The notes below the pieces were generated by a model. That model was not told the origin of the DNA, ran no database searches, and worked only from the letters and a program-made list of their open reading frames with translations. Positions 1-40,483 of a stretch of DNA of 40,483 nt are shown piece after piece; within the stretch, counting starts at the first letter, position 1; every line of letters begins with the position of its first letter. The translations under genes were made by a program, and so were the position numbers. Source of the stretch: Syntrophaceae bacterium (GTDB taxonomy: Bacteria; Desulfobacterota; Syntrophia; Syntrophales; Smithellaceae); NCBI GenBank assembly GCA_003142535.1, contig PLMQ01000015.1, positions 1 through 40,483 on the forward strand, written 5' to 3'.

Positions 1-103
1 CACATTTTTTGCCATTACACCCGTAGTGACATGCGGTTTACGGTTTATGCTATAGTGCTTTCCGGTAATTACTCCTTTTGTCTTGAATATTTAGCGGTGC
101 AAT
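1..103. other. Upstream leader of the first gene
   Basis: No gene is visible here. The stretch precedes the TPR gene. There is no strong Shine-Dalgarno sequence just before its ATG at 104, and I see no convincing promoter. The window edge may cut off the real upstream context. Confidence 0.4.
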
Positions 104-790
104 ATGGATAATAATGATTTTGAAGAAGATCGTATAAATTTTCTGGATCAGGTGGAAAGTTTTCTTCAGCAAAATTTGCTATCACAGGCCCTAGCCATTG
201 CCGAGGAAAGGTTAAAGCAATTTCCGGTTGATGTTGCCGCTCGTGTTATTGCCGGCGATGTTCTTGCCCGGATGGGTCGGATTGATGAAGCCCGTGACAT
301 TTTACGGGAAGTTGAAGAAATAATTTCCGGTTTATCGATTTTTTATGCGCGTATGGGCGATATTTATCAGAAGAGTGGTTCTAATCGGGATGCGTCAATT
401 TGCTACCAGAAGTATATCGCTTTGAATCCGACTGCCGATCAGACAAAAGAGATTAAAGAAAAACTTATCCTTCTAGAACAGGAAGAGCCTCCGCGAACGG
501 AAATTGAAGAACCGGACAATATAAATCTTCCCCAACCGGATTTCTATACCATTACTTTAGCCGACCTTTATATTAAACAAGGTCATTTAAAAATGGCCGC
601 GGAAGTTTTGAAGGAAATAATCAGAAAAGAGCCGGCCAATATTCAAGCGAGAGCGAAATTCGACACAGTCAAAGCAGCCATATCTCTGAAATCAGCAGTA
701 GGTGATAAAGTTACAGGGTCCGGCGACCTGGTCAATATTTTGTCGCGCTGGTTGGAAAATGTCGGCAGGATCAAGAACAATGCAACATGA
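104..790 (+). CDS. Tetratricopeptide-repeat protein
   Basis: A 228-residue soluble helical-repeat protein with no signal peptide or membrane segment. TPR-like helix pairs run from about residue 15 to 110, with typical features such as A-x-x-Y-x-x-x-G and the run ICYQKYIALNP. A further unit lies near residues 143-180 (TLADLYIKQGHLKMAAEVL). An acidic, proline-containing linker separates the two blocks. The C-terminus (LVNILSRWLENVGRI) forms a final amphipathic helix. TPR proteins act as protein-protein scaffolds; the partner cannot be read from the sequence. The next gene starts inside its last codons (780-790), so the two are probably translationally coupled. The start at 104 has a weak ribosome binding site. 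The TPR assignment is confident, the role is unknown. Confidence 0.8.
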   Translation: MDNNDFEEDRINFLDQVESFLQQNLLSQALAIAEERLKQFPVDVAARVIAGDVLARMGRIDEARDILREVEEIISGLSIFYARMGDIYQKSGSNRDASICYQKYIALNPTADQTKEIKEKLILLEQEEPPRTEIEEPDNINLPQPDFYTITLADLYIKQGHLKMAAEVLKEIIRKEPANIQARAKFDTVKAAISLKSAVGDKVTGSGDLVNILSRWLENVGRIKNNAT

Positions 791-1865
791 AAACAGACTT
801 TTCCCAGTTCGTGTATCCTTGCTTCGGCAGAACTTTTCCAGTTTTAAAATTGATAACCTCATAATTCTCGACATGAATAATATACGCTACCTGACTGGGT
901 TTACCGGCAGCGAAGGAGTACTGCTGATCAGCAAGAATAAAGTAATATTGCTTGTAGATGGCCGGTATACGGCTCAAGCGAAGATAGAAACCATCAACGC
1001 TAAAGTAATTGAATACAAAGATAAAATTGAAGGTATTGGTCAGGTAATTAATGATTTTGGATTAAAAAATATCGGTTTCGAAGCAGGATTAATTTCCGTG
1101 CAAATGTATAACAAATTGTCGGAGAAATTTCCTAAAGAAATATTCAGACCATTAGGCGATGAGCTGAAGTTGCTCAGAGTATTTAAGGATGAATCGGAAA
1201 TCTCATTAATGAGAGAGGCCGCCGATATTTCATCGTCCGCCATAAACTCTCTGGTGTCCGATATAAGGTCCGGCTGCACGGAAAAAGAACTTGCTCTGCA
1301 ACTGGAAATAAAGGCAAGGCGAGCCGGTGCCGATCAACTTGCGTTTGAAGCGATTATTGCTTCCGGAGAAAATTCAGCATTGCCTCATGCCAAGCCATCC
1401 GGAAGAAAAATTAGAAAAGGCGATTTCATTGTTATTGATTTTGGCGTGAAATATAAAGGTTACTGTTCTGATGAAACGTGTACTTTTGCTTTCGGAAAAT
1501 TGACAGCAGAGCAAAAGAATGCTTATCAAATCGTTAAAGATGCACATGACCGGGCTATTGATACTGTTCGGGCAAATATTCCCGCCAGCGAGATTGACCG
1601 TTGCGTAAGAAGAATATTCGGTGAAAGATATGAACATTATTTTTCTCATGGGACCGGTCACGGTGTAGGTTTGGAAGTTCATGAAGCTCCGCGACTGGCG
1701 CCCAACTCCCCGGATGTACTGGAGGCGCAAATGGTTGTTACAATTGAGCCGGGGCTGTATATTCCCGGGCGTTGGGGTATTAGAATTGAAGATATGGTTT
1801 TGGTCAAAGAAAATAGTTGCGAAAAATTATCAAAAATGGATAAAGAACTCATCATTATAGAATAA
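780..1865 (+). CDS. Xaa-Pro aminopeptidase/dipeptidase (M24 family)
   Basis: A metallopeptidase of the pita-bread (M24B) family, 361 residues from ATG 780. It probably cleaves X-Pro bonds in the cytoplasm during peptide turnover. The N-terminal creatinase-like domain (about residues 1-125) contains NNIRYLTGFTGSEG. The C-terminal catalytic domain carries the usual metal-ligand motifs: IDFGVKYKGYCSDETCTF (two Asp), HGTGHGVGLEVHE (His), TIEPGLY (Glu) and GIRIEDM (Glu). The frame stays open back to 702, but 780 is preferred: AGGA lies about 9 bases upstream, the length then fits the family, and the start overlaps the end of the TPR gene by 11 bp. gcvH follows 19 bp downstream. All catalytic ligands appear present. 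Confidence 0.9.
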   Translation: MQHENRLFPVRVSLLRQNFSSFKIDNLIILDMNNIRYLTGFTGSEGVLLISKNKVILLVDGRYTAQAKIETINAKVIEYKDKIEGIGQVINDFGLKNIGFEAGLISVQMYNKLSEKFPKEIFRPLGDELKLLRVFKDESEISLMREAADISSSAINSLVSDIRSGCTEKELALQLEIKARRAGADQLAFEAIIASGENSALPHAKPSGRKIRKGDFIVIDFGVKYKGYCSDETCTFAFGKLTAEQKNAYQIVKDAHDRAIDTVRANIPASEIDRCVRRIFGERYEHYFSHGTGHGVGLEVHEAPRLAPNSPDVLEAQMVVTIEPGLYIPGRWGIRIEDMVLVKENSCEKLSKMDKELIIIE

Positions 1866-1884
1866 AAGCAGAGGTTATGCTCTT

Positions 1885-2283
1885 ATGAAAGTATTTCCAG
1901 AAGATCTACTTTACAGTCGAGAACATATTTGGGTGCGTGTTGAAGGGGATTTGGCTACCCTAGGGATCACCGACTATGCCCAGGAAAGTCTGGGCGAAAT
2001 ATTGTCCGTTGAGTTTCCTGAAATTGATACTTATGTAGAACGTGATGAAACATTTGGTTCTGTCGAATCGACAAAAACGATTGTCGACTTAATTTCTCCA
2101 GTGAGCGGGACAGTTGTAAGTATTAATGAAGATATTACCGACGATATTGGCATTATTAATAGTGATCCGCACGATACCGGATGGCTGGTTGTCATTGAAA
2201 TTGATGATCTGGAACAATTGGATGATCTGCTCGATTCCGGCGGTTATCATGATTTTATAATGCAGGAAGTCGATACTGATTGA
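1885..2283 (+). CDS. gcvH: Glycine cleavage system H protein
   Basis: A lipoyl carrier protein of 132 residues, the usual length for GcvH. It carries the aminomethyl intermediate between P, T and L proteins in glycine cleavage. The lipoyl-accepting lysine is Lys64 in the motif FGSVESTKTIVDLISPVSG, and the N-terminal SREHIWVRV and AQESLGEIL segments are typical. No gcvT or gcvP is in the window. The next gene encodes a lipoyl/octanoyl ligase-type enzyme only 9 bp downstream, so the pair may be an H-protein lipoylation unit. H-like proteins can also be lipoyl relay carriers without glycine cleavage; the sequence cannot decide this. Confidence 0.95.
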   Translation: MKVFPEDLLYSREHIWVRVEGDLATLGITDYAQESLGEILSVEFPEIDTYVERDETFGSVESTKTIVDLISPVSGTVVSINEDITDDIGIINSDPHDTGWLVVIEIDDLEQLDDLLDSGGYHDFIMQEVDTD

Positions 2284-2292
2284 GCTTCCCTT

Positions 2293-3129
2293 ATGGCCTT
2301 AAGGCTGATAAACTTTCAAAGTTATAATGCGTTTGAAAATATGGCCATAGACGAAGCCATTTTTTGCGAAACTGTTAGATATAAAAAATCTCCAACATTG
2401 CGTTTTTACGGCTGGCAGCCGGCGGCTGTTTCCATTGGTTATTTTCAAAATGTAAATACTGAAGTCAATGTAACAGAATGCCGGGCATCGGGAGTTGATA
2501 TTGTCCGTAGGCTTACCGGAGGGAAGGCTGTTTTCCATTGCAACGATATTACTTATTCCGTTGTTGCTTGTGATCAGGGGAAAATATTTCCTACGGATAT
2601 TTTGGGGACATATAAGGTAATCAGTGAATGTATAGCCCAAGGTCTGGCCTATCTGGGAATTAAGACCAGCATGGAAGAAACTGGAAGGTCTGTGCAAAAT
2701 GCAGATTTTAAGTCCTGCTGTTTCTCTTTTCTTTCCAGAAACGAGCTTTTAGTTGCCGGACGAAAAAAAATATGCGGCAGTGCTCAAATAAGATCGCAAG
2801 GCGGTTTTTTGCAACATGGATCGTTGCTGGTCGCGTTTGACCATTCCCGAACCGCATCGCTGTTATTGCCTCCCCGAACTAACGAGCAGTTGGAGATACT
2901 GAGAGATTCGGTCGCCGCAATTAACGATGAAGTTGGCTTTCCTGTTGATGCACAGGTCATTTGTACTAATTTAATAAAAGGGTTCGCCTCTGTTCTTGGT
3001 ATGGAAATAGAGAAAAGCACGCTAACTCAGGCGGAAGAAGAAGTAAAAAATAAACTCATGCAGAAATATACAAATTGGTGCTGGAATAGGGAAGGTAAGA
3101 AAGAACATTATATAAAAGGTGATAAATAG
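2293..3129 (+). CDS. Lipoate-protein ligase A family (LipM-like octanoyltransferase or LplA)
   Basis: A cofactor transferase of the BPL/LplA/LipB fold, 278 residues. The ligand loop is RRLTGGKAVFHCNDITYSV (from about residue 72) and the conserved catalytic lysine is Lys159 in GRKKICGSAQ. A Cys-Cys-Phe stretch at 142-144 sits where LipM octanoyltransferases have their nucleophilic cysteine (a CF motif about 15 residues before the Lys). LipM is therefore at least as likely as a free-lipoate ligase; this rests on motif comparison only. The neighbouring gcvH encodes the likely acceptor. A LipM would build octanoyl-GcvH, which then needs LipA, not present here. The gene ends 2 bp before the hisC start, implying one operon. 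Confidence 0.82.
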   Translation: MALRLINFQSYNAFENMAIDEAIFCETVRYKKSPTLRFYGWQPAAVSIGYFQNVNTEVNVTECRASGVDIVRRLTGGKAVFHCNDITYSVVACDQGKIFPTDILGTYKVISECIAQGLAYLGIKTSMEETGRSVQNADFKSCCFSFLSRNELLVAGRKKICGSAQIRSQGGFLQHGSLLVAFDHSRTASLLLPPRTNEQLEILRDSVAAINDEVGFPVDAQVICTNLIKGFASVLGMEIEKSTLTQAEEEVKNKLMQKYTNWCWNREGKKEHYIKGDK

Positions 3130-3131
3130 GA

Positions 3132-4205
3132 ATGATACTTCAGAAAATAGTGAACAAGGAAATATATCAACAAAATGGCTATGTTGCGCCGGAATTGACG
3201 GGCTCCATAAAAATGGATGCCAATGAAAATCCTTTAAGCCTAAAGGAACCCCTGAAAAAGAAGCTTTTCGATCAAATGTACAAAGTAGAGTTGAACCGCT
3301 ATCCGCAGGCTGGAGCACCAGATTTGCGTGAGCGGTTTGCTCGATATTATGGCGTTGATAAAGAAATGATCATGTTGGGTAACGGGTCTGACGAACTGAT
3401 TTAAATTCTTTGTATGGCGCTTGAAGGTAAAATAAACGGTTTGCTGATACCGGTTCCAACTTTTGTCATGTATAAAATTATCGGAATCAATACCGGTAAT
3501 AGAGTCGTCGAAGTGCCGCTGGATGTTAATTATGACCTTGATATGGCAGCGCTGATCAGTAAAATTGAGGAAAATTTTCCTGCTTTAATTTATTTGAGTT
3601 ATCCCAATAGCCCGACAGGCAATTGTTTCAACAGGGATAAAGTTGAAGCACTTATTAAGAAATCTCCCGGAATTGTTGTTGTTGACGAAGCATATGCCAG
3701 TTTTTCCGGTGATTCTTTTTTGCCTCTACTGAAAAAATATGATAATTTGGTTATTCTGAAGACACTTTCCAAATTGGGACTCGCTACGCTACGCCTGGGT
3801 TTTTTGATAGGCAACAGGGAATTAGTTGCCCAGTTGGATAAAGTCCGCTTACCGTACAATGTTAATTCGCTTTCCCAGGCTGCTGCCGGGTTTTTTCTTG
3901 ATTATCAGGAGGAATTTACCGCACAGGTGAATGAAATTATAACACGGCGCGAGGAACTTTATTGCGGATTACAAGATATTGCCGGAATTAAGCCCTATCC
4001 TTCCCGCGCTAATTTTATATTTTTTAGTTGCTCTTTTGCTTCAGATCGCATATATAAACAACTTGCCGCTAGGGGTATTTTAGTTAAAAATTTGCATAAG
4101 CCGCCCCTGATGCCCAATTGTATGAGGGTAACGGTAGGGAATCTTGAGGAAAACAGAGCTTTTTAAAATGCCATAAAAAGCGTTGTTTCTGAGCAAGGAG
4201 CGTGA
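3132..4205 (+). pseudogene. hisC: Histidinol-phosphate aminotransferase with two in-frame stops
   Basis: This reads as a full-length class II PLP aminotransferase of the HisC family if two in-frame TAA codons are ignored. Residues 1-90 end in NGSDELI, followed by TAA at 3402-3404. The same frame continues at once with ILCMALEGKINGLL and the whole large domain. That domain includes SYPNSPTGNCF, VVVDEAYASF and the PLP-lysine segment KTLSKLGLATLRLGF. The first stop sits where family members often have Gln, so a CAA-to-TAA change explains it. A second TAA at 4164-4166 interrupts ENRAF/NAIKSVVSEQGA, and the extended frame ends at TGA 4203-4205. Everything else looks intact. It is either a recent pseudogene or sequencing/assembly error. 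The second stop alone would only trim 12 residues. Translation could also reinitiate at ATG 3414, but that product would lack the N-terminal part. Confidence 0.85.
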
Positions 4206-4283
4206 TTTAAGTTTATTGAATAATTAAAGGGGTAGTTTACGGCTTGCGTTTTTACGTTTTGCCGTGCTGCCCTTTTTTTGTTT

Positions 4284-4437
4284 GTGAGGCTCCAATTGTG
4301 CAAGCGAAGCGTCGCAGAATTGGCGAGCCGAACAATCCTGCATAGCAGGATTTGTGAAAGACCAATTCCGTAAGCACAGCTTTTTGGAATTGGTAAGCTG
4401 AACTATCCCGCAAAGCGGAGGGTATTATACCCGTGAT
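4284..4437 (+). repeat. Family A palindromic repeat, copy A1 (two units)
   Basis: Two divergent units lie head to tail (about 4284-4347 and 4353-4437). Each has the arms CCAATT(C/G) and (C)GAATTGG around a variable loop, followed by GAACAATCC or GAACTATCCCGC. The second unit keeps the diagnostic tail GGAGGGTATTATACCCGTGAT. The minus strand of the first unit can be read as CRIVRLANSATLRLHNWSLT, close to the peptide readings of copies A2, A3 and A6. It fills most of the gap between hisC and rpsU; 4206-4283 shows nothing else. Confidence 0.85.
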
Positions 4438-4486
4438 TTCTAAAAGACAAAGATATTATAAATAATTAGAATTAGGAGGAATTAAC

Positions 4487-4678
4487 TTGGAAGTAAAAGT
4501 AATTGACAATGATGTGGAGAAAGCTTTGAAAATTTTAAAAAATAAACTTTCTAAAAGCGGCCTGTTTAAAGAATTAAAAGTTCGCCGCGCTTATGAAAAA
4601 CCGTCAGTAAAGAAAAAGAGAAAAACAATTGAGGCGCGCCGTAGGCTGGCCAAGGTGCAAAGACGCCGTACAAACTGA
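4487..4678 (+). CDS. rpsU: Small ribosomal subunit protein bS21
   Basis: A 63-residue, strongly basic protein. The N-terminal half EVKVIDNDVEKALKILKNKL and the Arg/Lys-rich C-terminal helix ending KVQRRRTN match ribosomal protein S21. S21 sits at the 3' end of 16S rRNA and helps base-pairing with the Shine-Dalgarno sequence. The start is TTG at 4487, chosen because AGGAGGA (4474-4480) lies 6 bases upstream and no ATG in frame fits. It is not next to dnaG or rpoD as in enteric bacteria; here it follows a repeat and precedes a LOG-family gene. Confidence 0.95.
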   Translation: MEVKVIDNDVEKALKILKNKLSKSGLFKELKVRRAYEKPSVKKKRKTIEARRRLAKVQRRRTN

Positions 4679-4729
4679 GCAACATAGATTTCTTAATTTT
4701 AGGTTGTGATTCGTAGGAGTATCTGCCGT

Positions 4730-5383
4730 ATGGATGATAAACAGTATGTGGTTGATGCACTATCAATTGAAGAATCGTGGCGTATGTTTCGTATCATGGC
4801 GGAATTTGTCGATGCGATTGAAACGCTTTCTAAAGTCCACAATACGGTATCGATTTTTGGGTCGGCGAGGGTTAAGCCCGGAGATATTTATTATAAAAAA
4901 GCGGAACAATTGGCCATGCTTCTGGCGCAGAATGGTTTTGGCGTAATTACCGGCGGCGGTCCCGGCATAATGGAAGCGGCCAATAAAGGCGCCAGTGAAG
5001 CAGGTGGTAAGTCGGTGGGCATGAACATTCGTCTGCCCTTTGAGCAAAAACCTAATCCCTATGCCAATGTTCATATTGATTTCAAATATTTTTTTATCCG
5101 CAAAGTAATGTTCGTCAAATATGGTGTTGCTTATGTGATTTTGCCGGGTGGTTTTGGTACAATGGATGAGTTTTTTGAAGCTCTCACTTTGATCCAGACA
5201 AAAAGGATTAAAAGTTTTCCTGTAATATTAATGGGCAGCGAGTATTGGAGAGGCCTTCTTGAATGGCTGAAAAATACCATGTTGCCCGACGGGAAAATAT
5301 CTTTGTCCGATCTGGAGTTGGTTCAGATAATTGACGATCCGGAAGAAGCCGTTAAATATATCAAGAAATACATAATAGTATAA
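4730..5383 (+). CDS. LOG-family (TIGR00730-type) Rossmann-fold protein
   Basis: A 217-residue protein with the two signature motifs of LOG/lysine-decarboxylase-like proteins: GGGPGIMEAA at about residues 75-84 and PGGFGTMDE at 139-147. Characterised members are phosphoribohydrolases that release the base from nucleoside 5'-monophosphates (cytokinin activation in plants, nucleotide metabolism in bacteria). The Arg and Glu residues that bind phosphate and catalyse hydrolysis in that family are in these motifs. The frame is open from GTG 4706, but ATG 4730 has GTAGGAG (4713-4719) upstream and gives the usual N-terminus. The physiological substrate here is unknown; older lysine decarboxylase annotations should be disregarded. 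Confidence 0.88.
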   Translation: MDDKQYVVDALSIEESWRMFRIMAEFVDAIETLSKVHNTVSIFGSARVKPGDIYYKKAEQLAMLLAQNGFGVITGGGPGIMEAANKGASEAGGKSVGMNIRLPFEQKPNPYANVHIDFKYFFIRKVMFVKYGVAYVILPGGFGTMDEFFEALTLIQTKRIKSFPVILMGSEYWRGLLEWLKNTMLPDGKISLSDLELVQIIDDPEEAVKYIKKYIIV

Positions 5384-5419
5384 TCAGGCTATTTTTTTAA
5401 TGATTCAGAGAGGTTCGCC

Positions 5420-6781
5420 ATGAGTTTGGAAAAAATACTGGCTGATCTGAAAAAAGGTAAAGTTGCGCCCTGTTATCTTCTTTACGGAGAAGAAGAATAT
5501 CTGATCAGTGAAGCTATATCCAAAATTATCGAATCAATTCTGCCTCAAGCTGACCGTGATTTTAGCCTGTTCAATCTTGATGGTGAAAGCGCCGGTCTCG
5601 ATAGCATCAGCGAATATATTTTAACACCCTCTCTTTTGGGCGGATGCAAGGTGGTTTTAGTGCGCAATACGACGATTTTTCATTCCCGTGATTCTCTGGC
5701 GGAGCTGGTTTCTAAAATACGGGAAAATATCAGCGATAATCAGGAAAAGGCGGCTAAATATTTTATAACATTTTTAAAGCTTGCCGGGCTTGCTCTGGAG
5801 GATTTACTCGGAGCGGCATGGAAAAATATAACGGATGAGCAATGGGGTAAGATTGTTGAAGGTGATACAGGCGATGATAGGGAAAAGTGGTTGCCGCGTG
5901 CAGTGGAAGTCTGTATCAGTCTCGGGCTGACAGCCCGTAAAGATACGTTGGATGAAGCGGATAAATTTGGTGAAATATTAAAAAAAGGCCTGCCTGTCGG
6001 AAATTGTCTGATTCTTACCTCAGCATTGGTAGATAAAAGAAAGAAAATTTTTAAAATAATTTCTGATCAAGGCATTGTTCTTCATTTTGGAGAAGTTAAG
6101 GTTACAGCCGCGAAGGAAGAAACGCTGAAAACTGCAGTGCAGGAACTATTGAATCGCTATGGCAAGAAAATGAAGCCGGCGGCTTGGATTGCTCTAGGTA
6201 AAAAAACAGGTTTTGAACTGCGACGTTCCATGAATGAATTGGAAAAACTGATTTTCTTTGTCGGCAACAAAAGCATTATTGAAGACACAGACGTGGAAAC
6301 GGCAGTCGGTAAGACCAGGGAAGATTCAATTTTTGAATTAACCGCTGCCCTGAGTGATAAAAATCAAGCAGCGGCGCTCTCCGCGCTGAAATCATTATTG
6401 GATCAGGGGATGCATCATTTAATGATCCTGACGATGATTATAAGAGAAATGCGGCTTTTATTGCAGGCGAAAATAATTATTAATTCCGGCAAGCTTCCTG
6501 CTATGCGAGCAGGTGCGGAATATGGCTGGTATCAGAACAATGTATATCCGGCAATGAAAAATCTTTCCGGAAGTTTCAAAAAGCGCGAAGGCTTGCTGCC
6601 GGGTCAGCACCCATTTGTCATTTATAATGCCTTGCGGAATTCCCGTAGTTTCTCCTACGAGTCTTTAGCCGGGTTTCTGGATGATTTGCTGGAAATTGAT
6701 CGTGCCTTTAAAACATCGGCCAGGGACCCTCAGTTATTATTAGAAAATTTCTTAATGAAAGCCTGTGTTAAAGCTTCTTGA
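5420..6781 (+). CDS. holA: DNA polymerase III subunit delta with extra internal segment
   Basis: A clamp-loader delta subunit. The N-terminal domain begins KKGKVAPCYLLYGEEEYLISEAI, typical of HolA. The second and third domains include VDKRKKIFK, the lid-like region KKTGFELRRSMNELEKLIFF and a helical C-terminal collar domain to residue 453. Delta opens the beta sliding clamp and works with tau/gamma and delta-prime. The protein is about 100 residues longer than the usual 330-350. The surplus lies at about residues 95-185 (AKYFITFLKLAGLALEDLL through EKWLPRAVEVC), between the two halves of the ATPase-like fold. It starts 36 bp after the LOG gene. Its last 14 bp overlap the 3' end of the convergent gene. 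Confidence 0.88.
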   Translation: MSLEKILADLKKGKVAPCYLLYGEEEYLISEAISKIIESILPQADRDFSLFNLDGESAGLDSISEYILTPSLLGGCKVVLVRNTTIFHSRDSLAELVSKIRENISDNQEKAAKYFITFLKLAGLALEDLLGAAWKNITDEQWGKIVEGDTGDDREKWLPRAVEVCISLGLTARKDTLDEADKFGEILKKGLPVGNCLILTSALVDKRKKIFKIISDQGIVLHFGEVKVTAAKEETLKTAVQELLNRYGKKMKPAAWIALGKKTGFELRRSMNELEKLIFFVGNKSIIEDTDVETAVGKTREDSIFELTAALSDKNQAAALSALKSLLDQGMHHLMILTMIIREMRLLLQAKIIINSGKLPAMRAGAEYGWYQNNVYPAMKNLSGSFKKREGLLPGQHPFVIYNALRNSRSFSYESLAGFLDDLLEIDRAFKTSARDPQLLLENFLMKACVKAS

Positions 6782-7292
6782 TTTTTGCCTGCGTCTGCCT
6801 TTGCGAGCGCGGCAATTTTCGGGCAGTGCCCTTCTTTTTAGAATTGCGGGAACCATCTTCTTCTTCATCTTTTTTACCCATCATTGCATTTATTGATGAT
6901 TCGGAGAGGGCTTTATTGATAAGAATCTCAAAATACAAAGAAGATAGCGCCGTTTGTCCCCTTCTTATAACATATGAACTAATCTCCCGGTCGGAGGATA
7001 CGACAATAGTTTCTTCAGCGCTTTTATCGGCTATTCTTTTTATGACATCATCCGCTTTTTCACCGAGCCGGGAGTAAATGATATCAATACCTACCTGCTT
7101 GTCGCGTTCTTCCTGTGCAGATCCATTTTTCCAGCCGTCAAAGACAATGGTAATTTTATGCCCTCTTTTTCTTTTATATTCGGCCAAGTTCATAATTAGC
7201 GCACGGCGGCCCGCTTCTAGGCTTTGCCGCTCATAACTACGCAACCAATTAGATTGCCGGATTAAGTTGTATCCATCAATTATAATATGCAT
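6768..7292 (-). CDS. YacP-like NYN-domain (PIN-fold) protein
   Basis: A 174-residue protein starting MHIIIDGYNLI, the signature of YacP/NYN-domain predicted ribonucleases. Asp6, the FDGW motif, the KADDVI acidic pair and VSSDREI would provide the acidic metal-binding residues of a PIN-like nuclease. The Lys/Arg-rich C-terminal tail (GKKDEEEDGSRNSKKKG and onwards) suggests RNA or ribosome contact. ATG 7292 was chosen because the family starts at this motif; the frame could begin at TTG 7328, and neither start has a good ribosome binding site. YacP homologues take part in mRNA or rRNA processing in Gram-positives, so an RNase role here is inference. The stop overlaps the end of holA, tail to tail. 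Confidence 0.82.
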   Translation of the reverse strand: MHIIIDGYNLIRQSNWLRSYERQSLEAGRRALIMNLAEYKRKRGHKITIVFDGWKNGSAQEERDKQVGIDIIYSRLGEKADDVIKRIADKSAEETIVVSSDREISSYVIRRGQTALSSLYFEILINKALSESSINAMMGKKDEEEDGSRNSKKKGTARKLPRSQRQTQAKIKKL

Positions 7293-7364
7293 AAAAATAA
7301 CTTTTGCATAACATTGACGCGCTTTCAATTAATATTTAGCATTGCCACATCTGAGCGTTTTTCC

Positions 7365-7393
7365 TTGACTTCATGACTCTTAGTCTGTTAACT
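7365..7393 (+). promoter_or_regulatory. Candidate sigma-70 promoter before the hydroxyacyl-CoA dehydrogenase
   Basis: TTGACT at 7365-7370, a 17-bp spacer, then TTAACT at 7388-7393, 82 bp before the ATG. The -10 match is weak. It lies in the divergent gap between the NYN gene and the beta-oxidation genes. Confidence 0.3.
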
Positions 7394-7475
7394 TTTACCA
7401 TACTGCTAAATTTAGGAAAAGAGTTGCTATAATTATTTAATCCAATAATAATAAATATATACAAGGAGGCTCGCT

Positions 7476-8333
7476 ATGGAAATTAAAAAAGTTTGTGTCT
7501 TGGGTGCCGGCTTAATGGGTAACGGTATCGCGCAGGTTTGCGCTCAGGCTGGTTATGAGGTCACTTTGCGCGATATCGAGCAAAAATTCGTAGATGGCGG
7601 AATGAATACCATCAAGAAGAATCTTGGCCGCGATGTCGAAAAAGGCAAGATGACGCAGGAGCAAATGAACGCCATTATTGCCCGCATTAAACCAACTTTG
7701 GATTTGAAAGAAGCTGCCGCCGGTGCGGACATAGTTGTCGAAGTTGTTATTGAAGTAATGGATGTGAAGAAAAAAGTTTATGCCGAGCTCGAAGAAATTG
7801 TCCCTAAGCATTGTTTGTTTTTTACGAATACATCGGGACTCAGCATTACGGAAATGGCTTCAGTAACGAAAAGGCCGGAGCGCTTTATCGGCACTCATTT
7901 TTTCAATCCCGTTCCCGTCATGCGTCTCCTGGAAATTATTCGCGGCCATCAGACATCCGATGAAACGCTGGAAATTGCCAAGGCGTGGGGAAAGAAAATC
8001 GGTAAGGAGGTTATCGTTGTCAAAGAGGCTCCGGCGTTTGTTGTCAACAGAATCCTCTGCACTATGCTCAATGAGGCTTTCTTCGCGTTGGATGAGGGTT
8101 TAGCTACGGCGGAAGATATTGATAAGGGCATGGTATTGGGATGCAATCATCCTATCGGTCCTCTGGCACTGTCTGATCTGGTTGGCAATGATACGCTACT
8201 GCGTGTTGTTGAAGGGTTGCAGCGGGAACTGGGCGACAAATACCGGCCAGCGCCTCTTTTGCGAAAGCTTGTCCGCGCCGGTAATTTCGGCCGCAAATCA
8301 GGCAAGGGCGTTTACGATTACAGCAAAAAATAA
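7476..8333 (+). CDS. 3-hydroxyacyl-CoA (3-hydroxybutyryl-CoA) dehydrogenase
   Basis: A single-function 285-residue NAD-dependent dehydrogenase, the length of clostridial-type Hbd. It interconverts 3-hydroxyacyl-CoA and 3-oxoacyl-CoA in beta-oxidation or butyrate formation. The N-terminal Rossmann motif is GAGLMGNG at residues 10-17. The catalytic region has TNTSGLSI (Ser120) and [11 protein letters not shown] (His141). The Glu-containing segment and the C-terminal helical domain, ending [14 protein letters not shown], are present. The start has a strong AAGGAGG. An acyl-CoA dehydrogenase follows 36 bp downstream, so the two probably share a transcript. Chain-length preference cannot be told; the short stand-alone form favours C4 substrates. 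Confidence 0.93.
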
Positions 8334-8369
8334 TGTTAAAATAACCAACCTTATTTAAGGAGATAAAGT

Positions 8370-9512
8370 ATGGATTTCGAACTTACGGAAGAGTTGAAAA
8401 TGTTGAAAGAAATGGCTTATAAATTTGCCGTGGCGGAGATGACGCCTTTTTCTCAGGAATGTGACGAGCAGGAAAAATACACGCCGGAAATTAGGAAGAA
8501 AGCTGCGGAAAACGGTCTGGTCGGTGCGTGGATACCAGAAGAATACGGCGGGGCCGGGGCGGGCATTTTAGGCAGCACCATTATTACGGAAGAATTGTGC
8601 AAAGTGGACATGGGTATAGCGCTTAATATTACTGCCGCGGGATTCGGCTGCGAATCGATTCTGCAATACGGTACCGAAGAACAGAAGAAGACTTACCTGC
8701 CGCTGATCTGTTCAGGTGAGCAAGTGAGCGCTGGCGCCTATACCGAGCCGAATGCCGGAACGGATGTTGCCGGTTACAAAGCAAGGGCGGTAAAAGACGG
8801 TAAAGACTATGTGATTAACGGCAATAAAATGTTTATCACCAACGGCAGTGTCTGCGATTTTATGGTTGCGCAGTGCATAACCAATCCGGAAGAAAAAAAG
8901 CACAACAGCTTTAGCCTGATTATTGTTCCGGCGAATGCCAAAGGGATAACCCGCAATAAAATTCACGGTAAAATGGGCATTCGCGCCAGTGATACGGCGG
9001 AAATCGCCTTGGAAGATGTTCGCGTACCGCAATCCAATCTTGTAGGAAAAGAAGGTCATGGCTTTCGTGAGCTAATGCATTTTTTTGATACCACCAGAGT
9101 TATGGTTTCCGGCCAGGCCCTCGGATTATCGGAAGCTTGTCTGGAAACGAGTATTAAATATGTGAAGGAAAGAACGGCCTTCGGTGCGCCGCTGGGTTCA
9201 TATCAGTTAACTCAGATGAAGCTTACAGAAATGGCGATTCGTATTGAAGCGCTACGAGGATTGATTTATAAGTCAGCTTGGCTGATTGATCAAAGCAAGC
9301 CTGATTACACATTGGCAGCCATGGCTAAATTTTATGGCGGGCAAACGGCCGTTTTCTGTGCCAATTATGCCGTGGAGCTGCACGGCGGTTATGGCTATAT
9401 TGAGGAGTATCCGGTGCAGAAGTGGTATCGTGATGCCAAGATTCTGGAACTCTATGAAGGAACAAAAGAAGCGGAAATTATGACCATCGGAAGGTATTTA
9501 CAAACAAAGTAA
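8370..9512 (+). CDS. Acyl-CoA dehydrogenase
   Basis: A 380-residue flavoprotein that introduces the alpha-beta double bond into acyl-CoA and passes electrons to ETF. Family signatures are AYTEPNAGTDVAGYKARA (about residues 127-144), INGNKMFITNG, the FAD/helical C-terminal domain and ELHGGYGYIEEYPVQKWYRD. The catalytic base is probably Glu363 in LYEGTKEAE, at the position used by short- and medium-chain enzymes. It follows the hydroxyacyl-CoA dehydrogenase in one unit and ends at a terminator hairpin. In a syntroph it would act on butyryl-CoA or a similar short acyl-CoA. The likely electron acceptor is the ETF encoded at 33297-35213. Glutaryl-CoA or branched-chain substrates are not excluded. 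Confidence 0.93.
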   Translation: MDFELTEELKMLKEMAYKFAVAEMTPFSQECDEQEKYTPEIRKKAAENGLVGAWIPEEYGGAGAGILGSTIITEELCKVDMGIALNITAAGFGCESILQYGTEEQKKTYLPLICSGEQVSAGAYTEPNAGTDVAGYKARAVKDGKDYVINGNKMFITNGSVCDFMVAQCITNPEEKKHNSFSLIIVPANAKGITRNKIHGKMGIRASDTAEIALEDVRVPQSNLVGKEGHGFRELMHFFDTTRVMVSGQALGLSEACLETSIKYVKERTAFGAPLGSYQLTQMKLTEMAIRIEALRGLIYKSAWLIDQSKPDYTLAAMAKFYGGQTAVFCANYAVELHGGYGYIEEYPVQKWYRDAKILELYEGTKEAEIMTIGRYLQTK

Positions 9513-9525
9513 TTAGAAACTATTG

Positions 9526-9566
9526 GGCAGGAGGTTGCTAATGTCGAACCATCCTGCCTAATTTTT
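9526..9566 (+). terminator. Rho-independent terminator after acyl-CoA dehydrogenase
   Basis: GGCAGGAGGTT (9526-9536) pairs with AACC (9547-9550) and TCCTGCC (9552-9558) with one bulged A, followed by TAATTTTT. It lies just downstream of the acyl-CoA dehydrogenase stop. Confidence 0.7.
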
Positions 9567-9586
9567 ATCTCAAGGAATAATTATTT

Positions 9587-10624
9587 ATGAAAACGCGTAT
9601 TACTGAACTATTGGGGATTAAGTATCCGATTGTTTTGTCGGGGATGAGTTGGATCAGTGTGCCGAAAATGGTTGCTGCAGTCTCCAATGCCGGTGGGCTT
9701 GGTATCTTGGCTACGGGACCATATAACGCGGAACAGACGCGTCAGGCAATAAAAGAAATACGTAAGCTGACGGATATGCCTTTTGGCGCCAACGCCACGC
9801 TTTTGTTTCCGGGCGCGGCAGAAAATGCTAAAGTTCTTTTAGAGGAAAAGGTGCCGGTGATTAATTTTTCTTTAGGCAAGGGCGATTGGATTGTCAAGGC
9901 AGCACACGCCTATGGTGGAAAGGTTATTGCGACGGTTGTCAACGCGCGTCATGCTAAAAGGGCGCAAGATTATGGTGCCGACGGGGTGATTGCCACAGGG
10001 CATGAAGCTGCGGCGCATGGCGAGCACGTAACGTCACTTGTGCTTATCCCATCTTTAGCGGACGTGGTTAATATTCCGATTATTGCCGCCGGCGGGTTTG
10101 CTGATGGTCGCGGTCTGGCAGCGGCACTGGCCTTGGGTGCGGAAGGGATTGCCATGGGGACCCGTTTCATGACCACTAAAGAAAGTCCATTACATGATAT
10201 TTATAAGCAATTATCTATGGAAAAAGATGTGACAGATACACTTTTTTCCGACCGTTTTGACGGAATGTTATGCCGAGTCCTGGAAACGTCTGCTGCGAAA
10301 GAGGCAATTAAAAGGGGTTTAAATCTGCCGGCGGCTTTTTTCAATTCTCAGGAGATTGCCCGGCAGCTGGATATTCCCTTTGGAAAATTATTTTTAGGTG
10401 TATTGCTCTCCGGCTGGAAAAGCGCCCGGCAGATGGCCTTTATGGCCAATGGCTTTAAGGCAATAAGAGTGGCTACGGAAAATGGAGACACAAAATACGG
10501 AGTTTTGCCTATCGGTCAGGTTACCGGCTTGATTCATGATGAACCTTCGGTTAGTGACTTAATGAAATGCATTATCGCTCAGGCAAAGGCGCAGCAGCAG
10601 AAGCTCGCCTCGCAATTTAACTAA
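9587..10624 (+). CDS. Nitronate monooxygenase / 2-nitropropane dioxygenase family flavoprotein
   Basis: A 345-residue FMN-dependent TIM-barrel protein of the NMO/FabK superfamily. It begins [20 protein letters not shown], like family members. It has the glycine-rich FMN-phosphate loop [12 protein letters not shown] followed by [19 protein letters not shown]. The motif [12 protein letters not shown] holds the His seen at the active site of many members. FabK enoyl-ACP reductases are related, but the overall motif order is closer to NMO-like proteins. In strict anaerobes these proteins are unlikely to be oxygenases in vivo, and their real substrate is generally unknown. The gene lies 20 bp after a terminator, so it is probably expressed separately from the acyl-CoA dehydrogenase. 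Confidence 0.82.
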
Positions 10625-10646
10625 ATCAAGGCGGATCAGTATTTTT

Positions 10647-11399
10647 ATGCTCAACGGGGAAAAAATAGTAGTAGTAATGCCGGCGTATAACGCGGAGAAG
10701 ACTCTGCGCAAGACTTATGAAGAAGTTATGGCACAGGGCATAGTTGATTTGGTCGTGTTGGTGGATGATGCCAGTTCCGATAATACAGTCGATATTGCCG
10801 CCGGGCTTCCCCGGACAAAACTTTATATCCATGAAAAGAACAGAGGCTACGGTGCCAACCAAAAAACATGTTATGCGGCTGCGTTGCAAGAAGGCGCAGA
10901 TATCGTTATTATGGTTCATCCTGATTATCAATATACTCCCCGTCTTATTCCCGCCATGGCGTCCATAATCGGTGGCGGGCTGTATCATTGCGTTCTTGGT
11001 TCGCGCATTTTAGGCGGTTATGCTCTGAGGGGCGGGATGCCGTTGTGGAAATATATTGCCAATCGTTTTCTTACTTTTGGAGAAAATATTCTGCTGGGGG
11101 CGAAGCTTTCCGAATATCATACCGGCTATCGGGCATTTTCCCGGGAACTTCTGGAGCACCTGCCGTTAAGCGAAAATTCGGACGATTTTGTATTTGATAA
11201 TCAGATGCTGGCGCAGATTATCTGGTTTGGCTATACGATTGCGGAAGTAAGCTGTCCAACCAGTTATTTTGCGGAAGCATCATCCATAAATTTATCCAGA
11301 AGCATTAAGTACGGTTTTGGCTGCTTAAAAACAGCTTTTGTTTTCGATCTCGCTAAAATGAAATTAATATCTTCTCCGATATTTCCCGCTCATGAATAA
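10647..11399 (+). CDS. GT2 glycosyltransferase, polyprenyl-phosphate sugar synthase type
   Basis: A 250-residue GT-A glycosyltransferase resembling dolichyl/polyprenyl-phosphate mannose synthases. It has no obvious membrane helices of its own. The nucleotide-sugar binding start is [16 protein letters not shown], followed by [23 protein letters not shown] takes the place of the metal-binding Asp motif. [19 protein letters not shown] is the acceptor-side motif typical of DPM1-like enzymes. The enzyme would load a sugar on a lipid phosphate on the cytoplasmic face. Its last 8 bp overlap the start of the first GT-C/TPR gene, so the lipid-linked sugar probably feeds those proteins. The sugar is not predictable. 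Confidence 0.85.
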
Positions 11400-13206
11400 A
11401 AAATATATTTATCTGATAATAGTTCTTTTAATCGCTGCCTCCTTAGCGGCCTACGGCCGAATATTGGGTAATGAGTTTGTCAATTATGATGATAACCTAT
11501 ACATTACGGAAAACAGCCATGTTAAATCCGGCATTAATGCGGCAACAATAAAATGGGCAATGACTGATGTTCATACAGGCCATTGGCATCCTCTCGCCAT
11601 GCTGTCTCATGCGTTGGACTGGAGCCTGTTTAAAGATAACGCGGGCGGTCACCATCTGGTTAACTTGCTTTTGCATATCGGCAATACCCTTCTTTTGTTT
11701 TTTTTACTAAATAAAATTACTAATAACCTCTGGCCTTCGGCTTTTGCGGCGGCGCTGTTTGCCTTGCATCCACTGCGGGTGGAATCTGTCGCGTGGGCAG
11801 CGGAGCGTAAAGATGTTTTGAGCATGTTTTTCGGTTTATGGACTCTTTATGCCTATGCGTTTTATGTTGCCAAGCCGCAGGTATCTAAATATATTCTCTG
11901 TTTAGTATTGTTTGCTCTGGGGCTGATGGCCAAAGCGATGCTGGTAACTTTGCCTTTTGTGCTGCTACTGCTGGACTTCTGGCCGCTGAAGCGCTGGGAA
12001 AAAGAGCCGATAAAAGATATTTCAGCAGCTACCCCTGCGGTCAATCCGCAGATTAAGAAGAAAGCAAAAAAACGGAAACTGATAGTGGGAAAAGCATTGA
12101 GGGAAATCAAGCCTTTTCGGCCATCCATAGGTTTCCTTGTAGTCGAAAAAGCGCCTTTTTTCATATTAATTGCTCTCTCGATCGGCATGACATTTTATGC
12201 CGCCCAATCTGTTCGTACCATATCCAGTGCTTTATCCTTAACAACAAGAATTATTAATATGTTTGTTTCTTATGCCGCTTATATCGGTAAAATATTCTGG
12301 CCTGTTGATTTGGCTGTATTTTATCCTTATCAGCACGTTTTGCCCTTCTGGCAGTTTTTGGGAGCGCTATTAATTTTATTATTAATCAGCGCTGTTGTTA
12401 TTTTATATATCAGGAAACTGCCATTTCTTTTTGTGGGCTGGTTTTGGTATCTGGGGACGCTGATTCCGGTAATCGGGCTGGTTCAGGTGGGCCCGCAGGC
12501 TCTTGCCGACCGTTATACTTATTTGCCTTCTATCGGTATCGGGATAATGCTGGCGTGGGGGATTCCCTGTTTATTACCGAGTGAAAAAATGCGCAAAATT
12601 ATTTTAATTCCGGCGGCGGCTATTGTGCTGGTGGTTTTATCTGTACTGACCTGGCGGCAGTGTGGATACTGGAAGAACAGCATCACTCTCTATAATTATA
12701 CTTTACAAGTAACCGACAATAATGCTCTGGCTCATTATAATTTAGGCATTGCTTTACAGAATCAAGGGAATGTGGAAAAAGCAATTCCTCATTTTAAGTT
12801 AGCATTAAACATTGACCCTAGTTATGATAGTGCCCATTATAATTTAGGCGTTGCTTTACAGAATCAAGGAAATATCGAAGAAGCATTTAAGCATTTTCTG
12901 GAAACAGTACGGATCAATCCGCACTCTCCAGATGCTCACAATAGAATGGGTACTATTTTAGCAATTAATTATAAAAAATATGATCAAGCTATCTATCATT
13001 TTCGGCAAGCCCTGCAAATAGATCAATCTAATCCTGATACTCATGTGAATCTGGCTATAGCTCTCGCTAATCAAGGCGAATTAAAAGAAGCGATAGAGCA
13101 TTTTCGCACGGCAATTTACCTCAATCCTAATGACGAACAAGCACGTCAAGCCTTAAGGGAAGTTATAAATTTAGAACAAGGGCACAGGCAAAGGATAATT
13201 AAATGA
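11392..13206 (+). CDS. TMTC-like membrane glycosyltransferase with C-terminal TPRs, paralogue 1
   Basis: A 604-residue protein. Residues 1 to about 430 hold roughly ten hydrophobic segments; TPRs fill about 445-595. The first extracytoplasmic loop carries [14 protein letters not shown] (Asp33, Asp34), the acidic motif that GT-C enzymes use to bind a lipid-linked sugar. [19 protein letters not shown] and [16 protein letters not shown] are hallmarks of this bacterial relative of eukaryotic TMTC O-mannosyltransferases. A Lys-rich loop at about 205-235 is presumably cytoplasmic. The TPRs are expected on the outer side of the membrane, where they could bind the acceptor protein. The gene overlaps the GT2 gene by 8 bp and the next paralogue by 4 bp. 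Transfer of a sugar from polyprenyl phosphate to exported protein is inferred. Confidence 0.75.
12346..12450 (+). repeat. 105-bp tract identical to 14169-14273 (paralogue 2)
   Basis: By eye there is no mismatch over 105 bp between paralogues 1 and 2 here, although flanking sequence in both genes diverges. The tract encodes [20 protein letters not shown] and the following helix through the WFWY motif. Paralogue 3 has a different sequence at this place. This is the clearest of several pairwise shared tracts in the array. Confidence 0.85.
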
Positions 13207-15221
13207 AGTCATTTTCGAATAAAACCTACATATATATTATCGTTACTGTATTAATAGTTGCCTGTCTGATTACTTACGGCCGTATATTGGGGAATGGTTT
13301 TATCAATTATGATGATAACCTATACATTACGGAAAACAGCCATGTTCGATCGGGATTGAATGTAGATACGGTGAAGTGGGCATTTACGGCGGTTGTATCG
13401 AGCAACTGGCATCCTTTGACGTTCCTGTCGCATGCAATGGATTGGAGTATGTTCGGGGATAGGGCCGGCGGACATCATTTTGTTAATTTATTGTTGCATA
13501 TAGGTGGTGTCCTTCTTTTGTTTTTGTTTTTGTATAAGACTACTCGAAGTATTTGGCCGGCGGCATTCGCGGCAGCGCTGTTTGCGTTGCATCCGTTGCG
13601 TGTGGAGTCCGTGGCTTGGGCAGCCGAGCGGAAGGATGTTTTAAGCATGTTTTTCGGTTTGGGGGCTCTTTATACTTATGCGTTTTATGTAGATATACGG
13701 CATGCATCTCAATATATTCTTTGCTTAATTTTGTTTGCTTTGGCCTTGATGGCGAAGCCGATGCTGGTGACATTGCCCTTTGTGCTGCTGCTCTTGGATT
13801 ATTGGCCGTTGGAGCGCTGGAAGAAAGAGACCAAGCCTGTAACAAATGAGTCTAAAGTTGTTCCGGTGAAGAAGAAAGATAAACAGCAAAGAAGCCAATC
13901 CGCAAAGCAGAATATTTCTGTTACAGCTAAAGAGCAACCAACAATAAGTCAGCTTTTGTGGGAAAAGACACCATTTTTCATTTTGGCGGTAATATCCGGC
14001 ATTATGACTGTCTGGGCACAACAGAAGGACGGGGCTTTAGTTTCTTTCCAAGGACTATCTTTCTCTAAACGCTTCATGAACGCGGTTGTTTCATATGTTT
14101 TGTATTTGCGGAAGACTTTTTGGCCTATGGATCTGGCGATATTTTATCCTTATCAGCATGTTTTGCCTTTCTGGCAGTTTTTGGGAGCGCTATTAATTTT
14201 ATTATTAATCAGCGCTGTTGTTATTTTATATATCAGGAAACTGCCATTTCTTTTTGTGGGCTGGTTTTGGTATTTGGGAACTTTAGTGCCGGTGATTGGA
14301 ATTGTTCAGGTTGGTTCTCAATCCATGGCTGATCGCTATACATATTTACCTTCTATCGGTATTGGGATTATCTTGGCTTGGGGCATTATGAATTTATTGC
14401 CTAAGGAGAGACTGCAAAAGATAATATTAATACCGTTAGCAGTCATAGTAATTATTCTTATGACAGTTTTAACCTGGCGGCAGTGTGGTTACTGGAAAAA
14501 CAGCATCACTCTCTTTAATCATGCCCTGAATGTAACGACTGATAATTATCTGGCGCATAATTATGTGGGATTGGCTTTAGCCGCGCAAGGTAAATATCGG
14601 GAAGCTGAGTCTCAATATAAATCAGCATTAGAAATAAATCCTTATTATGAACTAGCCCATTTCAATCTCGGAATTGCCTTAGCTTCTCAGGGTAGAAACA
14701 GAGAAGCCATTGACCATTACCTCGCTGTAATTGAAACAAAAAACGATGATGATGTTACATATACAAATCTTGGTATTGCCCTGGCTGCGGAAGGCAAAAG
14801 CGAGGAGGCCATTGTTCAATACCGCAGAGCAATCAAGATCAATCCCGATAATGACAATGCCCATTACAATTTAGCCAACCTTTTCGCTAGGCATAAAAAT
14901 AATGACGAAGCAATATTACATTATAGTGAAGCTGTGAGAATTAATCCAAGTAATTTTAGAGCAATTAATAATCTCGGAGTTAATCTGGAAATCCGGCAAA
15001 AGCATGAAGAAGCAATCAAATATTATAAAATGGCGCTACAAATAACACCAAACGATGCACGCATATATTTTAATTTGGGCGTTGCATATGGTAATAATAA
15101 TAACATCAGTGAAGCAATAAATAATTTTAGAAGGGCGATTGATCTTAATCCTGAATTTAAGGAAGCTCATCTTGCTCTAAAACATGCTCTGCCATTGGAA
15201 AAGAAAAGTAACGCCAAATAA
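13203..15221 (+). CDS. TMTC-like membrane glycosyltransferase with C-terminal TPRs, paralogue 2
   Basis: The longest of the three paralogues at 672 residues. It has the same architecture: N-terminal helix, acidic loop [14 protein letters not shown] (Asp37, Asp38), [19 protein letters not shown], about ten membrane segments and a basic loop near 210-240 (KKKDKQQRSQSAKQ). The TPR domain runs from about residue 447 to 665 and has about two more repeats than its neighbours, which accounts for the extra length. Its ATG lies inside the stop of paralogue 1 (ATGA), the usual arrangement for translational coupling. Different TPR numbers with a conserved membrane domain suggest that the paralogues differ in acceptor choice rather than chemistry; that is inference. 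Confidence 0.75.
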   Translation: MKSFSNKTYIYIIVTVLIVACLITYGRILGNGFINYDDNLYITENSHVRSGLNVDTVKWAFTAVVSSNWHPLTFLSHAMDWSMFGDRAGGHHFVNLLLHIGGVLLLFLFLYKTTRSIWPAAFAAALFALHPLRVESVAWAAERKDVLSMFFGLGALYTYAFYVDIRHASQYILCLILFALALMAKPMLVTLPFVLLLLDYWPLERWKKETKPVTNESKVVPVKKKDKQQRSQSAKQNISVTAKEQPTISQLLWEKTPFFILAVISGIMTVWAQQKDGALVSFQGLSFSKRFMNAVVSYVLYLRKTFWPMDLAIFYPYQHVLPFWQFLGALLILLLISAVVILYIRKLPFLFVGWFWYLGTLVPVIGIVQVGSQSMADRYTYLPSIGIGIILAWGIMNLLPKERLQKIILIPLAVIVIILMTVLTWRQCGYWKNSITLFNHALNVTTDNYLAHNYVGLALAAQGKYREAESQYKSALEINPYYELAHFNLGIALASQGRNREAIDHYLAVIETKNDDDVTYTNLGIALAAEGKSEEAIVQYRRAIKINPDNDNAHYNLANLFARHKNNDEAILHYSEAVRINPSNFRAINNLGVNLEIRQKHEEAIKYYKMALQITPNDARIYFNLGVAYGNNNNISEAINNFRRAIDLNPEFKEAHLALKHALPLEKKSNAK

Positions 15222-15255
15222 TATTTATAACTATATAAATTGCTATGGAGCGTCC

Positions 15256-17073
15256 ATGACTAAAAGATACACATACCTGATAGTTATAATATTGGTGGTT
15301 GTTTCCTTAGTGGCTTACGGCCGAATTTTGGGGAATGATTTTGTCAATTTTGATGACAATGTATATATAACGGAGAATAGCCATGTTCGATCGGGCTTGA
15401 ATGTAGAGACAATTAAGTGGGCATTTACGGCGGTTGTATCGAGCAATTGGCATCCGCTGACGCTAATTTCCCATGCGCTGGACTGGAGTTTGTTTAAAGA
15501 TCATGTGGTCGGCCATCACCTGGTTAATTTGTTGCTGCATATATTCAATGTTATTTTGCTGTTTCTATTTTTAAATAAGATTACCAAAAACCGCTGGCCT
15601 GCTGCTTTTGCTGCTCTTCTATTTGCTTTGCATCCGTTGCGGGTGGAATCAGTAGCCTGGGCAGCGGAGCGTAAAGATGTTTTGAGCATGTTTTTCGGTT
15701 TATGGACTCTTTATGCCTATGCGTTTTATGTCGCCAAGCCGCAGGTATCTAAATATATTCTCTGTTTAATACTGTTTGCTCTGGGGCTGATGTCCAAACC
15801 GATGCTGGTGACATTGCCGTTCGTTTTGCTTTTGCTTGATTTCTGGCCGCTGGAACGCTGGAAAAAAGGATTAACACCGGAAGCAAAAAAGCCGGTGCAG
15901 AACGGCGCAGTACCGCTCAAGAAAAAGAGGAAACAGCTTAAAGCAACTTCTTTAGTAGAAAAAAATGTTGCCACTTCCATAGGAGGGAGCGCTACTATTA
16001 TTTACCTCTTCACGGAAAAGGTGCCGTTTATTTTCTTTGCCCTGATGTCCAGCATTATAACCATTTGGGCGCAGAATAAGGGTGGCGCTGTGGCCTCATT
16101 GGAGAGGGTACCATTCTCGGAACGCTTGATCAATGCAATTGTTTCCTATATTTCATATCTGGGGAAAACTTTTTGGCCTGTTGATTTGGCGGTGTTTTAT
16201 CCCTACGAACACGCCTTTACCGCAGGGGGATTATTGGGTGCAGTTTTAATTTTACTAGTTATAAGTATTTTTGCCATTTATTTAGTAAAGAAGGCACCTT
16301 TTTTTCTCACAGGCTGGCTCTGGTATCTGGGAACTCTGGTTCCGGTAATCGGACTGGTTCAGGTGGGCAGGCAGTCAATGGCTGACCGTTACATGTATTT
16401 GCCTTCTATCGGCATTGGCATTATTATTGTTTGGGGTTTGGCTTATCTGTTGCCGCAGGAGAAAATACGCAAATTTATTTTTGTTCCGGTAGCGGCAATT
16501 GTGTTGATGATTCTGTCATTTTTAACCTGGCAGCAGTGTGGCTATTGGAAAAACAGCATTACACTTTTTGAACATACTTTGCAGGTAACGAAAAATAATT
16601 ATCTGGCGCATACCAATCTCGGCATTGCTTTGGCGGCCGACGGCAAAATTGACCAGGCAATGGCCCACTATGATGCGGCGTTAAAGATTAAGCCTAATGA
16701 TGATAACGCGCATTATAATTTGGGCAATATTTATATGCGGCAGGGAAATAATGAAGAAGCGATCAAACACTTTCAAGCGGCTGTGCGGCTTAATCCAACA
16801 TATTTTCCCGCTCATAATAATTTAGGTGTTCTATTCGAAAAGCAGACAAAAAATCATGAAGCCATTGAGCATTATCGGCAAGCATTTCTTTTAGAACCGA
16901 ATAATCCCGGAATCAATTTTAATTTAGGAGTGGCTCTGGCGAGAAGCGGGAAATTAAAAGAAGCAATTGAGTATCTGCGGATGTCTGTTTATCTTAACCC
17001 CAATGACGAGCAAGCCCGCCGCGTTTTGCGGGAAGCTACGGCATTGGCAAAAAGTCAGGAAAAAAATAATTAA
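15256..17073 (+). CDS. TMTC-like membrane glycosyltransferase with C-terminal TPRs, paralogue 3
   Basis: 605 residues from ATG 15256. This start was chosen over an upstream TTG (15184) because GGAG lies 5 bases before it and the N-terminus then aligns with paralogue 1. The acidic loop is [14 protein letters not shown] (Asp33, Asp34), and [19 protein letters not shown] is retained. TPRs run from about 448 to 595, with consensus-like pieces such as AHYNLGNIYMRQGNNEEAI. The N-terminal loop is nearly identical at DNA level to paralogue 2, while the segment around 15658-15800 is nearly identical to paralogue 1. The stop overlaps the convergent rpe stop by 4 bp. The function is as for paralogue 1. 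Confidence 0.75.
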   Translation: MTKRYTYLIVIILVVVSLVAYGRILGNDFVNFDDNVYITENSHVRSGLNVETIKWAFTAVVSSNWHPLTLISHALDWSLFKDHVVGHHLVNLLLHIFNVILLFLFLNKITKNRWPAAFAALLFALHPLRVESVAWAAERKDVLSMFFGLWTLYAYAFYVAKPQVSKYILCLILFALGLMSKPMLVTLPFVLLLLDFWPLERWKKGLTPEAKKPVQNGAVPLKKKRKQLKATSLVEKNVATSIGGSATIIYLFTEKVPFIFFALMSSIITIWAQNKGGAVASLERVPFSERLINAIVSYISYLGKTFWPVDLAVFYPYEHAFTAGGLLGAVLILLVISIFAIYLVKKAPFFLTGWLWYLGTLVPVIGLVQVGRQSMADRYMYLPSIGIGIIIVWGLAYLLPQEKIRKFIFVPVAAIVLMILSFLTWQQCGYWKNSITLFEHTLQVTKNNYLAHTNLGIALAADGKIDQAMAHYDAALKIKPNDDNAHYNLGNIYMRQGNNEEAIKHFQAAVRLNPTYFPAHNNLGVLFEKQTKNHEAIEHYRQAFLLEPNNPGINFNLGVALARSGKLKEAIEYLRMSVYLNPNDEQARRVLREATALAKSQEKNN

Positions 17074-17729
17074 ATATTGCTCATTGCCACTTTCATCTCA
17101 GCAATTGTTTTGGCGTAATCACTGCTGCTGAAAACCGTTGCGCCTGTGACAAAAACATCGGCTCCCGCGCTGCTGATGCTTTTGATATTTCTTAAATTCA
17201 CCCCGCCGTCAACTTCCAGCAGTGGCTTATTGGCGAGGGCATCAATCATTTTTCTGGTTTTGCATATTTTGCCCAATGATTTTTCAATAAACTGCTGGCC
17301 GCCGAATCCTGGGTTGACGGTCATAATCAGCAACAGATAAATGTTGGGAAGGATTTCTTCCACCTGCGTCAATGGTGTTGCTGGATTTAACGAAACGCCG
17401 GCCTTTTTGCCGCATTTTTTAATCAGTTCAATAGTCCGGTGCAGATTATGTGCCGCTTCGACATGGATGGTGATTATATCTGCTCCGGCAGCGGCAAAAG
17501 CTTCTATATAGTTTTCGGGGTTTTCAATCATCAGGTGGACATCAAAAGGAAGTTTTGATGATTTTCTTAATGAGGATATGATTGCCGGACCAATTGTTAT
17601 ATTAGGAACGAAATGTCCGTCCATGACGTCAATATGAATCCAGTCGGCGTCGGCTTTTTCCACTGCGCTAATTTCTTCAGCCAGCCTGCCGCCTTCGGCG
17701 GAAAGGATGGAAGGGGCAATTAATTTCAT
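17070..17729 (-). CDS. rpe: Ribulose-phosphate 3-epimerase
   Basis: A 219-residue TIM-barrel enzyme that interconverts ribulose 5-phosphate and xylulose 5-phosphate in the pentose phosphate pathway. It starts MKLIAPSILSAEGGRLAEE. It contains the metal-binding motifs HIDVMDGHFVPNITIG and DVHLMIENPE, then TIHVEAAHN, MTVNPGFGGQQF and the phosphate-binding end VDGGVNLRN and FVTGATVFSS. All four expected metal ligands (two His, two Asp) are visible. GGAG lies 9 bases before ATG 17729. The upstream side (17730 onwards) is occupied by repeats, so its promoter must lie in or before them. It is convergent with the TMTC-like array. Confidence 0.95.
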   Translation of the reverse strand: MKLIAPSILSAEGGRLAEEISAVEKADADWIHIDVMDGHFVPNITIGPAIISSLRKSSKLPFDVHLMIENPENYIEAFAAAGADIITIHVEAAHNLHRTIELIKKCGKKAGVSLNPATPLTQVEEILPNIYLLLIMTVNPGFGGQQFIEKSLGKICKTRKMIDALANKPLLEVDGGVNLRNIKSISSAGADVFVTGATVFSSSDYAKTIAEMKVAMSNI

Positions 17730-17797
17730 AATAAGTTCTCCAATTGCTTTTTTGAATATACCAATGAAGCGCCGCTGTCAATAACCAGAGTTTATTC

Positions 17798-18066
17798 GTG
17801 AAACTCCAATTCCGAAAGCGAAGCGAAGCGGAATTGGTAAGTTGAACAATCCCGCATAAGCGGTGGTCGTGAAACTCCAATTCCGAAAGCGAAGCCTAGC
17901 AGGGAACCCCGGCGTATAACCTGAAGGTCACAAGTGCCCGGCGCATGCCGGGCGAAGCGAATTGAAGTTTGTTAGTCGAATTATCCCGTCTAAGCGGGGG
18001 TCGAATATCCCGCAGTATGCTGCTGAATCGGTTCCTAAAACTTGCTTTGGGGTTTATACCAGTGAT
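17798..18066 (+). repeat. Family A palindromic repeat, copy A2 (compound) with nested module D
   Basis: The first unit, from GTGAAACTCCAATTCCG at 17798, ends at about 17868. A second unit starts at about 17870. It is interrupted by module D (TATAACCTGAAGGTCAC within 17912-17935) and by a CCCGGC-GCAT-GCCGGG hairpin (17938-17953). It resumes with TCGAATTATCCCG and ends TTTATACCAGTGAT. The minus-strand frame of the first unit reads CGIVQLTNSASLRFRNWSFT. It fills most of the 395-bp gap between rpe and waaA; the rest of the gap (17730-17797 and 18067-18124) has no gene. Confidence 0.85.
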
Positions 18067-18090
18067 TGCCATAGTGTAAGGAAAAGTTAC

Positions 18091-18118
18091 TTGACACGGA
18101 CGTGGAAAAATCTAAATA
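18091..18118 (+). promoter_or_regulatory. Candidate promoter immediately before waaA
   Basis: A consensus TTGACA at 18091-18096 is followed 16 bp later by TAAATA (18113-18118). The waaA ATG is only 6 bp further on, and no Shine-Dalgarno sequence is visible. If used, the transcript would be nearly leaderless. Confidence 0.25.
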
Positions 18119-18124
18119 TAAACC

Positions 18125-19429
18125 ATGCAAATTTTATACAATATATTATTGCTGTTGGCTGCGGTTATCGGCATTCCTTATTATCTATTGAAAATGGCGT
18201 TTACCGGAAAATACCGTAAAAGCTTCATTCAGAAATTGGGCGGCAGGCAGAAACAGATACTGGCTCATCTGAAAAATGGTCAGCGCGTCTGGGTGCATGC
18301 TGTATCCGTCGGCGAAGTGACCGCGGCCGCGCCAATCGTTGCTGCACTAAAAGAAAAGAGGCCGGAGATAGATATTATTTTTTCCACCAGTACAGAGACC
18401 GGCCAGGGGATGGCTCGCCATATAATCAAGGATGCTGCCGCCTTTATTTATTTTCCTCTCGATATTCCCTGTGTTGTGCGAAAAACAATCAGGTTGGTAA
18501 ACCCCGATGTTTTCGTCATGGTCGAGACTGAACTCTGGCCCAATTTTCTAGCAGCCTGTTCAGCCAGAAATATAAAAACGATTATGGTTAATGGGCGGAT
18601 CTCTCCGCGCTCTTACCGGAAATACAAGGCAACCAGATATTTTTGGGGGAAAATCCTTGCTAATTTAAATGCCGCCGGCATGATTTCCGGGGTGGACGCC
18701 GAACGCCTGCAAAATATCGGTATGGATTTGCAAAAAATTCAGGTGCTAGGAAATGCCAAATATGACGCTCTGGCTGCTATGGCATCCCCGGATTTGCAGG
18801 AAGAAATTACGGATGCCTTTAATGTGCAGGCTGATGAGAGATTTTTTGTTGCTGGCAGCACCCATCAAGGAGAAGAGGAAGTGGTCATCGGCGTCTACCA
18901 GAAACTTCTTCAGTTTTATCCCGATTTTAAACTCATTATAGTTCCAAGGCACATTGAAAGGGCTAAAGACGTTCGGAACATTTTGCAGAAAAGCAATCTA
19001 TCGGATGTCATTGCCGTATCGGAGATGAGAAACGGTAAAATACGTCAGGACGAACAAGTAATTTTAGTGGATGTTATCGGGGAACTCTTTAAAGTTTATT
19101 CATTGGCGACGGTTGTTTATTGCGGCGGCAGTTTGGTGCCGAAAGGCGGTCAGAATATTTTAGAAGCGGCAGCATGGGGGAAGGTTATTTTTTACGGTCC
19201 GTCCATGGAAGATTTTACTGCTGAAAAGACGTTATTGGAAGAAGTCGGTGCCGGATTGACAATAAATAATGAGGAAGAATTATTGCAGGAGATATGTCAG
19301 TTGCTGAAAAACCCTGCGGAACTAGCGCAAAGAGGTTCCTGCGGGAAAGCCGTTGTTGCCGCGAATATGGGCGCCGCTACTAAATACGCGGATTTAATAA
19401 TTAAGCACAGTAAGTGTTCAAGCCTTTAG
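18125..19429 (+). CDS. waaA: 3-deoxy-D-manno-octulosonic acid (Kdo) transferase
   Basis: A 434-residue GT30 glycosyltransferase that attaches Kdo to lipid A precursors at the inner face of the cytoplasmic membrane. A single N-terminal membrane anchor spans about residues 3-24 (ILYNILLLLAAVIGIPYYLL). The GT-B fold follows. HAVSVGEVTAAAPIV holds the likely catalytic Glu64, with FSTSTETGQ, VMVETELWPNF and the C-terminal CMP-Kdo site CGGSLVPKGGQNILEAAAWG. Length is normal (about 420-430). Its presence shows an LPS-type outer membrane. No Shine-Dalgarno sequence precedes ATG 18125. No other lipid A genes lie nearby. Confidence 0.94.
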   Translation: MQILYNILLLLAAVIGIPYYLLKMAFTGKYRKSFIQKLGGRQKQILAHLKNGQRVWVHAVSVGEVTAAAPIVAALKEKRPEIDIIFSTSTETGQGMARHIIKDAAAFIYFPLDIPCVVRKTIRLVNPDVFVMVETELWPNFLAACSARNIKTIMVNGRISPRSYRKYKATRYFWGKILANLNAAGMISGVDAERLQNIGMDLQKIQVLGNAKYDALAAMASPDLQEEITDAFNVQADERFFVAGSTHQGEEEVVIGVYQKLLQFYPDFKLIIVPRHIERAKDVRNILQKSNLSDVIAVSEMRNGKIRQDEQVILVDVIGELFKVYSLATVVYCGGSLVPKGGQNILEAAAWGKVIFYGPSMEDFTAEKTLLEEVGAGLTINNEEELLQEICQLLKNPAELAQRGSCGKAVVAANMGAATKYADLIIKHSKCSSL

Positions 19430-19469
19430 CCCCGGCATTCCCGTGCATGCGCTGTGCAGGCTGCCAGTC

Positions 19470-20369
19470 TTATGCTTCCGCCTTTTTAATATATTCATGC
19501 CACTTATTATCGATGAATTTCTGAAAACGGCTGAGTTGCTCCACGCTCATTTTTTTGAAGCGGTCCTGCCGTTCGATGTAATTAATCAAGGGCAGGCGGT
19601 TGCCCTTTTCGGCTAATGACTTGCTGCGGCCGGTGAAACGGAATTTGCCGTTCTCTACCTCAAAGAGAACAAAGACACCTGTTTCAATAGCCAGACGGGC
19701 TATCTTGACTGTATCGCGCGGCGGGTAGCCCCATCCCGGTGGGCAGGGAACATGAATTTGCATATAGCGAGTCCCCCGGATGCGCTTTGCTTTGACAAAT
19801 TTATCGTAAAGGTCCAGCGGATATGCCGGGGAAGTGGTGGCGATGTAGGCAATATCATGAGCCTCCATGATTTTCAGCATGTCTTTTTTGTTTTGTTCCT
19901 TGGTCAAAATTGGCGTGGTCGTTGTTAGTGCTCCCATGGGCGTGGCGCTGGAACGCTGCGTGCCGGTATTCATGTAACCTTCATTATCATAACAGACAAA
20001 AATAAAATCTGTACCTCTTTCGGCCGCACCGCTTAATGCCTGAATGCCGATATCGTATGTGCCTCCGTCTCCGGCAAAGGCGACAACTGTAGTATTGGTT
20101 TTGCCGGTAGCGGTAAGTCCCGCAACGAGCCCGGCAGCGGAAGCCGCCGTACTGGCAAAAGTACAGTTGAGGCACGGGATCGTTACGGATGTCGTTGGAT
20201 AAAGGCCATGCAAAACGGTAAGGCAGCTCGCTGGAATAGTCAGTATGGTGTCTTCCCGCAGAGCTTTCAGGGCATAACGATAAGCCAGCGAAAGCCCGCA
20301 ACCCTGGCAGGCTCGGTTTCCCGGCAGCATGTATTCTTCTTCATTTACCTTAAAAATATTTTCCGGCAT
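19470..20369 (-). CDS. porB: 2-oxoacid (pyruvate):ferredoxin oxidoreductase, beta subunit
   Basis: A 299-residue thiamine-diphosphate-binding subunit. The TPP motif is GDGGTYDIGIQAL followed by CYDNEGYMNTGTQRSS, which also covers the pyruvate-specific region. Cysteines in NRACQGCG, an internal C-x-x-C region and the late Cys in HVPCPPGWGYP fit the beta-subunit Fe-S cluster. The enzyme reversibly couples pyruvate decarboxylation to acetyl-CoA with ferredoxin reduction. It is the last gene of a minus-strand set porG-porD-porA-porB. A 267-bp gap holding repeat B1 separates it from porA, unusual for this operon. Pyruvate is the most likely substrate; another 2-oxoacid is possible. Confidence 0.92.
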   Translation of the reverse strand: MPENIFKVNEEEYMLPGNRACQGCGLSLAYRYALKALREDTILTIPASCLTVLHGLYPTTSVTIPCLNCTFASTAASAAGLVAGLTATGKTNTTVVAFAGDGGTYDIGIQALSGAAERGTDFIFVCYDNEGYMNTGTQRSSATPMGALTTTTPILTKEQNKKDMLKIMEAHDIAYIATTSPAYPLDLYDKFVKAKRIRGTRYMQIHVPCPPGWGYPPRDTVKIARLAIETGVFVLFEVENGKFRFTGRSKSLAEKGNRLPLINYIERQDRFKKMSVEQLSRFQKFIDNKWHEYIKKAEA

Positions 20370-20432
20370 GATAAATAACCTCTACCCCGTTAGAGAAAGT
20401 CACCAACTCTTGTCGAGTATTAATAGTTCAAA

Positions 20433-20577
20433 TAATACCACTTCGCTTTATTTGGCCAACTTTGTTGGCTGCGTCATCGGCTTCCTCAGCGTATGTACAA
20501 CGCGTGACCTTTAGGTTATACGCCTCCAGTACCTCCTCCTTGCCGCCTCGTTATCCTTTGAAAGCGAAACGGTATAA
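20433..20577. repeat. Family B inverted-repeat element, copy B1 (145 bp)
   Basis: It starts TAATACCACTTCGCTTTA and ends GAAAGCGAAACGGTATAA, imperfect terminal inverted repeats of about 18 bp. It is collinear without gaps with copy B2 (34065-34209), sharing AACTTTGTTGGC and CTCCTCCTTGCCGCCTCG. Internally it carries module D in opposite orientation to B2 (GACCTTTAGGTTATACG, 20506-20522). It has no coding capacity of note. It lies between porA and porB. Confidence 0.85.
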
Positions 20578-20636
20578 GAATGTCAGTCTAATGTTGCCAT
20601 CTACAATCGCGAAGCTCCCGTTGTTTCTAACGGGGT

Positions 20637-21842
20637 CTACCTGCGGCAGTTAATCCAGATGGTTTTATTTTGTGCCTTCTTGCTTTTCATATCTTCCAGG
20701 GATGTTTTGACCGCTTCATAAATTTCTCTGGCTTTGACATCGCGTCCGCCGAGGCCGGCAATGTAATTATGAAGTGGTGCGTTCAGGCCTGTCCCGTAGA
20801 GAGCGGCTTTAATGTCCGAGCACAAAGCCCCTTCAAAACCGTAGCTGATATCTTTTTCGAGAACGATAAGCGCCTTGGCGTTTTTCAATGCTTCCTGTAT
20901 GGCCTTGCGGGGGAAGGGACGGTAAGCGCGGATGCCAACAACGCCGGCTTTGATTCCCTCCTGACGGAGTTGATCCACGGCGACAGTAGCTTCCGTGGCG
21001 ATTGATCCCATGCCGGTTAATAAAATTTCCGCATCTTCTGTTTTGTAGCGCCAGAGCAATTCGGAATAATCGCGGCCGGTAAGTTTTGCATACTGCATGC
21101 CCACGGAAACAATTACATCTCTTGCTTTTTCCAGTGCCTCCTGCAGCTTGTAGCGCATTTCCATGTAACCGTCGCAGAGAACTCCTTCCGAATTATGCCG
21201 CATTCCGGGAAAAATAACCGGATTAATGTTACGTGGTTTCTCGGCGGAAAGAAAAGTATGGGGCTTATAGGGTGGGAGGAAAGAATTAACCGTCTCGGTA
21301 TCAGGGACACAAACCGGCATCATGGTGTGGGAAAGGACAAAACCATCATAGCAGACCATGACCGGCGCATATACTTCTTCGGCAATACGGTAGGCCTGAA
21401 TTACCGTATCGATAATTTCCTGGTTATCACGGCAGTAGAGTTGAATCCAGCCTGTATCGCGCTGGGCAATTGAATCCTGTTGATCGTTGAATATTGACCA
21501 GGGCGCTCCGACACCGCGATTTACGCAGCACATAACAACGGGCAGGCGCGATCCCGCTGCCCAGTGTAGTTGCTCGTGCATGTAAAGCAGGCCGTGGGAA
21601 CTGGTGGAAGTGAAAACTCTGGCGCCTACAGTGGAAGCGGAGATGCAAACAGTCATGGCGGAATGTTCACTTTCCACTCTTACATATTCGGCCTTCAGAG
21701 CGCCGCTTTCGATGAATTGCGAGAGCGTTTCGATGATGGACGTTTGCGGCGTTATCGGATAAGCGGCCACAACCTGTACCTGACAGAGTTTGGCGGCAAT
21801 TGCGGCGGCGGTATTACCGGTCATTATTATCGTCTCAGCCAT
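20637..21842 (-). CDS. porA: 2-oxoacid (pyruvate):ferredoxin oxidoreductase, alpha subunit
   Basis: 401 residues from ATG 21842. AAYPITPQTSIIETLSQF holds the Thr that contacts the substrate carboxylate. VESEHSAMTVCISASTVGAR and FTSTSSHGLLYMHEQL are typical of PorA. The C-terminal domain includes LLTGMGSIATEATVAVDQL and GIRAYRPFPRKAIQEAL. The start at 21842 was preferred over 21848 because GAGGGAG is then 6 bases away. The first 8 bp overlap the end of porD, implying coupling. It is the catalytic partner of porB. The long C-terminal tail is Lys-rich. Confidence 0.92.
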   Translation of the reverse strand: MAETIIMTGNTAAAIAAKLCQVQVVAAYPITPQTSIIETLSQFIESGALKAEYVRVESEHSAMTVCISASTVGARVFTSTSSHGLLYMHEQLHWAAGSRLPVVMCCVNRGVGAPWSIFNDQQDSIAQRDTGWIQLYCRDNQEIIDTVIQAYRIAEEVYAPVMVCYDGFVLSHTMMPVCVPDTETVNSFLPPYKPHTFLSAEKPRNINPVIFPGMRHNSEGVLCDGYMEMRYKLQEALEKARDVIVSVGMQYAKLTGRDYSELLWRYKTEDAEILLTGMGSIATEATVAVDQLRQEGIKAGVVGIRAYRPFPRKAIQEALKNAKALIVLEKDISYGFEGALCSDIKAALYGTGLNAPLHNYIAGLGGRDVKAREIYEAVKTSLEDMKSKKAQNKTIWINCRR

Positions 21843-22128
21843 TATCATCTCCCTCGTTAATCATGGTGATGGCCTTGGCCGGGCATTCTTCCGCGCACAC
21901 TCCGCATCCTTTGCAGTAGTCCATATCGATTTCCACCGGGATGCCGGTTTTGATGACCCCTTCGGGGCAATAGAGCCAGCATAGATAACAGGCTGCACGT
22001 TTTTTTACGGAAGGAATGCATTTACTGTGGTCAATGACCGGTTTCATATCGCGCCAGTCACCGGTTTTACCTGCTTCGCCAATAGCCGGTGTGCTCATGG
22101 CGGAAATATTTTTATCTCTCTTTTCCAT
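21835..22128 (-). CDS. porD: 2-oxoacid:ferredoxin oxidoreductase, delta (ferredoxin-like) subunit
   Basis: A 97-residue protein with two [4Fe-4S] motifs. The first is modified, CIPSVKKRAACYLCWLYCPEG, as in archaeal-type PorD; the second is the classical CKGCGVCAEECP. It relays electrons from the TPP/Fe-S core to free ferredoxin. The N-terminal 30 residues (to WRDMKPVIDHSKC) match the usual extension. It sits between porG and porA, overlapping porA by 8 bp. The presence of separate alpha, beta, gamma and delta genes marks the four-subunit type rather than the large fused enzyme. Confidence 0.93.
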   Translation of the reverse strand: MEKRDKNISAMSTPAIGEAGKTGDWRDMKPVIDHSKCIPSVKKRAACYLCWLYCPEGVIKTGIPVEIDMDYCKGCGVCAEECPAKAITMINEGDDNG

Positions 22129-22157
22129 ATAGTTTGTCCGTTAGTCCGTTAGGTTTT

Positions 22158-22202
22158 TAGGCTAAAGGCTGAGGGCTATTAGGCACTTCAGCCTTCAGCC
22201 TA
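22158..22202 (-). repeat. Family C hairpin repeat C1, overlapping the porG stop
   Basis: On the minus strand the porG stop TAG runs directly into GCTGAAGGCTGAAG, a 10-base loop, then CCCTCAGCCTTTAGCC. The arms pair over about 15 positions with one wobble and one mismatch. It lies between porG and porD and could act as an intercistronic stability or partial-termination hairpin. Confidence 0.75.
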
Positions 22203-22763
22203 TTCCCCTATCATTACCGTTTCTTCGTAAGCCGTCTTCAGAGCCAAGCTATTGGCCGCAGCCACTTGCGGCGGCAATTTTTTTCTTAATCCCTTTTCCA
22301 GATACGTGAGAGAAACCAGACCTGCCGCGCGGGCAAAAGCACCCAATAGAGGAGTATTAACAATCGGGGCGCCTTCTTTCAACAGATGAAATTTCAGGGC
22401 AACAGAGACGGCATCAATTACAGCCAGCTTCAGTCCGGCTTTGAGCCGGATGTCCGCGGGCTGCAAATTCGTATTGATAATAATCAGTCCGCCAGCTTTC
22501 AGCGAACTCTGGATATCAACTACTTGGAGTAAAGACGGATCGAGAACAACGGCAATATCGGCAAACTCAATCTGGGAAAAGGTTCTTAGCGGTTCGTCGG
22601 CAATTCTGGTTGATGCCGTGAGCGGAGCGCCACGGCGTTCGGGTCCGAAGGTGGGAGCAGAAGTTACTCCTTTAAATCCCTGCAGATAAGCAGCCTCGGC
22701 TAGAATCTGCGCGGCGACGACAACGCCTTGTCCACCTCGGCCATGCCAGATTATTTCATGCAT
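22200..22763 (-). CDS. porG: 2-oxoacid:ferredoxin oxidoreductase, gamma subunit
   Basis: 187 residues from ATG 22763. The N-terminus HEIIWHGRGGQGVVVAAQIL is the signature of the gamma subunit. FGPERRGAPLTASTRIAD follows, then DPSLLQV and the C-terminal helix. The gamma subunit contributes to CoA binding in the complex. The frame extends to 22784, but 22763 fits the family start and has AGGA 9 bases upstream. It is the first gene of the por set. A stable hairpin (22784-22814) stands just before its ribosome binding site, and its stop codon is part of repeat C1. Confidence 0.92.
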   Translation of the reverse strand: MHEIIWHGRGGQGVVVAAQILAEAAYLQGFKGVTSAPTFGPERRGAPLTASTRIADEPLRTFSQIEFADIAVVLDPSLLQVVDIQSSLKAGGLIIINTNLQPADIRLKAGLKLAVIDAVSVALKFHLLKEGAPIVNTPLLGAFARAAGLVSLTYLEKGLRKKLPPQVAAANSLALKTAYEETVMIGE

Positions 22764-22783
22764 AAAATTATCCTGAAAGCACA

Positions 22784-22814
22784 AAAGGCCACGGTTTCTT
22801 TACCCATGGCCTTT
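22784..22814 (-). promoter_or_regulatory. Leader hairpin upstream of porG
   Basis: On the minus strand AAAGGCCATGG and CCGTGGCCTTT form an 11-bp stem (one G-U pair) with a 9-base loop, ending 11 bases before the AGGA of porG. There is only a short T stretch after it, so it resembles an attenuator or mRNA-stabilising stem more than a full terminator. The rest of the 219-bp gap to 23003 holds no gene. Confidence 0.5.
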
Positions 22815-23003
22815 AGAATTTCATTCAATTGCGCTTTTTCCTAAAAACGACGGGCAACGGTTTTGACTGCTGCCGCAAGCAGACGGCACAACAGGAGTTC
22901 CAACAGAATTGATACGCTTTTCTTATAACCGCCGATCATAGTAAAAATCTTTCAGTAAAAAATGTTGCGGAAAGCTAAAATAAATCAAGCCAATTGTCAA
23001 TAA

Positions 23004-25106
23004 TTAATTTACCCGCTGCTTTGGCGCGGCTTTCCCCGTTTTTCTTCTGGCGGCAATCAGGATGATGCCGGAAATTATTATGGTCAAAATTATTCCGGTA
23101 ATCAAAAGCACCAGTATTGTCGGCAGCTTTCCCCGTGCTACAAGATCTACGGGATTCCAGCTCGGTTTTACCGTTATGCGTCCGAGTTTGCCTTTGTATT
23201 TATCCGGCAGATTGGGCAGGCCATCGCCGTTTATATCCGGGAACGATTTTACGTATTCGATTGTTCCCCGCCATTCTTTTACTTCCTGAATTCCGGGCCT
23301 GGCCTTATCCGCGTCTACTCGCAGCGCCGCCAGGTTGTTGACAGCTTTGCCGTATCTGTTCTTCGGGACGATATCCAGAAAATGATACGTGTAGTTGCCG
23401 ACCACTTTTAAGAAAGTCGCATTATAAATGTTAGCGGCAACCCGATAGAGTTTGGTATTTGATCTGCTATAATCAAATGGTTTATAGCCATCCTCTTCAC
23501 TGCCTATTTCGATATTTGTGACCCGGTCAAAAATAACGCGGTGCGGGTTATAGGTAAAACGTGCGCCGGATATTTGGAGAAAATAATCATAACCTTTACG
23601 CGGCTGCACGCTGGTTAAAATTTCGAGCGCCCTTTTGATTTCATAGCCATAGAGGTAAAAGGAAATCAGCGGGTAGCCCATCGTATCATCCGTGCCGATG
23701 CCCAGAGGTATGGTGCGGAATAAATCGCCCACAGTGATAAGGCCTGTTTTCCCTTTAAGCAGGGAATCACGGATGACACCGTTTGATTCCACGGCGATAA
23801 CAACACGGCTTAACGGGTCATTCTTATTGGAGTCAATTTTATTGATATACCAGCGGATGGAATCGGCAATCAGATTGCCTAGCGGTGACTCCTCTTCGGC
23901 TATTGTCAAATCCCATTTTGTTGCGGCGATAGTTTTATCGTAATTAAGACCGCGCTTTTCCAGAAAGTCCGTATCAATTTTCTTTTTGAATTCGTCTATT
24001 GTGTTTTGTATGGTTTCATCACCTCTAATGGAGCTGTCGATAACTACCGTTTTATAGTTTTTTAATTTTACCTTTTTATTTTCATAGGCGATATCCAGAA
24101 CTCCCACGTGTTTTCCATAAACCCAGGCATGAACAATAATGGTATCATCAACCCGCACGGGGCTATCATGCAGGGCATGGGTGTGGCCGCTGACGATGAT
24201 GTCGATTCCCTTGACCTTGTGGGCAAGAATTTCATCCTCCGATTTTTTGGGGTCTTTATCCAGTCCGCTGTGCGAAAGGCAGATGACAATATCGGCCTCT
24301 TCCTGTTCCCGCAGGATACTCACCATTTCCCGAGAAACTTCAATCGGGTCGCGAAAAGTTACCGGAGCGGCAAAGGGCGAAACTTCCGCAGCATTTTTGC
24401 CCATAATGCCGAAGATGCCTATTTTAATGCCGTCACGCACCACAACGGTATATGTTTTCACATCCGTTTCCTGAAAAGCCTCCTCCAGCGAATCATCAGC
24501 GGCGCTCACGCCACTGAATATGGCACTGGCAAAAACTATTTGCGGCATTCCACCTTTGGCCTTTGCCGTTCTTAAAATGCGGGCCAGCCCCGCTGGTTTG
24601 AAATCGAATTCGTGATTGCCCAGTGTAATGACGTCATAGCCCATTTGTTTCATCAACCGTAATTCAAAAGCTTCTTCGCGCGCCAGCATATGAAAAAGGG
24701 AACCCATAAGGAAATCGCCGGAATCCAGAGTCAGCACAGGATTTTTTCTTGCTTTCTTTGTGTCGTTTATTAAAGTGGCAATACGCGACCAGCCGCCGAC
24801 AGTGGCATCGGTTTTGGTATCATGGGGGTTATAGTCACTTTCCGGAGAAAATCCCTGTAAGTGCGAATGCAGGTCGTTGGTGTGGATGATGGTCAGCAGC
24901 TTTTCCGCGGCGAATAAATTGGTAGAAAAAAATAATACGGCAAAAAATGTTATTGTGAAACTCCAATTCCGTGTGCTTGGCACTACGGAATTGGTAAGTT
25001 GAACAATCCCGCGCAGCGGAGGGTATAATACACGGCAGCTTGTTGCGATAAAGTTTTCAAAGCTTGCTTTAGGGTTCATACCCGTGATCGTGCGTAACAG
25101 TTTCAT
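23004..25106 (-). CDS. 5'-nucleotidase family protein (UshA-like), membrane-anchored, with repeat-interrupted signal peptide
   Basis: A 700-residue exported bifunctional metallophosphatase. The calcineurin-like domain shows TIIHTNDLHSH, LDSGDFLMGS, GNHEFDF, CLSHSGLD and SGHTHALH, all metal-binding motifs. A C-terminal substrate domain follows (about residues 400-620). Near the end a hydrophobic helix (ILVLLITGIILTIIISGII) and a basic tail form a membrane anchor. It probably hydrolyses nucleotides or related phosphoesters outside the cytoplasmic membrane. ATG 25106 has a strong GGGGAGGAG 5 bases upstream. Residues 1-6 are MKLLRT. Residues 7-51 are encoded by repeat A3; then ITFFAVLFFSTNLFA-AEK supplies the hydrophobic core and cleavage site. 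Removing the repeat-coded residues gives a normal signal peptide. Whether the extended form is exported is unknown. Confidence 0.88.
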   Translation of the reverse strand: MKLLRTITGMNPKASFENFIATSCRVLYPPLRGIVQLTNSVVPSTRNWSFTITFFAVLFFSTNLFAAEKLLTIIHTNDLHSHLQGFSPESDYNPHDTKTDATVGGWSRIATLINDTKKARKNPVLTLDSGDFLMGSLFHMLAREEAFELRLMKQMGYDVITLGNHEFDFKPAGLARILRTAKAKGGMPQIVFASAIFSGVSAADDSLEEAFQETDVKTYTVVVRDGIKIGIFGIMGKNAAEVSPFAAPVTFRDPIEVSREMVSILREQEEADIVICLSHSGLDKDPKKSEDEILAHKVKGIDIIVSGHTHALHDSPVRVDDTIIVHAWVYGKHVGVLDIAYENKKVKLKNYKTVVIDSSIRGDETIQNTIDEFKKKIDTDFLEKRGLNYDKTIAATKWDLTIAEEESPLGNLIADSIRWYINKIDSNKNDPLSRVVIAVESNGVIRDSLLKGKTGLITVGDLFRTIPLGIGTDDTMGYPLISFYLYGYEIKRALEILTSVQPRKGYDYFLQISGARFTYNPHRVIFDRVTNIEIGSEEDGYKPFDYSRSNTKLYRVAANIYNATFLKVVGNYTYHFLDIVPKNRYGKAVNNLAALRVDADKARPGIQEVKEWRGTIEYVKSFPDINGDGLPNLPDKYKGKLGRITVKPSWNPVDLVARGKLPTILVLLITGIILTIIISGIILIAARRKTGKAAPKQRVN
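24955..25088 (-). repeat. Family A palindromic repeat, copy A3 (134 bp), inside the 5'-nucleotidase reading frame
   Basis: On the plus strand it runs from GTGAAACTCCAATTCCG to TTCATACCCGTGAT. It is gap-free collinear with copy A6. It contains the CCAATTCCGT/ACGGAATTGG stem and GGGTATAATAC. On the minus strand it is translated as the 45-residue stretch beginning ITGMNPKASFENF and ending STRNWSFT. Unlike its relatives it sits within a gene, between the start codon and the signal-peptide core. Confidence 0.92.
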
Positions 25107-25156
25107 CTTTCTCCTCCCCGGTAAGACATTAAAGTTTTTATTACAAATATTCCACC

Positions 25157-25199
25157 ATCAGTCTTCACCGGCATGCGCCGGTCTGCGAGCCTTCAGTCT
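25157..25199 (-). repeat. Family C repeat C2 with GC-rich hairpin
   Basis: On the minus strand, TAGACTGAAGGCT begins 7 bases after the SDR stop, followed by the perfect hairpin ACCGGC-GCAT-GCCGGT (25167-25182) and GAAGACTGATGG. The small hairpin resembles the one nested in repeat A2. Confidence 0.65.
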
Positions 25200-25205
25200 A
25201 TCTTC

Positions 25206-25997
25206 TCACATTATTCCGCGGTACCAGCCGCCGTCAATTTGAATTGCCGCGCCGGTTATGTAAGAGCTTCTCTCGGAGGCCAGAAATGTGACCAGGGCGG
25301 CAAATTCCTCTGGCGTTCCGAGCCTTCCTGCGGGAATTGCTGCCTCCCACTTTTTGATAATGGCTGCGGCGGTTGTGCCTTCTTTTTGCGCTGTGGCCTG
25401 CGCCAGATTGCGTACCCGGTCCGTAAGAGTGTATCCCGGGCAGACGCTGTTGACGGTTACATTAAACGGTGCCAGTTCCGTGGAAAGTGTTTTGGCCAAG
25501 CCAATTACTCCGGAGCGGATGGTGTTGGAAAGGATGAGCCCGTCAATGGGTTGTTTGACCGCGATGGACGTCATATTAATAATGCGTCCCCAGCGCTTTT
25601 GCTTCATCAAAGGGATGACTTCCCTGGTCAAAATGATGGTTGAAAGCAGGTTGAGCCTAAAGCCATATTCCCAGAGCTTGTCGTCAATTTCCAGAAAAGA
25701 GCTGCCCGGCGGGCCGCCGGCGTTATTTATTAATATATCCAGGGAGCCGAAGCGTTCGATGGTTTTGCGGACGCAGGCTTTCGCTTGGTCGGCAGCGGTG
25801 AGATCAGCGGCTATGGCGAGTACTTCCTGGCCGCATTCTTTGCTTATTTCTTCCTGGGCCTCAGGCAGGTTTTTGTCGTTGAGGGCGCAAATGGCGACCC
25901 GCGCCCCTTCCCGGGCCAATTCCCGGGCGACCGCTTTTCCCAGCCCCTGCGAACCGCCCGCCACCAGCGCCACTTTATTTTTTATTCCCAGATCCAT
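25206..25997 (-). CDS. SDR-family oxidoreductase with atypical active site
   Basis: A 263-residue classical-length short-chain dehydrogenase/reductase. The cofactor loop is AGGSQGLG (residues 13-20), NNAGG lies at 91-95, and the C-terminal CPGYTLTDRV plus the TFLASERSSYITGAAIQIDGG end is FabG-like. Of the catalytic Ser-Tyr-Lys triad only Ser144 is present. The Tyr and Lys positions (13 and 17 residues later) hold Ser157 and Arg161, in GLILSNTIRSGVIGLAK. It may reduce a carbonyl by a different mechanism or be a non-canonical subfamily; 3-oxoacyl-ACP reductase should not be assumed. It lies in the minus-strand run with hflX (84 bp upstream) and the 5'-nucleotidase (99 bp downstream). Confidence 0.85.
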   Translation of the reverse strand: MDLGIKNKVALVAGGSQGLGKAVARELAREGARVAICALNDKNLPEAQEEISKECGQEVLAIAADLTAADQAKACVRKTIERFGSLDILINNAGGPPGSSFLEIDDKLWEYGFRLNLLSTIILTREVIPLMKQKRWGRIINMTSIAVKQPIDGLILSNTIRSGVIGLAKTLSTELAPFNVTVNSVCPGYTLTDRVRNLAQATAQKEGTTAAAIIKKWEAAIPAGRLGTPEEFAALVTFLASERSSYITGAAIQIDGGWYRGIM

Positions 25998-26081
25998 TAT
26001 GCCCCCATTTTAAAGGATAAAGTTGGAAAACCAAAGGATAATATTTTCAGTTTTTTTAGGCTCGATCCTCTGACCTTCAAA

Positions 26082-27779
26082 CTAAATATTTTCAGGCTTA
26101 TTAGCATAAATATCGCGGTTATGCAAAGCATGAGGATTGGCCAAATCCGCCAGTAAAAACTCTATTTTCTCCGTTAATCCGATAAGAGTCGCCTTGTCCA
26201 GAGCGGAAATGATAAGCGCGCCAAAGCGCAAAGAGAGTGCCGATAATAATGCTTTATCCGCAAAGCGGTCAGCCTTATTGAAAATCAAGATGGTTGGTTT
26301 ATCTTTAATTTCCAGCTCTTCCAGAATTTTATCTACCGCCGCGATGTGGTTTTCAAACTCGCTGTTGCCGATGTCAATTACATGCAGCAAAATATCGGCC
26401 TGGCCCAGTTCATCGAGTGTTGCCCTAAAAGCGGTAAACAATTCAGCAGGCAGGTTACGGATAAATCCGACTGTATCGGTGATAATTGCCTCGGTATCGC
26501 GGGGAAAGCGAAGCCTCGCACTTTTTGTATCCAGCGTGGCAAATAGTTTATCTTCCACCAAAACTGAGCTTTGAGTCAGAGTGTTAATCAGAGTGGATTT
26601 TCCGGCATTGGTATAGCCGACGATGGAAATTACCGGCACGCCGGTTCTTTCTCTTTTGCTGCGTCGCTGCTGGCGGGATTTGGTTATGGCTTTTATATCC
26701 TTTTGCAGGCGGTGGATGCGTTCGCGGATGCGGCGGCGATCTATTTCCAGTTTTGTTTCGCCGGGTCCGATACCGCCGATTCCGCCGGCAAGGCGCGAAA
26801 GTGATGTGTCCCCGTGCATCAACCGCGGCAGTAAATATTTCAACTGCGCCAGTTCCACCTGAATTTTTCCTTCTCGGCTGTGCGCGCGCCTCGCAAAAAT
26901 ATCGAGGATTACCTGGGTGCGGTCGAGTATTTTTAAGCCGGTAAAATCAGTTATCGAACGCACCTGTGCCGGAGTCAGTTCATGATCGAAGATGAGCAGG
27001 TTAGCGCCGATCTGGGTCGCGCGCAGGCTGATGTCTGATAATTTGCCTTTGCCTACCATGAATTTGGGGTCAGGCTGCGGACGGTATTGAACAACAGCAT
27101 CAAAAACTTCGACACCGCATGTTAGTGCCAGATGGGCTAGTTCATTAAGCGAAGTTTCGGCATCAGCCAGAGGGTTTCCCTCCACGCGCAGCAGGATTGC
27201 TTTTTCCGCCGCGTCAATCAGGCGTATTTTCTGCTTTTTGGCAAATTCATCTTCCAGCGCCGCAATAAATGCTGTAAAATTTAGACTTAGTTGCACCAAT
27301 GCCTGAGGCGGCATGATTGACCAGTAATCACCGGAGGGGTTTTCCGGTAGAAGATGCGCTAAGTAGAGCCTTCCCGGTGTGCCATCAGCGCGGACTTCCA
27401 GCGCACCGATCAGGTCCAGACGCAGGTGCGATAAATCGGTTAAATCCTCGCCGGATAACTCTTCGCCGTTGAGGTGCGTGTGCAGAAGCCGCAGCCCTTT
27501 GAAGCGCGCTGAAGATGAACGAAATCCCTCCAGGCTGGGAATGAAGATACTTTTATGATCGCCGATAATAACGGTATTGATTTCGCCGCGACGGCTGATT
27601 AGAAGGCCGATTTGCCGGTTGATATCACGCGATTGTTGGCACACTTGTGCGGCCAGTTCGGCGGTGATAATATTTTCCGGCGCAATACCCCGGCGATAGA
27701 GCCGCTCCAGTTGTCGAATTTGCAGGGCGCTCAGCCCAGCGGTATTTCCGGATATTTTGTTGATATTTGGTTCCTCCAT
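26082..27779 (-). CDS. hflX: Ribosome-associated GTPase HflX (long form)
   Basis: A 565-residue TRAFAC GTPase. The N-terminal HflX domains include FDAVVQYRPQPDPKFMVGKGKL, LLIFDHELTPAQVRSI and the LLPRLMHG / IGGIGPGETKLEIDRRRI segment. The GTPase domain has G1 GYTNAGKST, G3 DTVGFIRNLP and G4 NKAD. A Lys/Arg-rich coiled region (KSRQQRRSKRERTG) precedes it. About 150 extra residues at the N-terminus (LRLLHTHLNGEELSGEDLTDL region) mark the long form. HflX splits stalled 70S ribosomes under stress. The start at 27779 has no clear Shine-Dalgarno sequence. The four-helix-bundle gene ends only 26 bp upstream, with repeat C3 between them. Confidence 0.93.
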   Translation of the reverse strand: MEEPNINKISGNTAGLSALQIRQLERLYRRGIAPENIITAELAAQVCQQSRDINRQIGLLISRRGEINTVIIGDHKSIFIPSLEGFRSSSARFKGLRLLHTHLNGEELSGEDLTDLSHLRLDLIGALEVRADGTPGRLYLAHLLPENPSGDYWSIMPPQALVQLSLNFTAFIAALEDEFAKKQKIRLIDAAEKAILLRVEGNPLADAETSLNELAHLALTCGVEVFDAVVQYRPQPDPKFMVGKGKLSDISLRATQIGANLLIFDHELTPAQVRSITDFTGLKILDRTQVILDIFARRAHSREGKIQVELAQLKYLLPRLMHGDTSLSRLAGGIGGIGPGETKLEIDRRRIRERIHRLQKDIKAITKSRQQRRSKRERTGVPVISIVGYTNAGKSTLINTLTQSSVLVEDKLFATLDTKSARLRFPRDTEAIITDTVGFIRNLPAELFTAFRATLDELGQADILLHVIDIGNSEFENHIAAVDKILEELEIKDKPTILIFNKADRFADKALLSALSLRFGALIISALDKATLIGLTEKIEFLLADLANPHALHNRDIYANKPENI

Positions 27780-27787
27780 TTGGTTGA

Positions 27788-27808
27788 AGACTGAAGGCTG
27801 AGGGCTTA
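27788..27808 (-). repeat. Family C repeat C3 (single arm)
   Basis: On the minus strand TAAGCCCTCAGCCTTCAGTC: the TAA that closes the extended frame of the four-helix-bundle gene is the first part of the repeat. The arm is in the opposite orientation to C2 and C4 and lies in the 26-bp space before hflX. Confidence 0.6.
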
Positions 27809-28165
27809 TCGTTCGTTACGCAATGCCCGGATCAAAGTATTCAATACCTTCTTGGTTTTGACTATTTTTGATTCGATTAGTGACGAATCTTGGTTACGCA
27901 GGAATCCTCAGCGTTGCGACAAATTTAGCTGGTAATGAAGCTCGCGCAACGATCCGAAAGTTATATTGAGAAATCGAACATAATCTGCCTGGCTATCACG
28001 CGCACAACCTTCCACTATGTTGGGTGGGACAGAAACTGCCGCCCGCCTCATTTGCGAAGTTAGCCCAAATAATTCTTCTTTCGGAAACCCTGTGGTCACC
28101 TGATATACCAAAACGGCGATCTCGTCAGCCATCTCAAATGCCCGCAGCTTTTTATGATCACGCAT
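27806..28165 (-). pseudogene. Four-helix-bundle (23S rRNA IVS / S23-type) protein with in-frame TGA
   Basis: The start MRDHKKLRAFEMADEIAVL and the core RRAAVSVPPNIVEGCARDS match the four-helix-bundle family named after proteins encoded in 23S rRNA intervening sequences. Their biochemical role is not established. The frame stops at TGA 27908-27910 after LHYQLNLSQR (85 residues). It continues in frame as GFLRNQDSSLIESKIVKTKK and VLNTLIRALRNER to TAA 27806-27808. That tail fits the missing fourth helix, and the whole frame has the family's usual length (about 119). So it is a nonsense-mutated copy, or a sequencing error, or a truncated protein. Its GGAG ribosome-binding candidate comes from the edge of repeat A4. 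It lies upstream of hflX on the same strand. Confidence 0.75.
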
Positions 28166-28169
28166 TATT

Positions 28170-28391
28170 GTTGAAACTCCTATTCCGAAAGCAAAGCGTA
28201 TAACCTAACCACCGGAAGGTGGCGAGAGGTCACAAGTCGGAATAGGTAAGTTGTAATGAGACCCAAACTTTAGAAACAAAGTGCGCTGAAGTTTGCCGGT
28301 CGAATTATCCCGCGCAGCGGAGGGTATAATACCCCGCAGCGAGCTCGCGGAATGAGTTTTTAAAGCTTGCTTTGGGGTTCATACCTGTGAT
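28170..28391 (+). repeat. Family A palindromic repeat, copy A4 with nested module D
   Basis: It starts GTTGAAACTCCTATTCCG and ends TTCATACCTGTGAT. The left stem (CCTATTCCG/CGGAATAGG) is split by a module D insertion at about 28196-28237 that itself carries a CCACC-GGAA-GGTGG hairpin. Further sequence (28245-28295) precedes TCGAATTATCCCGCGCAGCG and GGGTATAATACCCCGCAGCGAG. This makes it 222 bp against 134 bp for the clean copies. It fills the gap between the FmdB and four-helix-bundle genes. Confidence 0.85.
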
Positions 28392-28407
28392 TTCTCCGGA
28401 ATTGCCT

Positions 28408-28436
28408 TCCACCTTTAGTCCTCAGCCTTCAGTCTA
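28408..28436 (-). repeat. Family C repeat C4, containing the FmdB stop codon
   Basis: On the minus strand TAGACTGAAGGCTGAGGACT; the leading TAG is the stop codon of the zinc-ribbon gene. Confidence 0.7.
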
Positions 28437-28637
28437 CTTAAATTTACGCGGACTGACTTTTCTTTCCATTCTATCTAAAAAAGTGGACCAGGTGTTTGTC
28501 CGAAAACTGGAGACCAGTTTTTTAGGGGAACGCTCAGAGCAACGCGGGCAGGCAAGCCCGGCGTAGTCTTCGTCAACCTTGAGCAAACACTCAAACACCT
28601 TCTGACACTTGCGGCATTGAAATTCGTATATCGGCAT
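28434..28637 (-). CDS. FmdB-family zinc ribbon protein
   Basis: A 67-residue protein starting MPIYEFQCRKC, the hallmark of the FmdB/CxxC zinc-ribbon family. Two CxxC pairs, Cys8/Cys11 and Cys30/Cys33, would bind one zinc. The C-terminal half (SSFRTNTWSTFLDRMERKVS) is polar and family-typical in being variable. The function is not established; members are often described as putative regulatory proteins. ATG 28637 was chosen over TTG 28646 because it matches the family start and has GGA 6 bases upstream. Its stop codon belongs to repeat C4. Confidence 0.88.
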   Translation of the reverse strand: MPIYEFQCRKCQKVFECLLKVDEDYAGLACPRCSERSPKKLVSSFRTNTWSTFLDRMERKVSPRKFK

Positions 28638-28683
28638 AATTTCCAATTATAATTATCATATGGGGATGGGTAAAGTCAAAAGA

Positions 28684-28727
28684 TCCTGTGACCTCTCGTC
28701 ACCTCTAGGTGGTCAGGTTATCAGGTT
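28684..28727. repeat. Degenerate module D cluster
   Basis: TGTGACCTCTCGTCACCTC followed by TAGGTGGTCAGGTTATCAGG resembles, in reverse, the AACC/GGTGG/GGTCAC pieces of modules in A4 and at 30583-30690. It lies between the FmdB gene and the porin terminator. Confidence 0.5.
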
Positions 28728-28732
28728 AAAAA

Positions 28733-28761
28733 ATCCCCGGAAGGTTAGATCTTCCGGGGAT
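28733..28761 (-). terminator. Rho-independent terminator of the porin gene
   Basis: On the minus strand ATCCCCGGAAG and CTTCCGGGGAT form a perfect 11-bp stem with a 7-base loop, followed by TTTTT. It lies 38 bp after the porin stop codon. Confidence 0.92.
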
Positions 28762-28799
28762 GGAATTGAACACTAAACGATTTTACGACTATCCGGCTC

Positions 28800-30161
28800 T
28801 TAGAAGGTCAAAGTCAGTTTGTTGATGATCATGAAATCATCCCTTACAGCAGAACCTTGATCTAATCCCTTGTAATAGTCGCCGACGAACCAGTAAGCGC
28901 CGCCCAGCATATAGGATAGGTTGTTGGTGATTTTGTAGGTTCCGACCAAATCAATTTCCCAGCCGTAGCTGCTGCCAAGAGTAGTAACGGGTTTCTTATC
29001 GACGGTGGCGTAAGTAACGGTGGCATAAATGTCCAGTGGCGGAATGGGTTTGACGCCGACTTTGCCCTGATAGAACCAGGCATTGGTTACGCCAAAGGCA
29101 TTATTAGTAGTGCCGTTACCATAGATGGCGCCGATCCATTTGTAGCGATCATTATAGTTCCACATGATCAAGCAGGGATCCCAATCACGGCCGCCGGAAA
29201 GGGCGCCGCCTTCCATCTTATCGGTGGTATTGGGGTCATCACCGGCAACATAGGCGATGGTGCCGCCGAAATAAACCGGCCCCAATGTTACTAATGCATC
29301 AATCCAGCCTTCTATGTTGTCCAATTTGACATCTCTACCGAGTGCGGAGTCATATGCAGAAGGATATTTGCCCCAGACATAATCAATTTCGGCCTGAATT
29401 GCAACCGGTCCGATTTGCACTTTGGCATAGGGCAGAAGTCCATAGAAGCTGCCGACAGCACTGTTAGATTCGATAGATGATCTGGTATATGCATAACGCC
29501 AATAACCGCCCAGAATTCCAACTTGTCCGCCTTTCCACATATAGATAACACCGGCAGCATATTTGTCGTTATCCAGATCGGATTGAGCTATTGTGGGGTT
29601 CTGGGTGTTGTAGCTGGTATCCTGCAGTTTTACTGCAGCGGCCAGAGCCATGATGGGACCGAAAGTGCCGATCCAGATGATTCTGGGGTTGACGTACGTG
29701 GTATCGCCGAATATTGTTCCCCAGGGGCCGTCATCCTGATAACCTACGCGGAACGTGCCGATCGGAGAGTCATAAGAAATGTATGCCCAATCGAAAGCGA
29801 TATTTTCATTTTCCGCTGTAGTTCCCCCAGACATTGAAGAACCAAGGCCACCAGTGTCAGCAAGTGTTGCTGACGGAGCAGTTCTGGCAGAGCCCCATAC
29901 TCTTTCCATAGCATCGAAGCGGGTGACTACTTTAACGCCCGGAGCAGCGATGAAGTCTGTCCGTAAGCGCAGTCTCTGATAGAAAAACGCTGTGCTGAAA
30001 GCTTTGGATGCTGAACCGGGGTCTTTATTCAAACCCACTCTGTCCAGATAAACACCGGCTTCATATATAGAGCCGGAGAACTGTACATCGACCGCGAAGG
30101 CCGATGCACTGAAGGCCATAATCAGCCCCAGTGACAACAAAACTAACCAAAATCTCTTCAT
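28800..30161 (-). CDS. Outer-membrane beta-barrel protein (porin-like)
   Basis: 453 residues from ATG 30161, which has AGGAGG 6 bases upstream; the open frame continues to 30233 but that extension is not needed. The N-terminus MKRFWLVLLSLGLIMAFS followed by ASAFA is a typical signal peptide. The mature part has no cysteine-rich or long hydrophobic segment. It shows alternating aromatic/polar strands such as FFYQRLRLRTDF, IAFDWAYISYDSPIGTFRVGYQD and VGVKPIPPLDIYATVTYAT. It ends in LTLTF, a terminal Phe signal for outer-membrane assembly. It probably forms a channel for small solutes; specificity is unknown. It is alone in its unit, with its own terminator and candidate promoter. Confidence 0.82.
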   Translation of the reverse strand: MKRFWLVLLSLGLIMAFSASAFAVDVQFSGSIYEAGVYLDRVGLNKDPGSASKAFSTAFFYQRLRLRTDFIAAPGVKVVTRFDAMERVWGSARTAPSATLADTGGLGSSMSGGTTAENENIAFDWAYISYDSPIGTFRVGYQDDGPWGTIFGDTTYVNPRIIWIGTFGPIMALAAAVKLQDTSYNTQNPTIAQSDLDNDKYAAGVIYMWKGGQVGILGGYWRYAYTRSSIESNSAVGSFYGLLPYAKVQIGPVAIQAEIDYVWGKYPSAYDSALGRDVKLDNIEGWIDALVTLGPVYFGGTIAYVAGDDPNTTDKMEGGALSGGRDWDPCLIMWNYNDRYKWIGAIYGNGTTNNAFGVTNAWFYQGKVGVKPIPPLDIYATVTYATVDKKPVTTLGSSYGWEIDLVGTYKITNNLSYMLGGAYWFVGDYYKGLDQGSAVRDDFMIINKLTLTF

Positions 30162-30294
30162 TTGTAAACCTCCTGAAATGTTTGGTTTAAACTTACGGTC
30201 TTTAAAAAACGGGCATTCTTTAAAGGCCACCATTTACAATGCTGCTGACAAAAACATATCTAACATGTTCTTACCCGCAGGATAAACTGCTCGA

Positions 30295-30323
30295 AAACTA
30301 ACACCTGCTCCGGAGCTTGTCAA
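30295..30323 (-). promoter_or_regulatory. Candidate promoter of the porin gene
   Basis: On the minus strand TTGACA (30323-30318), a 17-bp spacer containing the palindrome GCTCCGGAGC (30307-30316), then TAGTTT (30300-30295), about 135 bp before the porin ATG. The palindrome in the spacer could be a regulator site. Confidence 0.35.
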
Positions 30324-30533
30324 GATATTTTTCAGCCGTGCGAGCGATAAATTCGCCTTCGTGGTCAATAGTTTTAGCAATACCTATGCCTCATAATAAT
30401 AAATAGTTGGCAAAATTAGTTTAATTATTTAATATCAAACGATTATTAGTTTTGGTCTTGATAATAACTTAAAGCAAAATGCTATCTTTAAATAGTTATT
30501 TGGTGTGGCTATAGCAACACACTCTTGATAATT
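30324..30533. other. AT-rich intergenic stretch
   Basis: Part of the 875-bp gap between the divergent porin and acs genes. It is AT-rich with many short TTAATT/AATAATAA runs. I see no gene, RNA structure or clear site in it. Confidence 0.4.
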
Positions 30534-30722
30534 TCATACCATTTTGCTTTCTTTGACTAACTTTGTTGGCAGAAACTGCCCGGCGTATAACCTAAAGGTC
30601 ACGAGTAACCTAATCACCTAATAAACTAACCACCTAAAGGTGGCAAGAGGTGACAAGAGGTCACGAGTAACTTAAAGGTCACAAGTCGGAATTGCGCTAC
30701 GCTTTCGGAATTGGAGTTTCAC
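30534..30722. repeat. Composite repeat: family B half (B3), module D cluster, family A arm (A5)
   Basis: 30534-30570 matches the first 37 bp of family B, including AACTTTGTTGGC. From 30583 comes module D (TATAACCTAAAGGTCAC), then a run of related pieces with CCACC-TAAA-GGTGG and repeated AAGAGGT(G/C)AC to about 30685. From 30684 to 30722 an inverted family A end follows: CGGAATTGCGCTACG through GGAATTGGAGTTTCAC. It looks like a mosaic of three repeat types. Confidence 0.75.
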
Positions 30723-30800
30723 GAATAAATTGGAAAATAAAAATTGAGAAACAAGAAATTATATAACAAAATTAAGGCCATTGCTCTTCTTAAATATTTC

Positions 30801-30829
30801 TTGACATCAACGGGATATTAAGGTAGTTC
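30801..30829 (+). promoter_or_regulatory. Candidate promoter of acs
   Basis: TTGACA at 30801-30806, a 17-bp spacer, and TAGTTC at 30824-30829, about 210 bp before the acs start. The -10 box is poor, but the layout mirrors the porin candidate (TTGACA, 17 bp, TAGTTT). Confidence 0.33.
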
Positions 30830-30983
30830 AGGGCGCGGGGAGAATGTGACTAGCGGTCAAATAGTGACCTTTGTTCAAGAACTCAATAAGTATCAGTGGA
30901 AGATTTTTCACAGGCAATAATGAAGCGGGTTCTTAATTAAGCAATGCTTCACTGTTGAAAGATTGTGCTACTTCGCGATAAAA

Positions 30984-31000
30984 AACGTTATCTGAACGTT
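30984..31000. promoter_or_regulatory. Possible operator: paired AACGTT palindromes before acs
   Basis: Two AACGTT hexamers (30984-30989 and 30995-31000) are spaced 11 bp centre to centre, one helical turn, and lie 37 bp upstream of the acs start codon. The spacing suggests a dimer-pair binding site; no regulator is identified. Confidence 0.3.
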
Positions 31001-31036
31001 TAAATCATATAAATAAAAAAGGGAGGTATGATTAAC

Positions 31037-33007
31037 ATGGCGGATGTAAATGTTCAACTAAAGGAAGTCTATCCGGTACCGGAAAAAGTAAAAAAGACGG
31101 CCTTTGTCAGTGGCAGAGCAGCTTATGATAAGCTGTGGAAAAGATCCATCGAGGAACCCGAAGCTTTTTGGGGGGAAATAGCGGGTGAATATGTCGAGTG
31201 GTTCAAGAAATGGGATAAGGTTATTGATTATAACTTTAACGTGAAAAAAGGCCCCATTTATGTAAAATTCTTTGATGGTGGCAAACTCAATGTATCTTAT
31301 AACTGCTTGGATAAACAGTTAAAAACACGCGGCGACAAGGTTGCCATCCAATGGGAAGGCAACGAACCCGGCGAACAAAAATCTTTTACTTACAAGCAGC
31401 TGCATCAGGAAGTCTGCAAGTTTGCCAACGTTCTGAAAGCCAATGGCATTAAAAAAGGCGACCGTGTTTGTCTTTACATGCCGATGGTTCCGGAACTGGC
31501 CATTGCCATGCTGGCCTGCACCCGCATCGGCGCCATTCACAACATCGTCTTCGGCGGTTTCAGTTCGGACGCTTTGCGCGACAGAATTCAGGATTCCACA
31601 TCCAAGCTGGTTGTGGTCTGTGACGGAATTTTCCGCGGCGCCAAAGCCGTGCCGCAAAAAGCAAGCGCCGATGAAGCGCTGAAAACCTGTCCCTCAGTTA
31701 AAACCTTAATAGTAGTTAAAAGAGTCGGCGACAAAATCAAGTGTGACTGGAATGCCGGACGCGACAAATGGTGGCACGAAGAAATGGCGAAAGTTGACGC
31801 CAAATGCGAACCCGAATGGATGGACGCAGAAGATCCTCTTTTTATTCTTTACACTTCCGGTTCCACCGGCAAACCCAAAGGCGTTATGCATACCACTGGC
31901 GGCTATCTCGTCTTTGTCGCTTATACCCATAAAATGATATTTGATTATCATGAAAATGATATTTACTGGTGCACGGCCGATATCGGCTGGGTAACCGGCC
32001 ACAGCTACATTGTTTACGGACCCCTTTGCAATGGCGCCACCTCGATTATGTTTGAAGGCGTTCCCAATTATCCGACTTACAGCCGTTTCTGGCAGGTTGT
32101 GGAAAAATACAAGGTAACTATTTTCTATACCGCTCCGACCGCCATCCGCGCCATTGCCAAAGAAGGTAACGACTGGGTGAAAAAAGCCAATATCTCCTCT
32201 CTGCGCATTCTGGGAACAGTGGGCGAACCCATTAACCCGGAAGCATGGAACTGGTATTACAATGTCATCGGCCGCGGCGAATGCCCCATTGTGGACACCT
32301 GGTGGCAGACCGAAACCGGCGGCATCCTGATTACACCGCTGCCCGGCGCCATTGATATTAAACCGGGCATGGCGACACTGCCCTTCATGGGCGTGGAGCC
32401 CGTGCTGGTGGACGATGAAGGAAAAGAGTTTACCGCAACAGTAGCCAGCGGCGCGCTGTGCATCAAACGTCCCTGGCCGGGAATTATGAGGGGCGTTTAC
32501 GGCAATCCCAAGAGATTCCAGGAAACTTACTTTGAGCAGTTCCCCGGATACTATGTAGCCGGTGACGGCGCGAGGCGCGATAAAGACGGCTATTATCAAA
32601 TCACTGGACGTATTGACGATGTTATCAATGTTTCCGGTCACCGCATGGGAACAGCCGAAGTCGAAAGCGCGCTGGTTGCCCATAAGTCGGTTGCGGAAGC
32701 GGCAGTTGTCGGTTTCCCCCATGACATCAAGGGACAGGGCATTTACGCTTATGTAACTCTGAAAACCGGTGTCGCCAAATCCGATGATTTGAAAAAAGAG
32801 CTCGTGGCGCACGTGCGCACCTTAATCGGCCCGATTGCCACACCGGATAAGATTCAGTGGGCGGATGCTCTGCCGAAAACACGCAGCGGCAAGATCATGC
32901 GCCGCATTCTGAAGAAAGTTGCCGCCAATGATCTCGGTGCGCTGGGTGATACCAGCACCCTGGCTGATCCCACGGTAGTAGATGACATCGTAAAGAACAG
33001 GGTATAA
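31037..33007 (+). CDS. acs: Acetyl-CoA synthetase (AMP-forming)
   Basis: 656 residues from ATG 31037, preferred over ATG 31028 because GGGAGG (31021-31026) is then about 10 rather than 1 base away. It belongs to the ANL superfamily and interconverts acetate + ATP + CoA with acetyl-CoA + AMP + PPi. Motifs: P-loop [31 protein letters not shown] with the Trp that limits the acyl pocket to acetate/propionate, [28 protein letters not shown], and [14 protein letters not shown] with the acetylatable Lys at about residue 619. In Syntrophus a related enzyme has been reported to run in the ATP-forming direction. The same role here is inference. A terminator follows directly; the gene stands alone. Confidence 0.95.
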
Positions 33008-33011
33008 ACTG

Positions 33012-33050
33012 AAAGCCCGATTCTCCTGAAACCAGGGGATCGGGCTTTTT
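33012..33050 (+). terminator. Rho-independent terminator of acs
   Basis: AAAGCCCGAT (33012-33021) pairs with ATCGGGCTTT (33039-33048). An inner stem CTCCTG/CAGGGG extends it, and T residues follow. It starts 5 bp after the acs stop. Confidence 0.93.
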
Positions 33051-33054
33051 CATT

Positions 33055-33188
33055 GTGAAACTCCCATTCTGAAAGCGCAGCGTAGCGGAATGGGTAAGTT
33101 GAACAATCCTGCGCAGCATAGGGTATAATACCCCGCAGCGAGTTCGCGAATAGTTTCCAAAGCTTGCTTTGGTGTTCATACCCGCGAT
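33055..33188 (-). repeat. Family A palindromic repeat, copy A6 (134 bp)
   Basis: The cleanest intergenic copy, from GTGAAACTCCCATTCTG to TTCATACCCGCGAT. It has the same length as A3 with no gaps. Its minus strand has an open frame reading GMNTKASFGNY then RRIVQLTHSATLRFQNGSFT. It begins 5 bp after the acs terminator. The rest of the gap to etfB (33189-33296) holds only the etfB leader. Confidence 0.9.
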
Positions 33189-33296
33189 AAGTGTGCAACA
33201 GGAGATAAATTTAAGACAGGATCTGTTAAAAAGAGAAGGCGCTAAAGCTCTGAAAAAGAATGCTGAAGTGTACAAAAAGATAAGGAGGTTGAGACT

Positions 33297-34067
33297 GTGA
33301 ACATTATTGCCTGCGTTAAACAAGTTCCGGATACCGAAGCCCAGATCAAAGTAAAAGCCGATGGGTCCGGTATCGAAGAAGGCCAGATCAAATGGATTAT
33401 GAATCCTTATGATGAGTACGGTGTAGAAGAAGCACTGCGACTCAAAGAAAAGAATGGTGGCGATGTTACGATTGTATCTCTCGGTCCCGCCCGGGCGATG
33501 GAAACAATTCGAACTGCTCTGGCGATGGGCGCTGATAAAGGAGTCCATGTCTGTGACCCCGCGCTCGACAATGCCGATGCTTATGTTACGGCAGCAGCAC
33601 TGGCAGCGGTAATTAAAGGCCTGCCCCATGACATTATTTTTTGCGGCCAGCGCGCCGTTGATGATGATTCCGGTCAGGTCGGCCCAATTCTTGCCGAACT
33701 TCTGGGGATCCCGCAATTAACCATTGTCACAAAAACAGAATATGCCGCCAATACAATCAAGGCAATCAGGCCGATCGAAGGAGCTCAACTCTTGATTGAA
33801 ACCAGCCTGCCCTGCGTAGTAACTGCACAAAAAGGACTTAACGAGCCCCGCTATGCATCGCTTCCCGGTATTATGAAAGCCAAGAAAAAGCCGGTGGATG
33901 TGAAAAACGCGGCGGCGCTGGGCATAGACACCCAAGCGAAAGCCAAGGTTGCCAAGTTTATCCCGCCGCCAGCTAGAGCTGCCGGGAAAATAATTTGCGG
34001 AGACGATCCGGCGCAAAAGGCAACGGAAGTAGCCCGGTTACTTAGGGAAGAAGCAAAAGTCATCTAA
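33297..34067 (+). CDS. etfB: Electron transfer flavoprotein, beta subunit
   Basis: A 256-residue EtfB that begins MNIIACVKQVPDTEAQIKV. It contains NPYDEYGVEEALRLKE, VSLGPARAMETIRTALAMGAD and the ETF-beta signature DDDSGQVGPILAELLG, followed by PCVVTAQKGLNEPRYASLPGIM. Together with EtfA it accepts electrons from acyl-CoA dehydrogenase. The start is GTG 33297, supported by AAGGAGG 8 bases upstream. Its stop codon TAA (34065-34067) is also the first three bases of repeat B2. Whether the ETF is bifurcating cannot be read reliably; the adjacent membrane Fe-S quinone reductase favours a non-bifurcating role. Confidence 0.95.
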   Translation: MNIIACVKQVPDTEAQIKVKADGSGIEEGQIKWIMNPYDEYGVEEALRLKEKNGGDVTIVSLGPARAMETIRTALAMGADKGVHVCDPALDNADAYVTAAALAAVIKGLPHDIIFCGQRAVDDDSGQVGPILAELLGIPQLTIVTKTEYAANTIKAIRPIEGAQLLIETSLPCVVTAQKGLNEPRYASLPGIMKAKKKPVDVKNAAALGIDTQAKAKVAKFIPPPARAAGKIICGDDPAQKATEVARLLREEAKVI

Positions 34068-34209
34068 TACCAATGCGCTTTCGTTGGCTAACTTTGTTGG
34101 CATCGTCGTCGGCTTCGGGAACGTATAACCTGAAGGTTACGGGTTAGTAATACGCCTGCGGAGCCTCCTCCTTGCCGCCTCGTTATCCTTAGAAAGCGAT
34201 GTGGTATTA
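34065..34209. repeat. Family B inverted-repeat element, copy B2 (145 bp)
   Basis: It starts TAATACCAATGCGCTTTC and ends GAAAGCGATGTGGTATTA, imperfect terminal inverted repeats. It has the same length as B1 with no gaps. Module D lies inside at about 34121-34140 (TATAACCTGAAGGTTAC). It fills the space between etfB and etfA, and its first bases supply the etfB stop codon. Confidence 0.87.
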
Positions 34210-34235
34210 TCTTAATGAAAGCGGAGGATTGAAAA

Positions 34236-35213
34236 ATGGCAAAAGGAGTATGGATAATAGCAGAACAAAGAGATGGCGCTTTGCGTAAAATCAGCTTTGA
34301 GCTGGCTTCTACGGCACGCAAGCTGGCCGACTCGCTGGGAGCTGAGGTTAGCGCCATTCTGCTTGGTTCAGGTATCGAAGGATTAGCCGCGCAATTGGGA
34401 AAATACGGCGTGGATAAAGTATATGTCGGAGACAGCCCTGTTTTGGAACCGTATATAACGGAAGCGCACGCAGCGGCAGCGGCAAAAATTATCAAAGAAA
34501 ATGATCCGGCAATTTTGCTGCTGGGCGCCTCAGTTCAGGGCAAAGATCTTGCCGCCCGTCTGGCGGGAAAGCTGGCTACAGGATTGGCCACAGATTGCAC
34601 GGACGTGAAAATTGCGGATGGCAAACTTCTGGCCATCAGGCCGCTATATGCCGGTAAATGTTTCGGAGAGATTGTCACCAGCGCTAATCCCCAGATGGCA
34701 TCGTTGCGCCCCAATGTGTTCCCCGTCGCGGAGAATGCCAAGGCGGCGCAGGTTGTAAAATTCGATCCGGCGGTCGATGCGGCGCAGATTAAAAGCAAGG
34801 TGCTGGAAGTGCAGAAGGACACCAGCGGCAAGGTGGACTTGACTGAGGCCAATGTTATTGTGTCCGGTGGCCGTGGTATGAAGGGCGCGGAAGGATTCCC
34901 CCTGCTGGAAGAGTTGGCTGACGTTTTAAAGGGCTGTGTGGGCGCGTCCCGCGCGGCAGTGGATGCGGGCTGGCGTCTGCAGAAAGATCAGGTCGGACAG
35001 ACAGGCAAGGTTGTTTCTCCGAACCTTTACATTGCCTGCGGTATTTCCGGCGCCATTCAGCATCTGGCCGGGATGAGTTCCTCCAAATACATCGTCGCCA
35101 TTAATAAAGATGCGGAAGCACCGATTTTTGCAAAGGCTGATTACGGCGTAGTGGATGACCTCTTTAAAGTGGTTCCTGAATTGACAGCTGCCTGCAAAAA
35201 ATTGCTGGCATAA
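34236..35213 (+). CDS. etfA: Electron transfer flavoprotein, alpha subunit
   Basis: A 325-residue EtfA. The N-terminal domain (MAKGVWIIAEQRDGALRKIS) is followed by the FAD-binding C-terminal domain. This contains VIVSGGRGMKGAEGFPLLEE, GASRAAVDAGW, QVGQTGKVVSPNLYIACGIS and SSKYIVAINKDAEAPIFAKA, all conserved FAD contacts. It binds the redox-active FAD and docks to acyl-CoA dehydrogenase and to the quinone reductase. GCGGAGGA lies before ATG 34236. etfB is upstream but separated by repeat B2; an inverted-repeat hairpin follows at 35230. Length is normal. Confidence 0.96.
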   Translation: MAKGVWIIAEQRDGALRKISFELASTARKLADSLGAEVSAILLGSGIEGLAAQLGKYGVDKVYVGDSPVLEPYITEAHAAAAAKIIKENDPAILLLGASVQGKDLAARLAGKLATGLATDCTDVKIADGKLLAIRPLYAGKCFGEIVTSANPQMASLRPNVFPVAENAKAAQVVKFDPAVDAAQIKSKVLEVQKDTSGKVDLTEANVIVSGGRGMKGAEGFPLLEELADVLKGCVGASRAAVDAGWRLQKDQVGQTGKVVSPNLYIACGISGAIQHLAGMSSSKYIVAINKDAEAPIFAKADYGVVDDLFKVVPELTAACKKLLA

Positions 35214-35229
35214 TTTTCATATAATAATG

Positions 35230-35264
35230 CCTTTGCCCCTTGCTTAATTGAAAAGGGGCAAAGG
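35230..35264 (+). terminator. Hairpin after etfA (probable terminator)
   Basis: CCTTTGCCCCTT (35230-35241) and AAGGGGCAAAGG (35253-35264) form a perfect 12-bp stem with an 11-base loop. Only a weak T stretch follows, so termination may be partial and allow read-through to the membrane Fe-S gene. Confidence 0.65.
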
Positions 35265-35353
35265 TTATCATTAGTAAGTGGCTTTCCACTCGCTAATAAA
35301 TATTTTTATTAAATCTGCCTTAAAGAAAAATCCCTCAATGCTCGGAGGATTCA

Positions 35354-37465
35354 ATGGAACACACAACATTTTCAGTAGGAAACGAAGGCCGCGAAGTTTT
35401 TTGGAATGCTCAATATTTTGAGCCGGTTCTTTTTCTTTTGACGGCAGTGGCAATGGCCATTTTTGCTTACGGTGTCTGGCGGCGCTGGCAAATGTGGAGG
35501 GCTCTGGGAAAGGAAGAAATCCGCTGGGACAAGATGCCGGAAAGAATTAAGTCGCTTATCGTCAATGGATTTTTACAAGTCAAAACATGGAAAGATCCCT
35601 ATCCGGGCATTATGCACGGCTTGATATTTTTCGGGTTTTTTGTCCTGCTTTTCGGCGCCATTTTTGATGCCGGCGAATTCCACATAACCGAACCGCTCTT
35701 TAATTGGTCGTTTTTGCGCGGCAAGTTTTATCTGGGCTTCTCTTTCGCTATGGATTTATTCGGCCTCCTAGTTTTTATCGGGGTATTAATGGCGCTTATC
35801 CGGCGCTATATAACAAAGCCGGACAGGCTTGGCTATAAAGGCGTTTCCGATAACACTGCCGATGATGCCATTGCTCTTTTGTTAATCGGCGCCATCATCG
35901 TTACCGGTTTCATTATTGAAGCTTTGCGTATCTACATTACCAATCCGCCGTGGGAAGTCTGGTCCTTTGTCGGCTGGATTCTTTCCCGCACATTCACCGG
36001 CATCGACTACGGAGTCGCCAAGATGCTGCACAAAATCAGCTGGTGGACCCATGCCCTTCTCGCTTTGACATTTATTGCCTACATTCCTTATTCGCGGCTC
36101 TTGCATATGATCACGACCCCGGTTAACCATTTCCTCGCCTCTTTAAAACCGGCAGGGTATCTGGAGCCTATTCGCGATTTTGAGAATGCGGAATCATTTG
36201 GCGCCGGCAAGCTTAGCGATTTTACCTGGAAACAGATTTTTGATTCCGACGCTTGCACGCGCTGCGGTCGTTGTCAGGATGGTTGCCCGGCATACCTTTC
36301 GGGAAAGCCCCTTTCCCCGAAAAAGATGATTCAGGATATTAAAACATACTGGCTGGAAAAAGCACCAGAGGTGATAAAAGCCAAGGCCAAAGCCGCTGCT
36401 GAGGGAGCGCAAGCCGCCACCGAAAAAGTTTTGCCCGGCGAGGTTGTTGACCTGCATGAATTATGGGCCTGCACCAACTGTATGTATTGCATGGAACACT
36501 GCTCCGCATCTATTGAACATGTGCCGAAGATTGTCAACATGCGGCAATATAAAGTTCTGACGGAAGCCGACTTTGCACCGGAATTGCAATTAACCTACAA
36601 AAATATGGAAAACAATTCCAACCCGTGGGGTATCGGCTCTCATTTGCGCGCCGATTGGGCCAAAGAACTGGGTGTTAAAACACTGGCCGAAAATCCCCAT
36701 GTGGAATACCTCTTATATGTCGGCTGTTCCGGATCTTTTGATGACCGCGGCAAAAAGGTTTCCATTGCTTTTGCCAAAATTCTACAGGCTGCCGGTGTCA
36801 GTTTCGGAATACTAGGTAACGAAGAAGGTTGCTGCGGCGATTCGGCAATGCGCGGTGGTAATGAATACCTATTCCAGTTGCTGGCTCAGGCCAATATCGC
36901 CGTCATGAACGGCTACGGCGTGAAAAAAATTATTACCGCCTGTCCTCACGGGTATAATGCGCTGAAAAAAGATTACCCGAACTTTGGCGGAAACTTTGAA
37001 GTTTATCATCACACGGAAATCATCGCGGGTTTGATTGTCGCGGGTAAAATTAAGCTGCAAAAACCGGTGGAAGGATTATTTACCTACCATGATTCCTGCT
37101 TCCTTGGGCGCTATAATGAAATATATCGTGAGCCCCGTAAGATTCTTGCCGCCATACCCGGCATGAAGCTTGTGGAAATGGACCGCAATTTGGATAAAAG
37201 CTTCTGTTGCGGCGCCGGCGGCGCCCGGATGTGGATGGAAGAAGACATCGGCGAGCGGATTAATGATCTGCGCACTGATCAGGCCATTGCCGTTAAGGCT
37301 GATACTGTCGCCGTTGCTTGCCCCTTCTGTCTCACAATGATTTCCGACGGCATTAAAGACCGGCAGATGACCGAAAAAATGGTTTCTCTGGATATTGCGG
37401 AAATTGTTGCCAGATCAATGGGGCTGGAAGAGGCTAAACCTCCCGTAGATGTTTGCGCCACTTAA
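35354..37465 (+). CDS. Membrane Fe-S oxidoreductase, ETF:(mena)quinone oxidoreductase type (EMO)
   Basis: A 703-residue fusion. The N-terminal NarI/cytochrome b-like domain (about residues 20-260) has five or six membrane helices with His residues (IMHGLIFFGFF, WWTHALLALTF). Next comes a ferredoxin-like domain with CTRCGRCQDGCP (from about 301) and CTNCMYCMEHC (from about 373). Then two HdrD-like CCG domains follow, with EEGCCGDSAMRGG (about 492) and SFCCGAGGARMW (about 617). Proteins of this make-up next to etfBA in syntrophs such as Syntrophomonas are proposed to pass electrons from reduced ETF to menaquinone. The position directly after etfBA supports that here. CGGAGGA precedes ATG 35354. 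Older names are Fe-S oxidoreductase or heterodisulfide reductase-related protein. Confidence 0.9.
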   Translation: MEHTTFSVGNEGREVFWNAQYFEPVLFLLTAVAMAIFAYGVWRRWQMWRALGKEEIRWDKMPERIKSLIVNGFLQVKTWKDPYPGIMHGLIFFGFFVLLFGAIFDAGEFHITEPLFNWSFLRGKFYLGFSFAMDLFGLLVFIGVLMALIRRYITKPDRLGYKGVSDNTADDAIALLLIGAIIVTGFIIEALRIYITNPPWEVWSFVGWILSRTFTGIDYGVAKMLHKISWWTHALLALTFIAYIPYSRLLHMITTPVNHFLASLKPAGYLEPIRDFENAESFGAGKLSDFTWKQIFDSDACTRCGRCQDGCPAYLSGKPLSPKKMIQDIKTYWLEKAPEVIKAKAKAAAEGAQAATEKVLPGEVVDLHELWACTNCMYCMEHCSASIEHVPKIVNMRQYKVLTEADFAPELQLTYKNMENNSNPWGIGSHLRADWAKELGVKTLAENPHVEYLLYVGCSGSFDDRGKKVSIAFAKILQAAGVSFGILGNEEGCCGDSAMRGGNEYLFQLLAQANIAVMNGYGVKKIITACPHGYNALKKDYPNFGGNFEVYHHTEIIAGLIVAGKIKLQKPVEGLFTYHDSCFLGRYNEIYREPRKILAAIPGMKLVEMDRNLDKSFCCGAGGARMWMEEDIGERINDLRTDQAIAVKADTVAVACPFCLTMISDGIKDRQMTEKMVSLDIAEIVARSMGLEEAKPPVDVCAT

Positions 37466-37505
37466 GCTTTTACGGATGCTTGCGGTATAAAAAGTTTTGC
37501 CTGAT

Positions 37506-37544
37506 AAAAAAGCCCGATCTTAAATAAAAGAGAGGGCTTTTTTT
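37506..37544 (+). terminator. Rho-independent terminator after the ETF:quinone oxidoreductase
   Basis: AAAAAAGCCC (37506-37515) pairs with GGGCTTTTTT (37534-37543), with T residues continuing. It lies 40 bp after the stop codon and closes the etf/EMO unit. Confidence 0.82.
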
Positions 37545-37695
37545 GTGGCAATAAACATAAATTTGTTTTAATATTAATTATGGCCGCATTACAGGGGAAG
37601 TATTAAACTTTTTTCATAATTAAAGTTGGCAGATAAATTATTAGCCCCATCGGGCAGTGTCCTAAATCTTTTACGAAAGAAAAAGGAGGAGAATT

Positions 37696-39393
37696 ATGGC
37701 AGGTGCAATAAATTATCAGGATAAACCATGGCTTAAGTCTTATCAGAAAGGTGTACCCGAGAAGATTAACTACGAAGAAATTTGTCTGCCCGAGATTCTG
37801 GAGCGTACGACAGCGCAATTTCCGGGTAAAGATGCTTTAATCTTTATGGGATACAAAATTAATTTTGCTCAATTTAAGGATATGGTGGACAAATTTGCCA
37901 CCTGTCTGGCCGATTTCGGAGTAAAGAAAGGCGATGCTGTTGCCATTCTGTTACCCAATGTTATCCCTTGTGTTGTTGCCTATTATGCCATCCTGAAAAT
38001 CGGCGCTATCACCGTAATGAATAATCCCCTTTATTCCGACCGGGAACTGGAACATCAATTTAATGATTCCGGCTCCAAAGTATTAATAACCCTGGACTTG
38101 CTCGGCAACCGCATGATTGACCTGCGTCCCAGCACCAAAGTTAAGCAAATTGTCATTACCTCGATCGGCGATTATTTACCATTTCCCAAGAGCCTGCTTT
38201 TCCCGCTAGTGGCCAAAAAGAAAAAAATGGCCGCCGATGTAAAAGCGGCGCCGGATGTTTATCGCTGGAAAGATTGCATTGCCAAATATGGGCCAAATCC
38301 GCCCAAGGTGAAAAATTCATTTACAGATGTAGCCATGTATCAGTATACCGGCGGCACTACCGGCGTTTCCAAGGGAGTGGAATTGACTCATGCCAATTTA
38401 AGCAAGCAAGTGCAACAACTGTGCGCCTGGTTCCCCGATTTTGAAAATGGCTTGGAAATAATGCTGGGAGCACTGCCCTATTTTCATGTTTTTGGCATGT
38501 CGTGTGCCATGAATTTGTCTGTGTATCGGGGTTGGTCGCAAGTGCTTGTTCCCAAACCACAGCCAGAACCGCTGTTGGAAGCAATCAGACATTTTAAGCC
38601 TACCTTTGCGCCCCTGGTACCCACAATGTATATTGGCATGCTGAGCCATCCGGACTTGAAAAAAACGGATATGAGTTGCATCAAAGGCTGTTTTTCCGGC
38701 AGCGCACCCCTGCCCGTGGAAGTTATCAGCGATTTTGAAAGAGTTACCGGTGCCACTATTGTCGAAGGATTCGGCATGACGGAAACAACGCCGGTTACCC
38801 ATACTAATCCCTTTGCCGGCGGTGCCCGCAAAGTTGGTTCGGTTGGTGTTCCCCTTTCGGATACTTTATGCCGGATAGTGGATTTGGAAAATGGTACGCA
38901 GGATATGCCGTTCGGTGAACGCGGTGAATTAATCGTCAAAGGGCCGCAGATCATGAGAGGTTATAAAGGTAAACCCGAAGAAACAGCCAATACTCTGCGT
39001 GATGGCTGGATCTATACCGGTGACATCGCCACGATGGATGACGATGGTTATTTCTATATTGTTGACCGGAAGAAGGATATGATTATTTCCGGCGGCTACA
39101 ATGTTTATCCGCGAGACATCGATGAGGTCTTTTACATGCATCCAAAAGTTCAGGAAGCATGCGCCATCGGTATTCCGGATCCGTCGAGGGGCGAGAGCGC
39201 CAAGGTTTTCATAGTCCTGAAAGAAGGTGAAACGTCAACACAGGCAGAAATGCTGGAATTTGCCAAAACCAAACTTGCTGTTTACAAACTGCCCACGGAA
39301 GTGGAATTCCGCAAGGAGTTGCCCAAAACCAACGTCGGTAAAATATTGCGTAAAGAATTACGTGCGGAGGAATTAAAGAAGCGGAAGAAATAA
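37696..39393 (+). CDS. Acyl-CoA synthetase (FadD-like fatty acid-CoA ligase)
   Basis: A 565-residue ANL-superfamily enzyme that activates a free carboxylic acid to its CoA thioester via an acyl-AMP. Motifs: P-loop MYQYTGGTTGVSKGVELTH (from about residue 214), VEGFGMTETTPVTHTNP, YTGDIATMDDDGYFYIVDRKKDMI, SGGYNVYPRDID and the C-terminal KTNVGKILRKELR with the catalytic Lys. AAAGGAGGAG lies 5 bases before ATG 37696. The overall pattern is that of medium/long-chain ligases, but the substrate is not predictable. It is followed by a hairpin and an enoyl-CoA hydratase, and fits the fatty-acid-oxidation theme of the region. Confidence 0.92.
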   Translation: MAGAINYQDKPWLKSYQKGVPEKINYEEICLPEILERTTAQFPGKDALIFMGYKINFAQFKDMVDKFATCLADFGVKKGDAVAILLPNVIPCVVAYYAILKIGAITVMNNPLYSDRELEHQFNDSGSKVLITLDLLGNRMIDLRPSTKVKQIVITSIGDYLPFPKSLLFPLVAKKKKMAADVKAAPDVYRWKDCIAKYGPNPPKVKNSFTDVAMYQYTGGTTGVSKGVELTHANLSKQVQQLCAWFPDFENGLEIMLGALPYFHVFGMSCAMNLSVYRGWSQVLVPKPQPEPLLEAIRHFKPTFAPLVPTMYIGMLSHPDLKKTDMSCIKGCFSGSAPLPVEVISDFERVTGATIVEGFGMTETTPVTHTNPFAGGARKVGSVGVPLSDTLCRIVDLENGTQDMPFGERGELIVKGPQIMRGYKGKPEETANTLRDGWIYTGDIATMDDDGYFYIVDRKKDMIISGGYNVYPRDIDEVFYMHPKVQEACAIGIPDPSRGESAKVFIVLKEGETSTQAEMLEFAKTKLAVYKLPTEVEFRKELPKTNVGKILRKELRAEELKKRKK

Positions 39394-39404
39394 ATAAGGA
39401 ACAG

Positions 39405-39437
39405 ACGCAGGCTTCCCTGAGCACGGGGAGCCTGCGT
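39405..39437 (+). terminator. Hairpin after the acyl-CoA synthetase
   Basis: ACGCAGGCTTCCC (39405-39417) pairs with GGGGAGCCTGCGT (39425-39437), 13 bp with one G-U pair and a 7-base loop. No T-run follows, so it may stabilise the transcript end or terminate weakly. Confidence 0.6.
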
Positions 39438-39592
39438 TGCCCGGACAAAAATTATTATTCCTTGTCAGTCGCACTATGGCTGACGAGTTAATGATAATAT
39501 CTTTTCCGCATAGTCCTTAGCCTTGGTACACCGTCAAAGGAAGCCGCAACAAAGCTAATTGAGTCAGCAAATACATATTGAGGAGAGAGGTA

Positions 39593-40375
39593 ATGGAATA
39601 CAAAAATATTCTTTTTAAGGTTGATGAGGGCATCGCTATTATTACTTTTAACCGGCCCAAAGCTTTAAATGCCATGAACTCGGAAACAATGGCCGAGCTT
39701 CTGGATGCGGCGACACTCTGCAAAAAAGATGATAATATCAAGGTTTTGATTCTGACCGGTTCGGGAGACAAAGCCTTTGTTGCCGGCGCTGATATTGCTC
39801 AGATGCAGAATATTACTGTTGCTGAAGGCCTTAAATTCATGGAGCTGGGTCATGAAACTTTGCGTATGATCGAAACTATGCCCAAGCCTTCTATTGCCGC
39901 CGTTAATGGTTTTGCTCTAGGCGGTGGAACGGAAATATCGTTGGCTTGTGATATGCGTTTTGCCGCAGAAAATGCAGTTTTCGGCCAACCGGAAATTTTG
40001 ATTGGCATCATTCCCGGTTGGGGTGGCACTCAACGCTTGCCTCGTTTAGTGGGTATGGGAATTGCCAAAGAGCTTATTTTGGGCGGCGGGCAGATAAACG
40101 CGCAAAGAGCCTATGAAATCGGCTTGGTCAACAAAGTATTTCCGCCGGCTTCTCTCATGGAAGAAACGAAAAAATTCGCAAAGAAATTGGCGTTCCTGCC
40201 TGCTTTTGCTGTAAAGATGGCCAAATACAGCATCAATTACGGTTATGATTTGGCGCTGGATAACGCTAACAGACTGGAGATGGAATGCTGTGCCCAGTGT
40301 TTTAGTACGCAAGACCAGAAAGAAGGTATGAAAGCATTTATCGAAAAGAGAAAACCGACTTATACTGGTAAATAA
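39593..40375 (+). CDS. Enoyl-CoA hydratase (crotonase family)
   Basis: 260 residues from ATG 39593, which has GAGAGG just upstream and gives the standard length; the frame also extends to TTG 39578. The enzyme hydrates trans-2-enoyl-CoA to 3-hydroxyacyl-CoA. The oxyanion-hole segment FVAGADIAQM and ALGGGTEISLACD are present. Both catalytic glutamates of true hydratases are found: Glu114 in GGGTEIS and Glu134 in FGQPEILIGIIPGWGGTQRL. This argues for hydratase rather than isomerase or hydrolase activity. It would link acyl-CoA dehydrogenase and 3-hydroxyacyl-CoA dehydrogenase encoded at 7476-9512. A family A repeat follows its stop. Confidence 0.94.
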   Translation: MEYKNILFKVDEGIAIITFNRPKALNAMNSETMAELLDAATLCKKDDNIKVLILTGSGDKAFVAGADIAQMQNITVAEGLKFMELGHETLRMIETMPKPSIAAVNGFALGGGTEISLACDMRFAAENAVFGQPEILIGIIPGWGGTQRLPRLVGMGIAKELILGGGQINAQRAYEIGLVNKVFPPASLMEETKKFAKKLAFLPAFAVKMAKYSINYGYDLALDNANRLEMECCAQCFSTQDQKEGMKAFIEKRKPTYTGK

Positions 40376-40401
40376 TTGCCTATGGGGTTTATGGCAAAAG
40401 A

Positions 40402-40483
40402 ATCACGGGTAAGTACCCCACAGCTTTCTGTGTGGTACGTACCCTCCGCTTCGCGGGATTATTCGACCTGCAAGCTTCGGTGC
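40402..40483 (-). repeat. Family A palindromic repeat, copy A7 (cut by the window end)
   Basis: It begins ATCACGGGTAAGTACCCCAC and continues with GTACCCTCCGCTTCGCGGGATTATTCGACC, which shows the family A tail in inverted orientation relative to A6. It runs off the end of the window. Confidence 0.8.

What the first reader, a model, noticed from the sequence alone, without database searches (positions are those of the whole stretch)
24955..25106. In-frame palindromic repeat inserted into a signal peptide
The 5'-nucleotidase keeps a strong ribosome binding site, ATG and MKLLRT. The frame then runs through a complete family A repeat (45 residues) before ITFFAVLFFSTNLFA and the mature protein. Deleting exactly 135 bp joins MKLLRT to the hydrophobic core, giving a textbook signal peptide. 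The 134-bp element plus one base preserves the frame. This is the behaviour known for Rickettsia palindromic elements, which insert into genes and are translated; I know of no such description for this lineage. There is no later ATG in frame before the core, although a GTG inside the repeat could start a shorter form.
Basis: partly seen in the sequence, partly recalled or inferred. Interest (0 to 1): 0.88.

Follow-up and report, generated by a model that had tools for sequence, protein, structure and literature searches.

The report
Mobile repeat translated inside signal peptide
A small palindromic mobile DNA element has inserted, in frame, into the export signal of a bacterial nucleotidase gene, and the same element family sits in frame inside at least a dozen other genes of this bacterial order, much as described for Rickettsia but in an unrelated group.

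Summary
Confirmed. The 700-aa 5'-nucleotidase ORF (window 25106..23004, minus) reads MKLLRT, then 45 residues encoded by a dispersed repeat, then the hydrophobic core ITFFAVLFFSTNLFA. Ten orthologues (58-72% identity) lack exactly 45 residues there. Removing them restores the usual 24-residue start found in the closest orthologues.

The repeat has 52 full-length copies in 819 kb of this genome, mostly intergenic. It is spread over the family (37 genomes) and thinly over the order (9 more). Its three hairpins covary strongly, and two copies 99% identical with unrelated flanks in one relative show recent movement.

In-frame, stop-free insertion is recurrent: I found 13 gene cases in five genomes, including RlmD, ComEC, MntP, a DsbA-like protein and a second signal peptide, an outer-membrane protein hit independently in two genera. 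One antisense copy breaks a HepT toxin gene, so frame is not always spared.

It works like Rickettsia palindromic elements but fails their terminal-inverted-repeat and taxonomic criteria: a new member of a known kind. The mobilising enzyme is unknown; export is untested.

The parts
23004..25106 (-). 5'-nucleotidase / metallophosphoesterase gene (700 aa) carrying the insertion
   Evidence: ORF; Pfam Metallophos 72-311 and 5_nucleotid_C 400-563; conserved motifs and no accelerated divergence
25111..25119 (-). Shine-Dalgarno GGGGAGGAG before ATG1
   Evidence: sequence; duplex energy -11.0 kcal/mol against 0.3 and 2.6 for internal starts
25089..25106 (-). start and n-region MKLLRT left of the insertion
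   Evidence: MKLLR conserved in orthologues
24954..25088 (-). family A palindromic repeat copy, translated as 45 residues ITGMNPKASFENFIATSCRVLYPPLRGIVQLTNSVVPSTRNWSFT
   Evidence: 45 matches in own genome; 45-residue gap in 10/10 orthologues; fold z -3.72
25021..25083 (-). hairpin 1 of the repeat: outer stem GGGTATGA / TTATACCC
   Evidence: 95.5% of cells paired
25008..25020 (-). hairpin 2 TCCGC-TGC-GCGGG
   Evidence: 91.8% of cells paired
24954..25005 (-). hairpin 3, long stem around CCAATTCCG/CGGAATTGG
   Evidence: 16 of 21 pairs with two-sided changes
24909..24953 (-). signal-peptide core ITFFAVLFFSTNLFA, displaced to residues 52-66
   Evidence: aligns with the orthologues' signal peptides; maximum 12-residue hydropathy 2.17
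33053..33188 (-). second full-length family A copy in the window, between the acetyl-CoA synthetase-like gene and the electron-transfer flavoprotein gene
   Evidence: 80% identity
28254..28391 (-). family A copy of the second hairpin-3 subtype (CAAACTT..AAGTTTG)
4282..4433 (-). two partial family A copies in tandem
17798..18066 (-). composite of partial family A copies

Best explanation
A non-autonomous, hairpin-forming mobile repeat inserted into the first codons of an ordinary secreted 5'-nucleotidase gene. Because the insertion adds 135 bp, is free of stops in that phase and fell just before the hydrophobic core, the gene stayed open. Translation most likely starts at the original ATG, runs through the repeat, and gives a precursor whose signal peptide has an n-region of about 50 residues instead of about 5. 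The core and cleavage region are intact, so export and removal of the whole extended signal by signal peptidase probably still happen and the mature enzyme is unchanged. Shown here: repeat identity, empty orthologous sites, intact frame, start-site strength, recurrence in other genes. Inferred: translation through the insert, export, cleavage. The repeat is best read as a selfish element tolerated where it does little harm.
For: Orthologues lack exactly 45 residues. The repeat is dispersed in the genome and across the family. Strong RBS at ATG1 and none at codons 10 and 42. The downstream gene diverges at the same rate as uninserted orthologues (distance to outgroup L036 0.356 against 0.341 and 0.347) and keeps the GNHE, SGHTH and ESNG motifs. 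The same event recurs: RlmD has 45 residues inserted where 13 orthologues read straight through; an outer-membrane protein signal peptide was hit independently in two genera; also ComEC, MntP, DUF116, DsbA-like, HprK-like, two methyltransferases, a GT2-DUF4922 protein and a 562-aa membrane protein. Mobility: copies 99.3% identical over 143 bp with unrelated flanks in G022. Structure kept by compensatory change.
Against: No transcript or protein data. No congeneric genome without the insert was available, so the event is not dated and the exact edge is ambiguous by 2-3 bp. The gene comes from a draft assembly. The AlphaFold model of this protein was poor (mean pLDDT 56) and says nothing about the insert. 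No signal-peptide predictor was run, only hydropathy. A 50-residue n-region is unusual.
Confidence: 0.87

Rival explanations
1. Translation starts inside the repeat (ATG codon 10 or GTG codon 42), so most or all of the insert is a leader and the signal peptide is short (MPSTRNWSFT + core).
For: Both codons are in frame. The GTG42 form would have an 8-residue n-region with net charge +1 and the intact core.
Against: No Shine-Dalgarno for either (+0.3 and +2.6 kcal/mol against -11.0 for ATG1); GTG42 lies inside hairpin 3. In the RlmD, ComEC and MntP cases the insert lies inside the protein, where a later start cannot rescue the gene.
Confidence: 0.08
2. The repeat is removed from the message or skipped by the ribosome (intron-like or bypass element), so the protein is never enlarged.
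For: It is strongly structured (z -3.72) with covarying stems.
Against: No Rfam intron match. If it were removed, insertions would not need to be in frame and stop-free, yet 13 gene insertions are; the one out-of-frame case sits in a dispensable HepT toxin gene that looks destroyed.
Confidence: 0.03
3. Residues 7-51 are an original N-terminal region of this nucleotidase subfamily and the likeness to a repeat is secondary.
For: The ORF is seamless.
Against: All 10 aligned orthologues have no residues there and the DNA has dozens of relatives at unrelated sites.
Confidence: 0.01
4. The element has a positive role here, for example its hairpins right after the start codon tune expression, or its peptide changes secretion.
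For: Structured RNA close to the start; early-codon insertions before a hydrophobic segment recur (nucleotidase, outer-membrane protein twice, DUF116).
Against: Tolerance explains the same pattern, since the n-region is the most permissive place in a protein; most copies are intergenic.
Confidence: 0.1
5. Assembly artefact in a draft genome.
For: Draft assembly of 70 contigs.
Against: 135 bp is within a read length; the window contig is 133 kb; the same kind of insertion appears in independently assembled genomes, twice in the same gene family.
Confidence: 0.02

Closest known systems
Rickettsia palindromic elements (RPE)
   Same: About 105-146 bp, palindromic, many copies, carry an open frame, inserted in frame into unrelated protein genes and translated; the RPE-bearing guanylate kinase was shown to be active (PMC2229807, PMC10969869)
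   Different: RPEs are described with 12-bp terminal inverted repeats forming one long stem-loop and are specific to Rickettsia. Here there are three separate hairpins, no terminal inverted repeat and a different bacterial group; in the sampled copies most are intergenic. Sequence homology to RPEs could not be tested.
Enterobacterial RU-1/ERIC and RU-2/YPAL
   Same: Small mobile repeats with open frames fused in frame to genes; RU-2 forms part of the predicted signal peptide of Yersinia YPO1552 (PMC2759123)
   Different: In YPO1552 the repeat helps to build the signal peptide of a putative new exported protein. Here it is wedged into an existing, conserved signal peptide without supplying the core. 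No relation in sequence is claimed.
Correia/NEMIS and other bacterial MITEs
   Same: Non-autonomous structured repeats, intergenic and intragenic (PMC2229807)
   Different: MITEs have terminal inverted repeats and target duplications; none could be shown here.
REP/BIME elements with RAYT (Y1) transposases
   Same: Palindromic, no clear terminal repeats, high copy number
   Different: REPs are 20-40 bp. Y1 transposase presence does not follow repeat load: G012, G015 and G027 have many copies and no PF01797 hit.

Membership tests
Rickettsia palindromic elements | Length about 105-146 bp | tested here: met
   Standard copies about 130-141 bp; shorter and longer variants exist
Rickettsia palindromic elements | Inserted in frame in unrelated protein genes | tested here: met
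   13 cases in five genomes; three with empty orthologous sites
Rickettsia palindromic elements | Terminal inverted repeats closing one long stem-loop | tested here: not met
   Three independent hairpins; ends AATCACGGG and TTTCACNAATAAA are not inverted repeats
Rickettsia palindromic elements | Confined to Rickettsia | tested here: not met
   Found in the window's own genome, family and order
Rickettsia palindromic elements | Sequence homology to an RPE family | not testable with these tools
   No RPE model or Rickettsia chromosome on hand; Rfam and the plasmid collection give nothing
Rickettsia palindromic elements | Insert translated in the mature product | not testable with these tools
   Frame open through the insert, no proteome
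MITE | Terminal inverted repeats | tested here: not met
MITE | Target-site duplication | tested here: inconclusive
   AAT on the left in most of 63 copies and AATAAA commonly on the right; an AAT duplication or fixed ends are both possible
MITE | Non-autonomous, many copies, mobile | tested here: met
   99.3% identical copies with unrelated flanks
REP/RAYT | Y1 transposase partner in the genomes that carry it | tested here: not met
   Repeat-rich G012, G015 and G027 have no PF01797 hit, although these are draft genomes
Group I/II intron | Intron structure | tested here: not met
   No Rfam match at the gathering score; only chance mir-932 hits below it

The most novel reading that the evidence does not exclude
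The family is a second, independent origin of Rickettsia-like 'coding' palindromic repeats: a structured mobile element whose reading frames stay open, that prefers AATAAA-like sites (so it often enters at an Asn-Lys codon pair with 135 bp, a frame-neutral length), and that repeatedly adds 35-50 residue segments to housekeeping proteins and signal peptides across a bacterial order, some of which have been put to use.
Probability: 0.2. Interest if true: 0.8.

Novelty: new member of a known kind. Interest (0 to 1): 0.6.

Why it matters
In-frame palindromic repeats in protein genes have been treated as mainly a Rickettsia peculiarity; a 2024 review says RPEs took it to an unusually high frequency (PMC10969869). 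Here an unrelated family does the same in another order, in genes as constrained as rlmD and comEC and twice in signal peptides. That gives a second natural experiment on how mobile DNA adds protein segments, with many empty orthologous sites for comparison. It also matters for annotation: such proteins look as if they have long odd N-termini or loops, and signal-peptide predictors may miss them.

Tried and rejected
The genome-contig scan gave only distant named relatives, none from the window's own species. Y1 transposase as mobiliser: no correlation; one Y1 gene 340 bp from a copy at G000:C57:20607 is compatible with chance. Plasmids: no match. Rfam: nothing real. Open-frame excess in copies (1.12 open frames per copy against 0.59 in shuffles) is not counted as evidence of coding selection, since copies share ancestry. 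ORFs in L008, L012, L016, L024, L027, L029, L200 and L201 that overlap a copy were rejected as in-gene cases: they look antisense or spurious, or the gene plausibly starts at or after the copy. AlphaFold of the nucleotidase was uninformative; that of RlmD has a confident core with the insert region disordered (residues 183-243 below 50). Literature searches for Smithella or Syntrophus repeats found nothing relevant.

Full report
Observation. The gene at 25106..23004 on the minus strand is an open frame of 700 codons with 5'-nucleotidase and metallophosphoesterase domains. It begins MKLLRT, continues with ITGMNPKASFENFIATSCRVLYPPLRGIVQLTNSVVPSTRNWSFT (45 residues, window 24954-25088), and then enters ITFFAVLFFSTNLFAAEKLL.

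Empty site. A search of 59 related genomes found orthologues. Reading upstream of the mature part and aligning ten of them shows M-K-x-x-R followed directly by the hydrophobic core; the window protein has exactly 45 extra residues. With them removed, the window start (MKLLRTITFFAVLFFSTNLFAAEK, 24 residues) has the same length as L032 (MKLLRIVIIFAAVFISTNLLAAEK) and L034. The rest of the protein keeps its catalytic motifs and is no more diverged from outgroups than uninserted orthologues are, so the gene looks functional.

The repeat. The copy has 45 DNA matches at E<=0.01 in its own 2.93-Mb genome. A profile built from ten copies gives about 120 hits, of which 52 are full length, in 819 kb sampled. 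Most copies are intergenic. Two copies in relative G022 are 99.3% identical over 143 bp with unrelated flanks, which shows recent movement. Over 155 genomes of the class, 46 have matches: 37 in the window's own family and 9 in other families of the same order. No plasmid and no real Rfam match was found.

Structure. The copy folds better than all 200 shuffles (z -3.72). In 20 aligned copies, three hairpins keep 92% of cells paired against at most 49% when slid, with 20 pairs changed on both sides and a covariation score of 0.369 against at most 0.116 slid; 0 of 500 shuffles reach it. Hairpin 3 exists in subtypes whose stems differ wholesale (CCAATTCCG/CGGAATTGG, CAAACTTCAG/CTGAAGTTTG, GGCT..AGTC) and still pair. 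The structure therefore matters at the nucleic-acid level, probably for movement (inference). The left edge is nearly invariant AAT|CACGGG and the right edge TTTCAC|NAATAAA. In RlmD and the outer-membrane protein, removing 45 codons leaves AAT AAA in place, so AATAAA is probably target sequence, and the left AAT is either an end of the element or a 3-bp duplication (inference).

Recurrence in genes. In the same genome the repeat lies in frame in: an outer-membrane protein (L005: MLTK, 45 residues, NKLIVVLSVLLIF; again a signal peptide); RlmD (L019; TIGR00479 312 bits against a cut-off of 183.55; 13 orthologues run straight through the junction); two methyltransferases (L018, L013); an HPr-kinase-like protein in antisense orientation (L011); ComEC (L190, 873 aa); and a FrnE/DsbA-like protein (L202), where the insert follows the last residues that align with the FrnE structure. 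In relatives: the same outer-membrane protein hit independently (L162: MK, double element, IKFLSKNFLS), a GT2-DUF4922 protein (L189), MntP (L192), a 562-aa membrane protein (L191) and a DUF116 protein with the insert after MRKTAKK (L198). Empty sites were shown for the nucleotidase, the outer-membrane protein and RlmD; the other cases rest on the continuous frame and, in most, domain matches. One copy breaks a gene: an antisense insertion with a stop and frame shift splits the HepT partner of an MNT-HepT pair. In the sampled 819 kb, four full-length copies lie in frame in genes and this one breaks its gene. That is too few for a firm rate, but it fits selection keeping frame where the gene matters and argues against splicing or bypass.

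How it works. ATG1 has a near-ideal Shine-Dalgarno (-11.0 kcal/mol, in the range of the best neighbours); codons 10 and 42 have none. The insert adds net charge +3 and no segment as hydrophobic as the core, so the predicted precursor is a signal peptide with an n-region of about 50 residues and an unchanged core and cleavage region. Export of such a precursor is plausible but not shown. The AlphaFold model of RlmD has a confident core with the insert region as a disordered loop, consistent with tolerance; the nucleotidase model was too poor to use.

Compared with what is known. RPEs of Rickettsia do the same thing, and one RPE-bearing enzyme has been shown to be active (PMC2229807). [quoted passage not shown] The present family meets the length and in-frame criteria of RPEs but not the terminal-inverted-repeat or taxonomic ones, and homology could not be tested. 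It works like an RPE; it is not filed as one. No paper on such repeats in this lineage was found in the library searched, which is not proof of absence.

Verdict. The finding is real and its interpretation mostly right. It is one case of a wider phenomenon in this order. It is new in its lineage and element family, but not a new kind of thing.

Noticed in passing
window 20428-20575, 34060-34207, partial 30531-30571: A second, unrelated repeat family (79-85% identity between copies) bounded by AATACC...GGTATT.
   Followed up: no
L105 13743-13850 (G000:C7:113743-113850): An antisense family A copy splits a HepT-like toxin gene next to an MNT nucleotidyltransferase, with a stop and frame shift: a toxin-antitoxin pair apparently disarmed by the repeat.
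   Followed up: partly
L164, L165, L167, L168, L169, L170 (orthologues of the outer-membrane protein of L005): No ATG/GTG/TTG lies in frame before the signal-peptide core in most of these; a ribosome binding site is followed by a conserved ACG codon, suggesting a conserved ACG start.
   Followed up: no
L162 1273-1480 (G022): The same outer-membrane protein gene has an independent double family A insertion right after ATG AAA in another genus.
   Followed up: partly
window 33053-33188: A family A copy contributes to a spurious 273-aa antisense ORF (32895-33716), a trap for annotation.
   Followed up: partly
window 11392-17073: Three tandem paralogous membrane proteins with TPR-like tails (69-82% DNA identity in long stretches).
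   Followed up: no
G000:C57:20181-20936 (L106 5181-5936): A Y1-type transposase gene lies about 340 bp from a partial family A copy on the same strand; could be chance.
   Followed up: partly
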